Part shown: positions 1 to 64,000 of the stretch, piece by piece | Numbering within the stretch: position 1 is the first letter of the stretch | Layout: each line of letters starts with the position of its first letter | Assembly (NCBI RefSeq): GCF_000355905.1 | Contig: NZ_APLF01000007.1 | Coordinates: 1-64,000, forward strand | Source of the DNA: Psychroflexus gondwanensis ACAM 44 | GTDB taxonomy: Bacteria; Bacteroidota; Bacteroidia; Flavobacteriales; Flavobacteriaceae | DNA length: 64,000 nucleotides | Direction: 5' to 3' | The notes under the pieces: model-generated | Told to the model about the DNA's origin: nothing | Databases searched by the model: none | The model's input: the letters and a program-made list of their open reading frames with translations, nothing else | Made by a program: the position numbers and the translations under genes

Positions 1-1
1 C

Positions 2-289
2 AGAATATTTAATATATTTTTGGTTTTATGTATCGCAGCTTTTTCTATAAGCTGTGATACTGACCCAATATTGTCAGAAGCTAATGTGGTAAGTTTTGAA
101 GAAACTTCAAAATCTTTAGCTATAGACGTTGGTTCTTCTGTAAAAGGATTTACCCTAACATTATCAGGTTTAAATATCCCAGCAATGGTTATAATAATTG
201 GTGGTTCTCAAGAAGGTTTAGTAAATTTTACAATAAATTATAATGATAAGCTTAGTACAATTCTTATTATATTAAGCGGGATTTTTTAA
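2..289 (+). CDS. C-terminal part of a small lipoprotein gene, 5' end outside the window
   Basis: The reading frame is open from the window edge and reads RIFNIFLVLCIAAFSISCDTDP at its start, which looks like the end of a lipoprotein signal peptide with the lipobox Cys in SISC. The true start is therefore probably just upstream of base 1. About 75 residues follow with no recognisable domain and the frame ends at a TAA. The last residues (about 75-89, Ile/Leu rich) may be read-through into non-native sequence, because a decayed transposase begins about 30 bp downstream. The protein would sit in the outer or inner membrane by a lipid anchor. The function is unknown, and it could be a lipoprotein truncated by the adjacent IS remnant. 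Confidence 0.5.
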   Translation, partial: RIFNIFLVLCIAAFSISCDTDPILSEANVVSFEETSKSLAIDVGSSVKGFTLTLSGLNIPAMVIIIGGSQEGLVNFTINYNDKLSTILIILSGIF

Positions 290-321
290 TTTGTAAGTTC
301 AAGAAATAAGTACAAAACTAT

Positions 322-736
322 AATCAATTGAACCTCCCTGAAAGGTATCAAATCCAAGCCTTACTGGAAACAGAAATTAGTAAAAGTGAAATCGCTAAAA
401 TTCTAGGAATTGTCCCCTGTACAATTTATAGAGAACTGGGCCGGAACATCGCTAAGTGAGGAAGGACAACTGGAAAGCATGTAGCATCAAATGCTTAAAG
501 ACGTGCAGATACCAAGAATAAGGTTAAGCAAATAATGTTCGTAAAGCCTCTAAAAGAGCTATTACTGGTTTATTGCGCTATGAGAAGCGGAGCACAGAAC
601 TTATCAGTAAGCGCTTAGAACTTGATGACGAAGATTCCGTGAGTCACGAAACAATATATCGGTGGAAATGGAATGTCAAGAAAAGTAAGAAGAAAACAGA
701 TTTAAGAAAAGTCTCTGAAAAACGAATTAAAGAAGT
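322..736 (+). pseudogene. decayed IS30-family transposase
   Basis: From 322 one frame reads LPERYQIQALLETEISKSEI and goes on to ILGIVPCTIYRELGRN, the N-terminal helix-turn-helix pattern of IS30 transposases, then stops at 457-459. After frame shifts, bases 573-736 read ISKRLELDDEDSVSHETIYRW, matching the IS30 block (SPEQIS..L....VSHETIY) before the DDE core. The DDE catalytic domain is absent and the whole is far shorter than the usual 300-380 residues, so this is a dead remnant. No clear terminal inverted repeats are visible. It lies between a truncated lipoprotein gene and the S8 peptidase gene, so a past insertion probably scarred this spot. Confidence 0.75.
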
Positions 737-849
737 TGAAAGATTACTAAATTACAGATCAATTATAAAATTTAATTATTTAACCCAATTCAAGTCCTAA
801 AAAAATAAATGTTTTGCACTTATGGGTTGAACTCAGCATTTAAAAAATT

Positions 850-2697
850 ATGAAAAAAATATTAATATTTATTTGTTGTTTAACTTCTTTGGTTGTTTTT
901 CCACAACAGAAACTAGAAGAATTAATAAATGAAACTGAAAAAATTACAAATGAAAGAAATCAAAGGATTTTAGACTATAAAAAATCAACCCCAGAAACTA
1001 TTCTAACAAATGAAAAAAGATTGTTATGGGATATAATGAATGGCAAGCCTATCTACATAGAAAATTTCAATCTAAACTCAGAAAATGCATTGCGAACAAA
1101 CTACCTAAAAAGAGGTTTATATGGTTTGGATTTAAAAGGCGATGGCTTAAGTATTGGAATATGGGAGGTAGGGGGTATTCCAGAGGTAATGCATCCAGAA
1201 TTTATGGATGATAATTCGAATACTAGAATCATAAATAAAGATGGCAGCATTTCTGAAACATTTCATGCTACCCATGTAGCAGGAACACTTATAGCTAAGG
1301 GGAATGATCCAACAGCTGAAGGGATGGCAACTGGTGCTGTTTTAAATGCTTACGATGCGACAGATGACAAAATAGAGGTAATAACTGCTTTAGGTAAAAA
1401 TGAAATTATAGTATCTAATCATTCTTATGGTTTTCCTGTAAAAAATTTAGAAGGAAATGAATGGTTTATGGGCGCCTATAGCCAAGAGGCTAAAAGCTGG
1501 GACGATATTATAAATTTATTTCCATATTATACTCCTGTATTTGCAGCTGGTAACGATGGGAATACTTTATATGATGGTGGTTTTTTTATAGGATATGATA
1601 AACTTACTGGAAGTACTAATTCTAAAAATACACTTGTAGTGTCAAATGCTAATATAATAGATATAGAACGTAGAACTGGTGTATTTAGCAATGCAACTAT
1701 AAATTCTGGAAGTTCACAAGGTCCAACTGATGATGGGCGAATTAAACCTGACATTACAGGCCTTGGAAGTAGAATATATTCAACAGCACTTAACGAAGGA
1801 TATGGTACTGCTACTGGAACTTCCATGGCTTCGCCAAATGTTGCTGGCTCAGCCTTGTTGTTACAAGAATTACATCGTAATCTATATGGACAATTTATGC
1901 TTTCCTCTACTCTCAAAGGTCTTATTTCTGTAACTGCAGATGATGCAGGCTCCACAGGTCCAGATCCTAATTTTGGATGGGGAATTATGAATTCAAAAAG
2001 AGCCTCTGAAGCGATAATAAATAATTATAGTGATGACATTATAGAAGAAAAAACATTAAATCAAGATCAAACTCAAACTATCCGAGTCCAAAATAATAGT
2101 GGCAAAATAATGAAAGTTGCGATCGCATGGAACGATCCTGCAGGGGTCGCTATTGAAGAGATTTATAATGACACTACTCCTGTTCTCGTAAACGATTTAG
2201 ATGTAAGAATAAAAAATCTTAACAATGATCAAATTTATTTCCCTTGGCTTTTAGATATTAACAATCCTTCTACTCCAGCTCTAAAAGGAGACAATATCGT
2301 AGATAATATTGAAATTATAGAAATAGATCAACAAGGCTTATTTGATATTACAATATCTCACAAAAATGATTTATCTCAAGAAAAACAAATTTATAGCATT
2401 ATTGTTTTAAACGGTAAAGAACAAAATTTATCTAACTCAAATTTTGAATCAAATTCTATCATTTTTTGGCCTAATCCAGTTAAAAACAATCTTAACATTA
2501 CCACCAAAGATTTTAGATTTAATGATGATATCAGTGTTTCTATTTATGACATGACGGGTAGAGAAATCTTAAGCCTAAGTGATTTCAACAATCCCAATGC
2601 TCTAAATATTGATGTAAGCACACTTTCAAATGGTGTATATATTGTAAACTTGACTGATGGTCAACACTCTATCCAAAGTAGAATCATTAAAGAATAA
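850..2697 (+). CDS. S8 (subtilisin-like) serine peptidase with T9SS type A sorting domain
   Basis: A 615-residue exported protein. Residues 1-19 are a signal peptide (Lys-Lys, hydrophobic run, Gln after cleavage). The S8 catalytic domain spans about 90-400: the His motif HATHVAG (His139), the oxyanion Asn in AAGND (Asn235) and the nucleophile motif GTSMASP (Ser325) are all present. The first catalytic block reads GIWEVGG, placing Glu106 where the family has Asp. A jelly-roll P-domain-like region follows (about 400-530), then a T9SS type A sorting domain (FWPNPV to the C-terminal RIIKE) that directs outer-membrane export and surface anchoring or release. Likely an extracellular protease of T9SS secretion, if Glu106 supports activity. 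It stands alone and is followed by a strong terminator. Confidence 0.88.
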   Translation: MKKILIFICCLTSLVVFPQQKLEELINETEKITNERNQRILDYKKSTPETILTNEKRLLWDIMNGKPIYIENFNLNSENALRTNYLKRGLYGLDLKGDGLSIGIWEVGGIPEVMHPEFMDDNSNTRIINKDGSISETFHATHVAGTLIAKGNDPTAEGMATGAVLNAYDATDDKIEVITALGKNEIIVSNHSYGFPVKNLEGNEWFMGAYSQEAKSWDDIINLFPYYTPVFAAGNDGNTLYDGGFFIGYDKLTGSTNSKNTLVVSNANIIDIERRTGVFSNATINSGSSQGPTDDGRIKPDITGLGSRIYSTALNEGYGTATGTSMASPNVAGSALLLQELHRNLYGQFMLSSTLKGLISVTADDAGSTGPDPNFGWGIMNSKRASEAIINNYSDDIIEEKTLNQDQTQTIRVQNNSGKIMKVAIAWNDPAGVAIEEIYNDTTPVLVNDLDVRIKNLNNDQIYFPWLLDINNPSTPALKGDNIVDNIEIIEIDQQGLFDITISHKNDLSQEKQIYSIIVLNGKEQNLSNSNFESNSIIFWPNPVKNNLNITTKDFRFNDDISVSIYDMTGREILSLSDFNNPNALNIDVSTLSNGVYIVNLTDGQHSIQSRIIKE

Positions 2698-2719
2698 GTC
2701 ACTAAATCATAGGATTACT

Positions 2720-2755
2720 AAAGGGATTGACATAATTTTGTCAATCCCTTTTAAT
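2720..2755 (+). terminator. intrinsic terminator after the S8 peptidase
   Basis: AAAGGGATTGACA (2720-2732) pairs perfectly with TGTCAATCCCTTT (2739-2751) around a 6-nt loop, and T-rich sequence follows. It lies 22 bp after the peptidase stop and just before rlmB. Confidence 0.8.
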
Positions 2756-2763
2756 TTATAGTT

Positions 2764-3513
2764 ATGGAAGAATCTAACATCATTTTTGGAATACATAGTA
2801 TTGTTGAAGCCTTAAGGCAAGACAAAGACATCGAAAAGATTATCTTATTACGAGATTCTGACAATCCTAAGCTTAAGGAAATTGAAGGTCTAGCAAAGCA
2901 GAACACCATAAAAGTCTCCTACGTTCCCATTCAAAAATTTAGAAAGTACGAACAATTTAATCACCAAGGGGCTATTGCACATACTTCAAAAATAAGTTAC
3001 AGTGATTTTGAGACAACTGTTGAAAAGGTTTTAGAAGCCAAAGAGAAACCTTTATTCTTACTGTTAGATGGTATTACCGATGTAAGAAACTTAGGAGCTA
3101 TTTTAAGAACGGCAGAATGTACTGGTGTAGATGCCGTCATTCTACCCAAGAGCGGGAGCGCTCAAGTAAACAACGAAACCATAAAAACATCTGCTGGAGC
3201 AGCTTACAGTATCTCGATATGCAAAGTAGACCATCTTAAGGATGCTTTGTTCTATTTAAAATCATCTGGTGTTGAAATTGTTGCGGTGACAGAAAAAACA
3301 AATACCTCCGTTTATGAATTGGAACTCAATAAGCCACTAGCTCTACTTATGGGTGGTGAAGGAGAAGGCATCCAACCTAGCATACTAAAATTAGTTGATC
3401 AAAAGGGGAAACTTCCTATGTTAGGCAGTATCGAATCTTTAAACGTTTCTGTGGCCTGTGGTGTGGTCTTATACGAATGCCTAAGGCAACAAAACGTCAC
3501 TGCTGCCAAATAA
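2764..3513 (+). CDS. rlmB: 23S rRNA 2'-O-ribose methyltransferase, TrmH/SpoU family (RlmB-like)
   Basis: 249 residues, typical for RlmB. The N-terminal 1-80 region (IFGIHSIVEAL, then FNHQGAIA) is the L30e-like substrate-binding domain. The C-terminal SPOUT domain shows motif 1 NLGAILRTAECTGVDAVILP (about 110-129), motif 2 around LMGGEGEGI and motif 3 LNVSVACGVVLYE, which together form the knotted SAM-binding site. The family methylates the 2'-O of a 23S rRNA guanosine (G2251 in E. coli) in the cytoplasm. Assignment to RlmB rather than another TrmH paralogue rests on the N-terminal domain and length. Convergent with the rhomboid gene, ending 1 bp before it. Confidence 0.85.
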   Translation: MEESNIIFGIHSIVEALRQDKDIEKIILLRDSDNPKLKEIEGLAKQNTIKVSYVPIQKFRKYEQFNHQGAIAHTSKISYSDFETTVEKVLEAKEKPLFLLLDGITDVRNLGAILRTAECTGVDAVILPKSGSAQVNNETIKTSAGAAYSISICKVDHLKDALFYLKSSGVEIVAVTEKTNTSVYELELNKPLALLMGGEGEGIQPSILKLVDQKGKLPMLGSIESLNVSVACGVVLYECLRQQNVTAAK

Positions 3514-3514
3514 A

Positions 3515-4276
3515 TCAATCTTTATCATCAGCCTTATATTTAACTTCAACTTCATCTGCGGTTGTAGATTGTGAGAAACTTGGATCTTCATGATCTGGAT
3601 CTAAAGGTCTGAAGTTGCCGTTTTCATCAAACTGTTTCATAAATTCATCTTCTGAATTCGATTTCTTTTTCGGCTTATGTAAAGGGGGCAAATCCTGAAA
3701 ATGAGTAGATTTCAGAAAGAAACTCAAAAGCAATCCAGAAATAAATCCGGATAAATGCCCTTCCCAAGAAATTCCTGGCTCGCCAGGCATAGTGCCCCAA
3801 ACTAAACTCCCGTATAAAAAGACCACGATAAGGGCTAGGGCAACGAGCCTATAATTTCTGGAGCCTATACCTTTAAAAAACAAAAAAGATGCTAAAAAAT
3901 AAACTACACCACTAGCTCCTATATGAAATGAAGGCCTTGCAATAATCCAGGTTAACAGTCCTGAGCTTAGCAAGCCGAAAAGCAAAGCCTTCCAGGCAAT
4001 ATCTTTGTAGAAGTAAAATAAACTAGCTAATAAAACTAAAAGTGGAATTGAATTTTTATAGAGGTGATCTATCCCACTATGTATAAATGGGGAAGCAAAA
4101 ATTCCGAATAAACCTCTCACCTGTCTTGGGTATACCCCAAAGGATGTAAAATTAAATCTGAATCTAATTTCAATCCAATAAACTATCCATATAGAGAATA
4201 CAATGAGAAGCGGCCATAGAATGGCAGGGGCTAAGGAGGATTTGTGATGTTGGTCTATAGGATTTATACTCTTCAT
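3515..4276 (-). CDS. rhomboid-family intramembrane serine protease
   Basis: 253 residues with about six membrane segments between 17 and 190. The catalytic serine lies in GASG (Ser122) and the partner histidine in WEGHLSG (His174). The upstream HLYKN block (His71, Asn75) provides the oxyanion hole residues, so the dyad is intact. The soluble C-terminus (about 190-253) is charged and acidic and of unknown role. The enzyme would cleave membrane protein substrates in the inner membrane; substrates cannot be deduced. It is divergent from rarA, sharing a roughly 95-bp intergenic region, and convergent with rlmB. Confidence 0.88.
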   Translation of the reverse strand: MKSINPIDQHHKSSLAPAILWPLLIVFSIWIVYWIEIRFRFNFTSFGVYPRQVRGLFGIFASPFIHSGIDHLYKNSIPLLVLLASLFYFYKDIAWKALLFGLLSSGLLTWIIARPSFHIGASGVVYFLASFLFFKGIGSRNYRLVALALIVVFLYGSLVWGTMPGEPGISWEGHLSGFISGLLLSFFLKSTHFQDLPPLHKPKKKSNSEDEFMKQFDENGNFRPLDPDHEDPSFSQSTTADEVEVKYKADDKD

Positions 4277-4358
4277 AGTTCAAAAGTATTAAAAAGCGAC
4301 TATTAAATAGAGGTCTGTTAAGAATTCATTTAAATAAAACAGGCTGAAAAGAAATCCT

Positions 4359-4366
4359 TAATTTTG
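4359..4366 (+). promoter_or_regulatory. TAnnTTTG -7 element for rarA
   Basis: TAATTTTG matches the Bacteroidota -7 consensus TAnnTTTG and ends only 4 bp before the rarA ATG, implying a very short or leaderless transcript. Confidence 0.5.
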
Positions 4367-4370
4367 AATT

Positions 4371-5648
4371 ATGAAAGCACCCTTAGCCGAAAGATTACGA
4401 CCAAAACAACTCTCCGATTACCTAAGCCAAACTCACCTTATTGGCGAAAAGGGGACTATTTCTCAAATGATTAAACGAGATTTAATACCGTCAATTATCC
4501 TTTGGGGACCACCAGGCATTGGTAAAACCACCTTGGCAAACTTGATTTCTAAAGAGACCAAGAGAAGCTTTTTTACTTTGTCTGCTATAAGCAGTGGCGT
4601 AAAGGACGTGAGAGAAGTCATCCAAAAAGCCAAACAAGATCAGGGTCTATTTGAACAAAAGAATCCAATTTTATTTATAGATGAGATCCACAGATTTAGC
4701 AAATCTCAACAAGATTCACTTTTGGGGGCTGTAGAAAAAGGCTGGATTACCCTTATAGGAGCTACTACAGAAAATCCAAGTTTTGAAGTCATTCCAGCAC
4801 TACTTTCCCGCTGCCAAGTTTATGTCCTTAACGAATTTTCTAAGGAGGACTTAATTCTGCTTTTAAATAGAGCCAAATCTGAAGACGACTATCTTTCCAA
4901 AAAAAATATCACTTTAAAAGAAACGACTTCTCTACTTCGATTAAGCGGAGGTGATGCCAGAAAACTTCTGAATATGTTTGAGCTGGTCGTTAATTCTGTA
5001 GATGATGAGAATATCATTATTACAAATGATCTCGTTGAAGAAAAAATTCAACAGAAAACGGCTAGATACGATAAAGCTGGGGAGCAACATTATGATATCA
5101 TATCGGCTTTTATAAAATCGATAAGGGGAAGCGATCCCAATGCAGCCGTATACTGGCTAGCAAGAATGATAGAAGGTGGTGAAGACGTCAAGTTTATTGC
5201 TAGAAGACTTATCATTTTATCAAGCGAAGACATTGGGAATGCAAATCCCACTGCTCTTATTATGGCTAATAACACCTTCCAAGCTGTGAATACAATTGGT
5301 TTTCCAGAAGCTAGGATAATTTTAAGTCAATGTGTGATTTACTTAGCGACTTCACCAAAAAGCAACGCCTCTTACCAAGCCATAAACGAAGCACAAGCCC
5401 TCGTAAAACAAACTGGAGACCTTTCTGTACCGCTTTCCATAAGAAACGCCCCCACCAAATTGATGAAAGACCTAGGCTATGGGAATGAATACAAATATGC
5501 CCACAACTATGAAAACAATTTTGTTCAAGCTGAATTTATGCCCGAAGACCTAACCGATAAAGTTTTGTTTAAACCTGGCAAAAACAAAAGGGAAGATCAA
5601 TTAAGACAATTTTTAAAACAAAAGTGGACTGGTAAATATGACTACTAG
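4371..5648 (+). CDS. rarA: replication-associated recombination protein A (RarA/MgsA) AAA+ ATPase
   Basis: 425 residues, standard for the family. The AAA+ core has Walker [10 protein letters not shown] (46-54), Walker [10 protein letters not shown] (Asp104, Glu105), sensor 1 in GATTENPSF and the arginine finger context in LLSRCQV. The C-terminal half (about 230-425) carries the MgsA tetramerisation region ([20 protein letters not shown], then [16 protein letters not shown]). RarA acts at stalled replication forks and with SSB. The gene stands alone, and its stop overlaps the stop of the convergent downstream gene by 4 bp. Confidence 0.93.
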
Positions 5649-6415
5649 TCGATTTTCTTGAACGTTACTTTTTGAATTCCATTCAAGTCTCGATCCATAT
5701 ATTCAACTAAAAGATTTCCTTCAGCATCAAAATAACCAGCTCCGTTTATAGTTTTTGAATTAAAAACAAAGGAACCCTTATCTGCTTTTTTAAGCTGAGC
5801 ATAATTTATCTTACCTTGGTTGGATAAAAGATCATATCCACCTGAAGAATTAGAAACCAGCCAATAGGATTCCCCGCCAAATTTATAAATAGACTTATTT
5901 GGGTACTTCTCCTCTAGGTTTGAATGTGAACTTTCCGAAATATCATCTGCATCATTAGCCGAATCTTTAAATGTATTTAAAGACTCATCATAGGTATAAC
6001 TTGCTGTGGAAAAGGACTCAAAAGCATTTCTTAAGGCATCTTTATATGATTTTTCAAAATCTTTTATCCTGCTTACCCCTACACTGGTTTTATAAACAGT
6101 ATTTCCTGAACAATCACTAAGTAAGACTTTAACTTTAGTAGTTAGGAAACCCCCTTCATCAATTACATCTGCTCTTAATGATTTGCAGGGGTCTAATCTT
6201 AAAGCTAATGGCTTTTCTTCTTTATCCATATACACTATAAAGCCTTCCTCTTGGAATAAGACTCGGGCAAGAATATTAAGCCTATATTGGTTGGGCTCTG
6301 ATTGAAAACTAAACTGCATGGGGACGATTACATATTCATAAGCATTTAAGCTTTTCGTTTGTCCAAAACTAAATTGAAGTGATAATGCGAAAATGAAAAT
6401 TAGTATATATTTCAT
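5645..6415 (-). CDS. exported protein of unknown function
   Basis: 256 residues beginning with a clear signal peptide (MKYILIFIFALSLQFSFGQ), so periplasmic or outer-membrane associated. The remainder has two parts: about 25-140 with alternating beta strands (VIVPMQFSFQ..., VKVLLSDCSGNTVYKT) and a C-terminal half with repeated Tyr/Gly strands (YKFGGESYWLVSNSSGGYDLL). It resembles conserved flavobacterial hypothetical proteins and I recognise no catalytic motif. It lies 1 bp downstream of the yjjG-like gene on the same strand and is probably co-transcribed with it. Confidence 0.7.
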   Translation of the reverse strand: MKYILIFIFALSLQFSFGQTKSLNAYEYVIVPMQFSFQSEPNQYRLNILARVLFQEEGFIVYMDKEEKPLALRLDPCKSLRADVIDEGGFLTTKVKVLLSDCSGNTVYKTSVGVSRIKDFEKSYKDALRNAFESFSTASYTYDESLNTFKDSANDADDISESSHSNLEEKYPNKSIYKFGGESYWLVSNSSGGYDLLSNQGKINYAQLKKADKGSFVFNSKTINGAGYFDAEGNLLVEYMDRDLNGIQKVTFKKID

Positions 6416-6416
6416 A

Positions 6417-7091
6417 CTAAAAAAAGGTTTTGAGTTCGTTTAAATTTTGAATTTGGAGACCTTTATAGTTAGCGTCATATCCAAAAAATATGGCTTCTAT
6501 CCCTATAGCCTTTGCTCCTTCTACATCCGCTTCAAGACTATCGCCTATCATGATACTCTGGGAGTGCTTTGTTTTTGCAAGGTCTAAGGCATAATCAAAA
6601 ATAATCCTGTTTGGCTTCTTGACTCCTGCGTCTTCCGAGGTGGTTATTGTCTTAAAGTAAGGAGACAATTTTGAATTCCCTAGCTTCTTATGTTGCACAT
6701 CGTAAAAGCCATTGGTAATGATATGAAGTTTATATTTGGCAGATAAATAGTCCAGCACTTCAAATGTATTCGGAAACAAATGATTGTAGTTTGGCAAATG
6801 TTCAATATAAGCTAGAGATAAATCATCGATGAGCTGATCGGATGCTGAGTACTTAAGCGTATTAAAAACTTCGCTCAAGCGATGAAATCTCAGGTTTTTT
6901 TGCTCGATCTTACCTTCCCTAAAAAGCTTCCAATACTTTTTATTCACAGGTAAGTAAACCTGCAGAAAATCGTTCAGCGGTAAATCAACCTTATAGCTTT
7001 TAAAAATTGTCTCAAAAGTAAGTTCTGAGTTTTTGTCAAAATCCCAAAGAGTGTGGTCTAGGTCAAAAAAAATATCGGTTATCTCTTTCAT
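6417..7091 (-). CDS. yjjG: YjjG-family noncanonical pyrimidine nucleotidase (HAD hydrolase)
   Basis: 224 residues. HAD motif I is FFDLDHTLWDF (nucleophile Asp9 and Asp11), motif II is the ITNGF block, motif III the conserved Lys in VKKPN, and motif IV MIGDSLEADVEGA. The helical cap between motifs I and II and the TLWDF signature match the YjjG/YfnB subgroup, which dephosphorylates non-canonical pyrimidine nucleotides in the cytoplasm. Its start overlaps the stop of the upstream deacetylase-like gene by 4 bp, indicating translational coupling. Confidence 0.85.
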   Translation of the reverse strand: MKEITDIFFDLDHTLWDFDKNSELTFETIFKSYKVDLPLNDFLQVYLPVNKKYWKLFREGKIEQKNLRFHRLSEVFNTLKYSASDQLIDDLSLAYIEHLPNYNHLFPNTFEVLDYLSAKYKLHIITNGFYDVQHKKLGNSKLSPYFKTITTSEDAGVKKPNRIIFDYALDLAKTKHSQSIMIGDSLEADVEGAKAIGIEAIFFGYDANYKGLQIQNLNELKTFF

Positions 7092-8374
7092 TGTTTCATT
7101 TCTTTCATGAGTGCAAATATGGCATTTTTTGAATAGCGATCTGCAAAATCTGAATTTTCAAATATAAAATTCATTTGTCCGTCTACTGATTTTATAGTGG
7201 ATCTTAATTCTTTTAGTTCTTCAATTTTATCATAGATATCTATGCCTTTTAAAACTCTAGAATTTAAAATATAAGGCTGTATAACCAGTCCAGACACTTG
7301 CTCCAAATTCAAGTCATAAAACTGGAAAGCGGTGCAAGTCCCCGCTCGAAAGCCTATATTTTTTTGATAGCCCATAGAAAAATCTTTCTCGACTTCCAAC
7401 TTGTTGAAATTGAGATAGGCATCCGGAAAATTAAGATGGTAATTCTTTATAAGCGTTTTCACCAAGCTTCTGTTTACGATGCTCTCCCAACGTTTTATTT
7501 CCTTCTTGAGAATTTTAAAGTCGTGGAGTGCTTCAAACCCTGGCAAAAGTCCTAAGTCTCCATAATCTCCCATAGATTTAATAAGCTTATGATAGATTCT
7601 TTTATTGTAACTAATACTTTTGCTGTATCTGGAGTAGTTGCTCAATTGAAAATAAAAATCGAGCTTCAATTTGTTCTCCTTTGCAAAACCTATAAGTTCA
7701 TCATAAATATCATTAGGATCTGACTGAAGCCTCAACATAGTTTTAAATCGATCAAAAAGAGATTTGATCTGGAGTTGAAGAATATCCCTAAAAGAAGCCC
7801 CTACAAATCTTACAAACCCATTGTGCCTATGTTCAAAAGCTTTGGACACTGCTATTAAAAAATGACTGTTGAATCTTCGCTTTGGAAAAGTAATGCTAGG
7901 GAACTTAGCCTCCAATATTTTTTTTAGCTTATAAGCCCAAACATCTACCACTGGCTGTTTTAAAAAATCATGTTGGTGGGCCAAGCTTTCTTCAATAGGA
8001 TAAGAATCTACGTCATTTTTCACATGCGGCTGATACTCTTCATATCTGGTAATCAAATAGAATGCAGCTGAAAAAATATCAAAAGGAATTTCACTTTCTG
8101 AAGAGACTCGAAAAAAGCACGGGACATCTTCCCAACGATCCATGCTGAAGTTAAGATCATTAATCCCTTGCTCATCCAACAAGCCAAACTTTTGGATAAA
8201 AATTTCATTACCCAATTTTTTCTTAGCGTAAGAAAATTTTACGCCCTCGAAAGCAATGAAATCTTCAACTTTTGTGCAGAACTTGACTTTAAACCCCAGT
8301 ATCCTTCCACACATTTGTCTAAAGATATAGTTGATTCTTGGGGTTTGTTTTGGAATGTAAACTAATATTTCCAT
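7088..8374 (-). CDS. polysaccharide deacetylase-like protein (DUF7033 type), probably catalytically degenerate
   Basis: 428 residues. The N-terminus (ILVYIPKQTPRINYIFRQMC, then ITRYEEY) and C-terminal block GYQKNIGFRAGTCTAFQFYD match a flavobacterial family of cytoplasmic polysaccharide-deacetylase-like proteins. From memory, relatives carry a TxDID metal and base motif near residue 175 and a GIHPS motif near 277. Here the corresponding stretches read FLIAVSKAF (172-180) and GLLPGF (275-280), so the Asp pair and metal His seem lost. It may be a pseudoenzyme or act by a different site. No signal peptide. It lies between radC (3-bp gap) and yjjG (4-bp overlap), in one operon. Confidence 0.65.
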   Translation of the reverse strand: MEILVYIPKQTPRINYIFRQMCGRILGFKVKFCTKVEDFIAFEGVKFSYAKKKLGNEIFIQKFGLLDEQGINDLNFSMDRWEDVPCFFRVSSESEIPFDIFSAAFYLITRYEEYQPHVKNDVDSYPIEESLAHQHDFLKQPVVDVWAYKLKKILEAKFPSITFPKRRFNSHFLIAVSKAFEHRHNGFVRFVGASFRDILQLQIKSLFDRFKTMLRLQSDPNDIYDELIGFAKENKLKLDFYFQLSNYSRYSKSISYNKRIYHKLIKSMGDYGDLGLLPGFEALHDFKILKKEIKRWESIVNRSLVKTLIKNYHLNFPDAYLNFNKLEVEKDFSMGYQKNIGFRAGTCTAFQFYDLNLEQVSGLVIQPYILNSRVLKGIDIYDKIEELKELRSTIKSVDGQMNFIFENSDFADRYSKNAIFALMKEMKQ

Positions 8375-8377
8375 AAA

Positions 8378-9076
8378 TTAAAGTATACCTTCATCTGCGA
8401 AGCTAAAATAAGTTTTTTCTGTTACAATAATATGGTCCAAAATCTTTATGTCCAGGAGGTCACCAGCATTTTTCAATTTTTGGGTAATGGTTTTATCCGC
8501 TTGGCTAGGTTGCAAGGTGCCAGAGGGATGATTATGTACCAAAATGAGAGCTGTAGAACCATGAGCTAAAGCACTTTTATAAACCAAACGAGTGTCTACC
8601 ATAGTAGAGGTAATTCCGCCTTTGCTTAAAGGATATTTATAAATAATTTTATTTGAATTGTTCAACATTAGTATCCAAAACTGCTCGTGGTCCAAGTCCC
8701 CTAAAAAAGGATGCATTATTGTAAATACATCCTTACTTGTAGAAATTTTATTAAGCTCTTGGACAGACTCCGCTCCTCTCCTACTCCCCAGCTCAAGTGC
8801 TGCGATAATACTTATCGCTTTGGCTTCACCAATTCCTTTAAAATCTTGGAGTTGCTTCAAGTTCAATTTAGCGAGTTTTTGTAAACTATTTTCGGAGGTA
8901 TGTAAAATCCGCTTACAGAGCTCAACAGCACTTTCTTCCCTATTACCAGAGCCAATCAAGATAGCCAAAAGCTCTGCATCACTTAAACTGGATTTCCCTT
9001 TATGAATTAATTTTTCTCTTGGTCTATCGCTTTCGGACCAATTCTTTATGCTAAAAGATTTTGAAGAGGGTTTCAT
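8378..9076 (-). CDS. radC: RadC-family JAB/MPN domain protein
   Basis: 232 residues, the usual RadC length. A helix-hairpin-helix motif lies near 79-95 (FKGIGEAKAISI). The JAB1/MPN metalloprotease-like domain has the JAMM ligands: Glu131 and HNHPSG (His181, His183) with Asp194 in SQAD. The role of RadC is unsettled; an old link to DNA repair is not supported by later work, and the JAMM motif suggests a Zn-dependent isopeptidase-like activity. First gene of a probable operon with the deacetylase-like gene, yjjG and the exported protein. Confidence 0.9.
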   Translation of the reverse strand: MKPSSKSFSIKNWSESDRPREKLIHKGKSSLSDAELLAILIGSGNREESAVELCKRILHTSENSLQKLAKLNLKQLQDFKGIGEAKAISIIAALELGSRRGAESVQELNKISTSKDVFTIMHPFLGDLDHEQFWILMLNNSNKIIYKYPLSKGGITSTMVDTRLVYKSALAHGSTALILVHNHPSGTLQPSQADKTITQKLKNAGDLLDIKILDHIIVTEKTYFSFADEGIL

Positions 9077-9184
9077 ACTATTGCTTGTTTAGATAAAGAT
9101 AATCAAATGAGAAAAACCCTAAGCTCAACAATTCACAAGTCATAAATAATTGACTCGGAACTAAAATTCAGCTTAAAAACAGTG

Positions 9185-9192
9185 TAATTTTG
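9185..9192 (+). promoter_or_regulatory. TAnnTTTG -7 element for the PaiB-like gene
   Basis: TAATTTTG lies 20 bp before the ATG at 9212 in the intergenic space between radC and the PaiB-like gene. No convincing -33 element was identified. Confidence 0.45.
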
Positions 9193-9211
9193 ACATTTTA
9201 ACTTCTGAACT

Positions 9212-9799
9212 ATGAGCTATTTACCAAGTCATTTTACATCCAAAAATTGGGAATCTGTAAAAGCCTTTATCGAATTATTTCCGCTAGCTACCCTAATCAG
9301 TCTTCATAACCAAGAAATTTTTACGTCACACATCCCTTTTATTATTGACAATGATAAATTAGTAGGACATATTAACAAGGAGAATCCCCAATTTGAACAT
9401 CTCCATAAATCTAAAGTAGAACTTATCTTTCATGCGGGTGATGCCTACATTTCTCCTTCAGAATTTAAAACCGACGAGCTTCCTACTTTTAATTATGCTA
9501 AAGTCCATTTAAAAGGAAAAGCCAATTTTATAGAAGAACCCAAAATGGTAGAGAGTTTAATAGCCATGACCAACCAATTGGATTTTAACTTTAAGCTTAA
9601 ACCGACTCATCCAAAACTACCAATGTTGAAGCATTTTATACAAGGTCTTGAAGTGTCTATAGAGGAGTTCCATGGCAGGTTCAAAATGAGCCAAGACAAA
9701 TCTGAATCTCATTTTAATACAGCCAAAACGCTGCTCCAACAAAGTCAGGAAGAACGCTTAAATCTGTTTTTAAACAGCTTAAGTCAGTCAGATTATTGA
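9212..9799 (+). CDS. FMN-binding PaiB-like protein
   Basis: 195 residues. The start MSYLPSHFTSKNW, the split-barrel core (VGHINKENPQFEHL, VELIFHAGDAYISPSEF, PTFNYAKVHLKGKANFI) and the C-terminal helix (IEEFHGRFKMSQDKS, then FNTAKTLLQQS) are the hallmarks of the PaiB/FMN-binding negative transcriptional regulator family. The family name comes from B. subtilis paiB, a repressor of sporulation and protease genes, but the fold is a flavin reductase-like split barrel and DNA binding is not evident here. A flavin-dependent cytosolic role is equally likely. Its end overlaps the convergent mpl gene by 7 bp. Confidence 0.85.
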   Translation: MSYLPSHFTSKNWESVKAFIELFPLATLISLHNQEIFTSHIPFIIDNDKLVGHINKENPQFEHLHKSKVELIFHAGDAYISPSEFKTDELPTFNYAKVHLKGKANFIEEPKMVESLIAMTNQLDFNFKLKPTHPKLPMLKHFIQGLEVSIEEFHGRFKMSQDKSESHFNTAKTLLQQSQEERLNLFLNSLSQSDY

Positions 9800-11148
9800 A
9801 TCCAATTTTTGATTTCTTCAAAATCCAATCCCCCATAATTCCCGCTGCTCATCAGCAACAAAACGTGGTCTAGATAAGACTTTGACTTCAAAAACTCTTT
9901 AAAAGCTTCAGGATTGGTAAATATTTTCAGGTCTGTTCTTCCAAAAGCTTCAAAGATTTGTTCCTTGGTAATAGCTTCAAGCTGTTTAATTTCTAAGGCT
10001 TTAGGAGAGTAAAACACCACAGCTTCATCTGCAGCATTCAAAGCTTCGTTATACTCTTTCAAAAACTCTGAATTTAAGCTACTATAGGTATGAAGCTCTA
10101 AACAAGCTAAAACCACCTTCGAAGAAAATTGTGCTTTCACCGCTTTTGTCGTGGCCGATACTTTGGAGGGAGAATGCGCATAATCCTTAAAAACGATAGC
10201 TGTATTGGATTCTGCTATTTTTTCCAGCCTTTTGGAGGCCCCTTTAAAGCTAGTGATCGCTTCGTAGAAATCATCTTGATCTACCCCCATATGTTGACAA
10301 ATCCATTTTGCCCCTGCTATATTTTGCAAATTATGCTTTCCAAAAACTTCCACTGGCAAAGGGCCTTCTGGAGTTTCCAAATAGGTTACCCCATCATCTA
10401 TAGTGTGTTCTGGAGTAGAATAGGCATGCTTCCGAGTAGGTTTTTTAGCATTTAGAGCTAGTTGAGTGAGGATATCATCTTCCTCATTGTAAACCAAAGT
10501 ACTTCCATTGGTCATGGAATCAAGAAATAATTCAAACTGTTCTACGTAATTTTCGAAGGTAGGAAAGACGTTGATATGGTCCCAGGCAATACCGCTTAGC
10601 AAAGCAATATTGGGTTGATATAGATGAAACTTTGGACGTCTATCTAGTGCTGAACTCAAATATTCATCCCCTTCCAATAAGATAAAATCATTCTCTTCTG
10701 TAAGGTGAACCATTGTATCAAAGCCTTCCAATTGTGCTCCAACCATAAAATCTACTTCTTTATCGTGATAATGCATCACGTGTAGAATCATAGCGGTAAT
10801 GGTAGTCTTACCGTGAGAACCTCCTATCACTACCCTAGTTTTTTGTTTAGAATGTTCAAAAAGATATTCTGGATAAGAATAAATTTTAAGACCTAATTCT
10901 GTAGCTTTTAGAAGTTCTGGGTTGTCTGCTTTGGCGTGCATACCAAGAATAACAGCGTCTATATCTGATGTCAATTTTTCTGGAAACCAACCAAACTCCT
11001 CTGGCAATAAACCCTTAGCTTTTAGCCTAGATTTGGAAGGCTCAAAGATTTCATCATCGCTACCTGTGACTCGGTCTCCCTTTTCATGTAAGGCGATTGC
11101 AAGATTGTGCATGGCGCTCCCTCCTATTGCTATAAAATGTAAATGCAT
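9793..11148 (-). CDS. mpl: UDP-N-acetylmuramate:L-alanyl-gamma-D-glutamyl-meso-diaminopimelate ligase (Mpl)
   Basis: 451 residues. The N-terminal Rossmann-like domain begins MHLHFIAIGGSAMHNLA. The Mur ligase ATP-binding loop is GGSHGKTT (109-116), followed by the central-domain signatures LLEGDEYLSSALD and SGIAWDHINVFPT. The C-terminal domain starts at GKHNLQNIAGA. Mpl reattaches the recycled murein tripeptide to UDP-MurNAc, a peptidoglycan recycling step in the cytoplasm. MurC is the main alternative, but the SAMHNLA start and overall length favour Mpl. Apparently monocistronic, with about 80 bp to the TPR gene upstream. Confidence 0.92.
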   Translation of the reverse strand: MHLHFIAIGGSAMHNLAIALHEKGDRVTGSDDEIFEPSKSRLKAKGLLPEEFGWFPEKLTSDIDAVILGMHAKADNPELLKATELGLKIYSYPEYLFEHSKQKTRVVIGGSHGKTTITAMILHVMHYHDKEVDFMVGAQLEGFDTMVHLTEENDFILLEGDEYLSSALDRRPKFHLYQPNIALLSGIAWDHINVFPTFENYVEQFELFLDSMTNGSTLVYNEEDDILTQLALNAKKPTRKHAYSTPEHTIDDGVTYLETPEGPLPVEVFGKHNLQNIAGAKWICQHMGVDQDDFYEAITSFKGASKRLEKIAESNTAIVFKDYAHSPSKVSATTKAVKAQFSSKVVLACLELHTYSSLNSEFLKEYNEALNAADEAVVFYSPKALEIKQLEAITKEQIFEAFGRTDLKIFTNPEAFKEFLKSKSYLDHVLLLMSSGNYGGLDFEEIKNWIQ

Positions 11149-11230
11149 TGTTGAAAATTTTAAATTAAAGATAATAGATTAAAAAAAAGAGCTAAAAAAG
11201 TTTAGATCTAATTTTCGTTGATATCCTGCC

Positions 11231-12067
11231 TTATTTCAGTTTAGACTTCAGCTGGTTAAGTTTTCTTTTATCTTTTGAATTTGACTCGTCTAAGTTTAAA
11301 GCCTCTAAAATAACTAAAGCTTTTCCCTTATTTTTATTTAATGTTATGGCTAATTCAGCATAGTCTGAAGCCAATTCTAATGAGTTTAATTTAGTAGCAG
11401 CTTTTTCCAAAGCCTCAAATCGTTTTATAGTTTGATTTGAGCGTTTATAAAGTTCTGCTAATTCCCTATACGTCGTTTCAGATTGACCCAGTTCTATGGC
11501 TTCTTTGTAAAAGCTTTCTGCTTTGTCAAAATTTTCTAGGTCTCTTTCGATAAACCCATTAGCCAAAGCACCATCAACAGGGCTAATCGACTTTAACTGT
11601 GAAGCATATTCTCTAGACGTATCTTCACTACCTCCTAAAATTCCTGGGATTTCCAGATAAATTTGAAGTAGAGCCCATCTGGATTCTATATGCTTTGGGT
11701 CTAACTGGATTGCTTTTTTGAGATGAAATTTTACATCGTCCAGTAAGCTCATTGCTTTAAAAGGATTGGCATTTTTAGCAACCAAACCTAGAGCTCCTCC
11801 ATATCTAAAGTTATATTCAGCATCTTCAGGATAATCTTCTACTAGTGTTTTAGAAACCTCAGCACTTTTTTTCCAATTGTCTAGCTTAGCGTAGGACTGT
11901 CCCAAATAATCTCTTGCCATCTTATCTAACGGCTCTTCTTCAAGAACATCTGAAAAATAACTAATCGCTCGATTATAATTTTGATTATTAAAAGCTGTTG
12001 TTCCTTTTTCAAACTGAGTTTGAGCCATAAACAGCATTGGCCATAGAAATAGTATTAAGGTTTTCAT
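11231..12067 (-). CDS. exported tetratricopeptide-repeat protein
   Basis: 278 residues with a short signal peptide (MKTLILFLWPMLFMAQ). TPR-type helical repeats run from about 18 to 250 (FEKGTTAFNNQNYNRAISYF, ARDYLGQSYAKLDNWKKSAE, AESFYKEAIELGQSETTYRE). No enzymatic motif is visible, so it is likely a periplasmic protein-protein interaction scaffold. It lies downstream of ahcY on the same strand but is separated from it by a clear terminator at 12127-12151, so it must have its own promoter. Confidence 0.8.
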   Translation of the reverse strand: MKTLILFLWPMLFMAQTQFEKGTTAFNNQNYNRAISYFSDVLEEEPLDKMARDYLGQSYAKLDNWKKSAEVSKTLVEDYPEDAEYNFRYGGALGLVAKNANPFKAMSLLDDVKFHLKKAIQLDPKHIESRWALLQIYLEIPGILGGSEDTSREYASQLKSISPVDGALANGFIERDLENFDKAESFYKEAIELGQSETTYRELAELYKRSNQTIKRFEALEKAATKLNSLELASDYAELAITLNKNKGKALVILEALNLDESNSKDKRKLNQLKSKLK

Positions 12068-12126
12068 TTTATAAAACTATTAGATTTTGGAGACAAAGTC
12101 TTTCAATTGTAAGAATATTAATAAAA

Positions 12127-12151
12127 AAACCAAGCCAAAAAGGCTTGGTTT
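12127..12151 (-). terminator. intrinsic terminator after ahcY
   Basis: AAACCAAGCC (12127-12136) and GGCTTGGTTT (12142-12151) form a 10-bp perfect stem with a 5-nt loop. On the minus strand a T tract follows, so it terminates ahcY. Confidence 0.85.
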
Positions 12152-12173
12152 GTATTAAAACACTAGTGCACAA

Positions 12174-13490
12174 CTAGTATCTGTAATATTCAGGTTTATA
12201 TGGACCTTTAACTTCTACACCGATATAATCAGCTTGATCGGTTTCCAACTCTGTAAGTTCAACTCCTAGGCGTTCTAAATGGAGTTTCGCTACTTTTTCA
12301 TCCAAGTGTTTTGGAAGCATGTAGACTTCATTTTTGTACTGGTCTGTATTTTGCCATAACTCCATTTGAGCAAGAGTTTGGTTAGTAAAGGAGTTACTCA
12401 TCACAAAACTTGGGTGGCCTGTTGCGCATCCCAAATTCACAAGACGGCCTTCAGCTAATAAAATAATGTCTTTACCATTAATGGTATACTTATCGACCTG
12501 TGGTTTAATTTCCACACGGGTATCACCGTGATTTTTTTTCAACCAAGCTACGTCAATTTCATTATCAAAATGACCAATATTACAAACTACTGTTTTGTCT
12601 TTAAAAGCTTCGAAATGCTTAGCTCTAATGATGTCCTTATTACCTGTTGTTGTAATAATAATATCTGCCGTTGGAGCTACAGTTTCCAATTTCTTGACTT
12701 CAAAACCGTCCATAGCCGCTTGCAAAGCACAAATAGGGTCTATTTCTGTAATTGTAACTATAGAACCGGCTCCTTTAAAAGAAGCTGCGGTACCTTTACC
12801 AACATCACCATACCCACAAACAATAACACGTTTTCCAGCAAGCATAAGGTCTGTTGCTCTTCGTATAGCATCTACAGCACTTTCTCTACATCCGTATTTG
12901 TTATCAAATTTAGATTTGGTTACACTATCGTTTACATTGATAGCTGGCATAGGTAAGGTTCCGTTTTTCACTCTCTCATATAGCCTATGAACCCCAGTAG
13001 TTGTTTCTTCAGATAAACCTTTTATAGCATCTGCAAGTTCTGGATAGTCATCAAGAACCATGTTGGTTAGATCACCACCATCATCCAAAATCATGTTTAA
13101 GGGTTGTTTATCCTCCCCAAAAAACAAAGTCTGCTCGATACACCAGTTGAACTCTTCTTCCGTCATTCCTTTCCAAGCATAAACAGCAACTCCAGCTTCT
13201 GCAATGGCCGCTGCCGCATGGTCTTGAGTGGAAAATATATTACAAGAACTCCACGTTACCTCAGCACCAAGCTCAACGAGAGTTTCAATTAACACAGCAG
13301 TTTGGATGGTCATGTGTAAGCAACCAGCTATGCGAGCGCCCTTCAAAGGTTTTTGTTTTCCAAACTCTTCTCTCAACGCCATTAACCCTGGCATTTCTGA
13401 TTCTGCTAACTCTATTTCGCGTCGTCCCCAATCTGCCAAAGAAATATCTTTAACTTTATAAGGAGTATAAGGTAATGTTTTAGTACTCAT
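12174..13490 (-). CDS. ahcY: adenosylhomocysteinase (S-adenosyl-L-homocysteine hydrolase)
   Basis: 438 residues from the chosen ATG at 13490; an upstream in-frame ATG at 13517 adds MFKNIIKLI, which is not typical of the family. The NAD-binding loop [13 protein letters not shown] (about 216-228), the substrate region [20 protein letters not shown] and the C-terminal [10 protein letters not shown] tail are all intact. The enzyme splits S-adenosylhomocysteine into adenosine and homocysteine, recycling the methyl cycle in the cytoplasm. Divergent from the phosphopantetheinyl transferase gene, with a -7 element at 13517-13524 just upstream of the chosen start, which further argues against the longer start. 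Confidence 0.96.
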
Positions 13491-13516
13491 AATTAATTTT
13501 ATTATATTTTTGAACA

Positions 13517-13524
13517 CAAAATTA
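13517..13524 (-). promoter_or_regulatory. TAnnTTTG -7 element for ahcY
   Basis: The minus strand reads TAATTTTG here, 27 bp upstream of the ATG at 13490. It overlaps the alternative upstream ATG, so that codon would lie at or before the transcript start. Confidence 0.55.
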
Positions 13525-13544
13525 AGGAAACCCTTTATAACTTT

Positions 13545-14177
13545 ATGCCGATTTACAAAAGAATAACAGTAGATGAAGATACTACCGCTCTCATCTGGAA
13601 GATAGAAGAATCTTTAAAAAGTCTGGAAGAGGGTGTTGAGCTGACGGATTATTGCAGAGAGCGATACGACGGCATGAAATCTCAGATCCATAAAAAAGGA
13701 TTCATGAGCATCAGGCATTTGCTAAAGGAGTTTGGATATTCTGATTTTGATTTAGACTACGACATTAAGGGCAAACCTCATCTTAAGGATGGTTACAAAA
13801 TCTCTATTACTCACTCTTTTGAGTTTACCGCAGTTATCGTATCAAATAAAAAAGTTGGAATTGATATCGAAAAACAACGCGACAAAATAAAACTCATCGC
13901 ACCAAAGTTCACTCCTATTGAAGAATATGAAGCTCTAGGAGATACTGAAGATCTCGTTAGAAAATTGACTATCGTTTGGGGAGCAAAGGAATCCCTTTAT
14001 AAGCTTTACGGAAAAAAAGGATTGCTTTTTTTACATGATATCTTTGTGAACGATTTTGAAATTTCAGCTAAAAAAACCACCGCTAAGGTAACGTCAAATA
14101 ATCAAATCACTTTTTATAACTTAAATTTTCTTGAGTTCGAAAATTTCACTTGTGTTTATGCTATTGCCAATGATTAA
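13545..14177 (+). CDS. 4'-phosphopantetheinyl transferase superfamily protein
   Basis: 210 residues, Sfp-like pseudo-dimer size. The signatures are [22 protein letters not shown] (Mg2+-binding Asp/Glu) and [18 protein letters not shown] (Glu/Lys). It would transfer 4'-phosphopantetheine from CoA to acyl or peptidyl carrier proteins in the cytoplasm; the carrier protein is not encoded nearby. The stop codon overlaps the start of the GGGPS-like gene by 8 bp, indicating translational coupling. Divergent from ahcY. Confidence 0.88.
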
Positions 14178-14889
14178 TCCTTCTTCACATCCTATTTACT
14201 CTAGTATTTTACAGAGCATTCAAAATGGTAATCGCTTATTTAGCATTTTAATAGATCCCGATAAGTTTAATCTATCTCAAACTCAAGGGTTTTTAGACCG
14301 AATGCCAAGCGATACGGATTTTATTTTAGTGGGAGGAAGTCAGGTAAAACATCAACAAACAGAGGTAGTGGTGAAACAGCTCAAATCCTTTACCAGATTG
14401 CCTATAATTCTTTTTCCTGGAGATGTGAATCAACTAACAGACTCTGCAGATGGCCTTTTGTTTTTGAGTTTACTTTCAGGTCAAAATCCTGAATACTTAA
14501 TCAATCAACAGGTTAAGTCTATTTCAAAATTAAAGAACTCTACTTTAGAGATTATCCCTACAGGATATATTTTGATAGATGGCGGCAAAACGACTTCTGT
14601 TTTGGAAATTAGTCAAACCAAAGCTATTCCTCAGAACCAAATTTCAACTGTCGTGCATACGGCTTTAGCTGGCCAATTTTCTGGCAAACTGCTTATTTAC
14701 CTTGAAGCTGGAAGTGGTGCAAAAACACCAGTATCTGCAGAAATAATTTCAGAAGTCAAGAAAGCCATTACTATTCCTCTTATTGTTGGTGGAGGAATTA
14801 AAAATGACTTTCAAAAACAATCTGCTTATGAGGCTGGAGCCGATATGGTTGTTATGGGCAATAGTTTTGAACTCAACTCCTCTAGTTGA
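14170..14889 (+). CDS. geranylgeranylglyceryl/heptaprenylglyceryl phosphate synthase (GGGPS/PcrB-like)
   Basis: 239 residues from the ATG at 14170; the frame is open further upstream inside the PPTase gene, but this ATG overlaps its stop and matches family length. TIM-barrel signatures: FSILIDPDK (Asp ligands), FILVGGSQV, LPIILFPGD, IPTGYILIDGG, YLEAGSGAKTPV and IPLIVGGGIK (phosphate binding). The family attaches a polyprenyl group to glycerol-1-phosphate. Group II GGGPS of Bacteroidota can make archaeal-type ether lipid precursors in vitro. The product in this organism is an inference. Confidence 0.88.
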   Translation: MINPSSHPIYSSILQSIQNGNRLFSILIDPDKFNLSQTQGFLDRMPSDTDFILVGGSQVKHQQTEVVVKQLKSFTRLPIILFPGDVNQLTDSADGLLFLSLLSGQNPEYLINQQVKSISKLKNSTLEIIPTGYILIDGGKTTSVLEISQTKAIPQNQISTVVHTALAGQFSGKLLIYLEAGSGAKTPVSAEIISEVKKAITIPLIVGGGIKNDFQKQSAYEAGADMVVMGNSFELNSSS

Positions 14890-16255
14890 GTTGATCTGGG
14901 TTATAGCCTATAAATTCTTTTTCGGTCTCTTCGAACTTAATATCATAATCCTCTAATGATTTTAATATGGGGTTGTATATTTCTGGATAGATAGGCCTCA
15001 ACACACCAGGCTTTTTAATTTCGCCATTTAGAATTTTGAGGGCAGCAATACCAACAGGAAGTCCTACTGTTTTAGCCATAGCCGTATAAGTTTGGTCTTC
15101 GCCGATACTTACCATTGTAGAATCGATCTGCTTTCTTTCCCCATCTAGCTCAAATCCAAATTTGTGATACATCACAATCATATCTTTATCTTCTGGCTTC
15201 AAAGTCCACTTATCTTCAAGAATTTTTTGAAGAGCTTGAGCTGGAGTTGCATTTTTTAGTCCAATAATTTTCTCTGAATTAAAAATATCCAATTCTACAA
15301 GTTTATCCCAAATGAGATCATCTTGGTCAATTTTTAAGCTCAACCTTAGCTTGAGTTCAACTGAATCTGTAGGCGAATAGGGCAAGAATGAATTCACAAA
15401 AGACCTATAACTCATGCTCTCTGTATCCTGCATCACGTAGGTATCGTCTGTCAATCCTAGTTGAACAAATACGTTCCAGGCTTTGCTAAAACCAATGCGC
15501 CTTAGAGTTCCTCTATAGATAGTAGGAATATTCTCCAATCCATAAATACTTCTGTAGGCTAAAGAGTTTCGATTAGCTAGGCCTTCGAAACGGCCATATT
15601 TTGGGATGCTTAAAAATTCGGTTCTACGAAAAAGGCGTTGGTAAGGAATATATTTATATTGACCTGCTTGCATAAATTCTGCGGCGGCCCCTTGCCCTGC
15701 CACAACAACGTTTCTGGGATTCCAAGTGAATTTATAATTCCAAAGGTTATCATCGCTTTCTGGAGCAACGAGTCCCCCTGTAAAAGATTCAAAAAGCAAC
15801 ATTTTACCTCCTTGAGCCCTTATTCTATCAATCACTTGCATAGCACTCATATGGTCGATCCCTGGGTCCACCCCTATCTCATTCATGAAGGTGAGGCCTT
15901 TTTCTTTAACCTCTTTATCCAAGGCTTCCATCTCTTTAGAGACATAAGACGCTGTAACCATGTTTTTATTAAACTTCACACAGTCTTTTGCAACTTCTAT
16001 ATGGAATCTGGCAGGTAGCATAGAAATGACAATATCTGCATTTTGTATAGCTTCTTGTCTATTGGCTTTATCAAAAATGTCTAGTTGTATAGCCTTTGCA
16101 TTGGGATGATCTGCTGCTAGGCTTCTAGCGTTATCAATAGAAATATCTCCTATTATTAATTGAAGGTCTTCTTGAGTGGAAGCCTTTAGTAAAAACCTGA
16201 CGAGTGATGATGTGGATTTTCCTGCACCTATGATTAAAATTGATCTCATATTCAA
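14882..16255 (-). CDS. saccharopine dehydrogenase family protein
   Basis: 457 residues. The N-terminal Rossmann fold reads ILIIGAGKSTSSLVRFLL, followed by NADIVISMLPARFH and MNEIGVDPGIDHMSA, as in saccharopine dehydrogenases/reductases. The long C-terminal domain (SFTGGLVAPESDDNLWNYKF, YPKYGRFEGLANR-type blocks) is typical of the flavobacterial proteins. It may act in lysine metabolism by the saccharopine route, but substrate choice cannot be proved. Either the first Met or the third residue Met could be the start. Convergent with the GGGPS gene, overlapping by 8 bp. Confidence 0.88.
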   Translation of the reverse strand: MNMRSILIIGAGKSTSSLVRFLLKASTQEDLQLIIGDISIDNARSLAADHPNAKAIQLDIFDKANRQEAIQNADIVISMLPARFHIEVAKDCVKFNKNMVTASYVSKEMEALDKEVKEKGLTFMNEIGVDPGIDHMSAMQVIDRIRAQGGKMLLFESFTGGLVAPESDDNLWNYKFTWNPRNVVVAGQGAAAEFMQAGQYKYIPYQRLFRRTEFLSIPKYGRFEGLANRNSLAYRSIYGLENIPTIYRGTLRRIGFSKAWNVFVQLGLTDDTYVMQDTESMSYRSFVNSFLPYSPTDSVELKLRLSLKIDQDDLIWDKLVELDIFNSEKIIGLKNATPAQALQKILEDKWTLKPEDKDMIVMYHKFGFELDGERKQIDSTMVSIGEDQTYTAMAKTVGLPVGIAALKILNGEIKKPGVLRPIYPEIYNPILKSLEDYDIKFEETEKEFIGYNPDQLN

Positions 16256-16320
16256 AAATGGATTTTAATGATTAATTTTGTGTAAAAATTGAAATTACAT
16301 AATATAATAGGGATACAAGA

Positions 16321-16713
16321 ATGAAGCAAAGAAAAAAATTGGTTTTACTCGGAAGTTGTTTTGGAGGTTTAGGAATTATTCTTGGAGCTTTTGGAGCTCA
16401 TGGTTTGGAAAGCATAATTTCTGAAGATGCGATAACCACCTTTGAAACAGGAGTGAAATACCAAATCTACCACGCCTTGTTTCTGCTTTTTCTATCCGCA
16501 CAAACCTTCACTACAGAAAAACTTAATAACATCCTCTTTTGGCTCATACTCGCTGGAGTTGTTTTCTTTTCGGGTTCTATTTATGGCCTGGCCACCAATG
16601 AACTTACAAGCTTCGACTTTAAAGCTATAGCTTGGATTACACCTATAGGAGGGACTTTATTGATTTTAAGTTGGGCCTTAGTCTTCATTCAAATTATTAA
16701 AAAAAGCTCATAA
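16321..16713 (+). CDS. DUF423 small membrane protein
   Basis: 130 residues with four predicted transmembrane segments (about 8-28, 46-62, 72-90, 100-125). The GAFGAHGLE motif near 22-30 and YQIYHALFLLF are the DUF423 signature. An inner-membrane protein of unknown role, common in bacteria. It lies alone between divergent saccharopine dehydrogenase and the pckA gene. Confidence 0.88.
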   Translation: MKQRKKLVLLGSCFGGLGIILGAFGAHGLESIISEDAITTFETGVKYQIYHALFLLFLSAQTFTTEKLNNILFWLILAGVVFFSGSIYGLATNELTSFDFKAIAWITPIGGTLLILSWALVFIQIIKKSS

Positions 16714-16752
16714 TTTATAATAATTACTTCCTTAATTTAAATATAAACTAGT

Positions 16753-16760
16753 TAGCTTTG
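16753..16760 (+). promoter_or_regulatory. TAnnTTTG -7 element for pckA
   Basis: TAGCTTTG 28 bp before the ATG at 16789 fits the consensus. The leader that follows is A/C rich with no Shine-Dalgarno sequence. Confidence 0.5.
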
Positions 16761-16788
16761 TCTACCATAATAACAACACAACAAAATT

Positions 16789-18384
16789 ATGAATAACTTA
16801 AAGCGAATCACGAAAACGATTGAGTTAAAAAATTATGGCATCGATTCTAAAAAAATCAACTACCAACTTTCTCCTGAAGATTTACATGATATCACCATTC
16901 AAAAAGGGATGGGTGTTGAGGTAGACAGTGGTGCACTTGCCGTCAATACTGGCGAATTTACTGGACGCTCTCCGAAAGATAGATTCATTGTTAAAGACGA
17001 TATTACCAAAGATGAAGTATGGTGGAGTGATATCAACTTAGAATTTGATCCTGATCAGTTTGATAAACTATACGATAAAGTGGTTAACTACCTCAACGAT
17101 AAAGAGCTTTTTGTAAGGGATTGTTATGCCTGTGCAGATGAAAATTACCGGCTCAACATAAGAGTCATTAATGAATATTCGTGGAGCAATATGTTTGCTT
17201 ACAATATGTTTTTGAGACCTACCGAAAAAGATCTCGAAGATTTTTCTCCAGAGTGGACCGTAATTAGTGCTCCTGGTTTTAAAGCAAACCCTGAAGTGGA
17301 TGGCACACGGGCTCACAATTTTGCAATTCTTAATTTTACTCGAAAAATTGCCTTAATAGGAGGTACCGGATATACTGGAGAGATAAAGAAAGGAATTTTT
17401 TCTGCTCTAAATTTCATACTCCCAGTCATGAAAAACACTCTACCGATGCACTGCTCTGCCAATGTCGGAAAAGATGGAGACACTGCGATTTTCTTTGGTC
17501 TTTCGGGGACAGGAAAAACAACTTTATCTGCAGACCCAGACAGGAGGTTAATCGGAGACGACGAACACGGTTGGACCAATGAAAACACAGTCTTTAATTT
17601 TGAAGGAGGGTGTTATGCAAAAGTCATCAACTTATCTCGCGAAGGAGAACCAGAAATATATGACAGTATAAAACCAGGAGCCATTCTTGAAAATGTAATT
17701 ATTAAAGATGGGGAAGTAGATTTTAAAGACAAAAGCATCACTCAAAACACCAGAGTAAGCTATCCTATTTACCATATAGACAATATTCAACCTGGCTCTG
17801 TAGGGGAAAAACCTAAAAATATCTTCTTTTTAACGGCAGATGCTTTTGGTGTGTTACCTCCTATAAGCAAACTCACTCCTGGACAAGCAGCTTTTCACTT
17901 TATAAGTGGTTATACTGCTAAAGTGGCGGGAACAGAAGCTGGAGTTACAGAACCCATACCGAGTTTCTCTGCTTGTTTTGGCGCTCCGTTTATGCCTTTA
18001 CACCCAGCTCGGTACGGTGAGATGCTGAGTAAGAAAATGAGAGAAGCAGGAGTGAAAGTTTGGCTAATTAACACAGGATGGACTGGAGGACCTTATGGGA
18101 CAGGAAACCGAATGAAACTGAAGTTTACCAGGGCTATGATTACTGCAGCATTGGAAGGCCAACTGTCTGATGTGGAATACAGAACACACGAGATCTTTAA
18201 TATTGCAATGCCTAAAAGTTGTCCAAATGTGCCCTCTGACGTATTAAACCCAAGAGAAACCTGGGCAGATAAGGAAGCTTACGATCTTAAAGCTAAATCC
18301 CTCGCAAAATCGTTTATAGATAATTTCAAGAAATTTGAGTCTTACGCAGATGAAGAAATTTTAAATGGCGCCCCCAACGCTTAA
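16789..18384 (+). CDS. pckA: phosphoenolpyruvate carboxykinase (ATP)
   Basis: 531 residues, normal for the ATP-dependent class. The substrate loop FTGRSPKDRF (57-66), kinase-1a P-loop GLSGTGKTT (237-245), kinase-2 LIGDDEHGW, and Arg/Lys sites in SGYTAKVAGTEAGVTEP identify it. It converts oxaloacetate and ATP to PEP, CO2 and ADP, the first committed step of gluconeogenesis in the cytoplasm. Monocistronic, with its own -7 element upstream and a 15-bp terminator hairpin downstream. Confidence 0.97.
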   Translation: MNNLKRITKTIELKNYGIDSKKINYQLSPEDLHDITIQKGMGVEVDSGALAVNTGEFTGRSPKDRFIVKDDITKDEVWWSDINLEFDPDQFDKLYDKVVNYLNDKELFVRDCYACADENYRLNIRVINEYSWSNMFAYNMFLRPTEKDLEDFSPEWTVISAPGFKANPEVDGTRAHNFAILNFTRKIALIGGTGYTGEIKKGIFSALNFILPVMKNTLPMHCSANVGKDGDTAIFFGLSGTGKTTLSADPDRRLIGDDEHGWTNENTVFNFEGGCYAKVINLSREGEPEIYDSIKPGAILENVIIKDGEVDFKDKSITQNTRVSYPIYHIDNIQPGSVGEKPKNIFFLTADAFGVLPPISKLTPGQAAFHFISGYTAKVAGTEAGVTEPIPSFSACFGAPFMPLHPARYGEMLSKKMREAGVKVWLINTGWTGGPYGTGNRMKLKFTRAMITAALEGQLSDVEYRTHEIFNIAMPKSCPNVPSDVLNPRETWADKEAYDLKAKSLAKSFIDNFKKFESYADEEILNGAPNA

Positions 18385-18406
18385 AAACTGGAAACCCTTA
18401 TTAATT

Positions 18407-18440
18407 AAAGAGCCGATATACAAATGTATATCGGCTCTTT
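18407..18440. terminator. bidirectional terminator between pckA and hemD
   Basis: AAAGAGCCGATATAC (18407-18421) and GTATATCGGCTCTTT (18426-18440) pair perfectly over 15 bp with an AAAT loop. The arms begin with A and end with T runs, so it can serve both convergent genes. Confidence 0.85.
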
Positions 18441-18462
18441 AATTTGATGGAAAAAACAAAAA

Positions 18463-19200
18463 TTAGTTCTCTTTTACATAGTTTTCAATTGCCATTGTCA
18501 TAGATGGAGTTTCTGGAGTAGGAGCTTGTATTTGAACCTTTAAGCCTTTCTCTTCAGCTGCTTTGATAGTTGAATTACCGAAAGCAGCAATACGTGTATC
18601 TTTTTGTTCGAAATCTGGGAAGTTTTCGTAAAGTGACTTAATCCCGCTCGGACTAAAGAAAACCACAATATCATAAGACACTTCTCTAAGATGAGACAGA
18701 TCGCTTACCACCGTTTTATAAAAGATGCCACGCGTCCAGTCTACACCTAGTTTATCGAGCTGTTGTGGCACGATAGACTTAAGCATATCTGAGGAAGGCA
18801 ATAAGAATTTTTCATCTTTATGCTTCTTAATACTCACTTCAAGTTCTTGAAATGTTCTTTTCCCCACATAAATCTTACGCTTTCTATAGACAACATATTT
18901 CTGTAAGTAGAAAGCTACGGCTTCACTCAAACAAAAATACTTGAGGCTATCTGGGATTTTATACCTCATTTCTTCAGCAATTCTAAAAAAATGATCTACC
19001 GCATTTCTACTAGTAAGGATAATAGCGGTAAACTTGGTAATGTCAATTTTTTGTTGCCTTACCTCTTTAGAATCTACTGGCTCTACGTGAATAAAAGGGA
19101 TAAAATCAATTTTTAATTTTAATTTTTCTTCAAGTTCTGAATAAGGAGAGTTGTCTACATTTGGTTTAGGTTGTGAAATAAGGATACTTTTCACTTTCAT
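18463..19200 (-). CDS. hemD: uroporphyrinogen-III synthase
   Basis: 245 residues in the two-lobed HemD fold. The start VKSILISQPKPNVDNSPYSEL, ITKFTAIILTSRNAVDHFF, and DIVVFFSPSGIKSLYENFP followed by RIAAFGNSTIKAAEEKGL are the family landmarks. It cyclises hydroxymethylbilane into uroporphyrinogen III for haem synthesis in the cytoplasm. The DUF4271 gene lies 30 bp upstream on the same strand, an arrangement frequent in flavobacteria. Confidence 0.88.
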   Translation of the reverse strand: MKVKSILISQPKPNVDNSPYSELEEKLKLKIDFIPFIHVEPVDSKEVRQQKIDITKFTAIILTSRNAVDHFFRIAEEMRYKIPDSLKYFCLSEAVAFYLQKYVVYRKRKIYVGKRTFQELEVSIKKHKDEKFLLPSSDMLKSIVPQQLDKLGVDWTRGIFYKTVVSDLSHLREVSYDIVVFFSPSGIKSLYENFPDFEQKDTRIAAFGNSTIKAAEEKGLKVQIQAPTPETPSMTMAIENYVKEN

Positions 19201-19230
19201 ATAGCTTAGTTTTTTCTTGCGAAATTCAAA

Positions 19231-19896
19231 TTAATCTGTGTTAAACACTTTAAAAAGAATTAAGTAAGGTGCGATTTCAAAAGCGCAAAGGTACAAAATA
19301 AAATAAAACCAATAAGCTAAAATATGCTTTTGATAGGAGAGAGCATAACTCAATAGCTTCACGATGTAAAGCACGGTCACAAGGGCAATGACCAAGGTAA
19401 CAGAAAGTGTATGATCTATATTTTGAAAATAAATAAGCAATCCAAAAGGAAATAGGATAAATAAACTAATCCAACTAAGAATGCCTTGCTTAAAAAAAAG
19501 ATATTTATTGATGAGTGGATCTATTTCAAATAAGTCCCCTGCCATTTTTTCAATAAAGTATTTACTTAATAGGAAAATCGAAAGCAATAAGAAAATTTGA
19601 AGATATGGTGTGATATTAAAGTCACTGCTGTCGGTTACCACATAAAGGAAAAAAGATAATCCCAAGAGACTTGATAAAAAAATAAATACCTCCGGGAGTT
19701 CTATTCGCCTTTTTTCAGAGAATTTTTTATTGAAAAAAGACATATCATAAATAGAGTTGACGTAAGAAAAAAAATAGTTGGTCTTGTTCCACTTTATAAT
19801 CAACATAAATATCAGGATAAGCAGGGTAATTCCCACAATCCAATGGTGATCTTGTGATAGTCTTAAAGTCAAAAACAAGTTTAGAGTTTGAGGCAA
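19231..19896 (-). CDS. DUF4271 integral membrane protein
   Basis: 221 residues, with about six to seven membrane segments and the DUF4271 pattern (NSIYDMSFFNKKF, then FLLSKYFIEKMAGDLFEI and FILYLCAFEIAPYLILFK). Function unknown; its conserved pairing with hemD hints at a role tied to haem synthesis or the envelope. The start is uncertain: the TTG at 19896 overlaps a -7 element on the same strand (19894-19901), so translation probably begins at a later codon, such as TTG at 19878 or 19872, or ATG at 19803. Confidence 0.8.
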   Translation of the reverse strand: MPQTLNLFLTLRLSQDHHWIVGITLLILIFMLIIKWNKTNYFFSYVNSIYDMSFFNKKFSEKRRIELPEVFIFLSSLLGLSFFLYVVTDSSDFNITPYLQIFLLLSIFLLSKYFIEKMAGDLFEIDPLINKYLFFKQGILSWISLFILFPFGLLIYFQNIDHTLSVTLVIALVTVLYIVKLLSYALSYQKHILAYWFYFILYLCAFEIAPYLILFKVFNTD

Positions 19897-19901
19897 ATGT
19901 A
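19894..19901 (-). promoter_or_regulatory. TAnnTTTG -7 element for DUF4271-hemD
   Basis: The minus strand reads TACATTTG. It overlaps the first possible start codon of the DUF4271 gene, which implies a leaderless transcript or a later start. Confidence 0.5.
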
Positions 19902-19944
19902 AATTAAAATGAAGTTTTATAGATGAGATTTAGCTTGTAAAATA

Positions 19945-19952
19945 TATATTTG
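19945..19952 (+). promoter_or_regulatory. TAnnTTTG -7 element for the GT2-dihydroorotase operon
   Basis: TATATTTG is 24 bp before the ATG at 19977. It also overlaps a TTG that would otherwise extend the protein by nine residues, so the ATG is preferred. Confidence 0.5.
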
Positions 19953-19976
19953 TCGACCAACATTCAATACGACTTG

Positions 19977-20702
19977 ATGTCTCACAAATTAGTCATCATT
20001 CCTACATACAACGAAATTGAAAATATTGAAAAAGTCCTCAGAAATATTTTCTCCCAATCTGTCGATTTTGATATTCTCGTTGTAGACGACTCTTCCCCCG
20101 ACAAAACTTGGGCTTTAGTTCAAGAATTACAAGAAGAGTTTAAGAATAGGTTACATTTAGAAATAAGGAAATCTAAAAGCGGTTTAGGAAAAGCCTATTT
20201 ACACGGGTTCCGTTGGGCTCTAGAAAGATCTTATGACTATATTTTTGAAATGGATGCCGACTTTTCTCATAATCCAAATGACCTAATTAGGCTATATAAT
20301 ACTTGTGTAAAAGATGATTTCGACATGAGTATTGGGTCTAGGTATATAAAAGGCGTTAATGTGGTCAATTGGCCTATGAAGAGGGTCTTATTGTCTTGGC
20401 TAGCTTCAAAATACGTAAAAATTATTACGGGATTACCTATAGAAGATACTACTGCTGGGTTTATTTGTTATCATAGGAAAGTACTGGAGGATATCGATCT
20501 TAATAAGATTAAATTTGTAGGTTATGCGTTTCAAATTGAAATGAAATTTAAAGCCTATAAAAAAGGCTTTAAAATAAAAGAAATCCCTGTTATATTTACA
20601 GACAGAACCAAAGGCAAGTCGAAAATGAACACAGGCATCATCAAAGAGGCTGTCTTTGGTGTAATGAGCCTGAAATTGAAAAGCCTTTTAGGTAAAATTT
20701 GA
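19977..20702 (+). CDS. family 2 glycosyltransferase, polyprenol phosphate mannosyl/glycosyltransferase type
   Basis: 241 residues from the ATG at 19977. The DPM1-like pattern is clear: LVIIPTYNEIENIEKVL at the start, ILVVDDSSPDKTW, the DXD region EMDADFSHNP, and TAGFICYHRKVLE in place of the usual TSGFR block. EIPVIFTDRTKGKSKMN closes the domain. The family transfers a sugar from a nucleotide donor to polyprenyl phosphate at the inner membrane, feeding glycan or lipoprotein modification. Sugar identity is not readable. It is followed after 3 bp by the dihydroorotase gene. Confidence 0.88.
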   Translation: MSHKLVIIPTYNEIENIEKVLRNIFSQSVDFDILVVDDSSPDKTWALVQELQEEFKNRLHLEIRKSKSGLGKAYLHGFRWALERSYDYIFEMDADFSHNPNDLIRLYNTCVKDDFDMSIGSRYIKGVNVVNWPMKRVLLSWLASKYVKIITGLPIEDTTAGFICYHRKVLEDIDLNKIKFVGYAFQIEMKFKAYKKGFKIKEIPVIFTDRTKGKSKMNTGIIKEAVFGVMSLKLKSLLGKI

Positions 20703-20705
20703 ATT

Positions 20706-22046
20706 ATGAGAGAATATCTAATCAAAAATGCTAAAATCGTCAATGAGGGTAAAACCTTTGAGGGCGACGTACATATCAAAGACGATTGGATAGTAGAGGT
20801 CTCTTCGTCGATAAGTGCGAAATCGAGTAATATCAAAATTATTGATGCCGGTGGAAAACATCTTATTCCGGGTGTTATAGACGATCAAGTTCACTTTAGA
20901 GAGCCTGGATTAACCCATAAAGAAACCATACTCACAGGATCCAAAGCGGCTATTTCTGGAGGCATCACCTCCTATTTCGAAATGCCCAATACCAATCCGC
21001 AGACCACTACCATAGAGAAGCTAGAAGAGAAATTTAGTATCGCTAAAGAAAATTCTTACGCTAACTATTCCTTTATGTTTGGTGGTACTAACGATAACTT
21101 GGAGGAGATCAAAAAAATAAACCCTAAAACTACAGCGGCCTTAAAGTTGTTTTTAGGCTCTTCAACTGGTAATATGCTGGTAGATAACGAAAAGGTCCTT
21201 GAGCAAATCTTCAAACATTCACCCCTTATCATTGCTACGCATTGTGAAGATGAAGACACTGTAAAAAGAAACCTGGACGCTTATCTAGAAACCTACGGCG
21301 AAGACATCCCTATAAAATATCATCCAGCCATTCGAAGCGAAGAAGCCTGCTATTTATCTTCGTCTAAAGCTGTTGCTTTGGCCAAAAAAACAGGCGCGAG
21401 ATTACATGTCTTTCACCTATCAACCGCCAAAGAATTAAAATTATTTTCCAGTAAGCTTCCGCTTAAAAAGAAAAAGATTACTGCCGAAGTTTGCATTCAT
21501 CACCTCTGGTTTGACGATACAGATTATGAGAAAAAAGGAACCCTTATTAAATGGAATCCAGCTGTAAAAACAGAAAAAGACAAAGAGCAACTCTTAATAG
21601 GGCTAAACAAGAACTTGATAGATGTAGTCGCAACAGACCATGCTCCACACACCAAGGCTGAAAAAAATAATGTCTATACCAAAGCACCAAGCGGAGGCCC
21701 GCTTGTGCAACACGCTTTGCCAGCCATGCTAGAGTTTTACCATCGAGGAAAATTGAGCTTGGAAAAAATTGTAGAGAAGATGTGCCATAATCCAGCCATC
21801 TTATTTGATGTAGACCAACGCGGTTTTATAAAAGAAGGCTACAAAGCAGATTTAGTCCTCTTAGACTTAAAAGCACCTTGGACAGTTAACTCTAGTAATA
21901 TGTTTTATAAATGTGGGTGGTCTCCTTTTGAAGGGACAACCTTCAAGTCCAGGGTAACCCATACCTTTGTAAATGGCCACTTGGTCTATGAGAATTTCAA
22001 ATTTAATGAGGGCAAGTTCGGTCAACGCCTAGAATTTAATAGATAA
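20706..22046 (+). CDS. pyrC: dihydroorotase (class I type)
   Basis: 446 residues of the cyclic amidohydrolase superfamily. Visible blocks: IPGVIDDQVHFREPGLTHKE (54-73), the carboxylated Lys region AALKLFLGSSTG, metal His in ATHCEDE and LHVFHLSTAKEL, and the catalytic Asp in VATDHAPHTKAEKN. The HxH metal motif reads QVH (Gln61, His63); from memory this Gln occurs in other Bacteroidota dihydroorotases, so it is probably clade-specific. The enzyme interconverts carbamoyl aspartate and dihydroorotate in pyrimidine synthesis. It sits in an operon with the GT2 gene upstream and DUF4296 immediately downstream. Confidence 0.9.
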   Translation: MREYLIKNAKIVNEGKTFEGDVHIKDDWIVEVSSSISAKSSNIKIIDAGGKHLIPGVIDDQVHFREPGLTHKETILTGSKAAISGGITSYFEMPNTNPQTTTIEKLEEKFSIAKENSYANYSFMFGGTNDNLEEIKKINPKTTAALKLFLGSSTGNMLVDNEKVLEQIFKHSPLIIATHCEDEDTVKRNLDAYLETYGEDIPIKYHPAIRSEEACYLSSSKAVALAKKTGARLHVFHLSTAKELKLFSSKLPLKKKKITAEVCIHHLWFDDTDYEKKGTLIKWNPAVKTEKDKEQLLIGLNKNLIDVVATDHAPHTKAEKNNVYTKAPSGGPLVQHALPAMLEFYHRGKLSLEKIVEKMCHNPAILFDVDQRGFIKEGYKADLVLLDLKAPWTVNSSNMFYKCGWSPFEGTTFKSRVTHTFVNGHLVYENFKFNEGKFGQRLEFNR

Positions 22047-22499
22047 ATGAAATACACTCTATATTTAGTATCCATTTGTATTCTTTCATTACTAGGTTGT
22101 CAAAAAATTGATGAGGTCGAAAAACCTGATAAACTTTTGAACAAATCTGAAATGAAAGGCCTTATTTATGACATGGTTCTCCTAGATGCTGCTTATGGAG
22201 TTAATGAAAAGAAATTTGAAGATATGAGTTTGGATATGCTGGAGTTTCTCTCCAATAAATATAAAGTGGATAGTACCCAAATCAAATTGAATATTGAGTA
22301 TTACAACATCAACTTTGATGACAACCTTGAAATTTATGAAGCAGTAAAAGACAGTCTTGAACGATTAGATAAACTCTACGTTGATCGCGCAAAGGAAATG
22401 GATAGTTTGAAGAAGCTGAAGAGAATAGAGCAAGATTCTATTGCCAAACTGGACACTTTATCTCCAAAAAAGATACTTAAAATGCAAAGCGAAAACTGA
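22047..22499 (+). CDS. DUF4296 lipoprotein
   Basis: 150 residues. A lipoprotein signal peptide ends in LSLLGC (Cys18). The mature part has the DUF4296 features: KSEMKGLIYDMVLLDAAYG followed by KYKVDSTQIKLNIEYYNINFD, then a charged helical tail rich in Lys, Glu and Asp. Its function is unknown. It starts right at the dihydroorotase stop and ends abutting the convergent epimerase gene, so it is the last gene of the operon. Confidence 0.85.
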   Translation: MKYTLYLVSICILSLLGCQKIDEVEKPDKLLNKSEMKGLIYDMVLLDAAYGVNEKKFEDMSLDMLEFLSNKYKVDSTQIKLNIEYYNINFDDNLEIYEAVKDSLERLDKLYVDRAKEMDSLKKLKRIEQDSIAKLDTLSPKKILKMQSEN

Positions 22500-23495
22500 T
22501 TAAGACCTTTTTGAAATCTTCGAGGCATAGTCAGTAAACGCTTCAAACTCAAAATTTAACTTAGACTTTATTTTTTCTGAAGAGTAAAAGGAATTTTTAA
22601 ACAAATTCGGAATAGCATCTAAGGTCAATTTTCGCTTATATGAAGTCAAAAAAGACCTTAGGATTTCAAAGCACCAGGCCAAATATAACATCCAGGGTTT
22701 TAGAGCTAGTTTTGGAGGTGAGACCTTATATAATCTGGAAAATTCATCGATGACCTTTTCAAATTTTAAATTTTCGGCAACCAATATAAAACGTTCGTTG
22801 ATAATAGAGCTTTTCATAAGTTGATGCATCGCTTTACACACATCATACACACTCACAAAACCAGTGATTTTTTGAGGATAAAACTTAAGTCCATTTTTAA
22901 TCTTGAAAAGCAGAAGCCCACTCCCCGACTCATAAAATCCATCTCCCAATATAATACCAGGATTTACAATCACAACGTCGAGACCTTCTTGAGACCCTCT
23001 CCATACTTCCATTTCTGCACCATATTTACTTATTTCGTATGTCGAATGTTTCAAATCTTCCGTTAAAACAGTCTCTTCTGTAACAAACTCATCACCCAGG
23101 GTTTTTCCTAAAGTTGAGATAGAACTCACGTGACAAAACTTCAAAATAGAAAAATCTATAGCCAAATTCACCATATTAGAGGTGCCTTCAATATTTATTT
23201 TTCGCATCCTTTTATACTCAGATGGACTATTGCTAATCAATCCGGCACAATGATACACATGAGTTACATCTAAGAAAGCCTCTTCAAGCCTGGGTATATC
23301 TAAAATATCCCCTTGAAACCACTCGACAAATTGATCTACTTCTAGTGGAGTAATACCGTATTTCAAAATAGTAGAAATGGCCTGATCCTGTTTCTCTTTG
23401 GTTCTGTATAAAGCCCTAGTTTGTTCTTTATTCAAAATAAGTTGAGCAAGAAGATGTGCTCCAACAAGACCTGTAGCTCCAGAAAGTAAATTCAT
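22500..23495 (-). CDS. NAD-dependent epimerase/dehydratase family protein (extended SDR)
   Basis: 331 residues from the ATG at 23495; the frame is open up to 23570, but the Rossmann motif LLSGATGLVGAHLLAQLI begins at residue 3 from this start, and the longer version would run over the tyrS promoter. The extended SDR pattern includes VYHCAGLIS, the SxxxYxxxK-like site in HSTYEISKYGAE and VNPGIILGDG. The likely substrate is a nucleotide sugar or a related carbonyl compound; it is not determinable. Divergent from tyrS. Confidence 0.85.
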   Translation of the reverse strand: MNLLSGATGLVGAHLLAQLILNKEQTRALYRTKEKQDQAISTILKYGITPLEVDQFVEWFQGDILDIPRLEEAFLDVTHVYHCAGLISNSPSEYKRMRKINIEGTSNMVNLAIDFSILKFCHVSSISTLGKTLGDEFVTEETVLTEDLKHSTYEISKYGAEMEVWRGSQEGLDVVIVNPGIILGDGFYESGSGLLLFKIKNGLKFYPQKITGFVSVYDVCKAMHQLMKSSIINERFILVAENLKFEKVIDEFSRLYKVSPPKLALKPWMLYLAWCFEILRSFLTSYKRKLTLDAIPNLFKNSFYSSEKIKSKLNFEFEAFTDYASKISKRS

Positions 23496-23520
23496 TTGGT
23501 AAATATACAAATTTCGAAAG

Positions 23521-23549
23521 TTGAAACCTTTTTCATTATAATATCTTTG
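23521..23549 (+). promoter_or_regulatory. promoter of tyrS (-33 TTG and -7 TAnnTTTG)
   Basis: TTG at 23521-23523 and TATCTTTG at 23542-23549 are separated by 18 bp, a good fit to the Bacteroidota promoter. The ATG follows at 23569. Confidence 0.65.
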
Positions 23550-23568
23550 CCCTAAATCAATACAGACC

Positions 23569-24864
23569 ATGAAAAACGATTTTATAGAAGAAGTAACTTG
23601 GAGAGGGATGATCCACGATATTATGCCAGGGACTCAAGACCACCTTAATGAAGCACCAAGAGCGGCTTATGTAGGGATAGATCCAACTGCAGATTCCCTT
23701 CATATTGGCCATTTGGTAAGCGTAATGATGCTGAGGCATTTTCAACTCGCAGGACACAAGCCTGTAGCTTTGGTAGGCGGTGCTACTGGTATGATTGGAG
23801 ATCCTTCTGGAAAGTCTCAAGAACGAAATCTTTTAGATGAAGCTACATTAAGACATAACCAAAATGCCTTAAAAGCACAATTATCTAAATTCTTAGAGTT
23901 CAATGCTAAAGAAGATAATTCTGCTATCCTAGTGAATAACTACGATTGGATGAAGGATTTCTCTTTCTTAGATTTTATTAGAGATGTAGGTAAGCATGTT
24001 ACAGTAAACTATATGATGTCCAAAGATTCTGTAAAAAAACGCTTGTCTTCAGAGTCTAAAGAAGGAATGAGCTTTACAGAATTCACTTATCAGCTTGTTC
24101 AAGGTTACGATTTCTTGCACCTCTATAGAACCCAAGAGTGTACCTTGCAAATGGGAGGAAGCGATCAATGGGGTAATATTACAACAGGCACAGAATTGAT
24201 TCGCCGCATCGACCAAGGTAAAGGCTTTGCATTGACCTGCCCACTGATTACCAAAGCTGATGGCACCAAATTTGGTAAAACAGCAACAGGAAATATTTGG
24301 TTAGATCCTGACAAAACATCGCCTTATAAATTTTACCAGTATTGGATCAATACGAGTGATGAGGACGCAGAAAAATTTATAAAGATTTTCACCTTCCTTT
24401 CTCAAAACGAGATTTCAGACTTGGTAAATATTCATAAAGAACAGCCACATCTAAGGCAACTACAAAGTAGGCTGGCAGATGAAATCACAGCTTCAGTCCA
24501 CTCTAAAAAGGCTTTAGACAAAGCAAAAGAAGCTTCTCAAGTCCTATTTGGAAAAAGCACTGAAGAAGACTTAGCCAAGCTGGATGAGGCTACATTTCTG
24601 GATGTCTTCGAAGGGGTTCCGCTTAAAGAATTAAGCAAAGAGATTTTAAATACTAAATTTGACATGATTGCTGCACTTTCCGCAGAAACTGAATTTTTAA
24701 ACTCAAATGGTGAAGCAAGAAGAGCCTTGAAAGAAAATTCTATATCCGTGAATAAGTCAAAAGTAGGATTGGATTATACGCTTACAGAAAAAGATTTGAT
24801 CAACGGTAAATATGTTTTGATCAATAAAGGCAAAAAGAACACCTATTTGATAAAATTCAACTAA
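23569..24864 (+). CDS. tyrS: tyrosyl-tRNA synthetase
   Basis: 431 residues, TyrRS class I. The HIGH motif is HIGH (45-48) and the KMSKS equivalent is KFGKT (234-238), the form normal for TyrRS. The anticodon-binding region and C-terminal S4 domain ([20 protein letters not shown], ending [10 protein letters not shown]) are complete. It charges tRNA-Tyr in the cytoplasm. Monocistronic, with a clear promoter upstream and two hairpins downstream. Confidence 0.97.
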
Positions 24865-24882
24865 TAAGACTTGAACTCTTTT

Positions 24883-24912
24883 AAAAAGCTTTCTAATGGG
24901 AAGCTTTTTTTT
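24883..24912 (+). terminator. intrinsic terminator of tyrS
   Basis: AAAAAGCTT (24883-24891) pairs with AAGCTTTTT (24901-24909) with a 9-nt loop, followed by further Ts. Confidence 0.75.
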
Positions 24913-24924
24913 ATGACTTAAAAC

Positions 24925-24958
24925 AGAAAAGCCTTGAGCGAGTGCTCAAGGCTTTTCT
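24925..24958. terminator. 15-bp perfect hairpin downstream of tyrS
   Basis: AGAAAAGCCTTGAGC (24925-24939) and GCTCAAGGCTTTTCT (24944-24958) form a perfect stem with loop GAGT. It lies 15 bp after the tyrS terminator and may be a backup terminator or a leader for the short open frame at 24976. Confidence 0.7.
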
Positions 24959-25283
24959 TAACTAACCAATCTATTATGAAAAAACTTCATCCTGATACAA
25001 ATATAAAACACATATTTATATTGTAAAAACAATCGCAAAATTATCTTCAAATTATTAACAATTAAAAGGCTATAAGCCTAACAATCAAATGTTTGCGTTC
25101 TCTTAAATTTATAATAACTTTTAGAAAATCAAAGACCTTTGTGAGAGTTCGCAAAATAAAAGTTCTAAAAAAGATTTAAATTTTAGAGGCAGGCCTCGAG
25201 AATAAACTCGGCAGCGGTAAGCTTAAGCGCTCAATGGGAAATTAAAATTTTAAAACCCTCAAACTAAGTTGTAGAGGTTTGTG
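24959..25283. other. intergenic stretch with a 16-residue mini-frame
   Basis: No gene of normal size is visible between tyrS and xth. A short frame runs from ATG 24976 to the stop at 25026 (MKKLHPDTNIKHIFIL) directly after the hairpin. A slightly GC-richer patch lies at about 25186-25240. No tRNA-like fold or TIR was found. It could be the leader of a lost gene or a small RNA. Confidence 0.35.
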
Positions 25284-25291
25284 TATTTTTG
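25284..25291 (+). promoter_or_regulatory. TAnnTTTG -7 element for xth
   Basis: TATTTTTG is 14 bp before the ATG at 25306 and downstream of a TTG (25279) that would lengthen the protein. An AAGGA sequence directly precedes the ATG. Confidence 0.5.
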
Positions 25292-25305
25292 AGCAAAAAG
25301 AAGGA

Positions 25306-26070
25306 ATGAAAATTATTTCATATAACGTCAATGGCATAAGAGCCGCTCTCAAAAAAGGATTGATAGATTGGTTAAAAGCTGCAGATGCAGATGTGGTGTG
25401 TTTTCAGGAAACCAAAGCACAACCAGAACAGATAGATGATAGTATTTTTGAAGATATTGGCTACAGCTATTGCTACTGGTATTCCGCAGAAAAAAAGGGC
25501 TACAGCAGCGTTGGTATCCTCTGTAAATCTGAACCAAAGCACATCGAATATGGAACGGGAGTGGACTATATGGATAGAGAAGGGCGAAACTTAAGGGTCG
25601 ATTTTGAAGACGTCTCCGTAATGAGTCTCTATCTTCCTTCAGGTACCAACGATGCTAGGCTGAACTATAAGTTTACCTACATGGATGATTTTAAAGTTTA
25701 TATCGAAGATTTAAAAAAAGAAGTCCCTCACCTAGTCATTTGTGGAGACTACAATATTTGCCATAAGGCCATAGATATTCACGACCCCGTAAGATTAAAA
25801 ACGGTTTCTGGTTTTTTACCAGAAGAGCGTGAGTGGTTATCTAAATTCCTAGAGGAGTCTGGCTTTGTGGATTCCTTCCGAAAATTAAACGAAGATGTTG
25901 TACAGTATTCTTGGTGGAGTTATAGGGCCAATGCTCGACAAAATAATAAAGGGTGGAGGCTAGATTATCTCTTGGTAGCTCAAGAAATAGAAGACCGCGT
26001 GTCTAGGTCTGTGATTTTACCCGACGCTAAGCATAGCGACCACTGCCCCGTCCTACTCGAATTGAAATAA
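25306..26070 (+). CDS. xth: exodeoxyribonuclease III
   Basis: 254 residues from the ATG at 25306, which is preceded by AAGGA. The endonuclease/exonuclease/phosphatase fold is complete: MKIISYNVNGIRAALKKGL, CFQETKAQPEQ (metal Glu), YLPSGTNDARL, ICGDYNICHKAIDIHDP (catalytic Asp/Asn) and the terminal SDHCPVLLEL (Asp/His). It cleaves DNA at AP sites and acts as a 3' phosphatase and exonuclease in base excision repair. Slightly upstream of the OmpA-type lipoprotein gene (39-bp gap), but no functional tie is expected. Confidence 0.95.
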   Translation: MKIISYNVNGIRAALKKGLIDWLKAADADVVCFQETKAQPEQIDDSIFEDIGYSYCYWYSAEKKGYSSVGILCKSEPKHIEYGTGVDYMDREGRNLRVDFEDVSVMSLYLPSGTNDARLNYKFTYMDDFKVYIEDLKKEVPHLVICGDYNICHKAIDIHDPVRLKTVSGFLPEEREWLSKFLEESGFVDSFRKLNEDVVQYSWWSYRANARQNNKGWRLDYLLVAQEIEDRVSRSVILPDAKHSDHCPVLLELK

Positions 26071-26109
26071 ACTAAGTAAACTCTCGTTTTTAATTAAAAT
26101 AGCTATACT

Positions 26110-27069
26110 ATGAAAACAATCAAATATGTCTTAATCGGGTTTATGGTATTAAACCTTGTGGGCTGCGTTAGCCAAAAGAAATTCTTAGAGCTAGAAGATG
26201 AATTTGGCAGCTTACAAAGAGTCAATACTCAGCTTAACCGAAAGCTGGATGAATGCAATTCTGAAAAAACAGCCTTGGAAGATGAACTCACCTATTCCAA
26301 AGATAGAATTGAGGTTTTAAAATCTCAACGCGACGACCTTACTAAAGACTTGCAAGCGAGTAAAAGCACTTTAGAAAAGCTGAACGATTCTTACGATGCT
26401 TTAGAACAAAACAGCTCACAAGCCCTTGCCGCAAATTCTAAACAAAATAGAGAACTTCTAGAACAACTAGAGCTAAAGGAAAGTGCTCTCGCCAAAGAAC
26501 AAAACCGCCTAGAACAACTTCAGAAGGATTTGAAAGCGAGATCCAACCGGATAGAAGAATTACAATCTCTCATTGCAGATAAAGAGCAAAAGATGATATC
26601 GCTAAAAGAAAATTTATCCCGAGCATTAACCAATTTTGAAGGACAAGGCTTAAGCGTCGAGCTTCGAGATGGTAAAGTATATGTGTCTATGGAAAACAAA
26701 CTCCTGTTCGCTTCAGGAAGCTGGAACGTTGGAGGCGAAGGACAAAAAGCCGTAAAGGAACTTGGCAAAGTCCTGGCGGATAATCCTGATATAGCTGTCT
26801 TAATAGAAGGCCATACCGATAATGTACCTTACGGAGGAAATGGCCCTTTAACAGATAACTGGGACCTATCGACCAAGCGCGCTACCGAAGTTTTGAAACT
26901 GCTGTTGAAAAATGGAAATATCAATCCTCAAAATCTGACTGCAGCGGGTAAGGGTGAGTTTGCACCCCTAGCTCCTAACTCATCGGAAGAGGGGAAAGCT
27001 AAAAACCGCCGAATTGAAGTGGTGTTGACGCCAAAACTAGATGAGATTTCGAAATTATTAAGTGAATAA
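26110..27069 (+). CDS. OmpA-family outer-membrane lipoprotein with coiled coil
   Basis: 319 residues. The signal peptide ends with a lipobox at VGC (Cys19). Residues about 25-185 are a long coiled coil (FLELEDEFGSLQ to KEQKMISLKENLSRA). The C-terminal OmpA/MotB domain (about 200-310) contains LIEGHTDNVPYGG, NWDLSTKRATEVLK and KNRRIEVVL, the peptidoglycan-binding Asp/Arg sites. It would link outer membrane and cell wall. Alone in its orientation; convergent with the response-regulator gene, with a MITE-like element between them. Confidence 0.88.
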   Translation: MKTIKYVLIGFMVLNLVGCVSQKKFLELEDEFGSLQRVNTQLNRKLDECNSEKTALEDELTYSKDRIEVLKSQRDDLTKDLQASKSTLEKLNDSYDALEQNSSQALAANSKQNRELLEQLELKESALAKEQNRLEQLQKDLKARSNRIEELQSLIADKEQKMISLKENLSRALTNFEGQGLSVELRDGKVYVSMENKLLFASGSWNVGGEGQKAVKELGKVLADNPDIAVLIEGHTDNVPYGGNGPLTDNWDLSTKRATEVLKLLLKNGNINPQNLTAAGKGEFAPLAPNSSEEGKAKNRRIEVVLTPKLDEISKLLSE

Positions 27070-27090
27070 AAAAATATACAAGTTGAACTG

Positions 27091-27327
27091 AAAAAGGATT
27101 CTTATACCAAATTAAATTTATAATGTCGTATACATAAATTGAATTATACTACGACGTAGCTCAGCACAAGTTTTTTGATTGATTGAAGTAAAAAATAATT
27201 AGCATAGCCTTAGTTACGGTAATTATTTTTGATAAAAAGCAGGCGAAAAAAGCCTGTGCCGAATTCGTATCGGTAAAACGATTTATTACGACATTATAGG
27301 TTTAATTTGGTATTATTACAAGAATCC
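27091..27327. terminator. 13-bp inverted repeat split by a MITE-like element (former bidirectional terminator)
   Basis: AAAAAGGATTCTT (27091-27103) and AAGAATCCTTTTT (about 27319-27331) are perfect inverted repeats. Without the 27105-27312 element they would form a hairpin with a loop of about seven bases and a T run on both strands, suiting the two convergent genes. The right arm is also the last codons (KGF/L) of the response-regulator gene. Confidence 0.55.
27105..27312. mobile_element. MITE-like non-coding element, 208 bp
   Basis: The ends are imperfect inverted repeats: TACCAAATTAAATTTATAAT on the left, and on the right the complement reading TACCAAATTAAACCTATAAT, each followed by GTCGTA. 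TTA flanks both sides (27102-27104 and 27313-27315), a possible 3-bp target duplication. It has no coding capacity and contains internal hairpins (for example AATAATTA... with TAATTATT, and GCAGGC with GCCTGTGC). A solo end of the same element occurs at 46076. Confidence 0.7.
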
Positions 27328-27984
27328 TTTTTCTTTTGCCTTTTCTACCAATATTTTATCGTTGGTGTTGGGAATATCAAAGAAAAATTTCATCTGCTTC
27401 TTTCGCTTTTCAATTGTGCTTAAGGAAAGATCCATGTGATCAGGAATATTTTTGGTAAGAATACCTTTAGAAATTAAATAAAGAATCCTTAGGTCTTCCT
27501 CATCGATATTGTGAGAAAACTCAATGGTCTTTTTCATCATTTTTTGGACGGTAGTACTATGGTAAGTTTGCCCCTTGAGTAAACTTTCTATAGCAGCAAT
27601 TAGGATATCTGGGTTGGTATCCGACTTGACAAGAAATCCATTGGGGTCTATCCGTCGCAGAACATTTAATACCTTATAGTTGTTTTCCAACATGGTACAG
27701 ATTAAAAGTTTGGCTTGTGGCTGACTTTTCTTGGCGAGTTTGGCCAAGTCCTCTCCAGAGTTATACTTGCCGTCCTTGCTCGCAGGCAGGGAAAGATCTA
27801 GACAGATAAGATCATATTTTTTATCTTCGTTTAAAATTTTTTTGGCGGCATCAGTACAATTTAAGGCTGAATCTTTAGAGAATTTTAGTGTGTCATCATG
27901 CTCCTTTATGATTTCTAAGGCTTGTTCAAAACCTGCAATTATCATTGGATGATCGTCAACAAGAAGGACATTATACTTAGGCAT
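27316..27984 (-). CDS. response regulator with LuxR-type DNA-binding domain
   Basis: 222 residues. The receiver domain occupies about 1-130: NVLLVDDHPMIIAGFEQ, the phospho-acceptor Asp63 in CLDLSLPA, and the Lys in LVKSD. The C-terminal helix-turn-helix domain (about 155-222; LRILYLISKGILTKNIPDHMDLSLSTIEKRKKQM) is NarL/FixJ-like but divergent. A cytoplasmic transcription factor paired with the histidine kinase gene 5 bp upstream. The gene ends at the edge of the MITE-like element, with its last codons in a split hairpin. Confidence 0.9.
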   Translation of the reverse strand: MPKYNVLLVDDHPMIIAGFEQALEIIKEHDDTLKFSKDSALNCTDAAKKILNEDKKYDLICLDLSLPASKDGKYNSGEDLAKLAKKSQPQAKLLICTMLENNYKVLNVLRRIDPNGFLVKSDTNPDILIAAIESLLKGQTYHSTTVQKMMKKTIEFSHNIDEEDLRILYLISKGILTKNIPDHMDLSLSTIEKRKKQMKFFFDIPNTNDKILVEKAKEKGFL

Positions 27985-27989
27985 AAGTT

Positions 27990-29990
27990 TTATTTCAGGG
28001 GAATAAAAATACTAATTTTAGTTCCAGTACCAAGCTTGGAATCAATACTTATTTTACCGTGGACTTCGTCGACTCTAGATTTTATATTCTTTAATCCAAT
28101 GCCCGGTTTTTTTTGATTATTGAAGCCTTTGCCGTCATCTTTAATGATGAGTTCAATTTCCTTTGCAGATTCATTTAAGCTGAATTTGATAAAGACAAAA
28201 CTGGCTTCGGCGTGTTTTTGAATATTCATGGTGGCCTCCTGAAGGATGCGGTAAGTATGCATTTTTACTACCGAAGCTATCAAGGACCAGTTCACAGAAT
28301 CATCTATTGTAAGCTGATGGCTTCTCTCTAGCTGTTGCTTTTGAATGAGATCTTGAATAAGATCTCCAAATTCTTTATGCTCATCAAAATAGGTGTTGGA
28401 TAATTCGTGAGATAAGCTCCTGATCTGGCGTTCTACATCCATCAAATTATCGGTGAGTTGACCAAACTTTGCATCACCTTTCATCCCCGTTTTATATTTG
28501 TAGAACATTAGATTCATCCGGTTGGCATAGAGCTCAGTAAGGATATTATCGTGAAGTTCTCTAGCGATGCGATCCCGTTCTTCTCGTTTACCCTCATCTT
28601 TTCTTGCACTCTGAAGAAGAAGAAGTTCGTATATTTTTTCATCCGCCACTTTTTGATCACGTTCAAGCTCAAGAGCTCTGTTTTTGGATCGCTGAACGTA
28701 AAATATAAAGACTGAACTTCCTAAGATAATGATGAGAGAGGTAATAAGAAAAATGATGGTACGTTCTTCTTCGAGCATTTCTGCACGTTGCTGGACCTCT
28801 TCCGTTTCAAAACGGATACGTTCAAATTTATTACGCACTTTTCTCTCTTCGACTTGAAGACTATCGCTAAGATCGATATAGGAAGTGGTAAAGGAGTAAC
28901 TAGTATTGGGTTGCAAGTCTGCTAAGAGTTGCCAAGAGGCTAAGAGGTCTCTATTGTTGTTATTGCTTTGTGCTGTGGAATTTGCTGAAAAAGCAAATTC
29001 CACAGCTTTTGTGGTGTTTCCTATAAATTGATAGTATTCAGCGATGTGAATCTGACTAATAGAAATACCAGCGAGATGTTTAATATTTTGCCTTATATCT
29101 AAAGCCCTTTGCATATCGGGAAGCACATTTTGAGTTTCTCCAGTTTCCAATCTATTAAAGGCCAGATTGTCTAAAGCCATTGCGTAAAGATAAGGATCTC
29201 TTTCGTAAAGGTTTTTGGTGGCTAAGGTCTTTCGATAGTTTTTGATAGCAAGCTCAAAGTTTTTTTGCTTTTCGTAAACATTACCTATATTATTAAAGGT
29301 CGCTGCTCTGTATAAGTCTTGATCTTCTACTTTACCAAAAGCTTGCAAAGCATTATTATGATAATTTAAAGCAACGTCAAAATTTCTGAGATTATAATTA
29401 GTTACACCTAAAAGACTATATGCTCTGTAAAGAAGTTTAAATGATTTTATTTGTTTGGAAACCTCAACAACCTTAATCAGATTCACTTCCGTCCCAGTAA
29501 AATCTTTAGCTTGACCTTGAATTAGTGCTAAATTATAGAGCATTTGAGCATAATTCTCTAAATCATTTTTTTGGTTGTAAAGGAATCCGGCTTGATTAAA
29601 TGCGTAATAAGCAAAATCAGTTTTATTTTCATTTAAATAACTATCACCAAGATTCCAATAAAATTTAGCTAATCGAGTAGTATCTTTATATTTGATAGCT
29701 TTTTCTCTAGCCAAATTATTTATTTCATAAAATAGTTTTGAATTAGAATTTAAAGCTCGAAAATCGAGCGCAACTAGATATTTAATTTGTAAGCTATCAT
29801 TTTTTATTTGTTGAACAAACTGAAATGTCTTATTTAAGCTTGCTTCTTTATTACTATTATTATCAAACTTACTTAAATAAGTCAAAATAGAATCCCTTAA
29901 TTGAGGATCAACATCAGAGCTTTTACTTGAAGGGGATTGACAACCATATATAAAAATTAATACGACAAGATAAACAATCGACTGCTTCAT
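27990..29990 (-). CDS. TPR-containing lipoprotein sensor histidine kinase
   Basis: 666 residues. The N-terminus ends in a lipobox-like YGC (Cys17), so the sensor part is probably lipid-anchored or periplasmic. TPR repeats fill about 30-370 (LYNLALIQGQAKDFTGTEVN, ATFNNIGNVYEKQKNFELAI). One transmembrane helix lies near 415-435, then a coiled coil. The HisKA_3 box is RDRIARELHDNILTELYANR with His480, and the HATPase shows the N box near ILQEATMNIQKHAEA and G boxes in IIKDDGKGFNNQKKPGIGLKNI. It phosphorylates the adjacent response regulator. A perfect 15-bp inverted repeat lies within the coding sequence at 28972-29006. Confidence 0.9.
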   Translation of the reverse strand: MKQSIVYLVVLIFIYGCQSPSSKSSDVDPQLRDSILTYLSKFDNNSNKEASLNKTFQFVQQIKNDSLQIKYLVALDFRALNSNSKLFYEINNLAREKAIKYKDTTRLAKFYWNLGDSYLNENKTDFAYYAFNQAGFLYNQKNDLENYAQMLYNLALIQGQAKDFTGTEVNLIKVVEVSKQIKSFKLLYRAYSLLGVTNYNLRNFDVALNYHNNALQAFGKVEDQDLYRAATFNNIGNVYEKQKNFELAIKNYRKTLATKNLYERDPYLYAMALDNLAFNRLETGETQNVLPDMQRALDIRQNIKHLAGISISQIHIAEYYQFIGNTTKAVEFAFSANSTAQSNNNNRDLLASWQLLADLQPNTSYSFTTSYIDLSDSLQVEERKVRNKFERIRFETEEVQQRAEMLEEERTIIFLITSLIIILGSSVFIFYVQRSKNRALELERDQKVADEKIYELLLLQSARKDEGKREERDRIARELHDNILTELYANRMNLMFYKYKTGMKGDAKFGQLTDNLMDVERQIRSLSHELSNTYFDEHKEFGDLIQDLIQKQQLERSHQLTIDDSVNWSLIASVVKMHTYRILQEATMNIQKHAEASFVFIKFSLNESAKEIELIIKDDGKGFNNQKKPGIGLKNIKSRVDEVHGKISIDSKLGTGTKISIFIPLK
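28972..29006. repeat. perfect 15-bp inverted repeat inside the kinase gene
   Basis: GCTGTGGAATTTGCT (28972-28986) and AGCAAATTCCACAGC (28992-29006) with a 5-nt loop lie inside codons of a TPR region. No T tract follows on the coding strand. Confidence 0.75.
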
Positions 29991-30033
29991 TAAAACTCTT
30001 CTAAAATCTTGTCTAAACTACTAAAATTAAAAT

Positions 30034-30213
30034 TTATAAATCATCTGGATCTTCGTGGGTGTTTTCTGCTCTATAAACTCTATTTTCTCCACCATTTCCA
30101 AAAATCTCTTCTGGAGTTTCTCCTTCGTATTGATCGTCGCTAAACGCTTCTGGTGAACATCCTGCAAAGAAAAATAAGCATACCATTGTGAAAATTCCGA
30201 TAATCTTTTTCAT
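30034..30213 (-). CDS. 59-residue lipoprotein of unknown function
   Basis: From the ATG at 30213 (MKKIIGIFTMVCLFFFAGC) a lipoprotein signal peptide ends at Cys19. Only 40 mature residues follow, acidic with Asp/Glu/Asn/Gly (SPEAFSDDQYEGETPEEIFG, later ENTHEDPDDL), without a domain. It lies 43 bp upstream of the histidine kinase gene on the same strand and has its own -7 element, so it may be co-transcribed with the two-component pair. It could be a signalling peptide, a surface epitope, or a degraded lipoprotein. Function inferred only from position. Confidence 0.6.
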   Translation of the reverse strand: MKKIIGIFTMVCLFFFAGCSPEAFSDDQYEGETPEEIFGNGGENRVYRAENTHEDPDDL

Positions 30214-30254
30214 AACTCTAAGTTTTAAAATTAATGTTTGTGTTTTTGTTTCTA

Positions 30255-30262
30255 CAAATGTA
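30255..30262 (-). promoter_or_regulatory. TAnnTTTG -7 element for the small lipoprotein
   Basis: The minus strand reads TACATTTG 41 bp upstream of the ATG at 30213. It could drive the lipoprotein, kinase and regulator genes as one transcript. Confidence 0.5.
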
Positions 30263-30283
30263 AGTGACATAAAAACATTTGAA

Positions 30284-30322
30284 TTACGGTTTGACCGTAC
30301 ACTTGTTACGGTTAAACCGTAA
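30284..30322. repeat. pair of palindromes at the cassette start, copy A
   Basis: TTACGGTTTGACCGTA (30284-30299) and TTACGGTTAAACCGTAA (30306-30322) are adjacent near-palindromes with an ACGGTT core, as in copy B at 37267-37305. They could be operators or cassette ends. Confidence 0.65.
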
Positions 30323-30496
30323 TTTCCAATTATATCTCTCGGAGGCCTTGTTATTGCTGGGATGCAAATATGTTAAATTTTTTATATTTATACATTTTGG
30401 GTTATTTTTTCTATTTTTAAGCCTTAAATCTTAGTTTTTCAATGAAAAATAAGGTCTAAGAACTCAACATACTAACAGATTTTAAAAGCCTTAAAG

Positions 30497-30528
30497 CGTT
30501 TGTAAACGGCTACAACCGTTTGTAAACG
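30497..30528. repeat. tandem CGTTTGTAAACG repeats, copy A
   Basis: Two identical 12-mers CGTTTGTAAACG lie at 30497-30508 and 30517-30528, exactly 20 bp apart (about two helical turns), each itself near-palindromic. This suggests a dimeric protein binding site on one face of the DNA in the ssb leader. Confidence 0.65.
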
Positions 30529-30663
30529 CAAGTAAAAGGAAGTACTGGATAACTGTCAATTAAAAGCAACTCGTGCTCTCATCTTTGCCCTGTCGATAGG
30601 AAACACCATCGATTTGGTTTAGAGAGACTAAGCCATTTTAAAAAACCATTTAATTTTATAGTT

Positions 30664-31164
30664 ATGAGTACTTTAAAAAATTCAGTACAGTTAATGGGCC
30701 ACAATACCAATTCTGTTTTAAAATGATCCATAAAGAAACTGATGATTTTTTTCTTTTAACGATACATAAAATTAAGGCATAGCATTGGCTATGGCTTCAT
30801 TTTATGTGGAAGTAAAAAGGATAAAAGGGCAGTTTATTTGGTTTATTTTGATGTAGAATTGGTATCAAGCCAAGATCCAGAAGTTGTCAACCTTGACTCT
30901 GGGAAGAAACTCGTTAAATTCTCCATCGCTACCAACGAGTATTATCACGACACTAGCGGCGAGAAAGTCACTAACACCTACTGGCATAATATCATCGCCT
31001 GGGGCAAGACCGCTAGCTTTATAGAAACCTATGTCAAAAAAGGACAAGAGGTTCTATTAAAAGGGAAACTCGCTCCCCGCTCCTACGAAACCAAAGACGG
31101 TGAAAAACGCTACATCACAGAAATCAATTGTTCTGAGATTGTGACGACCTCACAGAAGGTGTAG
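30664..31164 (+). pseudogene. ssb: ssb copy A, disrupted by a MITE-like insertion
   Basis: The ATG at 30664 begins MSTLKNSVQLMGH exactly as intact copy B, then runs into the inserted element and stops (NTNSVLK). Past the element, the frame resumes from QDPEVVNLDSGKKLVKFSIA and is intact to the stop at 31164 (KLAPRSYETKDGEK, TTSQKV). A TTG at 30838 in the element end could restart translation and give a 108-residue protein whose first strand is replaced by VYFDVELVSS, so residual function is conceivable. Six bases beside the junction differ from copy B by three transitions (TTAGGT versus TCAAGC). Confidence 0.85.
30703..30866. mobile_element. MITE-like element inside ssb copy A
   Basis: About 162 bp, absent from copy B. 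Terminal inverted repeats begin ATACCAATTCT on both ends (30704-30714 and the complement of 30855-30865). An internal fold pairs CATAAAAT..GGCATAG with CTATGGC..ATTTTATG. No coding capacity. The TACCAA terminus is shared with the element at 27105. A clear target duplication is not preserved. Confidence 0.75.
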
Positions 31165-31231
31165 AATTATTGGTGGTTTGATAAAGAATATTTATAAAAA
31201 TCGCTTAAGCTCTGCTTTATTCCTTACCACA

Positions 31232-31263
31232 ACATAGCCCACGGTTTAAACCGTGGGCTATGT
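31232..31263. repeat. perfect 32-bp palindrome, copy A
   Basis: ACATAGCCCACGGTTT and its exact complement are joined with no loop, 68 bp after the ssb stop. An identical palindrome is at 38053-38084. As RNA it could act as a terminator; as DNA it could be a REP-like or recombination site. Confidence 0.8.
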
Positions 31264-31303
31264 GTTATTAACAATAGAATTTAAAAGATTTTCAACATAT
31301 CCG

Positions 31304-31480
31304 TTACAGTTTATAAATCACCTTACACATCACAATCCTAGGCTGAATAAATAGTCTTCAGTCCGAGACTATGAATTCATTAACAGAATTCTGCCTTTTA
31401 AATTCAATATCAAACAAGTTAGTGGCGTTTAACTCAAATCCCCAGGCTGAATCTTCAAAATTAATTTTTATAAAATAGAG
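31304..31480 (-). pseudogene. C-terminal remnant of an outer-membrane beta-barrel protein
   Basis: The minus strand reads FEDSAWGFELNATNLFDIEF, continues KRQNSVNEFIVSD, hits an internal stop, then RLFIQPRIVMCKVIYKL and a terminal stop at 31304-31306. This lines up with the end of the intact barrel gene beside it (LSGKNLFNTERFRSFSISD ... RFVLLKMEYRF). It is the tail of a second, dead paralogue, lying about 12 bp downstream of the intact gene. Confidence 0.65.
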
Positions 31481-31491
31481 ATGAATATAAA

Positions 31492-34155
31492 TCAAAATCT
31501 ATATTCCATTTTCAATAAAACAAACCTTGGTAAAAGTCTATATTCAGTTGTTGAGAAACCTATATCACTGATTGAAAAACTTCTAAACCGTTCCGTATTG
31601 AAGAGGTTTTTTCCTGAGAGTCCTAAAGTTAATTTGTTTTCAATCAATTTATAACGCGCATCAAAATCTAAAAAATAATAGGTATTATCGGTTTCCAAAT
31701 TTCCAAAATAATAAAGTTCGGATTGCATTTGAACATCAAACTTATCGTTGAACACAACCGATAAATCTAAAAAACTCACATTATTCGTAAATGAATTATC
31801 TATGGTGGTTTTAATCTGGCTCGTCGTCCATTTTGTTCCCACATGATAATTAAAAGCACCTCGGAATCCCGAACGCAATTCTAATCCATAATTGTAATTG
31901 TTTGAGGTGACCTCTCTTAAACCAGTGCTGTTTACAATGTTCTTAAATTCACTTTTGGTATACCCTAAATCCAGCTTCAAGTTTGATGAGATGGACTTAA
32001 AATAAAAATCTAAATCTGAATTAATACTTATAAACTCACGGTCTTTGATCAGTATTTTTTCAGATTGAGCAAAGTTTTGTTGAAGTTGTGTGTTGGTTGA
32101 AAAGAAATCGTGGTTTTTATTATATATGATAAATGTATTTGCAAAAAAACGGTCGCTCCAGTTACCCAATTGATAATTGAACACAAGACTTGACGCATCA
32201 AGTTGATTGAAATCGCCTGTTCCTTTAGTGAACGAACGAAAGCCTGTCATTACAAAATCATCAAACACATCCAACACTCCAGCATTAGTAGTAGTATAAG
32301 AATATGAAGTCATCAACTTGTTTTTACCATTTATTTTCCAATCCATACCTAAACTCGGATTGATAAAAAATGGACTTTGATGATCTGATAAATTGTTATT
32401 TTCTAACCGATTGAAAAGTTGATGTGCGTCCAATTTGGCTGTAAAACCAAAATCCTTGATTTTGAAGAGGTATTTACTTTTGAAGTACAAATCATTCACT
32501 TGGTATTTGGTTTGATTTTGATAGCCTGTGGGTTGATCGATTATAGAATTGTCTTCCAACACTGAAAATGTCGTAAATAACTTATCTTCCCTAAACTCAT
32601 TACCCAGCTGCAATTCTAATAAATTACCCTTATCTCTTCTGTCAAGTAAATGTGCATTAATACCTGCAAATTTCATCTGGCTGTTACTCTGCTGCGAAAC
32701 ATTATTTGCATTATCGGAAGCAGGAAATAAATCATCATAAAAGAACTCATTGAAGCTGTAACTTTGTGGTGATTCTTCGTCGATAAACCGCCCAGTCAAC
32801 AAGAATACTTTTTTGTCATCAAACTTAGTGCTGTAACTTATTTTTTGGTCAAAAAGCGTGTTTTGATGTTGAAGGTTCTCTAGTGTAGAGTTTCCATTAA
32901 AAACAAGATTGGAGACATCATCAAAATCTCCATTATTATATTTGGTAGTGGCTTCAAGCATTTTAGTTTTTGAAAAATTGTAGATAAAATCAAGTTTTCC
33001 GAAAGCAATTCTCTTTTTATTTTGAAGCTGATAATCTTCAGTATTGGTAAAACTAGCTCCACTCACGTCTACAAAATCAGTAGAATTCCTAAAAAAGTCG
33101 GTTTCGTCCCAATTGAAAAACCCAAGTGTTTTTATTTTTAGTTTTTCAGTTGGGTTAAAAATCGCGTTGAGTGAAACCAATTCAGCATTATTGAAATTGG
33201 TCCTGCTTTTTTTAAAATTTAGCTGAGGTGGTGATAAACTTAAAAGTGTATTTACACTTTGACCGTCACCAATACTAGCCGGCTCATTTATTCTAAAAGG
33301 ACGTATTAAATCTTGGATATCACCTGTGGCATTGTATCCTATGCTATTGAGATTTGTTAGAAAATAGTATTTATTCTTTTTACCAAAGTTCATCAAATTG
33401 CCCTTCAATTGATAAAAACTGTCATTACCAATACTGGTTTCTATATTACCAAACCAAATGCGTTTGGATTTCTCATCCAGTTTTAAGTTTAGAGCCACTT
33501 TATTACTTTCTTCCACCCCTTTTAACAGTCGGTTATTTGAGTAGTTCTTTAAAACTTCAACTTCCTCGATGGGATAAGCAGGCATATTTTTAGACAGAAT
33601 TTTATAACCTTTCTCAAAAAGGTCATCCCCATCCACCATCAATTTTTCAATTTCTTGATTCCCCACCTTTATCGTGCCTTCGCTATCTATTTGTAAACCT
33701 GGTATCCTTCGTAATAAATCTTCTACTGTCTGCTCGGTACCATCAGTGAAATATTTGGTTTTAAAATTTATAGTATCATTACTTATAGAAATTGGGGACT
33801 CGGCCTGTATAATGACTTCATCTAAATCCATAGGTTTCTCTTTTAAAACCACATCAATTTTAAGGTTCTTTTGTTCTGAATTCAGAACCAATGGAACGGT
33901 TTTAGCCTCATAACCAAGTGAAGAAACTACTAAATAGAATCTCCCAGTCTTATTTGTTTTTAATTGATAAATACCCTCATCATCTGTGTATGTGTAAGCT
34001 ATTATGGATTTTGATAAGCTATCTTTTAGAATAACAGTTGCTGAGGAAATAGGGTTTAGAGAATCACTAACAGAACCAGATATATTTACTTGGCCAAAAC
34101 ATATAGATGAATAAACAAAAACAATTATTAATCTAATATTTTTCAAGAGAATCAT
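31492..34155 (-). CDS. outer-membrane beta-barrel protein with carboxypeptidase-regulatory-like N-terminal domain (TonB-receptor-like)
   Basis: 887 residues from the ATG at 34155 (MILLKNIRLIIVFVYSSICFG signal peptide); a longer frame adds 14 unlikely residues. A CarboxypepD_reg-like/CNA-B domain follows (VNISGSVSDSLNPISSATVI, about 22-100), then a plug-like segment (ILRRIPGLQIDSEGTIKVGNQ) and a long barrel ending in aromatic RFVLLKMEYRF. The family lies beside GLPGLI genes in Bacteroidota. It may import or export a peptide or ligand through the outer membrane; no substrate is evident. The start overlaps the stop of the GLPGLI gene by 23 bp, showing tight coupling. Confidence 0.85.
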   Translation of the reverse strand: MILLKNIRLIIVFVYSSICFGQVNISGSVSDSLNPISSATVILKDSLSKSIIAYTYTDDEGIYQLKTNKTGRFYLVVSSLGYEAKTVPLVLNSEQKNLKIDVVLKEKPMDLDEVIIQAESPISISNDTINFKTKYFTDGTEQTVEDLLRRIPGLQIDSEGTIKVGNQEIEKLMVDGDDLFEKGYKILSKNMPAYPIEEVEVLKNYSNNRLLKGVEESNKVALNLKLDEKSKRIWFGNIETSIGNDSFYQLKGNLMNFGKKNKYYFLTNLNSIGYNATGDIQDLIRPFRINEPASIGDGQSVNTLLSLSPPQLNFKKSRTNFNNAELVSLNAIFNPTEKLKIKTLGFFNWDETDFFRNSTDFVDVSGASFTNTEDYQLQNKKRIAFGKLDFIYNFSKTKMLEATTKYNNGDFDDVSNLVFNGNSTLENLQHQNTLFDQKISYSTKFDDKKVFLLTGRFIDEESPQSYSFNEFFYDDLFPASDNANNVSQQSNSQMKFAGINAHLLDRRDKGNLLELQLGNEFREDKLFTTFSVLEDNSIIDQPTGYQNQTKYQVNDLYFKSKYLFKIKDFGFTAKLDAHQLFNRLENNNLSDHQSPFFINPSLGMDWKINGKNKLMTSYSYTTTNAGVLDVFDDFVMTGFRSFTKGTGDFNQLDASSLVFNYQLGNWSDRFFANTFIIYNKNHDFFSTNTQLQQNFAQSEKILIKDREFISINSDLDFYFKSISSNLKLDLGYTKSEFKNIVNSTGLREVTSNNYNYGLELRSGFRGAFNYHVGTKWTTSQIKTTIDNSFTNNVSFLDLSVVFNDKFDVQMQSELYYFGNLETDNTYYFLDFDARYKLIENKLTLGLSGKNLFNTERFRSFSISDIGFSTTEYRLLPRFVLLKMEYRF

Positions 34156-34915
34156 TACATTCTTCACAATTAGAACTAAGTTTTGGAGTTGACACACCTC
34201 TTGGAAGTTGCTGTTTGACTCTATTTAAAATGATCTGATTTTTATTATCAATAAATTCTTTCAATTCATCAATAGTAAGTATCTCTTTTTCATTCTCAAA
34301 AAGTAAATTTATCTTATTTATAAGAGCATTATACAAAGTATCTGTGCTTGCGTCGATAGATTTAATTTTTAAAGCATTTAATTTGAACTCACTATTACTA
34401 TCTCTTGCTTCTAATATTAAACCATCTAATCCATTTAATTTCCAAGGTCCAAAAGTTGTTGGTATTTGATTTGTATACCATACGAAAAATTTTCTTCCTC
34501 TAAATTCTTTTGTTGCAAGTTTACATTCATAATTAGCAATGTATTTTGTACTATCAATCATTTGCCAATTGTTTTTAAAAACATCTTCCTTGATTTCTAA
34601 TGCTTGTCCAAAAAAAGTTTCTAAAAAATAAAATCCATCTCTTTTATTAACGTAAACATTAGAATTCATTTTATTCCCTAATTCTAAATTGTAAGTTTTT
34701 TGATTATATACGTTCCCCTCATTTTTATTTCCAGATTTGCTTTCCCGTTCAATATAGATTGATAATGAGTCGGTCAAAACAAGGTCATATTTTTTATACA
34801 AATTGATAGATGAGTTTTGAAAACTTTGCTCGTAGTTTATTTCGATTGTTTGCGAGTAGATTACAAGAACTTTTAAGAAAAATAAACAAAAAAAATACTG
34901 TTTAATTCCAATCAT
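34133..34915 (-). CDS. GLPGLI family protein (first of three, barrel-coupled)
   Basis: 260 residues with a signal peptide (IKQYFFCLFFLKVLVIYSQ). The family signature reads GPWKLNGLDGLILEARD, with Asp in place of the usual Pro of GLPGLI. RGRKFFVWYTNQIPTTFGPW precedes it, as in the family. Near the C-terminus is RVKQQLPRGVSTP and a CEEC pair. Exported, probably periplasmic. GLPGLI proteins have no established activity. The gene overlaps the barrel gene by 23 bp and follows two further GLPGLI genes with a 117-bp gap. Confidence 0.85.
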   Translation of the reverse strand: MIGIKQYFFCLFFLKVLVIYSQTIEINYEQSFQNSSINLYKKYDLVLTDSLSIYIERESKSGNKNEGNVYNQKTYNLELGNKMNSNVYVNKRDGFYFLETFFGQALEIKEDVFKNNWQMIDSTKYIANYECKLATKEFRGRKFFVWYTNQIPTTFGPWKLNGLDGLILEARDSNSEFKLNALKIKSIDASTDTLYNALINKINLLFENEKEILTIDELKEFIDNKNQIILNRVKQQLPRGVSTPKLSSNCEECNDSLEKY

Positions 34916-35032
34916 AATATTATTTTTTAGTGAAATAGTTATTAATAAAGTAAATATCTATTTCGTAATTTTATAACGTTAATAAATATGAAAATCTTAA
35001 AAAAGATAAAGCTTATAATGTTTTACCGAAAT

Positions 35033-35830
35033 TTAATCTTCTTTTGTTTCTTTTTCCCATTCATAAATTTTTTCTATGCTGACTCTTTCAGTATTATTCA
35101 ATTTTATGGAACCTCCTCTTGAAACCCTGGTTTTCATTGTTTGATCCATCTGTTTCAATTTGTTTTCAAATTTTTCTACAATGCTTCTATAAGTTACAAT
35201 TGGTGAGTTATATGATTCTGATAAAAACTTCAAATCAATATCTTGTTTGAATGGAATAATAATTTTGCTTGCCTTCCAATGGTATTGTAATCCATTATCA
35301 TCATTGTAAACTTCCATTATGAGTCCAGGAAGTCCTTTAAATTTAAAGGGACCGAAGACTATTGGAATTTCAGGTGTATAGTAGGCTATAATTTCAGAAC
35401 CTCTAAATGTCCCTTCAGCTTTATAACACTTAAAAGTATTTAATATTTTAGATTCATTAGTATTTAATTTCCAAGATATATCAGGCAAACTATCGATAGC
35501 TACAATGGTATTCTGTATATTTTTAGGTTGACTAACAAAATACATAGTTGGCGAATCCGATTTTGTATAATACTTCATCGCATTAATTTTTATCTCTGCA
35601 GGATTAATGGAGTATTGATTATCTCCTTCTTTTTTTATAATTTCATTATTAGTTATCTCTACTATTTCAGTTGTATAAAGAGCATTGTTTGCGTCAGCTA
35701 TAAGATACTCAACAGTATTTATTGAACCTTTCATTACAGCATATTCAACATAAATTTTTAATGTTTTATTTTGACCGCTAAAAGCATTAACTGAAAAAAT
35801 TATAATTAATAAACAGAATATATATTTCAT
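35033..35830 (-). CDS. GLPGLI family protein (second of three)
   Basis: 265 residues with signal peptide MKYIFCLLIIIFSVNAFSG. The core motif is FGPFKFKGLPGLIMEVYND, preceded by FRGSEIIAYYTPEIPIVFGP, and the C-terminal TRVSRGGSIKLNN and EKIYEWEKETKED. The end closely matches that of the next paralogue, and the 3' flank of about 60 bp is also shared, so the pair seems to be a recent tandem duplication. Exported; function unknown. Confidence 0.88.
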   Translation of the reverse strand: MKYIFCLLIIIFSVNAFSGQNKTLKIYVEYAVMKGSINTVEYLIADANNALYTTEIVEITNNEIIKKEGDNQYSINPAEIKINAMKYYTKSDSPTMYFVSQPKNIQNTIVAIDSLPDISWKLNTNESKILNTFKCYKAEGTFRGSEIIAYYTPEIPIVFGPFKFKGLPGLIMEVYNDDNGLQYHWKASKIIIPFKQDIDLKFLSESYNSPIVTYRSIVEKFENKLKQMDQTMKTRVSRGGSIKLNNTERVSIEKIYEWEKETKED

Positions 35831-35887
35831 TGTTATGAATTAATAAATATGAAGATCTTAAAAAAGATAAAACTTATAATGTTTTAT

Positions 35888-36643
35888 TTAATTTTCTTTT
35901 GTTTCTTCTTCCCATTCAAATTTTATTTCAAAACCTGTTCTAAAAGATTTTTGGCTAACAACTTTTGCACCTCTTGGTAATCTAGTCAATGTTTTCGGGT
36001 CTAATCCTTTACCATTAAATTTTAAGTCAGCATATTCTCTAATGGATATTATTTCTTGATTATTATACTTCAAATCTTTAGAATTAAAGTCATAAGATGT
36101 AGATTTCACTTGCTGTAGAAACCAATTATATCTTTTGGTTTCGTCGTATATTTCGTAAATAAGACCTGGTAAACCTTGAAATTTCCAAGGGCCTGCTTTT
36201 ATTGCAGTATCTGTTGAATACCAAGCAATATAATTTCTCCCTCTAAAGTAGCATGTAGCCTTATTAAGTCTGATATCATTAATTATTTTACTTTCTTCTA
36301 AAAGTTTCCATTTAAAATCAGGTATTTTTTCTTTGATAAGTTTGCTCTCTTTTAAAATGTCATCTTTCGTTGTCAATATGTCATTTTCGTAATCGAAAAA
36401 ATTGTATCCTTTCTCTCCAGAACTCAACCTAACAGTTATATCAACTTCATAATCTTCATTTTCTTCTGTATTGCCGATTTTCTCGGTAATATATACTGTT
36501 TTTTTTTGATTGCTACTTACATATAAATATCCGTTTTTTGTAGTTGGTAGTTCAGTATTATACAAAACTTTGTAGGTGATTAAAACTGATTTTTCTTGAG
36601 AAAATGTAATAAGTGGTAATAGTAAAAAGAATATGTTTTTCAT
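35888..36643 (-). CDS. GLPGLI family protein (third of three)
   Basis: 251 residues with signal peptide MKNIFFLLLPLITFSQ. The motif is GPWKFQGLPGLIYEIYDE, preceded by FRGRNYIAWYSTDTAIKAGP; the C-terminus reads LTRLPRGAKVVSQKSF, then FEWEEETKEN. It sits at the upstream end of the GLPGLI/barrel cluster, 73 bp after the small secreted protein. The coding sequence is AT-rich by eye compared with the housekeeping genes. Exported; activity unknown. Confidence 0.88.
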   Translation of the reverse strand: MKNIFFLLLPLITFSQEKSVLITYKVLYNTELPTTKNGYLYVSSNQKKTVYITEKIGNTEENEDYEVDITVRLSSGEKGYNFFDYENDILTTKDDILKESKLIKEKIPDFKWKLLEESKIINDIRLNKATCYFRGRNYIAWYSTDTAIKAGPWKFQGLPGLIYEIYDETKRYNWFLQQVKSTSYDFNSKDLKYNNQEIISIREYADLKFNGKGLDPKTLTRLPRGAKVVSQKSFRTGFEIKFEWEEETKEN

Positions 36644-36716
36644 CTTATTTTATTTAATGTGAATAAAAAACTGCGACTATTAAATTGAACTTTGTAGTCG
36701 CAGTTAGGGTTTGAAA

Positions 36717-37016
36717 TTAGCCTAAACTATCAGCAATTTCATTACATTCTTCGGCAGAATCTACATCTTCAACTACAATAGTAAATTGAAGCAAAAGATT
36801 ACCATCGCCATCATATGCACCAACAGTTATGTAACAAGTATCAAAAACCTCTAAATTATTTTCAATTTTTAGAGTATTACTAAAATCATTTGATCTTAAT
36901 GATTCAGCTAATTCAATTGCTTCATCATAATTGTCAGTTGGTACTCCTATTGCATTATTGGCAAAAGCAAACGTTACTACTAGCATAAAAGCTAAGGTAA
37001 ATAAAACATTTTTCAT
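36717..37016 (-). CDS. small secreted protein of unknown function
   Basis: 99 residues with signal peptide MKNVLFTLAFMLVVTFAFA. The mature 80 residues include YDEAIELAESLRSNDFSNTL and CYITVGAYDGDGNLLLQFTI; two Cys residues (in DTCY and EECN) could form a disulfide. No domain recognised. It is the first gene of the minus-strand GLPGLI cluster, so its expression is probably linked to it. It might be the cargo or substrate of the GLPGLI/barrel pair, but this is only inferred from position. Confidence 0.65.
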   Translation of the reverse strand: MKNVLFTLAFMLVVTFAFANNAIGVPTDNYDEAIELAESLRSNDFSNTLKIENNLEVFDTCYITVGAYDGDGNLLLQFTIVVEDVDSAEECNEIADSLG

Positions 37017-37074
37017 GATTAAAATTTTTAAATAATTAATTTTTGGCAGTTTAGACTCATACCGGAATATCTAT

Positions 37075-37093
37075 ACTTCTTAACTTAAGAAGT
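37075..37093. repeat. perfect 9-bp inverted repeat, possible operator
   Basis: ACTTCTTAA and TTAAGAAGT flank a single C, between the small secreted protein gene and the candidate sRNA promoter. It could be a dimeric regulator site. Confidence 0.45.
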
Positions 37094-37114
37094 GACACAT
37101 CTCATTAAAAATTA

Positions 37115-37122
37115 TACATTTG
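37115..37122 (+). promoter_or_regulatory. TAnnTTTG -7 element before the candidate sRNA
   Basis: TACATTTG on the plus strand, with no coding gene following for 500 bp. It would start RNA near 37128. Confidence 0.45.
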
Positions 37123-37125
37123 CAA

Positions 37126-37197
37126 TCCACAGTGAAGCGTATGTTTTCATGCCTTTACGGGAGAAGCTTCTACCTAGTAGGAGCTTTCTCTTTTTAA
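37126..37197 (+). ncRNA. candidate small RNA with intrinsic terminator
   Basis: A -7 element at 37115 is followed by an about 65-nt stretch with a first possible hairpin (GCGTATG with CATGC) and a second one, GAGAAGCTTCTAC (37161-37173) with GTAGGAGCTTTCTC (37177-37190), then TTTTT. The second stem is imperfect but has a T tract on the plus strand, so it looks like a terminator. The 61-codon frame across it starts before the promoter end and looks non-coding. No known RNA family recognised. Confidence 0.35.
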
Positions 37198-37266
37198 ATT
37201 CTATTCTTTATTTTATTGGCACTATTTTAATTTATTATAAATATAGTATTAAGATATCTTTTTGGA

Positions 37267-37305
37267 TTACGGTTTGACCGTACACTTGTTACGGTTAAAT
37301 CGTAA
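37267..37305. repeat. pair of palindromes at the cassette start, copy B
   Basis: TTACGGTTTGACCGTA (37267-37282) and TTACGGTTAAATCGTAA (37289-37305). The second has one change from copy A (ACCG to ATCG), so copy A retains the better palindrome. Confidence 0.65.
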
Positions 37306-37373
37306 TTTTCAATTATATCTCTCGAAAGCCTAGTTATTGCTAGAATGTGAATATATTAAAGTTATTATATTTA

Positions 37374-37381
37374 TACATTTG
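37374..37381 (+). promoter_or_regulatory. TAnnTTTG -7 element of ssb copy B
   Basis: TACATTTG here; copy A reads TACATTTTG at 30391-30399, an insertion of one T. The ATG lies about 265 bp downstream, so the leader is long and structured. Confidence 0.5.
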
Positions 37382-37478
37382 GGGTTGTTTTTCTCTTTTT
37401 AAGCCTTAAATCTTAATTTTTCACTGAAAAATAAGGTCTAAAAACTCAACATACTAACAGATTTTAAAAGCCTTGAAG

Positions 37479-37510
37479 CGTTTGTAAACGACTACAACCG
37501 TTTGTAAACG
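37479..37510. repeat. tandem CGTTTGTAAACG repeats, copy B
   Basis: 12-mers at 37479-37490 and 37499-37510, spaced 20 bp as in copy A. Confidence 0.65.
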
Positions 37511-37646
37511 CAAGTAAAAGGAAGTAACTGGATATCTGTCAATTAAAGGGAATTCGTGCTCTCATCTTTGCCCTGTCGATAGGAAACACCATCGATGTGG
37601 TTTAGAAAGACTAAGCCATTTTAAAAAACCATTTAATTTTATAGTT

Positions 37647-37985
37647 ATGAGTACTTTAAAAAATTCAGTACAGTTAATGGGCCACTTAGGTCAAGATCCA
37701 GAAGTTATCAACCTTGACTCTGGGAAGAAACTCGTTAAATTCTCTATCGCTACCAACGAGTATTATCACGACAGTAGCGGCGAGAAAGTCACTAACACCT
37801 ACTGGCATAATATCATCGCCTGGGGCAAGACCGCTAGCTTTATAGAAACCTATGTCAAAAAAGGACAAGAGGTTCTATTAAAAGGGAAACTCGCTCCCCG
37901 CTCCTACGAAACCAAAGACGGTGAAAAACGCTACATAACAGAAATCAATTGTTCTGAGATTGTGACGACCTCACAGAAGGTGTAG
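37647..37985 (+). CDS. ssb: single-stranded DNA-binding protein, short accessory form (copy B)
   Basis: 112 residues, OB-fold only. The start LKNSVQLMGHLGQDPEVINL, FSIATNEYYHD, TYWHNIIAWGKTASFIETYV and KLAPRSYETKDGEKRYITE are the SSB landmarks. The acidic C-terminal tail of full-length SSB is missing, as in short accessory SSBs of Bacteroidota. It binds single-stranded DNA; whether it serves replication or a mobile element is unknown. The gene belongs to a duplicated cassette with a long structured leader and 3' palindrome. Confidence 0.9.
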   Translation: MSTLKNSVQLMGHLGQDPEVINLDSGKKLVKFSIATNEYYHDSSGEKVTNTYWHNIIAWGKTASFIETYVKKGQEVLLKGKLAPRSYETKDGEKRYITEINCSEIVTTSQKV

Positions 37986-38052
37986 AATTATTGGTGGTTT
38001 GATAAAGAATATTTATAAAAATCGCTTAAATGACACTTTATTCCTTGCCACA

Positions 38053-38084
38053 ACATAGCCCACGGTTTAAACCGTGGGCTATGT
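38053..38084. repeat. perfect 32-bp palindrome, copy B
   Basis: Same sequence as 31232-31263, half-site ACATAGCCCACGGTTT. It lies about 67 bp after the ssb stop. Confidence 0.8.
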
Positions 38085-38142
38085 GTTATTAACTACCTAA
38101 TGGTTTTAACCATTTATATAATCTATCTCACAATTTGTTTTA

Positions 38143-38238
38143 ACCGCTCCCCAGTCCTACGAAACCAAAGACGGTGAAAAACGCTACATCACAGAAATCA
38201 ATTGTTCTGAGATGGTTACGACCTCTCAGAAAGCTTAA
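38143..38238 (+). pseudogene. ssb: C-terminal remnant of a third ssb copy
   Basis: The plus strand reads APQSYETKDGEKRYITEINC and SEMVTTSQKA before a stop at 38236-38238, matching the last 31 residues of ssb with small changes (Q for R, M for I, A for V). The rest is missing. It lies 58 bp after the palindrome of copy B. Confidence 0.75.
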
Positions 38239-38256
38239 GCTCGGCTTTATAATTTG

Positions 38257-38292
38257 AAAACCCTCATTGTTTTGAATAAACAGGGAGGTTTT
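38257..38292. terminator. weak inverted repeat after the ssb remnant
   Basis: AAAACCCTC (38257-38265) and GGGAGGTTTT (38283-38292) pair with one bulge and a G-T pair. It could end transcription from both sides. Confidence 0.35.
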
Positions 38293-38308
38293 GATTAATA
38301 TATTTTAA

Positions 38309-38506
38309 TCAGGCCTTTACGGGTTTGTAAAAATACCCAAGAATCAGAACCAATAGGACGAAAACAGAGGTTAAAAAGCCTTGTAAATCTTTTAGTATGA
38401 TGCTACCCTCAAAAATGGATTCCCAGTCTAATGCTATTCCGTAAGCAATAGATGTCACTATGACGACAAGTATCAAGCCTATGTGAAGATTTCTATTTAG
38501 AGACAT
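38309..38506 (-). CDS. small integral membrane protein
   Basis: 65 residues with two membrane helices (about 8-26 and 44-60) separated by an acidic loop (DWESIFEGS). No domain recognised. It is the last gene of the minus-strand run from serS, 48 bp after the hydroxyacid dehydrogenase gene. Function unknown. Confidence 0.65.
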   Translation of the reverse strand: MSLNRNLHIGLILVVIVTSIAYGIALDWESIFEGSIILKDLQGFLTSVFVLLVLILGYFYKPVKA

Positions 38507-38554
38507 CGCTTATGCTTTTTATAGTTGAATAAGTTAACTTTTTACTAAAGATAC

Positions 38555-39502
38555 TCAATCTACTTTAAAATCCAAGTGGATTTTATCGACTATAGTTTGA
38601 GCGAGTTTAATGTGGCTTTCAAAAGTCCAGCCGGCAACATGTGGACTCAATACTACATTTGGAGCATCTATAAGAAATCGAAATGCCCTAGGGATATCTT
38701 TCTCTTTTGAAAACAAATCTTCAAAAGACGTTTTTTCATATTCCAAGACATCTAATCCTGCTCCAAGAATTTTCCCTGACTTAAGTCCATCAACTAGATC
38801 TTCTGTCACCACACTTTTACCCCTCGCCGTATTGATCAACCAAAAGGGTTTTGACATGGACTCTATAAACTTTGCATCGACCATGCCTAAAGTTTTTAGT
38901 GTTTGCGGAGTATGCAAACTGATGACCTCTGCTTTAGCTTTTAATTCCTTCAAGCTCACTTGCTTGGCATTGGCATCGCCAAGGTTTTCTAAAATATCGT
39001 AACACAAGACTTCAACCTCAAATCCGCTCAATTTCTTAGCAAAGGCTTTTCCTGTATTTCCGTAACCGATGATGCCTAGCGTTTTACCTTCCAACTCATG
39101 TCCTCTATTTTCCTCACGCCGCCACTGGCCGTTTACCACTTCATCGTGTGCTGTACGCAACTTATTGAACAAAGAAAGCAGCATGCCGAGTGCGTGTTCA
39201 GAAACGGCATTGCGGTTGCCTTCTGGTGCGTTATAGAGTTGTATTCCTTTTTTCTGTGCATAATCGACGTCTATATTTTCTAACCCAGCGCCTACCCGAC
39301 CTATAAATTTAAGACGAGTGGCATGATCCAAAAAGGCTTTGTCAATTTTAAAACGACTCCGGATGATGACTCCATCATAGTGGTGGATTTTGGCTTCAAC
39401 TTCAGCTTTTGTACTCGTAAAATCTTCAGTGTTGTCGAAACCCAATGTGGTTAATTCCTTGATCATTAAAGGGTGATTACTGTCCAGATGTAGTATTTTC
39501 AT
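38555..39502 (-). CDS. D-2-hydroxyacid dehydrogenase family protein
   Basis: 315 residues, a two-domain NAD-dependent dehydrogenase. Catalytic-domain start MKILHLDSNHPLMIKEL, the NAD loop LGIIGYGNTGKAFAKKL, the Arg site in LINTARGKSVV, Glu in GLDVLEYEKT and His in SPHVAGWTFES. It resembles D-3-phosphoglycerate dehydrogenase without the ACT domain, but other 2-hydroxyacids are possible. Cytoplasmic. It lies in the minus-strand run after the thioesterase gene. Confidence 0.88.
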   Translation of the reverse strand: MKILHLDSNHPLMIKELTTLGFDNTEDFTSTKAEVEAKIHHYDGVIIRSRFKIDKAFLDHATRLKFIGRVGAGLENIDVDYAQKKGIQLYNAPEGNRNAVSEHALGMLLSLFNKLRTAHDEVVNGQWRREENRGHELEGKTLGIIGYGNTGKAFAKKLSGFEVEVLCYDILENLGDANAKQVSLKELKAKAEVISLHTPQTLKTLGMVDAKFIESMSKPFWLINTARGKSVVTEDLVDGLKSGKILGAGLDVLEYEKTSFEDLFSKEKDIPRAFRFLIDAPNVVLSPHVAGWTFESHIKLAQTIVDKIHLDFKVD

Positions 39503-39542
39503 AGTACTAAAGTTTTAAACTGAATATCGCATAAGCATCAAG

Positions 39543-39953
39543 CTAAGCAGAATCAAATTCAATATAAGGCTTTAAAATAGCCGTAGTGATAAGACTTGGT
39601 TTTTTGGTAACTCTATCGATAAAACACCAATTGGTTTTGGCCTCTACCACGGTTTTTCCATCGGTTTTACGAGTGATATCCACCCGACGCTCCGACTTCA
39701 CTTTGGAGTAATTTTCTATCCAGGTAGTTAAGATAAGCTCTTCACCTAAAAAGGCTTGCCGTTTATAGTGTATATGATGATCCAGCACAAACCAAGCGTG
39801 TTTTTCTCGAGTATCTGCTGGGGTTTTGGTGGTCCAATGCGCTTCAGAAATATCTAAAACCCATTTGATATATTCCAAGTTATTAACGTGGTTCTGCTCA
39901 TCCAAATGATGAGAGGCGACCGTCAATTCTTGCTGAAATGGAATAGGCGTCAT
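39543..39953 (-). CDS. 4HBT acyl-CoA thioesterase
   Basis: 136 residues, hot-dog fold of the YbgC/FadM type: VASHHLDEQNHVNNLEYIKW (the active-site region, where YbgC-type proteins have Asp), FVLDHHIHYKRQAFLGEELI and TWIENYSKVKSERRV. It hydrolyses an acyl-CoA, substrate unknown. It begins 1 bp after the mgtE stop. Confidence 0.85.
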   Translation of the reverse strand: MTPIPFQQELTVASHHLDEQNHVNNLEYIKWVLDISEAHWTTKTPADTREKHAWFVLDHHIHYKRQAFLGEELILTTWIENYSKVKSERRVDITRKTDGKTVVEAKTNWCFIDRVTKKPSLITTAILKPYIEFDSA

Positions 39954-39954
39954 A

Positions 39955-41304
39955 CTAAAAGTTCAGTATTAATTTGGCGATATAGAAATAAGCTAGAATC
40001 CCAATGATATCATTGCTTGTTGTGATAAAAGGACCTGTAGCAATAGCGGGATCTATGCCGCGTTTATTCAAAATAATAGGCACGAACGTTCCAATTAAAG
40101 CCGCCATGATAATCACCGATAAAATGGAAACCGCAATGGAAAGGCTTACTAAAAACTCCATGGAGGTGGCTGCTCCAAAAACCAAAACTAAAATCGCCAA
40201 GGCAGAGCCGTTAATAATGCTTAACGCCACTTCTTTGAGCAGTCGCTTCACCAAGCTATCTTTTACAGAATCATTGGCAAGACCTTGTACAATAATCGCC
40301 GAAGATTGTACTCCAACGTTACCAGCCATAGCCGCAATAAGGGGGGTGAAGAAGAATAGAATTTCATATTCCTCTAAAGCAGAATCGAAGCCTTGCATCA
40401 CATAAACAGCTCCTAAGCCTCCAAAAAGTCCCAAAATAAGCCAAGGCAATCTGGCGCGGGTAAGTTCCCAAACGCTACTATCTGCCTCGACATCTTCAGA
40501 AATACCTGCTGCCATTTGGTAATCTTTATCGGCTTCTTCTTTAATAAAATCTATAATATCATCTACGGTAATTCTACCGACCAATCTACCAAACTCATCC
40601 ACAACGGGAATGGCTTCCAAATCGTATTTTTGCATTAGTCTTGCCACTTCCTCTCCAGAGGTGTGGACATCTACATAATCCACATTACGGATATAGACAT
40701 CTCCAATTTCTGCTTTACTAGAAGCGGTAATCAAATCTTTTAAAGACAACCTGCCTTTCAGTCTTCCTTTGTTATCCACCACGTAGATCGAGTGGACGCG
40801 CGTCACATTTTCGGCCTGGTTTCGCATTTCGGTCATACAGCCGGTGACACTCCAGTTTTCGTTCACCCGGATAAGCTCTTTAGCCATAAGTCCACCAGCA
40901 GAATTCTCATCATATTTGAGCAACTCTACGATGTTTTCTGCGTGCTCCTTATCCTTGATGTTGGAAATAACTTGAGTCTTAATATCCTCAGAAAGTTCCG
41001 ATATGATATCTGCGGCATCATCGGTATCCATTTCTTCAATCTCGTTGGCAATTTCCTTGGCATTGAGGTTTCTCAAGATCTTCTCTCGGTCATCCTCATC
41101 CATCTCCATCAAGACTTCAGACGTTTGATCGCTGCACAGCAACTTTATGATATAGGTGGCCTCATCCATGGTCAATTCATCGAGAATCTCGGCAATATCG
41201 GCATGGTGAAATTCTTCCAAATGCGATTGAAGCTCTTGGTCTTTTTGTTCTTCAACAAGAACTTCTATTTTCTCAATTAATTCTTTGGTGAGTTCAAATG
41301 GCAT
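39955..41304 (-). CDS. mgtE: magnesium transporter MgtE
   Basis: 449 residues. The N-terminal superhelical domain (about 1-130; LHADIAEIL-like [25 protein letters not shown]) and the two CBS domains (about 135-255) form the Mg2+-sensing gate. Five membrane helices follow, with the pore motif [11 protein letters not shown] near 315. It passively transports Mg2+ into the cell, closing at high internal Mg2+. Its start overlaps ksgA by 11 bp. Confidence 0.95.
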
Positions 41305-42160
41305 CTTGGCTTATTTTTAAAGTCAAATCGATAAATTGCTCAACGCTCAACTGCTCTGGGCGTTTTGTAAAGATAGGATCTTCTCTCAATTCTGGTGAAA
41401 GGTTGAATTTTTTTAAGCTGTTACGCAAGGTTTTCCTTCTCTGTTGAAACGCTGTTTTTACCACATCCCGTAGTTTCTTCTCCTCACAAGGCAGCTCATA
41501 ATTTTCCTTGCGCTGCAACCTCAACACCCCACTATGGATCTTGGGAGGCGGGTCAAATGCCTCTGGTGGGACTGTAAACAAATACTCGGCTTTGTAGAAA
41601 GCCTGAACCAAAACCGATAAAATCCCGTAGGTTTTACTGCCTTCTGAAGCACAGATTCGCTGGGCGACTTCCTTTTGAAACATCCCCGAAAATTCTGGGA
41701 TTTGCTCTTTATATTCCAAAGTCTTAAAAACGATTTGCGTGGAAATGTTATAGGGAAAATTACCGATAATCGCAAATTGCGTATCTCTGAAATAGTTTGA
41801 AAGATCCACTTTTAAAAAATCGGCTTCTATCACTGTAAGTGCTTTCGAATCCCCCTCGATGTGGTGTTCCTTTTTAAATGAAGAATTTAAAAAGGCGATG
41901 GACTCCCGATCGAGATCCATTGCCACAAACTGATTGTATTTTCCCAATAGATATTTGGTTAATACACCCATACCAGGTCCAATTTCTAGGACACTGCTGT
42001 AATTGTCTTTTTGCAAAGTCTCCGCAATCCGTTGGGAAATATCTTCATCAATAAGAAAATGCTGCCCCAAGTGCTTTTTGGCTCTCACTTCCCTAACGCC
42101 TTGTTCAAAGTTTGTTTTGAACACTTTGTCGTCTATTGAGGTTCTTTCTTTTTCACTCAT
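41294..42160 (-). CDS. rsmA: 16S rRNA (adenine1518/1519-N6)-dimethyltransferase KsgA/RsmA
   Basis: 288 residues. KsgA motifs: [22 protein letters not shown]-binding [23 protein letters not shown], the catalytic NFPYN, and [13 protein letters not shown], with the C-terminal domain ending near the stop. It dimethylates two adjacent adenines in helix 45 during small-subunit maturation. It overlaps the DUF4286 gene at its start by 4 bp and mgtE at its end by 11 bp. Confidence 0.96.
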
Positions 42161-42468
42161 AATTCTTCGTGTACAATTTCCATTTCCGTTCTAAAACTTA
42201 CAGACTTACCATCAAAAAGTTTGGTTTGCGCTCTAAGTTCATCTGCATCTTCTTCAAAATAACGCTCCAAAATAGTTTTATTCTGAACTTTATACTGCAC
42301 AGAATAGGTAATACCTCCCATAGATTCTATCACGTCCACTCTACTCATGGTAGCACTTATAAACTTTCCCGTTTTTATCATGGCAGGGATATGCTCTTCT
42401 TTCATCCACTTCACCCATTGGTCATGGACATTTTCTTCTATGTTGGTCGTCACGTTGTAAATAAACAT
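42157..42468 (-). CDS. DUF4286 family protein
   Basis: 103 residues: [20 protein letters not shown], then [20 protein letters not shown], and a C-terminal [13 protein letters not shown]. This is a small ferredoxin-like dimeric-barrel family, common in Bacteroidota and often next to ksgA. No enzymatic activity known. The gene overlaps ksgA by 4 bp and lies 3 bp after the TPR gene. Confidence 0.85.
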
Positions 42469-42471
42469 TTT

Positions 42472-44256
42472 TTATTGAATTTGATCTCCTCTTAGCATTC
42501 TGAAGCGTTTTCTGGCGTCTACAAAAAATATACTATCGGGATGATTAAAAATTAAGGTTTCGAAATAAGGTTTTGCTTGGTCTGGAGCTTTAAGCTCGTC
42601 CATATATAGCGTTCCAAGAAGAAAATTGGCATTGTCTGCCAAAATCTCATCGCTATGATCGTCAATAATACGTTGTAGATAAAGAAGTGCTTTTTCCACC
42701 TCTTGGTTGGCTAGATGTATTTTTGCAATTCTGAATAAGACCTCATCCACAATGGAAGGCGATTGATAGTCTTCAAGAACTCCTTCCAAAATAGTTAAAG
42801 CCTGAGTAGGTTGATTTTGAAATAGCAACAAATCTGCTTTTGCAACAAGTTTCAAGTCTGTTCTCAACGTGTCTTCTTGGCTATTGTCTTTGATCAACAA
42901 GGCCAACTCCATAGCATCATTTGCTGTCAGTTGAGATGCCGATGACTTTAAAACCTTAAGCTGCGTTAAGGCCCAATCGAAATCTCCTCTATAATAACTG
43001 GTTTTGGCCACTTTAAATCTAGCTTCTCTAGCGATATCTGTATTTGGAATAAGCTTCTCTACTTGGGTATACAAAAGTAAAGCTTGGTTAAATTTTGAAT
43101 CTTGCACCATCAAATCGGCCTGTAGCAATTTCAGTTCTGCCGTTTGTTGCTGATATAAATCTTGACTGGCTATAAGTTCAATTTGCGTTAAGGCTTTTAC
43201 AACATCTCGCTTTTGGTAAGCAAAGAATTCAACAAAATCTTTTTGAATTAAAAAGCTATCTCTGTTTCTGCCAATCTTTTCAATAAACCTAGCGTAAGCC
43301 TCTTCAATAGCCTCATACTGATCTGTTGAAGCCATAAGTTGCTTCACTAGCAAAAGTTCTCGTTCTGCTGAAAGTAATTCCCGTTGACTTGAAGCCTTCT
43401 CCACTGCAAAATGAAGCATTTCTTCTGCCGCAGTTAGCTCTTTCTTATCTTTAGAAATTAAGGCTAAGTCGATAATGCGATTTAAAGACTTAAGATCTTG
43501 ACGTTGATAAATGGCTTTTTCTTGCGCAAAGGCCTTTGCGTAATCCTCCTGCTGAACAAAGAGCCAGCTCAGCATTTGATTGAAGATAAGCTCTGGATTT
43601 TTTTGACTGCGTTGCAACAGGACTCTTCTTAGGGCCACATTGGCAGCGTTATTTCCATCTTCGGTGATATATTGAGTAAAGTTTCTATTTAAAATCTGGA
43701 AATAACTTGTGTTTTCAGCGATGAGATCCATGTAATTTTCAAACATCTCCAGGTATTTACTTTGCTCTCCATAAATACGAGCTAACTGAATGGTGTTATT
43801 GCTTCTAGGCTCAATCTGTTGGGCCGTTTCGTAAGTTTGGACCGCAAGATCCAACAGCCCATATTTTTGAAAAACATTGCCTACAGAATAAGAAAAACCT
43901 GGCCTAGCCTTTACTTGTGCTATGGCTTTTTGGTAGTACTCTTGGGCTTTTAGTGTATCGCTTTGTTTTTGGTACAAATACCCCAACTCAATTTGAATAT
44001 TGGGATATTCTCCAACTTCGGTGAGATAGGTTTTTAAGACGCTTTCGGCTTCTTCGGTTTTGCCCATGGCTTGTAAAGTCTCTACATAACCAAGTAACCA
44101 GTTTTGTTGTCTTGGATTCTTTTTATGCAGATTACCAAAGATAGAGGCTGCCTTTTCATAGTCGCCTTGGTCTAAGTAATTTCTCGCCAAATCTTCACTT
44201 TGTCCAAAGCCCACGGTAAAGACAAAGCACATCAGGAGACTTAAAAAGCATTTCAT
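42472..44256 (-). CDS. exported TPR-repeat protein
   Basis: 594 residues from an ATG at 44256 (44259 is equally possible) that gives the signal peptide MKCFLSLLMCFVFTVGFGQ; a longer frame adds about 22 residues. TPR repeats run through the whole protein (ARNYLDQGDYEKAASIFGNL, QIELGYLYQKQSDTLKAQEY, VDEVLFRIAKIHLANQEVEK). It would act in the periplasm or at the outer membrane as a scaffold. It sits between serS and DUF4286 with small gaps, part of the long run. Confidence 0.85.
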   Translation of the reverse strand: MKCFLSLLMCFVFTVGFGQSEDLARNYLDQGDYEKAASIFGNLHKKNPRQQNWLLGYVETLQAMGKTEEAESVLKTYLTEVGEYPNIQIELGYLYQKQSDTLKAQEYYQKAIAQVKARPGFSYSVGNVFQKYGLLDLAVQTYETAQQIEPRSNNTIQLARIYGEQSKYLEMFENYMDLIAENTSYFQILNRNFTQYITEDGNNAANVALRRVLLQRSQKNPELIFNQMLSWLFVQQEDYAKAFAQEKAIYQRQDLKSLNRIIDLALISKDKKELTAAEEMLHFAVEKASSQRELLSAERELLLVKQLMASTDQYEAIEEAYARFIEKIGRNRDSFLIQKDFVEFFAYQKRDVVKALTQIELIASQDLYQQQTAELKLLQADLMVQDSKFNQALLLYTQVEKLIPNTDIAREARFKVAKTSYYRGDFDWALTQLKVLKSSASQLTANDAMELALLIKDNSQEDTLRTDLKLVAKADLLLFQNQPTQALTILEGVLEDYQSPSIVDEVLFRIAKIHLANQEVEKALLYLQRIIDDHSDEILADNANFLLGTLYMDELKAPDQAKPYFETLIFNHPDSIFFVDARKRFRMLRGDQIQ

Positions 44257-44373
44257 CATTGAAAAATAGAGCGTTCTCGAAAGCATTCCCAAATTTACCG
44301 AAATATTTATCGGTGTCATCACATCTGAGAAAGATTTCTTTAATATGAGGTGACTTTCAATTGTAATTTTAGC

Positions 44374-45645
44374 CTATGAAATCTTATCGAAGCCGGTATA
44401 AGGGCGCAACGCCTCGGGAATAACAATACCCTCATCGGTTTGATAATTCTCTAGGATTCCCGCCAAAACTCTTGGCAAGGCCAAAGAACTCCCGTTGAGC
44501 GTATGGACCAAAGCTTTCTTATTATCGGCATCTTTATAGCGAATCTTTAAGCGATTGGCCTGAAAGGTCTCAAAATTGGATACTGAAGAGATTTCCAACC
44601 AACGGTCTTGAGCCGTCGAAAACAATTCAAAATCGAAAGTTAATGCAGAGGTAAATCCTAAATCACCACCACACAATCTCAAGACGCGATAGGGCAACTT
44701 CAAATCCCTTAAGATAGATTTGATATGCTCCACCATAGCGTCCAAAACTTGGTAAGATTCATCAGGCTTTACGATGTTTACCAATTCTACTTTATCGAAC
44801 TGGTGTAAGCGATTAAGACCACGAACGTGGGCCCCATAACTTCCTGCTTCCCTTCTAAAACAAGGCGTGTAAGCCGTTAATTGAATAGGTAAGTCCTGGA
44901 AATTGAGCAAATCGTCACGGTAAATATTGGTAATAGGAACTTCAGATGTGGGGATCAAGTACAAGTCATCAATACCAACGTGATACATCTGTCCTTCTTT
45001 ATCTGGAAGTTGACCCGTTCCATAGCCAGAAGCTTCGTTGACAAGAAGCGGAACTTGGACTTCGTTATAGCCAGCTTCGGTATTTTTGTCCAGAAAATAG
45101 GAAATTAAGGCCCTTTGTAAACGCGCGCCTTTGCCTTTATAAACAGGAAATCCAGCCCCTGTGATTTTATTTCCCAATTCGAAATCGATAATATCGTATT
45201 TCTTGGCAAGTTCCCAGTGAGGTAAAGCTGATTTGGATAAAGTTGGGATTTCTCCTTCAGAAAAAATCTCTTCATTGTCCTCTTCGCTTTTTCCAGCAGG
45301 AACTGAGGGATGTGGAATATTAGGAACTTGATATAACAAAGCCTGAAGCTCTGTTGCTACTTGTCCCATCTCTTCACCAAGACGCTTAGAATCTTCTTTA
45401 AGCCCAGCTGTTTTCTCCTTTGCAGCATTAGCTTTCTCGGTCTCACCTGACTTAAATAGCATACCAATTTCTTTGGAAAGCGAGTTGGATTCAGAGAGAA
45501 TTTCGTCTAATTCTTTTTGAGTAGAACGTCTCCTCTCATCTAGTTTTAAAATAGCTTCAAAAACAGAGTCCGCTTCAAAATTCCTTTTCTTAAGAGCTTG
45601 AACGTACTCCTTTTGATGCGCTCGAATGTGTTTAACTTCCAACAT
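44374..45645 (-). CDS. serS: seryl-tRNA synthetase
   Basis: 423 residues from the ATG at 45645 (MLEVKHIRAHQKEYVQAL); a longer frame at 45663 adds six residues. The N-terminal tRNA-binding coiled coil (about 25-110) and class II motifs 2 (TPCFRREAGSYG) and 3 (ALPRVLAGILENYQ) are intact. It aminoacylates tRNA-Ser. It is the first gene of the minus-strand run. Confidence 0.96.
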   Translation of the reverse strand: MLEVKHIRAHQKEYVQALKKRNFEADSVFEAILKLDERRRSTQKELDEILSESNSLSKEIGMLFKSGETEKANAAKEKTAGLKEDSKRLGEEMGQVATELQALLYQVPNIPHPSVPAGKSEEDNEEIFSEGEIPTLSKSALPHWELAKKYDIIDFELGNKITGAGFPVYKGKGARLQRALISYFLDKNTEAGYNEVQVPLLVNEASGYGTGQLPDKEGQMYHVGIDDLYLIPTSEVPITNIYRDDLLNFQDLPIQLTAYTPCFRREAGSYGAHVRGLNRLHQFDKVELVNIVKPDESYQVLDAMVEHIKSILRDLKLPYRVLRLCGGDLGFTSALTFDFELFSTAQDRWLEISSVSNFETFQANRLKIRYKDADNKKALVHTLNGSSLALPRVLAGILENYQTDEGIVIPEALRPYTGFDKIS

Positions 45646-45711
45646 AATGCTTGTGCTTTGCAAAAAACTATAATGCCTGGTGTGGCTCTATAATTTTTTA
45701 CTTATTTCTTG

Positions 45712-45719
45712 CAAATTTA
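45712..45719 (-). promoter_or_regulatory. TAnnTTTG -7 element for serS and the run below it
   Basis: The minus strand reads TAAATTTG, with a TTG about 21 bp upstream that could be the -33. It lies 66 bp from the serS ATG. Confidence 0.5.
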
Positions 45720-45851
45720 GCAATTCAAGCTTCTTTGGCAATTTAAAACTCAAATAAAAAATGGGTAAAATGAGCAAAGTTTACAAATGGTATTGAGGAA
45801 CATATAATTCAATATCAACCCAAGATTATTAGGCTTAGAGATATGAATTTC

Positions 45852-46075
45852 CTATCCGTCTGTCTTTTTGGATTTCGTCTTTAAAAAGTAGGCCACAACT
45901 AAAGAAGTCACTACCCCCATCATAAGTGCCCATATCGTGCTTTGAGTCACATCATTTTTAAGATTAAAATAAGCTTCTGCTTCTGGGGTTTTGTAATATC
46001 CTGTTTCTACTGGATAAGCTATAACCTTGGGAAAATAATCTGGTGTTATGACTGCAAACGTGATCCATTGCGTTG
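45852..46075 (-). pseudogene. C-terminal remnant of a membrane protein, cut at a MITE end
   Basis: The minus strand reads TTQWITFAVITPDYFPKVIA, later TPEAEAYFNLKNDVTQSTIW and a membrane helix ALMMGVVTSLVVAYFLKTKS up to the stop at 45852. There is no start codon before the helix, and the frame hits the MITE terminus at 46076, so the N-terminal part is lost. Family not recognised. Confidence 0.55.
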
Positions 46076-46113
46076 TACCAATTTAAACCTATAATGTCGC
46101 CATAAATCGTTTC
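46076..46113. mobile_element. solo end of the MITE-like element
   Basis: TACCAATTTAAACCTATAAT followed by GTCG and ATAAATCGTTT matches the right end of the 27105-27312 element read on the other strand, with two or three changes. The second terminus is not seen nearby. Confidence 0.65.
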
Positions 46114-46154
46114 TTTTTAGCCTATCCTAAAAATAGTCTAACTTTTAAAAACAC

Positions 46155-46451
46155 TCATTCTTCATATAACTTTAGCTTATTTTTGGTGATTATAAGCTCT
46201 TCTTGCAAAGTTTCTATTTTTTTCAACAAATTAAAAATAGTATCAATCCCTTCTATATTGATATCGAGCTCATGATGCATTCTAATCATTTTTTCAATAT
46301 GAACTACATAATCCTTATGCACATACTGAGAGTGCTCTATGGTTCTAATTTCAATTAAATCGAAATCATTCAAATTGATCAAGAACGACATTTCGATATT
46401 GTAGTGGACACATAACTGTTGAAGGGGAATAAGGCTCTCTAGATTTATCAT
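46155..46451 (-). CDS. cbpM: chaperone modulator CbpM
   Basis: 98 residues. The N-terminus LIPLQQLCVHYNIEMSFLINL and later HIEKMIRMHHELDINIEGID, with a C-terminal coiled coil, are CbpM/MerR-like features. It binds CbpA and modulates its DnaJ-like activity. Start overlaps the cbpA stop by 4 bp. Confidence 0.82.
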   Translation of the reverse strand: MINLESLIPLQQLCVHYNIEMSFLINLNDFDLIEIRTIEHSQYVHKDYVVHIEKMIRMHHELDINIEGIDTIFNLLKKIETLQEELIITKNKLKLYEE

Positions 46452-47356
46452 GAGCGTAAGTTTTGAAGTTCATTAAACAATTCTTTTTCCTTAGTCGTAA
46501 GTTGTGTAGGCAGTTTCAGATTATAGGTAATATATAAATCTCCAAACTCACCTTCTTTTTTATAGACTGGAAATCCTTTTCCTTTGAGTTTTACTTTGGT
46601 ACCGGTTTGAGTTTCTGGCTTCACTTTCAGTTTCACTTTACTATCTAAAGTCTCTACCGTAAGCTCACCACCAAGCATAGCGGAGTACAAATTAAGGTCT
46701 ACGGTTTTGTAGAGGTCATTGCGATTTCTTTTAAACTCTGTGGAGTTAGCTATAGAAAATTTGATGTATAAGTCCCCCTTAGGGCCACCATTTACACCTT
46801 CACCTCCTTGTCCTTTTATTTTAATTTGCTGCCCATTTTTGACACCTGCAGGAATGGTTAGACGAATGTTTTTTCCGTTGATAGTGAGTGTTCGCTTAGT
46901 AGTGGTGTAGACCTCTTTTAAGTCAAGCTGTAGTTCTGCATTGTAATCCTGACCTCGGAAACCTACCCCAGATCCTCCTCTACTGCTAGCTCCTCTACTG
47001 CTAGCTCCTCTACCTCCAAACATAGACTCGAAAAAGTCAGAATAATCGCTTTCTGAATAATTACCACCAGACTGTTGCTGAAATGGATTTTGAGTCTGAT
47101 GTTGCTGCTTGGCTTTCTCGAAGTCTTCTGCGTGCTTCCAATCCTTACCATACTCGTCGTATTTCTTCCGGTTTTCTGGATGACTCAAGACTTCATTAGC
47201 TTCATTGATTTGCTTAAACTTTGTTTCAGCCTCCTTGTCGTTGGGATTCAGATCTGGGTGATATTTGCGAGCCATTTTGCGATACGCTTTTTTAATATCG
47301 TTTTCTGTCGCGCTTTTTTCAATTCCAAGTATCTTGTAGTAATTGATATATGCCAT
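46448..47356 (-). CDS. cbpA: DnaJ-like co-chaperone (CbpA)
   Basis: 302 residues. The J domain (1-70) has HPD at 33-35. A Gly/Ser/Arg linker follows (about 110-135), including GASSRGASSRG from a 15-nt tandem duplication at about 46980-47010. Two C-terminal beta domains (from YNAELQLDLKEVYTTTKRTL) follow. The CxxCxGxG zinc finger of DnaJ is absent, as in CbpA. It stimulates DnaK ATPase in the cytoplasm. Forms an operon with cbpM. Confidence 0.93.
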   Translation of the reverse strand: MAYINYYKILGIEKSATENDIKKAYRKMARKYHPDLNPNDKEAETKFKQINEANEVLSHPENRKKYDEYGKDWKHAEDFEKAKQQHQTQNPFQQQSGGNYSESDYSDFFESMFGGRGASSRGASSRGGSGVGFRGQDYNAELQLDLKEVYTTTKRTLTINGKNIRLTIPAGVKNGQQIKIKGQGGEGVNGGPKGDLYIKFSIANSTEFKRNRNDLYKTVDLNLYSAMLGGELTVETLDSKVKLKVKPETQTGTKVKLKGKGFPVYKKEGEFGDLYITYNLKLPTQLTTKEKELFNELQNLRS

Positions 47357-47616
47357 TCTGTGGTATGTTGTAATTATGTCTTTTTTAAATACTGGAAACC
47401 AGCATCCTGTAAAAGATACTACTTTTATAGTAATTATCTCAATATGCCTTATCTAACTATTCACGTCTATAATTCAAATAAAGATTTTGGAATGGCATGA
47501 AAGGCTTACTTAAAAGTCTTTTGTTCTTGTAAATTAACCAATAATAACCAAGTGAACGCCTATATGATATTAATTTTAGCCAATCTTAAGCAAGTGAAGC
47601 TTAAAAGTCTTCCCCT

Positions 47617-48606
47617 CTAATGGTCCAAATCTTCTTTATACCTCAAGCCTATTTGCTTCCTAATAGTATCTAATGTTTGAAGCAGCTCTAGAGAAGCCTT
47701 AAGAGACATTTCAGGACTTTGGGTAAGACCTTGGTCTAGGCAGTCATGAACATGTTTGATCTCAAATTGGTAGCCATTTGGTGAGTACTGAAAGTCTAGA
47801 TGTTCTTCATCCGCTTTAGTTGTTATGCTAAGTTGGTCGGTTTCATGAAATCTAGGTCCAAATTCTACAGTAGCCTTTTCAAAATAAACTTTAGCCTTAG
47901 AGGGTGTTGTTCTAGCAAAGCTAGAAGACAAATGCGCCACTGCTCCACTGGAATACTGAAACTGTATCGCATTGGAAACATCTACGCCTGTTTTAGAAAA
48001 TTGAGCGGTTGCCTTGATATTTTGCGGCAGCCCTAAAAGCTTTAAAGCCAAATACACGGGGTAAATCCCAATATCCAAAAGAGCACCGCCGCCTAGATTT
48101 TTATTAAACAGGCGAGCTTCGGTATCAAATTCAGCTTTAAAGGAGAAATCTGCTTCAATTTTTAGGCATTTCCCATAAATTTCCTTTTGAGTAAGGTCAT
48201 AGACTTTTTGAAGATGAGGCATAAAATTGGTCCAGAGGCCTTCCATCAGAAACATATTCTTGCGCTTTGCTTCAGAAATCATGCGACTCAATTGAGCTGC
48301 ATTCATCGCTATTGGTTTTTCACACAAAACGGCTTTATGGTGTTCGAGTCCTAGTAAGGCATGTTCAAAATGGAAAACATGTGGTGTAGCAACATATATA
48401 ATATCAACCTCTGGGTCTTTAGCCAAGTCTTTATAGGAACCATAAGCTTTTTCAGCTTTAAAGTCCGCAGCAAAAGCCTTAGCTTTTTCAAGTGATCTTG
48501 AGGCTACAGCATGAAGAATAGCACCTTCTACCTGCTTTAAATCTGAGGCAAATTTGTGGGCAATACCGCCTAAACCCAAAATCCCCCACCGGTAGGATTG
48601 TAACAT
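47617..48606 (-). CDS. Gfo/Idh/MocA family oxidoreductase
   Basis: 329 residues from the ATG at 48606 (MLQSYRWGILGLGGIAHKFA); a longer frame adds six residues. The Rossmann motif is GLGGIA and the catalytic EKP is in VLCEKPIAMN; the C-terminal beta-sheet domain is complete (GGGALLDIGIYPVYLALKLLG). NAD(P)-dependent sugar or polyol oxidoreductase, substrate unknown. It stands alone. Confidence 0.88.
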   Translation of the reverse strand: MLQSYRWGILGLGGIAHKFASDLKQVEGAILHAVASRSLEKAKAFAADFKAEKAYGSYKDLAKDPEVDIIYVATPHVFHFEHALLGLEHHKAVLCEKPIAMNAAQLSRMISEAKRKNMFLMEGLWTNFMPHLQKVYDLTQKEIYGKCLKIEADFSFKAEFDTEARLFNKNLGGGALLDIGIYPVYLALKLLGLPQNIKATAQFSKTGVDVSNAIQFQYSSGAVAHLSSSFARTTPSKAKVYFEKATVEFGPRFHETDQLSITTKADEEHLDFQYSPNGYQFEIKHVHDCLDQGLTQSPEMSLKASLELLQTLDTIRKQIGLRYKEDLDH

Positions 48607-48830
48607 CGTGATTTGATTTTTCATAAAACTAAAACAATGAGATGAATTAATCGAAAATAGGGACTAAAAATTAAAATCATCCTATAGCTGCAGTTTAACA
48701 CTTGTTGATTTGCCAATATCGATTTTATATTTAATTTTATATCCATGAATAACAAAAACACATATTATCACTATTATCCACTTCTAAATTCTAGAATCGG
48801 TTAATGGTATAACATATTTACACCTTAATT

Positions 48831-48863
48831 AAATCCCGATTCAGTTGAATCGGGATTTTTATT
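48831..48863 (+). terminator. 13-bp perfect hairpin in the phenylalanine hydroxylase leader
   Basis: AAATCCCGATTCA (48831-48843) and TGAATCGGGATTT (48846-48858) with GT between, followed by TTTT. It lies about 16 bp before the ATG of the plus-strand gene, so it may be an attenuator or a terminator of upstream RNA. Confidence 0.7.
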
Positions 48864-48878
48864 TTAAAACGAATTGCT

Positions 48879-49607
48879 ATGCAAGACATGTCTAAGTACA
48901 CCAAGGATGATTTATGGGTTTGGAATACCCTATTCAATAGACAAAAAGAAAATATCCCAGGCAAAGCATCTAAAGTTTATATCGATGCTTTAGAGCATAT
49001 GTCTCCTGTTTTGAATGCCGACGAAATCCCTGATTTTGAAAAGATCAATTCATGGTTTAAAACCGAAACTCAATGGGAATTGCAAGTGGTACCTGGATTG
49101 ATTCCCGTAGAAGAGTTTTTCAAGTTGCTTGCCGAGCGGAAATTTTGCGCCTCTACTTGGTTAAGGTCCAAAGACAGCATGGATTATTTGGAAGAGCCAG
49201 ATATGTTTCATGATATTTATGGTCACGTGCCTTTATTAAGTAACCCTGTGTTTTCTGAATTTGTGTACGAGTTTGGAAAATTGGGTTGTCAGTTTATAGG
49301 AGACACGGATAAACTTATACAATTGCAACGCCTCTATTGGTTTACAATAGAATTTGGGGTTATAAAAGAGCAAGGAGGTATCCAATCCTATGGGGCCGGT
49401 ATTTTATCTTCCTCTGGAGAGACCAATCAAATCCATGAGCAAAAAGCCAATTTTCTAGACTATTCCATTCAGGATATTATTGAAAAAGAATTCAGAACAG
49501 ATATTATGCAGGAAGATTATTATGTGATTTCTTCTTTTGAAATGCTTTTTGAATCTTCAAAAGCCCTTGCTAATGTTTGGAATGCAGAAATCATACCGGC
49601 GGAGTAG
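48879..49607 (+). CDS. phhA: phenylalanine 4-monooxygenase
   Basis: 242 residues, the bacterial monomeric type. The non-haem iron ligands are His111 and His116 in HDIYGHVPLL and Glu158 in LYWFTIEFGVI. The start is ATG at 48879, though ATG 48888 (MSKYTKDDLW) is possible. It converts phenylalanine to tyrosine using tetrahydropterin, in phenylalanine catabolism or pterin-linked metabolism. Alone, with a hairpin just before the start. Confidence 0.93.
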   Translation: MQDMSKYTKDDLWVWNTLFNRQKENIPGKASKVYIDALEHMSPVLNADEIPDFEKINSWFKTETQWELQVVPGLIPVEEFFKLLAERKFCASTWLRSKDSMDYLEEPDMFHDIYGHVPLLSNPVFSEFVYEFGKLGCQFIGDTDKLIQLQRLYWFTIEFGVIKEQGGIQSYGAGILSSSGETNQIHEQKANFLDYSIQDIIEKEFRTDIMQEDYYVISSFEMLFESSKALANVWNAEIIPAE

Positions 49608-49805
49608 TCATATAAAATAATTTATCGACGTAAACTAAGTTGAATTTTTTATCGTTAGTAGTATTATAGATAGAATTATAAAATCTCGTTATAATACTGG
49701 GTTTCAGTCTAAAGTTACATTTTATTTAGTTAAAATTGTATTGAAATCAATTTATAGCAATAATTTGTAATATTTTGCACTTTAAATGAAGTTATTCAAT
49801 TAATA

Positions 49806-51038
49806 ATGAAGTTCAACTCCAAGCTTGTCACAAGACTATTTGTAGTAGGATCCATCCTAGGGATGATTTCCTATACTATGTTTCAAAACTTTGCCTTTAG
49901 TAATTTTGAAACCGTCCCTTCAGATATCTCAAAAGTGACTGATCCCATTCCTAAAGAACCGATAGTAAATTATAGTTCATTGTTTTCTCCAGAACTTCAA
50001 GTTTTTGAAGATCAAATTCAGAAGAGAGCTAAACGCAACAAAATAAGTGGTTCTGTGATTGTTGCCTATAAGGATCAAATTTTATACGAAGAAGATTTCG
50101 GCTACAAGAATCCAATCACTAAGGCTCCAATGGAACCCAATATGTCTTACCAATTGGCCTCGGTGAGTAAACAATATACCGCTGCAGCTGTTCTCAAATT
50201 ATACGAAGAAAGACGTTTGGACATCGATCAATCTGTGTCTACCTATTTGCCAGGCTTTAAATTTGAAAAAGTTACCATTCGAGATTTATTAAAGCACAGG
50301 TCTGGACTTTGGAACTACATGTACCTCACCGAACAGTACTGGAATAAAGATATTGCCCCCAACAATCTAGAGGTTGTGGATTTGATTAACGCCAACGCTC
50401 CAAGACTTAATTTTCCTGCGGGTCGATATTTTAGTTATAGCAATACAGGTTATGTTGTTCTGGGTGCTATCGTTGAGCAAATAACTCAACTTAGCCTCGG
50501 CGAATTTATTGAAGACGAATTTTTATTACCGCTTTGCTTAGATGAGACCTTTGTCGATAAACACGACAGAAATAAGAACGTTATTCTGGACGGCTACCAA
50601 TCTTATAGACGTTCTTTTATAGAGCTCCCAGAAGGTTTTCATAATAATGCCATTGGGGATAAAGGAATATATGCCTCCGCAAAAGATTTGTTCGTGTGGT
50701 TTCGCGATTTGAAAAATGGTGAAATAGTAAATGAAGATAATATTGACTTGATGTTTGGTAGAAACGAAAATGGCAAAAATAAACGCTACGGAATGGGCTT
50801 TAGGCTTGAACATAAAAATGGTGAAGAGGTAATTTTCCACAATGGATTGTGGGATGGATTTAGAAATGGATTAGAATACCATCCAAAAGATGATCTTGTG
50901 GTCATCGTGATGACTCATACTCAAAATAAACAAAAACATTATTTCCAAAACTATCTAGTCAAAAAGGCAAAAGACTTTATCCACTCTGCCGAGCAGCGAA
51001 CTGAGGTTAAGGATAATCAAAAAGAATTGATCCTTTAA
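49806..51038 (+). CDS. serine hydrolase of the class C beta-lactamase family
   Basis: 410 residues with an N-terminal membrane anchor or signal (LVTRLFVVGSILGMISYTMF). The beta-lactamase-like fold has SxxK at SVSK (Ser119, Lys122), YSN (Tyr211-Asn213) and the HNG motif in IFHNGLWDGF replacing KTG. It is probably a DD-peptidase, esterase or D-aminopeptidase, not a classical resistance enzyme. It acts in the periplasm. Convergent with the lipoprotein gene downstream. Confidence 0.85.
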   Translation: MKFNSKLVTRLFVVGSILGMISYTMFQNFAFSNFETVPSDISKVTDPIPKEPIVNYSSLFSPELQVFEDQIQKRAKRNKISGSVIVAYKDQILYEEDFGYKNPITKAPMEPNMSYQLASVSKQYTAAAVLKLYEERRLDIDQSVSTYLPGFKFEKVTIRDLLKHRSGLWNYMYLTEQYWNKDIAPNNLEVVDLINANAPRLNFPAGRYFSYSNTGYVVLGAIVEQITQLSLGEFIEDEFLLPLCLDETFVDKHDRNKNVILDGYQSYRRSFIELPEGFHNNAIGDKGIYASAKDLFVWFRDLKNGEIVNEDNIDLMFGRNENGKNKRYGMGFRLEHKNGEEVIFHNGLWDGFRNGLEYHPKDDLVVIVMTHTQNKQKHYFQNYLVKKAKDFIHSAEQRTEVKDNQKELIL

Positions 51039-51052
51039 AACTTAGCCTTGCC

Positions 51053-51685
51053 TTATTTTTCAATTTTATAATTCTCCCACCCCCAAGATCGCTTCGGAAG
51101 ATCAATTGGTGACTCCAAATCAAAACCTATAGAAAATTTAATTGGTGAACCAATTCGCCTTAAGTTATAAGTAAATTGTTCATCGTCGACGGTAATCCAC
51201 CATAAGTTAGTGGCCGTTCCCGGCAATAAATCTACGGTCTCTTGGTCCGCCGGAAACATAGCTAAATCATCCGAGCCACTATTTGGTGTGACTCCACCAT
51301 ACATAGTAACTTCATCTTCGCTTCCATCTTCCTTACGGTGATCGTGTTTAAGCTGTATTCCATTTTTAGTTTTGGACAAAATCCAAGTTCTTGAACGATT
51401 TTCTCCTACATTGAAAGGAATATAGATTTTATTTTCCTTCACATCCAATACATGCATCACTAAGTTTTTCTCTCTAAAATCGTCTCCCTCTGGAGCTTCC
51501 AGAACTTTGCCTTGAAAAGCTTTTCCTTTTAATTTAGAAAGCCTGTTCCAAAACTCTTGATTGATAATTTCTTCTGAATTTGCCTCTGCCAAAACTTCGG
51601 TTTTAGTGTCGTTGGCTTTGAGCTCAGAAGAATCTTGACAAGCGATTATACCAGTTACCAATAAGACGAAAAATAAGTATTTCAT
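51053..51685 (-). CDS. lipoprotein of unknown function
   Basis: 210 residues from the ATG at 51685, giving MKYLFFVLLVTGIIAC with the lipobox Cys16; a longer frame adds 12. The mature domain contains KGKAFQGKVLEAPEGDDFRE, MHVLDVKENKIYIPFNVGEN, RTWILSKTKNGIQLKHDHR and TVDLLPGTATNLWWITVDD, a conserved flavobacterial domain of unknown role. Alone, ending 14 bp from the convergent serine hydrolase. Confidence 0.72.
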   Translation of the reverse strand: MKYLFFVLLVTGIIACQDSSELKANDTKTEVLAEANSEEIINQEFWNRLSKLKGKAFQGKVLEAPEGDDFREKNLVMHVLDVKENKIYIPFNVGENRSRTWILSKTKNGIQLKHDHRKEDGSEDEVTMYGGVTPNSGSDDLAMFPADQETVDLLPGTATNLWWITVDDEQFTYNLRRIGSPIKFSIGFDLESPIDLPKRSWGWENYKIEK

Positions 51686-51723
51686 GATGATTTGTTTTTT
51701 TGAGTTAAAGATATGAAACAAAA

Positions 51724-51750
51724 AAAAGCCACTTTATAAAAGTGGCTTTT
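51724..51750 (-). terminator. intrinsic terminator after the metalloprotease
   Basis: AAAAGCCACTTT (51724-51735) and AAAGTGGCTTTT (51739-51750) pair over 12 bp with a 3-nt loop and a T tract on the minus strand. Confidence 0.85.
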
Positions 51751-51771
51751 AAAACTTGAATTAAAGATTAA

Positions 51772-54258
51772 TTAAGCATCTGGATTGAGAATTTTCTCAA
51801 TTCGCTCAACTCCATCTTGCAGATGATATCTTGTCATTGTATCTCTAGTTCTACTGATTGCTCTTCTCATGTCACTTTGCAAAGTAGTTAACTCAGCTCT
51901 TACAAGTGGTCTGATATCACTAGTCTCCACGTCGATATTACTTCGGCTGACAAAACTTCTGAATCGTGCAGGAATGCTAGTTTGCTCTTCTGTCATGAGC
52001 TCATGCATTCTTCCAATATAAGCTCTCTGAAGGTTTCTACGAATTCTACTGATGTCTTCACCACGTCTTAATTCACTGAAAAGACCAGTTCTCAAATCTT
52101 CCATCATTTCAACAATGTTGTACGCATCATCGTTTAGCTCTTCGTTTTCCATCATTCTTGCGAAACGGCCGAAGTCTAGAACATTATTTAAAGCTCTTTC
52201 TTGATAGCTTTTGATTTTTTCAAGATAGCCGTCAAATTGAATTTTGTTGAAGATGTCTGTATCAATTAACCATTCCGGAGTTTCAAACAATTCTGCTTGA
52301 AGAAATTCCATAGCTCTTACTTGCTTATCTCTAGGTGCGTGTGAATAAACATCCCCCTCTTGATCGTAAGTTTTATAGATTTCGTAAACACCACCGATAT
52401 TAGCGGCAACATGGCCCATATAACGGTTATACTGTCCATAAACTTGGTTGTATAGGTCTTCTAAGTCATCGTAGTTTTTACCATCTTCTGCAGTCCATTC
52501 GATTAAGTTTGGAACAATTCTTTTAAGATTTTCAATACCATAAGTGCTGGCTTGCATAGAATCATCCCCAAGATCTTCAGTTTGCGAACTTGGATCGATC
52601 ACACCTCCAGATTGTTGTTTTCCAAATCTATAGATAGGATCTCCTGCTTTTTCTAAGATCCACTGGTTGAGAACTTCTTTTTCCTCTTCTGGTGTTTTGT
52701 CCAAAATAGGTCTGTACCCCCAAGCAATTGAATACTTATCGTAAGGTCCAACGTTTGGCATTAAGGACACATCTCCATCACCTGGTTGAGCGATATAATT
52801 GAATCTTGCATAATCCATAATGGAAGGAGCTGTACCAAATTCTTTAGTGAATTCTGGACTTCTTAAGTCCTCAACACCGTAAGCTACACTACTTCCCATG
52901 TTGTGTGGAAGTCCAAGCGTGTGTCCAACTTCATGAGCTGATACAAAACGAATTAAACGTCCCATCACCTCATCTTTAAACTCAACACCTCTAGCCTCTG
53001 GGTTAATTGCTGCAGTTTGCACAAAGAACCAGTTGCGAAGTAAAGTCATCACATTGTGATACCAATTGATATCAGACTCCAAGATTTCTCCAGATCTTGG
53101 ATCACTCACGTGAGGTCCATTCGCATTTGGTATTGGAGACGCTAGATATCTTACTACAGAATACCTGACATCTTCAGGACTCCAATCTGGATCTTCTTCT
53201 TTTGTAGGAGGATCCATAGCAATAATAGCATTTTTAAAACCAGCGGCTTCAAAGGCTACTTGCCAATCTTCTATGCCTTGTTTAATATATTTTCTCCATT
53301 TTTCTGGAGTAGCTCTGTCTATGTAATAAATGATCTGTTCTTTAGGTTCCACTAACTCGCCATTTTTGAACTTCTCAAGATCTTCATCTTTCACTTCAAG
53401 ACGGTAACGGTCTAAATACTTAACTGTTTCAGACTTTTGATTATCTAAACCATAATCTGTTTGGTTACTTGTAAACCAACCCACACGTTGGTCGAAGTAA
53501 CGTCGTCTCATAGGTTCTTTTGGCAATAAGACCATTGAGTTACTAAATTTCAATGAGACTGAACCCGTACTAGAATTGGAAGGTGGTTCGCCTGCATTGT
53601 AAGTTTTGACGTGTCTGATCTCTATGTTTTCAGGATAACTTCTTATGGTGTCTATATAAGACCGATTGTCATCTAATCTGGAAATTTTATAAGGTTTTCT
53701 TCGTCTACTTTGCAAGCCAAGAGCTTCAACATCCTTCTGAAATAAATCCGTAACATCTATAACTGTGTTATTGTGGATAGAATCTTTTTTGTAAGCTTTT
53801 ACATCAAACGAATATAAAATAGGTTCAAAATTGGAATTTACTACCGCTTCATAAATAGGTAACGAGTCTGCCGCTGCAATATCGTAAGAAACAACTCTAA
53901 GATTAACTTTGTCTCCTTTACGTTGCCAGCGCAATACTTGTTCGTTTTGCTTTCCTCCACCAAAGCCAATGCCTTGAGCAGTTTGAGCAATACGAGTTAC
54001 CATTAACATCTCTCTATTGAAAAGCGAGTCTGGGATTTCAAAAAAGTAATCTTGGTCTACCTTGTGAACAGTAAACAATCCTTCGTCGGATTTTGCCTTT
54101 TTCGTTATAATTTTGCCGTAAGGTTTTACACCATTTTTGGGCTTCTCCTTAGATTGGGCAGCGGATTTATCATCTTTTTTACCCTGAAGGATAGAACACG
54201 ATGACATCGAAACTACCATTCCTGCTACACACGTGTAGTAAAGTAATTTTTTGAACAT
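51772..54258 (-). CDS. zinc-dependent metalloprotease (DUF5117/DUF5118 type), lipoprotein
   Basis: 828 residues. The signal peptide ends in a lipobox SMSSC (Cys21). DUF5118 and DUF5117-like regions precede the catalytic site HEVGHTLGLPH (His442, Glu443, His446, His452), a metzincin-like zinc site. The C-terminal part has no recognised motif. The protein is exported, anchored by lipid and probably digests extracytoplasmic proteins. Followed by a terminator; separate from the YeeE pair upstream. Confidence 0.9.
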   Translation of the reverse strand: MFKKLLYYTCVAGMVVSMSSCSILQGKKDDKSAAQSKEKPKNGVKPYGKIITKKAKSDEGLFTVHKVDQDYFFEIPDSLFNREMLMVTRIAQTAQGIGFGGGKQNEQVLRWQRKGDKVNLRVVSYDIAAADSLPIYEAVVNSNFEPILYSFDVKAYKKDSIHNNTVIDVTDLFQKDVEALGLQSRRRKPYKISRLDDNRSYIDTIRSYPENIEIRHVKTYNAGEPPSNSSTGSVSLKFSNSMVLLPKEPMRRRYFDQRVGWFTSNQTDYGLDNQKSETVKYLDRYRLEVKDEDLEKFKNGELVEPKEQIIYYIDRATPEKWRKYIKQGIEDWQVAFEAAGFKNAIIAMDPPTKEEDPDWSPEDVRYSVVRYLASPIPNANGPHVSDPRSGEILESDINWYHNVMTLLRNWFFVQTAAINPEARGVEFKDEVMGRLIRFVSAHEVGHTLGLPHNMGSSVAYGVEDLRSPEFTKEFGTAPSIMDYARFNYIAQPGDGDVSLMPNVGPYDKYSIAWGYRPILDKTPEEEKEVLNQWILEKAGDPIYRFGKQQSGGVIDPSSQTEDLGDDSMQASTYGIENLKRIVPNLIEWTAEDGKNYDDLEDLYNQVYGQYNRYMGHVAANIGGVYEIYKTYDQEGDVYSHAPRDKQVRAMEFLQAELFETPEWLIDTDIFNKIQFDGYLEKIKSYQERALNNVLDFGRFARMMENEELNDDAYNIVEMMEDLRTGLFSELRRGEDISRIRRNLQRAYIGRMHELMTEEQTSIPARFRSFVSRSNIDVETSDIRPLVRAELTTLQSDMRRAISRTRDTMTRYHLQDGVERIEKILNPDA

Positions 54259-54350
54259 AGTTGCTTTAGTATTAAGTCAGTAAAACTGAGCTATTCAGCT
54301 TTATTATTTAGTAGGACTAACTAAATTAGAAAAAGTTTAAACCTTGTCCA

Positions 54351-54385
54351 AAAAAAAACTTCGTTAAGAAACGAAGCTTTTTTTT
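54351..54385 (-). terminator. terminator after the YeeE/YedE pair
   Basis: CTTCGTT (54359-54365) pairs with AACGAAG (54370-54376), and outer A and T runs extend the stem. On the minus strand T's follow, so it ends the DUF6691 gene. Confidence 0.7.
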
Positions 54386-54403
54386 AGTAAATAGTTTTTA
54401 CGA

Positions 54404-54817
54404 TTAGTGTGGAAGTTTGTTTCTGATAAGTCCATAGATAAATGTACCTAGAATTGCACCAAAAATCACTATCAGAATAGATCCGTAACCCGCTCCTGCG
54501 AGAACATACATAGGGCCAGGACAGGCACCGGCAAGCGCCCAACCCAATCCGAATAAGATTCCACCAAATAAATAACGTGGTATACTCATGGCTTTAGGGC
54601 TTAGTTGCATGTCTTGCCCTCCTAAAGCTTTGATGTTTCGGTGTTTTATAATCTGAGTCCCAATTACTCCTATTGCCAAAGCAGAGCCTATAATACCATA
54701 CATATGGAAAGACCCAAATTCGAACATTTCATAAATTCTAAACCAAGACGCTGCTTCAGATTTGTACATGACGATACCAAAAAAGGTACCTATAATTAAG
54801 TAAACTAAGGTTTTCAT
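54404..54817 (-). CDS. DUF6691/YeeE-YedE-type membrane protein (C-terminal half)
   Basis: 137 residues with four membrane helices. The GLGWALAGACPGPMYVLAGAGYG motif, including the Cys, marks the YeeE/YedE sulfur-transport fold. It lies 4 bp downstream of a second YeeE/YedE gene; together they make up the fold that single-chain homologues cover. It probably moves thiosulfate or a sulfur compound across the inner membrane. Confidence 0.85.
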   Translation of the reverse strand: MKTLVYLIIGTFFGIVMYKSEAASWFRIYEMFEFGSFHMYGIIGSALAIGVIGTQIIKHRNIKALGGQDMQLSPKAMSIPRYLFGGILFGLGWALAGACPGPMYVLAGAGYGSILIVIFGAILGTFIYGLIRNKLPH

Positions 54818-54821
54818 ACGC

Positions 54822-55376
54822 TTAAAAAATTAAGGGATAAATAAAATTAATCATGATCAATCCTCCTATAAAAAATCCAATTACTGCAATTAATGAAGGA
54901 AGTTGCAAATTGCTTAAACCGGAAATAGCATGCCCGGAAGTACATCCCCCAGCATACCGAGATCCAAAACCGACTAGAAATCCTCCTATGAGTAAAACAG
55001 CAAGAATTTTAGGATCGCTCAAACTCTCAGTGCCAAAAATCTCTATGGGCAAGTACGCCTTTCCAGCACTGTTAATTCCATAGGATTCCAGTGTAGTAAC
55101 GACATCGGGATTGATATCGACTGTATTATCGGACAAGTAATTAGCTGATAAAAACCCTCCAATGATAGCCCCTAAAACCACAATGAGATTCCAGCGTTCT
55201 TTTTTCCAATCAAAATCAAAAAAATCTGATGCTTTACCAGCTCCTCCTATAGAACAGGCGGTTCTTAAATTGGAAGACATCCCAAATTGCTTACCTACAA
55301 ATAGCAAAGCAAACATAACTAAAGCAATAAGAGGCCCAGAAACATACCAAGGCCAAGGATTCATAATCCATTCCAT
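54822..55376 (-). CDS. YeeE/YedE-type membrane protein (N-terminal half)
   Basis: 184 residues with about five membrane helices. The motif GFGSRYAGGCTSGHAISGLS with a conserved Cys is the YeeE/YedE signature. First gene of the two-gene sulfur-transport operon. A Cys also lies at residue 41 in LRTACSIGG. Confidence 0.87.
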   Translation of the reverse strand: MEWIMNPWPWYVSGPLIALVMFALLFVGKQFGMSSNLRTACSIGGAGKASDFFDFDWKKERWNLIVVLGAIIGGFLSANYLSDNTVDINPDVVTTLESYGINSAGKAYLPIEIFGTESLSDPKILAVLLIGGFLVGFGSRYAGGCTSGHAISGLSNLQLPSLIAVIGFFIGGLIMINFIYPLIF

Positions 55377-55551
55377 AATTAAACATTTTATGCAAATTAA
55401 AGCTATAAATAGCCGTTCTACTGTAACATAGGTTACTCATTTTTCAAATCGAGTTCTTGAAACTTAGAATAAAACCTTGCAAGGTTAAAATTGAATTAAT
55501 GAAGATTTACAAACCCTTAAAAAAGTCTAATTTTATATAAAATTTATTTTT

Positions 55552-56187
55552 ATGAAACTTTCATTATTATCTGTTATAACCTTGCTATTAGCATCTATAA
55601 CTACAAATGCTCAACAAGAGTATTTTGAATACGGGTTTAAAGGAGGTCTCAATTTATCGAATATCTCGGGAGATGAAGTTTCAAACTACGAAACCAGAAC
55701 TTCTATGAATATAGGAGCATATGGTTTATATAAAATCCTACCTAAGCTGGGCATACAAGCCGAGCTGCTCTATTCTGAGCAAGGGTTTTCGGAAAGGTTT
55801 AATTCTGAAAATGTAAATATTGATGAGATTAAAAGTCTCACCAGAATGCAATATATTAATTTACCTGTTTTAGTAAGTTATAACCTTATTGAACAACTTT
55901 GGATAGAAGGTGGTGTGCAAGTTGGTTATTTGGTAAATGCTGAAGAAGAGAGAGAAGAAAGATCTATAGATGACTCAGACCAGTTGATAAGTGAAACTGA
56001 AACGATAAACCAAACTAACAGGTACGAGGGATTGGAACTGGGTTTATTAGGTGGGCTGCGCTACAAACTCAGTCAAAATTTTATGATACAAGCCCGCTAC
56101 GAAAAAAGCATAAACGACATCGACAAAGAACTTGCAGGTGACCAGTTCAATGAAGTTTGGAGCTTTTCTATAGGTTTTTTGTTTTAG
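55552..56187 (+). CDS. outer-membrane beta-barrel protein (porin/PorT-like)
   Basis: 211 residues with signal peptide MKLSLLSVITLLLASITTNAQ. Eight or so alternating strands follow (FEYGFKGGLNLSNISGD, LGIQAELLYSEQGF, INLPVLVSYNLIEQLWIEGG, WSFSIGFLF). The final Phe and barrel spacing mark an outer-membrane protein of the OMP_b-brl_2/PorT-like type. No transport substrate. Convergent with the surface-protein gene. Confidence 0.82.
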   Translation: MKLSLLSVITLLLASITTNAQQEYFEYGFKGGLNLSNISGDEVSNYETRTSMNIGAYGLYKILPKLGIQAELLYSEQGFSERFNSENVNIDEIKSLTRMQYINLPVLVSYNLIEQLWIEGGVQVGYLVNAEEEREERSIDDSDQLISETETINQTNRYEGLELGLLGGLRYKLSQNFMIQARYEKSINDIDKELAGDQFNEVWSFSIGFLF

Positions 56188-57624
56188 TTAATTGACATTT
56201 AAATTTTGAGAAAATATAACCAAAGTTCCAGATCCTGTTCCAGATAACTTTTGACCCCAAATTTCGATGAAATCGTCAGGTTCAAGTACAACTGTACCTG
56301 ATAGGGAAACGCTTGAAACGCTTGTTATATTTTCAACATAGAAAATAGCATTGGTTCTATTTAAGGTTTCCGTCCCATTTCTTCTTATAAAAAAAGAATA
56401 AAAAGCTCCTTGGGAATTTGTTCCTCTTACTGATAAAGAAGCATTAACTGAAAAAGCTCCGGCCTCTTTTCCATTATATACCAGTCTATTATTAGCGGTA
56501 ATTGATGAAAATCTTAATAAATTGATGGCAAAGTTGTTCTCAGCACTTCCTCCAGTTAATTTAAATGGAATAGTTATGCTAGTAGGCGATGTGATACCAT
56601 AACCTTGATTTAATGTTCCATCGTAATAAACATTACCCGTAGCGATATCATCGTACTCGTCCTGTATTCCTGGAGCTTGAACAAACCACTCTTTAGCAAA
56701 ATTAAGATTGGTTTGAGCAGTTGTATACCTGTTTATCATAGACTCTGAGCTTCCTGAGAAAACTGTCCCAGAAATTACGCCAACTCCAACTACTGGATTT
56801 GCTGAAACGTCTATCGCCGTTGAAGAACTATTCGCTATAGAATAACCACTCCCTTTTTGAATCAAGTCAAAGTTTCCAACAAATTTCTCAAAAGTACCGC
56901 TATTACTGGCTTGCCAGGCTTGATTATTTAATAATAAGTTAGTGATATTTGTATAAACAATACCATTTGAGTTGGATAAATACTGGACATTGCTAAAAAA
57001 AACAAATCCTACATCACTCACACTACCCACATTTCCCATACCCGAAATAATGGTATTTTGAACGAGTAAGGAGGTACCACTTGTAATGGAAAAGGCATTA
57101 CCTCCCCCAGCAATAGTTATATTTCTTATACTACCACCAGTACCCTCAAAAACATTTCCTGAAGATTTTAATAAAACGTCTTCAGAGGCATCTAATCCAG
57201 AAATATAAGCGCCATTGAGTTCTATTGGTGTATTAAGAGAAACGATTCCATTAATTTCATAATAAGTATTCTCGTCTAAAGTTATTTTCCCTCCAGAAGG
57301 ATCTGGAAAATCAGCTTGGGATTTTACTAAGACAAAATTAACACGGTTCAATCGTGATGAGCTTAAACTTTCCCAACTCGAATCATCCAAATTATAGAAA
57401 TAATAAGATTGTAAATCTGTATCAAAAACAGTTAACCCATTAGCTGGGTCAACTATAGAAGTTCTTTGTGAGGTACTCATCCTTGGAAGGAGGACACCTT
57501 GCTCGGTGGATTCTACTTCCAAAATAGACGAAGTCTGCGGATCTACTGTTCCAATACCTACTTGAGCATAATGGATTTGAAATACAAAAAGAGCAATCAA
57601 AAATAACTTTTGGCTTTTTTTCAT
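56188..57624 (-). CDS. secreted surface protein, GIGT-repeat type
   Basis: 478 residues from the ATG at 57624 (MKKSQKLFLIALFVFQIHYA). A typical N-terminus is VGIGTVDPQTSSILEVESTE, then GVLLPRMSTSQRTSIVDPAN and GLTVFDTDLQSYYFY. This pattern is common in Bacteroidota surface proteins. A long beta-rich region follows with many Ser, Gly and Asn. No enzymatic motif. Divergent from the T9SS gene with back-to-back promoters. Confidence 0.8.
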   Translation of the reverse strand: MKKSQKLFLIALFVFQIHYAQVGIGTVDPQTSSILEVESTEQGVLLPRMSTSQRTSIVDPANGLTVFDTDLQSYYFYNLDDSSWESLSSSRLNRVNFVLVKSQADFPDPSGGKITLDENTYYEINGIVSLNTPIELNGAYISGLDASEDVLLKSSGNVFEGTGGSIRNITIAGGGNAFSITSGTSLLVQNTIISGMGNVGSVSDVGFVFFSNVQYLSNSNGIVYTNITNLLLNNQAWQASNSGTFEKFVGNFDLIQKGSGYSIANSSSTAIDVSANPVVGVGVISGTVFSGSSESMINRYTTAQTNLNFAKEWFVQAPGIQDEYDDIATGNVYYDGTLNQGYGITSPTSITIPFKLTGGSAENNFAINLLRFSSITANNRLVYNGKEAGAFSVNASLSVRGTNSQGAFYSFFIRRNGTETLNRTNAIFYVENITSVSSVSLSGTVVLEPDDFIEIWGQKLSGTGSGTLVIFSQNLNVN

Positions 57625-57647
57625 AATTATATTATAATTTATTGTTG

Positions 57648-57655
57648 CAAATTTA
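57648..57655 (-). promoter_or_regulatory. TAnnTTTG -7 element, surface protein
   Basis: The minus strand reads TAAATTTG, 24 bp from the ATG at 57624. Confidence 0.5.
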
Positions 57656-57656
57656 G

Positions 57657-57664
57657 TAATTTTG
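57657..57664 (+). promoter_or_regulatory. TAnnTTTG -7 element, T9SS protein
   Basis: TAATTTTG, 4 bp before the ATG at 57669 and one base from the divergent -7 element. Confidence 0.5.
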
Positions 57665-57668
57665 CTTA

Positions 57669-59492
57669 ATGAAAAAAGCACTTTTGATTATTATTTTAAT
57701 TGTCTTCTCACAAAGTTTAATGAGCCAAGTTTATGTGGGTGAATCTACTTTAGTGGTTTTAGAGAATTCTGTCAATTTATCGATTGGTGGCGATCTTCGC
57801 CATGAAGGACGTTTTTTGGGAAGTGGACAACTTAAGTTAATAGGAGATCAAGCACAATCGATTTCAGGAGAAGGTCTCATCGAACATTTCAGTATTGATA
57901 AAGGTTCTGGACAAGTTGAAGTAACAAATGGAAACCAAGATGTCTTTAGAACCTTTGAAATTCATGGAGGGGCTTTTTCTCCAAACGGCCGTTTGACTTT
58001 AAAAAGCAACGACACGCTAACCGCCCAGATGGGAATAAATACAGGCGGAAGCATAACTGGAGACTTGGTAATTGAACGTTTTATTCCTCAATCCAACAGA
58101 GCCTTTAGGTACTTCTCTTCCCCTGTTTCTACCTCAGGTCCAATTTTAGATAACCTACAAGAAGGTCAACACAATACTGGAACCAATTATCCTACAGATA
58201 ATATAGATAGCATAGCAGGTTTCGGAACACACATTACGGGTTCAAAGTCTGGAAATAATGGGTTCGATGCAACACTTTCCGGAAACTCCTCTCTTTATAG
58301 TTGGGATGAAGGCCCACAGTCATGGTCTGCTTTTGCTAATACAGATACCGAAAAATTCGATAAAGGCGAGAGTTTTACTTTATTGATAAGAGGAGATAGA
58401 TCTACTACCTTAAATTCCAACACAGCAATTGGTCCAGAAACAACCTTAAGATTAACAGGAAATCCTGCTATTTTAGGCTTTACAAAACAGGTCAATTTGA
58501 TAACAGATAATAGTTTTATTTTGCTGAGTAATCCCTACCATAGTAGTATTGATGCTAATTCTATCATGAATAATAATCCCAATCTCAATGAAAGTTTTAT
58601 TTACGTTTACGACCCTACACTAAATACTCGTGGAGGTTATGCAACTGTCGAATTACCTGCGGGGACTAATGCTCAAGGTTCTGATGCTAATCAATTTATA
58701 CAGCCTTGGCAAGCTGTTTTCGTTGAAGCAAAAAATACTGGGGCAACCTCGATTTCTATCAACTACACTGAAAATTACAAGGATATTTCTCAACTTCAGC
58801 CTTCAAGTTTCAACCAAGAATCGAGAATCGATGTGTTGTTGCAGTCCAATAATAAAACCATTGATGCTACCAGTCTTAAGCTAAAAGCAGGATCAAATTC
58901 AGAAGTTGATCTAAAGGACGCTAAAAAATTTCAGAATTACGATGAGAGTTTATCTATCTATTCACAGGGTAGATATTTGAGTATTGAAGAACGAGGATTC
59001 CCAGAAGAAATAGATACTATAATGCTGAGTTTGAAAAACAAAAGAAAAGGCGCTTACCAATTTAAAGTAAACCCCTCAAATGTGTCTGAAACAGATATGG
59101 TTTTAAAGGACTTTTATTTGGATCTTGAATATCCGATAAATGAAGGTGAATTCACAGTAGATTACCAGGTTGCTGAAGGAGAACCAGACCTTAGATATGG
59201 TTTCATTATAGAGTCGAACTCGTTATCTAACGAGGACACAATCCCTCAAAACTTTAAGGTTTATCCCAATCCTGTAAATGATAAGTTTAATATTCAAGGC
59301 TTATCTAGCTCGAGCGAAAGTTATAGCTTCAGTATTTATTCGCTATTAGGACAAAAAGTAGATGCTGGTCAATTTAAAAGTACCACGTCTCCTTTTAGTT
59401 ATGATGCTAGTTCACTCTCTACAGGGGTCTATTTAGTGACTATTATAGGCGAAAACAACCAAAAAGAAATCGTTAAACTGATTAAGCTTTAA
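57669..59492 (+). CDS. secreted protein with T9SS type A sorting domain
   Basis: 607 residues, signal peptide MKKALLIIILIVFSQSLMSQ. The N-terminal region (20-370) is beta-rich with no known catalytic motif (LRHEGRFLGSGQLKLIGDQA, ALTLKSN-like blocks). The C-terminal T9SS type A domain is clear: FKVYPNPVNDKFNIQGLSSS, then YSLLGQKVDAGQF and LSTGVYLVTI, ending IVKLIKL. It is secreted and may be an adhesin or surface protein. Convergent with bioA, overlapping by 11 bp. Confidence 0.85.
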   Translation: MKKALLIIILIVFSQSLMSQVYVGESTLVVLENSVNLSIGGDLRHEGRFLGSGQLKLIGDQAQSISGEGLIEHFSIDKGSGQVEVTNGNQDVFRTFEIHGGAFSPNGRLTLKSNDTLTAQMGINTGGSITGDLVIERFIPQSNRAFRYFSSPVSTSGPILDNLQEGQHNTGTNYPTDNIDSIAGFGTHITGSKSGNNGFDATLSGNSSLYSWDEGPQSWSAFANTDTEKFDKGESFTLLIRGDRSTTLNSNTAIGPETTLRLTGNPAILGFTKQVNLITDNSFILLSNPYHSSIDANSIMNNNPNLNESFIYVYDPTLNTRGGYATVELPAGTNAQGSDANQFIQPWQAVFVEAKNTGATSISINYTENYKDISQLQPSSFNQESRIDVLLQSNNKTIDATSLKLKAGSNSEVDLKDAKKFQNYDESLSIYSQGRYLSIEERGFPEEIDTIMLSLKNKRKGAYQFKVNPSNVSETDMVLKDFYLDLEYPINEGEFTVDYQVAEGEPDLRYGFIIESNSLSNEDTIPQNFKVYPNPVNDKFNIQGLSSSSESYSFSIYSLLGQKVDAGQFKSTTSPFSYDASSLSTGVYLVTIIGENNQKEIVKLIKL

Positions 59493-60810
59493 GAGCTCTT
59501 TCTTCTAAAATACTGAGGTAATCTTCAATCACAGCGTATATCTTAGCCAACTGCGCTTCTGTAATTACATAAGGAGGTAGAATATAAATGGTTTTTCCCA
59601 GCGGTCTTAAAAAGATCCCCTTACTCATAAAATATTGAAACATCTCATCACGAGCATTGCCATAGCGCTCCATTTCCAGATTTAGATCTAAAGCTAAGAT
59701 TACACCAATCTGTCTTACCTCTCCAACCATAGGATGCTTACGCATTTTATCGGCAAACAGTTGATTGAGACTCATAATGGTTTTGATAGAGTCTTGGATC
59801 TCTCGAGATTGAAGGAGTTCAATCCCTGCAATAGCCGCAGCACAGGCTAACGGATTTCCCGTGTAGGTATGACCATGAAACAAACCTTTGGCGACGTTAT
59901 CGGCATAAAAGGCTTTGTAAACTTTTTTTGTACAACTTGTAATTCCCATACCCACCATTCCTGCAGAAAGGGCTTTACTTAAACACATAACGTCGGGTTG
60001 TTGGGTTAAGTAATCTGAGGCAAAATGTTTACCTGTTTTTCCAAAACCTGTCATGACCTCATCGGCAACGCAAATCACATCTTGAGCTTTACACAATTTC
60101 AAAATATCTTCTAGCCCTTTAAGATCATAAGTCTGCATGGCGGCAGCTCCTTGAACCAAAGGCTCGTAGATAAAGCCTGCAATGGCATTTTCTTTTAAAA
60201 TCGACTTCAATTGCGTAATAACCTCATCATTATTTTGACCATCTGGCTTAGGAAGTCTAATCACTTTTATAAAATGGTCTTCAAAAGCGCCATTATATAC
60301 AGATAAACTGGAAACCGACATGGCTCCAAAGGTATCTCCATGAAATCCATCTTCCAAAGCTAACATGACTTTACGATCGTTTCCTTGGTTATGATGGTAC
60401 TGCAAAGCCATTTTTATACCAATCTCGGTTGCCGTAGAGCCATTATCATTGAAAAAGAGTTTGCTTTGATTTTTAGGTAAAATCTCCATCAATTTCTCAG
60501 ACAATTCTACCGCAGGTTCATGGGTAAACCCGCTAAAAACCACCTGATCCAAAGTATCCATTTGAGCCTTTACCTTTTTCACAATTTCAGGATGGCAATG
60601 CCCATACATACTGGTGTACCAAGAAGCGATAGCGTCTATATAGGTTTTTCCAGACTCATCTTTTAGGATCGCTCCCTTTGCCGATTTTATAGCTAGTAGC
60701 TCTGGGTTTAATTTATGCTGAGTAAGAGGGTGCCAAATATACTTTTGGTCCCGCTTAGAAATAGAAGGCTTGGTAAATGGTAATGAAATAGACTTCCCGA
60801 AAAGTTTCAT
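59482..60810 (-). CDS. bioA: adenosylmethionine-8-amino-7-oxononanoate aminotransferase
   Basis: 442 residues. The PLP fold signatures HPLTQHK at the start, the SAM-aminotransferase Tyr/Ser blocks (IDAIASWYTSMYGHCHPEIV), Asp in CVADEVMTGFGKTG and the Schiff-base Lys in CLSKALSAGM are intact. It makes 7,8-diaminopelargonate in biotin synthesis. Downstream of bioD with a 72-bp gap. Confidence 0.94.
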   Translation of the reverse strand: MKLFGKSISLPFTKPSISKRDQKYIWHPLTQHKLNPELLAIKSAKGAILKDESGKTYIDAIASWYTSMYGHCHPEIVKKVKAQMDTLDQVVFSGFTHEPAVELSEKLMEILPKNQSKLFFNDNGSTATEIGIKMALQYHHNQGNDRKVMLALEDGFHGDTFGAMSVSSLSVYNGAFEDHFIKVIRLPKPDGQNNDEVITQLKSILKENAIAGFIYEPLVQGAAAMQTYDLKGLEDILKLCKAQDVICVADEVMTGFGKTGKHFASDYLTQQPDVMCLSKALSAGMVGMGITSCTKKVYKAFYADNVAKGLFHGHTYTGNPLACAAAIAGIELLQSREIQDSIKTIMSLNQLFADKMRKHPMVGEVRQIGVILALDLNLEMERYGNARDEMFQYFMSKGIFLRPLGKTIYILPPYVITEAQLAKIYAVIEDYLSILEERALKA

Positions 60811-60882
60811 GGTCTTTTATTTATTGCAAAGTTAAGGAGTTTAAAGCTAAGTATTCTCTCTTCTGAATCTAATCCACATGGC

Positions 60883-61506
60883 TTAAAACTTCTCTAAATT
60901 TAGCTTTAAACGTTCCGCATGCTTTAGAATCACCTCTTTTGAAATTTGACTTTCTTCTGGAATACTTCCCAAGGAAAGGAGTTGAGTTTTATCTAAAATA
61001 ATACGTTCAGTTGTTGGATGTTCATTTCCATTAAAAAGAATACCAATATTCGTAAACCCGCGGTTTTTTAAAGCTTCCACGGAGAGTAGTGTATGATTGA
61101 TACTTCCTAAGTAATGTCTGGAAACCAAAATGATTTTATCTGTTTTTTCAATTAAATCGATGATACAATCCTTGTTATTTAAGGGTACCATTAAGCCTCC
61201 CGCCCCCTCAATTACCAAATGATTTTGGGTTTTCGGCCTACTTATAGATTTCAGATCGATGGTGACCTCATCAATTTCTGCAGCAGCATGAGGGCTCATG
61301 GGTGTTTTCAAAGCATAGGCGTTATTGAAAAATTTCGATTTAGAGTTCGAAATCAAAGCCTTGACTTTATCAGTATCAGAATACTCCAAATCTCCAGCTT
61401 GTATGGGTTTGAAATAATCTGCCCGAAGAGCTTCGGTCACTACTGCTGAAACTATGGTTTTGCCGACTTCAGTGCCAATGCCAGTAATAAAGTATGTCTT
61501 AGTCAT
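60883..61506 (-). CDS. bioD: dethiobiotin synthetase
   Basis: 207 residues. The P-loop is GIGTEVGKT (9-17); EGAGGLMVPLN and LVSRHYLGSINHTLLSVEAL identify BioD. It closes the ureido ring of dethiobiotin using CO2 and ATP. Its start overlaps the stop of the carboxypeptidase-like gene by 8 bp. Confidence 0.94.
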   Translation of the reverse strand: MTKTYFITGIGTEVGKTIVSAVVTEALRADYFKPIQAGDLEYSDTDKVKALISNSKSKFFNNAYALKTPMSPHAAAEIDEVTIDLKSISRPKTQNHLVIEGAGGLMVPLNNKDCIIDLIEKTDKIILVSRHYLGSINHTLLSVEALKNRGFTNIGILFNGNEHPTTERIILDKTQLLSLGSIPEESQISKEVILKHAERLKLNLEKF

Positions 61507-62587
61507 GTGGTTGATAATTTATGGGGAGCATGTTTCCGAGTCTACCTTTACTCATGTCTCCAGAAAATAAAATATTATTGATTTGAGTATGATTTCCGTA
61601 ATCATCCACATAAAAGACTTTGGTCTTAAAAGTGATATCGGAACGATCATCTTTATGGAGTAAAGCTACTTTTTTTTGGAATTTATTTCTGATCAAAGTA
61701 CTGTCAATATTTAGGTTTTCAAAATCATTTCCTAGAATAGTGATTTCATAACTATCCTCATAAGATTCCACTCCAAGAACTCGAGAAGCTCTCACCTTTC
61801 GGTTTACTTTTTTAATATCAAATACACTTGAAGCTGGCACTTGAAAACTCTTATGAAAAAGTTTAAATTTGCTTTCTTCCAAATGACCTGAGCATAGGCT
61901 TTTAAAAAAATGCATGGAAGAACCTTTATAAGCTTTTAAGCGTTTCCTTTTTATTCTTCGATCTTCTTCTGCTATATTTTCAAAAAAAGATGTTCCACCA
62001 AAATAATTGGTTTTTTGATAATCCTTATCCAGAGTTACTCTAGTAAAATCTGAAATAAAATCTACCAGATCAAATTCTACTTTGTAACCCAATTCCTTAT
62101 TTATCACTTGAAGGGGTTGCCTAGCTGATGCATAAAGGCTTTTCTCATCTTTATCGTAATAAAAACGAATATCATCTTCATTTAAAATACGGGCTCTTCT
62201 TCCGGCTTTGGTTCTTCCAAGAAAATCGTGTTTGAAAGCCTTTAGCATTTGCTCTCGAGTAAAGGGAGATGTATCAAAAACGACTTCATCCAATTGATTT
62301 TCCTTTGGGATTAAGCTTATCTCATAATTCGTTTTTGGATCTGGATTGGGTAGGTAAAATGTTTCAAAACCTAAAAATCTTATGACTAGTGTAAGGTTGG
62401 ATTGTTCTTTGAACTCGATATTGAAAGTTCCATCTTTCCTGCTTAGTGTACCAATTGTACTTCCATCAAAATAAATAGTAGCCCCAGATAGACTATTATC
62501 TTTATCATCTACGATTTTTCCTTTGATTTCTTGTGCATTCAGTTGATAACAAAGTAGAAAGGCAATACTTGCAAAAAAGAATTTCAT
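61499..62587 (-). CDS. exported carboxypeptidase-regulatory-like domain protein in the biotin operon
   Basis: 362 residues with signal peptide MKFFFASIAFLLCYQLNAQ. The domain EIKGKIVDDKDNSLSGATIY (about 20-95) is CarboxypepD_reg-like/SusC N-terminal type. The C-terminal part (about 105-362) has basic and aromatic blocks (FLGRTKAGRRARILNEDDIR) and no barrel signature. Probably an outer-membrane or periplasmic protein. It overlaps bioD by 8 bp and follows bioF by 4 bp, so it is transcribed with biotin genes. Function unknown. Confidence 0.8.
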   Translation of the reverse strand: MKFFFASIAFLLCYQLNAQEIKGKIVDDKDNSLSGATIYFDGSTIGTLSRKDGTFNIEFKEQSNLTLVIRFLGFETFYLPNPDPKTNYEISLIPKENQLDEVVFDTSPFTREQMLKAFKHDFLGRTKAGRRARILNEDDIRFYYDKDEKSLYASARQPLQVINKELGYKVEFDLVDFISDFTRVTLDKDYQKTNYFGGTSFFENIAEEDRRIKRKRLKAYKGSSMHFFKSLCSGHLEESKFKLFHKSFQVPASSVFDIKKVNRKVRASRVLGVESYEDSYEITILGNDFENLNIDSTLIRNKFQKKVALLHKDDRSDITFKTKVFYVDDYGNHTQINNILFSGDMSKGRLGNMLPINYQPHD

Positions 62588-62591
62588 ATCT

Positions 62592-63752
62592 CTAGTTTAA
62601 AAGTTCTGATAATTTACTTAAACTTTTTGAAATTTCAGCTTCTGTATTATAGCTATGCAAGCAAAACCTCAACCTTTCACTTCCTTTTGGAACTGTTGGC
62701 GATAAGATGGGTCTTACATCAAAGCCTTCTGCCTGAAGTTGGTTTGAAATTGTCTTTACCTTTTGGTTTCCTCCAATCACACAGGATTGAATTGCAGAGT
62801 TGCTTTCTATAAAATAGCTCGCCAGTTCATGGGTCTTTAGGGTTTCTAAAAAATAACAAATGATAGACCTTAAGCTTTCAAAATCTTGCGATTGAGTTCT
62901 CAAATAGTCATGAGCTGCCCAGTTTCTAGCTATAGTATCTTGACCAAGAGCTGTGGTATAAATAAAGCTTTTTGCAAAATTGATCAAGTAATCTTGTAAA
63001 TCCTGTGAGCCTAGAATCACTGCACCGTGGGATCCAAACGATTTACCAAAAGTAATAATTCGAGCAAAGATCTTATTCCCTAAATCTCTGTAACCTGTTT
63101 TAGACAAAGTTCCTATGGCATGGGCTTCGTCCAAAATAAAGCAAGCCCCATAAGTTTCACAGACCTCTAAGGCCGCCTCTACGTCAACTTCATCACCATC
63201 CATGGAAAAAACATGCTCCGTTATGACATAAATGGTTTCAAATTGATTTTGAAATTTGGAAAGTTTAGCTTCCAAATCCTTCAGATTATTGTGTTGGAAT
63301 TTATAGGAATGAGCAGGACTCAACGAAATACCGTCTCTTATAGAGGCATGACTTAATTCGTCATAAAGAATTAAATCGTGACGTTGTGCAACTGATGAGA
63401 TAAGACCTAAATTAGCATCATAGCCTGAGTTAAAGATCAAGGCGCTTTCAGCATCATATTGCTTGGCTAAGTAGTTCTCGAAATCTGTAATTAAAGGATA
63501 GTTTCCGGACAGCAGTCTTGAGCCAGTAGCCCCATGAAGTTGACTGGAATACTCTTTAAGTTTTCGCTGAGCAAATTCAGAAATAGCTTGACTTTTTGAA
63601 AAACCTAAGTAATCGTTTGAGGAAAAATCAACTAAGCTTGAATCTGAAATCTTAAGCACTCGGAATGATCCCTCATCTTTACGTTTATCGAGTTTCTCTT
63701 GTAAAGTCTCAGGAAATTTAAGTTTTAGGGGTTGAATCTTTCTCATTTTCAC
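62592..63752 (-). CDS. bioF: 8-amino-7-oxononanoate synthase-type aminotransferase
   Basis: 386 residues (ATG at 63752, or Met3). The alpha-oxoamine synthase fold shows DFSSNDYLGFSKS, GATGSRLLSGNYPL, DEAHAIGTLSKTG and the PLP Lys in TFGKSFGSHGAVI. In this operon it most likely makes 7-keto-8-aminopelargonate from pimeloyl thioester and alanine. The first 35 bp overlap the antiporter subunit gene. Confidence 0.88.
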   Translation of the reverse strand: MKMRKIQPLKLKFPETLQEKLDKRKDEGSFRVLKISDSSLVDFSSNDYLGFSKSQAISEFAQRKLKEYSSQLHGATGSRLLSGNYPLITDFENYLAKQYDAESALIFNSGYDANLGLISSVAQRHDLILYDELSHASIRDGISLSPAHSYKFQHNNLKDLEAKLSKFQNQFETIYVITEHVFSMDGDEVDVEAALEVCETYGACFILDEAHAIGTLSKTGYRDLGNKIFARIITFGKSFGSHGAVILGSQDLQDYLINFAKSFIYTTALGQDTIARNWAAHDYLRTQSQDFESLRSIICYFLETLKTHELASYFIESNSAIQSCVIGGNQKVKTISNQLQAEGFDVRPILSPTVPKGSERLRFCLHSYNTEAEISKSLSKLSELLN

Positions 63753-64000
63753 TTTCTGTTTCTTTATCCTCTCCTTTTAATTCGTGGGTAGATTTATTGT
63801 ATTTACCTTTCAAATCATCGATAACAAACTTACCCCATAGTTCATTTCCTAGAAAATAGGAGGTTCGGCCTATAAGGTGTGCTCCCACCGGAGCAGTGAT
63901 TAAAATAAATATGATTACAGTAACCACACGCGTGGACACTGAAATTTCTAAAAAGAATAGCGCAGCAGCGACCAGTAATAAACCAACACCAAGAGTTGCC
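63718..64000 (-). CDS. mnhG: monovalent cation/proton antiporter subunit G (MnhG/PhaG), partial
   Basis: The frame is open to the window edge and the N-terminus lies beyond. The sequence read from the edge, ATLGVGLLLVAAALFFLEIS, then STRVVTVIIFILITAPVGAH and LIGRTSYFLG, is the MnhG/PhaG pattern with two or three membrane helices. The hydrophilic C-terminus (about 30 residues, KGKYNKSTHELKGEDKETE) is an extension. The antiporter exports Na+ or K+ in exchange for protons. Its other subunits should lie just outside. Confidence 0.85.
   Translation of the reverse strand, partial: ATLGVGLLLVAAALFFLEISVSTRVVTVIIFILITAPVGAHLIGRTSYFLGNELWGKFVIDDLKGKYNKSTHELKGEDKETESENEKDSTPKT

What the first reader, a model, noticed from the sequence alone, without database searches (positions are those of the whole stretch)
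30283..38097. Duplicated ssb cassette flanks a 6-kb GLPGLI/barrel island
Two direct copies of an about 830-bp unit (30283-31272 and 37266-38097) flank a small secreted protein, three GLPGLI proteins, an outer-membrane barrel and a barrel remnant. The copies begin and end at the same points and carry ACGGTTT-cored palindromes at both ends. The repeats could allow the island to amplify or leave as a circle, or the cassette itself may be mobile. Seen: repeats and boundaries. Inferred: mobility and role of SSB.
Basis: partly seen in the sequence, partly recalled or inferred. Interest (0 to 1): 0.75.

Follow-up and report, generated by a model that had tools for sequence, protein, structure and literature searches.

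The report
Duplicated promoter-ssb cassette flanking surface genes
Two copies of a DNA block, holding a small single-strand-binding-protein gene and a promoter that looks controlled by the neighbouring sensor-regulator pair, flank a set of surface-protein genes in a Psychroflexus bacterium, and comparison with relatives suggests that such blocks are multiplied and their surface-gene cargo exchanged by recombination.

Summary
The repeats are real. Copies A (30283-31272) and B (37266-38097) are one unit of about 830 bp; a 162-bp palindromic insert breaks ssb in A, and a third ssb 3' remnant lies at 38145-38231. The genus is Psychroflexus. The two end palindromes differ in kind. The right one is REP-like. 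The left one (PAL, two 17-bp palindromes 22 bp apart) is a promoter element: a -7-like box lies exactly 21 bp from it, on one side only, in 61 of 75 sites, and away from ssb at 14 of 14 ssb cassettes. PAL occurs in the same 10 of 27 genus genomes as close orthologs of the adjacent response regulator; in other genera a similar pair lies beside that regulator's gene, before a conserved small RNA not found in Rfam. So A probably drives the HK-RR operon and B the GLPGLI/barrel operon. In this genome and eight relatives the locus holds 1-3 ssb copies and different cargo; P. longus has no island; a related ssb-GLPGLI-barrel set sits elsewhere in two species. Compared with its sister genome, a different island occupies this place, beside a scar of the sister's barrel. 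Exchange by recombination is supported; circles, a recombinase at PAL, RR binding and any role of SSB are not shown.

The parts
27316..27984 (-). response regulator (RR), NarL/RcsB-like
   Evidence: Pfam Response_reg 34.6 bits, no GerE match at E 0.01; NCBIfam RcsB/NarL/MctR similarity far below their cut-offs
27990..29990 (-). sensor histidine kinase (HK), TPR + HisKA_3 + HATPase
   Evidence: Pfam
30034..30213 (-). 59-aa lipoprotein-like gene, first gene of the HK-RR operon
   Evidence: conserved at this place in eight relatives, tandem copies in P. sediminis and P. aurantiacus
30255..30262 (-). -7-like box TACATTTG, 21 bp from PAL A, pointing to lipoprotein-HK-RR
30284..30322 (.). PAL A, dual palindrome, left end of copy A
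30664..30702 (+). 5' part of broken ssb, copy A
30704..30865 (.). 162-bp element interrupting ssb A, imperfect inverted repeat; no other copy found in this genome
30871..31164 (+). 3' part of broken ssb, copy A
31232..31263 (.). REP-like palindrome, right end of copy A
31307..31456 (-). scar: last 50 codons of a barrel 92% identical to the one at this place in G025
31457..38274 (.). segment without counterpart in G025 at this locus apart from its ssb-cassette part; G025 has a different island here
31492..34197 (-). 901-aa ORF, CarboxypepD_reg, inferred outer-membrane barrel
34133..34915 (-). GLPGLI protein c
35033..35830 (-). GLPGLI protein b
35888..36643 (-). GLPGLI protein a
36717..37016 (-). 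99-aa small secreted-type protein, first gene of the island operon
   Evidence: no Pfam or NCBIfam match
37011..37231 (-). 5' leader region shared with other PAL-linked genes
37238..37245 (-). -7-like box TATATTTA, 21 bp from PAL B, pointing to the island
37267..37305 (.). PAL B, dual palindrome, left end of copy B
37647..37985 (+). intact 112-aa SSB, copy B, without acidic C-terminal tip
38053..38084 (.). REP-like palindrome, right end of copy B
38145..38231 (+). third ssb 3' remnant
38309..38506 (-). 65-aa ORF (orf65), part of the duplicated unit in P. tropicus
38555..39502 (-). serA-like gene (name from memory), right border of the variable locus
   Evidence: synteny

Best explanation
The cassette is a short, stand-alone ssb gene placed back to back with an operator-promoter (PAL) of the neighbouring two-component system. 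The response regulator binds the two palindromes of PAL and activates a promoter whose -7 box lies 21 bp away, pointing away from ssb. Copy A drives lipoprotein-HK-RR (autoregulation); copy B puts the small secreted protein, three GLPGLI proteins and the barrel under the same regulator. The interval between HK-RR and serA is a recombination hot spot: the ssb-PAL block is duplicated again and again, and the near-identical blocks let cargo be gained, exchanged or lost by homologous recombination. In this lineage the present island stands where the sister genome has another, next to a scar of the sister's barrel. Shown: repeats, promoter geometry, association of PAL with the RR gene, alternative states, scar. 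Inferred: that this RR binds PAL, that homologous recombination is the agent, and the order of events.
For: Box at exactly 21 bp on one side only in 61 of 75 PAL sites, both sides 0, other offsets about 2 on average and 8 at most; away from ssb at 14 of 14 cassettes with PAL at up to 3 mismatches. PAL and close RR orthologs (70% identity or more) in the same 10 of 27 genus genomes. Outside the genus 8 of 10 genomes with PAL at up to 1 mismatch have it within 100 bp of the RR ortholog; of 32 RR loci not chosen for PAL, 24 have the pair at 6 or fewer of 24 mismatches and 27 the box at offset 21, against 0 of 2000 control windows for the pair. Cargo and ssb copy number vary at the locus; P. tropicus repeats include orf65, as after tandem duplication; ssb copies group by species; related islands at a second locus; scar and breakpoints against G025.
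Against: The 10 PAL-bearing genomes may be one clade, so co-occurrence could be ancestry. 14 of 75 sites lack the box at 21. In other genera PAL lies 3' of RR before a small RNA, not in front of HK-RR. Homology between copies stops within a few bases of PAL in three genomes, which a recombination site would also give. The pair of this genome has support 0.95 in the joined tree but 0.27 (leader) and 0.76 (ssb 3' part) alone; gene conversion would give the same grouping. The ectopic P. montanilacus PAL is degenerate (5 mismatches). No binding, expression or read data.
Confidence: 0.68

Rival explanations
1. PAL is a site-specific recombination site: a recombinase inserts or excises [ssb + cargo] units between directly repeated PALs, like an integron cassette or a circle.
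For: Homology between copies ends within a few bases of PAL in this genome, P. montanilacus and P. tropicus copies 1-2; units differ in cargo between PALs; PAL is dispersed in the genome.
Against: Fixed promoter geometry at 61 of 75 sites and at RR loci of other genera; P. tropicus copies 2 and 3 share about 26 bp beyond PAL; no recombinase was noted among the ORFs read at the locus, though none was searched for by profile.
Confidence: 0.12
2. The cassette is a REP-bounded element moved in trans by a Y1 (RAYT-like) transposase.
For: The right-end palindrome resembles two palindromes 65 and 163 bp from a Y1_Tnp match on C16, and five Y1_Tnp matches lie in the genome, four over the cut-off.
Against: A strict REP pattern is found at the cassette in this genome and G025 only, not at nine other ssb loci with duplications among them, nor in the three RAYT loci scanned with the same strict pattern; the left end is not a REP.
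Confidence: 0.05
3. Ordinary tandem duplication and drift: repeats and cargo differences are chance, with no selected exchange.
For: Six tandem OMP genes (P. montanilacus) and four tandem lipoprotein copies (P. sediminis) at the same locus; ssb neighbours differ between genera.
Against: Copies arose or were homogenised in several lineages at one place; an ssb-cargo set of the same kind is at a second locus; each cassette's promoter points to secreted or envelope-type genes.
Confidence: 0.15

Closest known systems
NarL/RcsB-type two-component regulons
   Same: HK with HisKA_3 and RR of the NarL/RcsB kind; dual-palindrome site at fixed distance from promoters
   Different: all NCBIfam matches are far below cut-off; no binding data; targets are GLPGLI, lipoprotein and OMP genes
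P. gingivalis FimS (NF053520)
   Same: TPR region of HK matches at 72.7 bits
   Different: cut-off is 600 bits, so not a member
Flavobacterium psychrophilum small RNA Rfp18 and other Rfp RNAs (PMC9723704, passages seen)
   Same: conserved flavobacterial small RNA; Rfp18 affects secreted metalloprotease mRNAs
   Different: Rfp18 is described as having a third stem-loop; the RNA beside the RR has two predicted hairpins. Identity with any Rfp RNA was not tested
REP/RAYT systems
   Same: right-end palindrome resembles ones near a Y1_Tnp match
   Different: REP absent (strict pattern) from the other duplicated cassettes
Variable surface-protein loci changed by recombination between repeats (general kind, recalled)
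   Same: near-identical repeats flank exchangeable envelope cargo
   Different: the repeat carries ssb and a regulator-type promoter

Membership tests
Response-regulator operator/regulon | repeated site at fixed distance from promoters | tested here: met
   61 of 75 sites with the box at offset 21
Response-regulator operator/regulon | co-occurrence and linkage with the regulator gene | tested here: met
   same 10 of 27 genomes (ancestry not excluded); 8 of 10 outside the genus
Response-regulator operator/regulon | binding by the RR | not testable with these tools
   needs EMSA, footprint or DAP-seq
REP/RAYT element | REP palindromes at both ends of the mobile unit | tested here: not met
   left end is PAL; strict REP only in this genome and G025 of 11 ssb loci
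Integron-like or site-specific unit | recombinase gene and recombination at PAL | tested here: inconclusive
   boundaries near PAL; no profile search for recombinases at the locus, no reads
Homologous-recombination hot spot | alternative cargo and copy number between flanking repeats in relatives | tested here: met
   this genome and eight relatives
SSB family (PF00436) | OB-fold SSB domain | tested here: met
   101.6 bits against cut-off 26
SSB family (PF00436) | acidic C-terminal tip of housekeeping SSB (feature recalled) | tested here: not met
   copy B ends TTSQKV; the genome's other SSB (C1) ends in an acidic run, read by eye
GLPGLI family (TIGR01200/PF09697) | curated model over cut-off | tested here: met
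   Pfam 3 of 3, NCBIfam 2 of 2 sent

The most novel reading that the evidence does not exclude
The ssb-PAL block is a combined promoter and homology joint: cargo that arrives beside it comes at once under the envelope-type two-component system and can be swapped by recombination between ssb copies, so that the HK-serA interval works as an exchangeable expression site for surface proteins. The regulator, which in other Flavobacteriaceae appears to control a conserved small RNA beside its gene, has lost that RNA in this genus and been rewired to secreted cargo.
Probability: 0.33. Interest if true: 0.8.

Novelty: new variant of a known kind. Interest (0 to 1): 0.62.

Why it matters
GLPGLI proteins are common in Bacteroidota and of unknown function (recalled); three papers in the searched library mention them. 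This ties a set of them to a regulator, a defined promoter element and a shared leader, which makes them testable. It also offers a candidate binding site for a two-component system with close matches in 95 of 397 family genomes (E 1e-50 or better), and a conserved small RNA beside its gene that gave no Rfam match (five loci searched). The locus is a natural case of promoter duplication with cargo exchange.

Tried and rejected
Rfam over 29000-39000 gave only matches below gathering score (best STnc150, 35.7 of 60 bits, E 1e-4), taken as chance. Transposition by REP/RAYT was the first idea and was dropped. SSB as partner of the cargo: among 66 loci of other genera the commonest neighbour family (within four genes) was in 23, so no constant partner was found. 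The small RNA was sought in the 27 genus genomes with model R1: best score 40 bits (G017), like the weakest of three hits in L256 (40.2 bits); 19 of 27 genomes had some hit at E up to 1; the six best, read by eye, lack the CCCUC loop. Leader structure: RNAalifold on 18 sequences (A2) kept 4 pairs and the window's leader folds no better than shuffles (z -0.44), though a first hairpin appears in single folds of nine copies: structure is suggested, not shown. The insert in ssb A: no other copy in this genome; one 39-bp match among held loci. Downstream genes of PAL were picked with a crude signal-peptide filter without a control, so no count of secreted targets is claimed. Paper searches: GLPGLI 3 papers; Psychroflexus with SSB 9; Flavobacterium sRNA terms 1; Rfp18 6 (one relevant); P. 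torquis genome 4; Bacteroidetes RR/sRNA/palindromic, at least 5 of 6 terms, 90 (12 listed). None of the listings described this system; passages of three papers were seen, no paper was read whole.

Full report
Observation. The window is the start of contig C7 of a 3.31-Mb genome in Psychroflexus (named close relatives). Two direct copies of one unit lie at 30278-31272 and 37261-38097, 93% identical in the leader and 97% in ssb plus right end. Copy A is longer because a 162-bp element (30704-30865) interrupts its ssb; copy B encodes an intact 112-aa SSB. A third ssb 3' end lies at 38145-38231. Between the copies lie a 99-aa secreted-type protein, three GLPGLI proteins and a 901-aa ORF with CarboxypepD_reg domains, plus a barrel scar.

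The end palindromes differ. The right one has matches elsewhere in this genome, two of them 65 and 163 bp from a Y1_Tnp match on C16. A strict form of it was found at the cassettes of this genome and G025 only, among 11 ssb-bearing loci scanned; the strict form was also not found in the three Y1_Tnp loci scanned, where only imperfect matches lie. The left one, PAL, is a pair of palindromes TTACGG-N5-CCGTAA with centres 22 bp apart. With up to 3 mismatches it occurs 80 times in 10 of 27 genus genomes; the reversed pattern occurs in none.

PAL has fixed promoter geometry. I held 75 of the 80 sites; five of P. tropicus were not listed by the tool. A box TAnnTTTG with at least 5 of 6 matches lies exactly 21 bp from PAL on exactly one side in 61 of 75, on both sides in none, on neither in 14; the other offsets from 5 to 65 have about 2 such boxes on average and 8 at most. 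TAnnTTTG as a flavobacterial -7 box is recalled. At the 14 ssb cassettes with PAL the box points away from ssb in 14 of 14. In the window PAL A points to lipoprotein-HK-RR and PAL B to the island. In 10 of 10 PAL-bearing genomes a boxed PAL also has a DUF4837-like motif within 1.5 kb downstream (Pfam was run for this genome's copy only).

The regulator. RR orthologs of 70% identity or more are in 10 of 27 genus genomes, the same 10 as PAL; five more have hits of 34-36%. These 10 may be one clade. More independent support comes from other genera. Of 397 family genomes 13 had PAL at up to 1 mismatch; three are of this genus; of the other ten, eight have PAL within 100 bp of the RR ortholog (for G425 the RR was seen in the locus). 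Of the 95 genomes with an RR match at E 1e-50, I read 36, plus G425, 37 loci in all; five of the 37 had been chosen because they have PAL. Of the other 32, 24 have the pair at 6 or fewer mismatches of 24, 26 at 7 or fewer, and 27 have the box at offset 21 (24 of them perfect); 0 of 2000 control windows reach 7.

What follows PAL elsewhere. In those genera PAL and box precede a small RNA gene of about 100 nt, 3' of RR: a UCAACA/UGUUGA stem with an AAUUAAUUAAUCCCUC loop and a terminator hairpin. It was recognised at 35 of 37 loci: 34 by pattern, L258 by model; not at L237 and L270. In 32 of these 34 sequences (two were left out of the alignment) 9 of 16 predicted pairs show compensatory change, all nine in the terminator hairpin; the first stem hardly varies. 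Rfam gave no match near threshold on five loci. In the genus no convincing copy was found. In G217, another genus, PAL precedes a 67-aa protein and a GLPGLI protein.

Shared leader. The 5' region of about 220 nt after PAL is similar between different cargo genes. A profile built from eight such leaders matched 15 of 150 flanks of the 75 sites at E 0.01, the eight included; at least two of the 15 are not on a boxed side. Related leaders lie in GLPGLI loci of G009 and G012, in which no PAL was found.

Locus history. The interval between HK-RR and serA was read in this genome and eight relatives. ssb copies: this genome 2 plus remnant, G025 1, P. tropicus 3, P. montanilacus 2 plus a 55-bp remnant, P. 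aurantiacus 1 plus a weak 57-bp match, P. curvus, P. longus, P. lacisalsi and P. sediminis 1 each. Cargo differs; in P. longus ssb stands next to serA with none. In P. aestuariivivens PAL precedes lipoprotein-HK-RR and the ssb match is on another contig. In P. tropicus two repeats of about 1 kb include orf65, as a tandem duplication would give. In the joined tree ssb copies group by species (support 0.95 here, 0.99 in P. tropicus); for this genome's pair the leader alone gives 0.27 and the ssb 3' part alone 0.76. Repeated duplication or gene conversion would both fit.

A second locus. P. montanilacus (L343) and P. longus (L344) have ssb beside small secreted, GLPGLI and barrel genes at another place; the barrels match the window's at E 0. 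In P. longus PAL is there with 1 mismatch; in P. montanilacus only a degenerate PAL (5 mismatches) with a box at 21. Between these two species the island and right flank are 92.5% identical, the ssb part 92.5%, the left flank 80%, which suggests exchange between species. The ectopic P. montanilacus cassette is 95% identical to the second copy and 90% to the first copy of its HK locus. Whether other genomes have this second site empty was not searched.

Difference from the sister genome. Against G025, homology runs to 31456, inside the C-terminus of G025's barrel, and resumes at 38275. The direction of change is inferred.

Limits. Not shown: RR binding, expression, circles, recombinases, the function of the tail-less SSB, and whether P. 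longus lost an island or never had one.

Noticed in passing
L235:1106-1210 and matching places in L236-L274: Conserved small RNA gene of about 100 nt 3' of the RR gene in 35 of 37 loci of other Flavobacteriaceae genera, no Rfam match on five loci searched.
   Followed up: partly
L256:4370-5038: Three hits of the small-RNA model in tandem (58, 40 and 45 bits) in G158.
   Followed up: no
window 37011-37231; L339, L085, L185, L344, L203, L206: Leader of about 220 nt shared by unrelated PAL-linked genes and by GLPGLI loci in two genomes without PAL.
   Followed up: partly
L085:7756-8608: Four tandem copies of the 59-aa lipoprotein gene before HK-RR in P. sediminis.
   Followed up: no
L079:5897-9177: Six tandem outer-membrane-protein-like genes between two ssb cassettes in P. 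montanilacus.
   Followed up: no
window 30510-30545 and 37480-37515: Repeated CGTTTGTAAACG motif, two copies 20 bp apart, in the ssb leader; could be a second regulator site.
   Followed up: no
L068 and PAL sites of nine other genomes: PAL with box lies upstream of a DUF4837-like lipoprotein gene (with a DUF4304 gene in this genome) in 10 of 10 PAL-bearing genomes.
   Followed up: partly
L040/L041/L060 (G000 contig C3): GLPGLI cluster with repeated 90-aa barrel N-terminal fragments ending about 70 bp before PAL-like palindromes.
   Followed up: no
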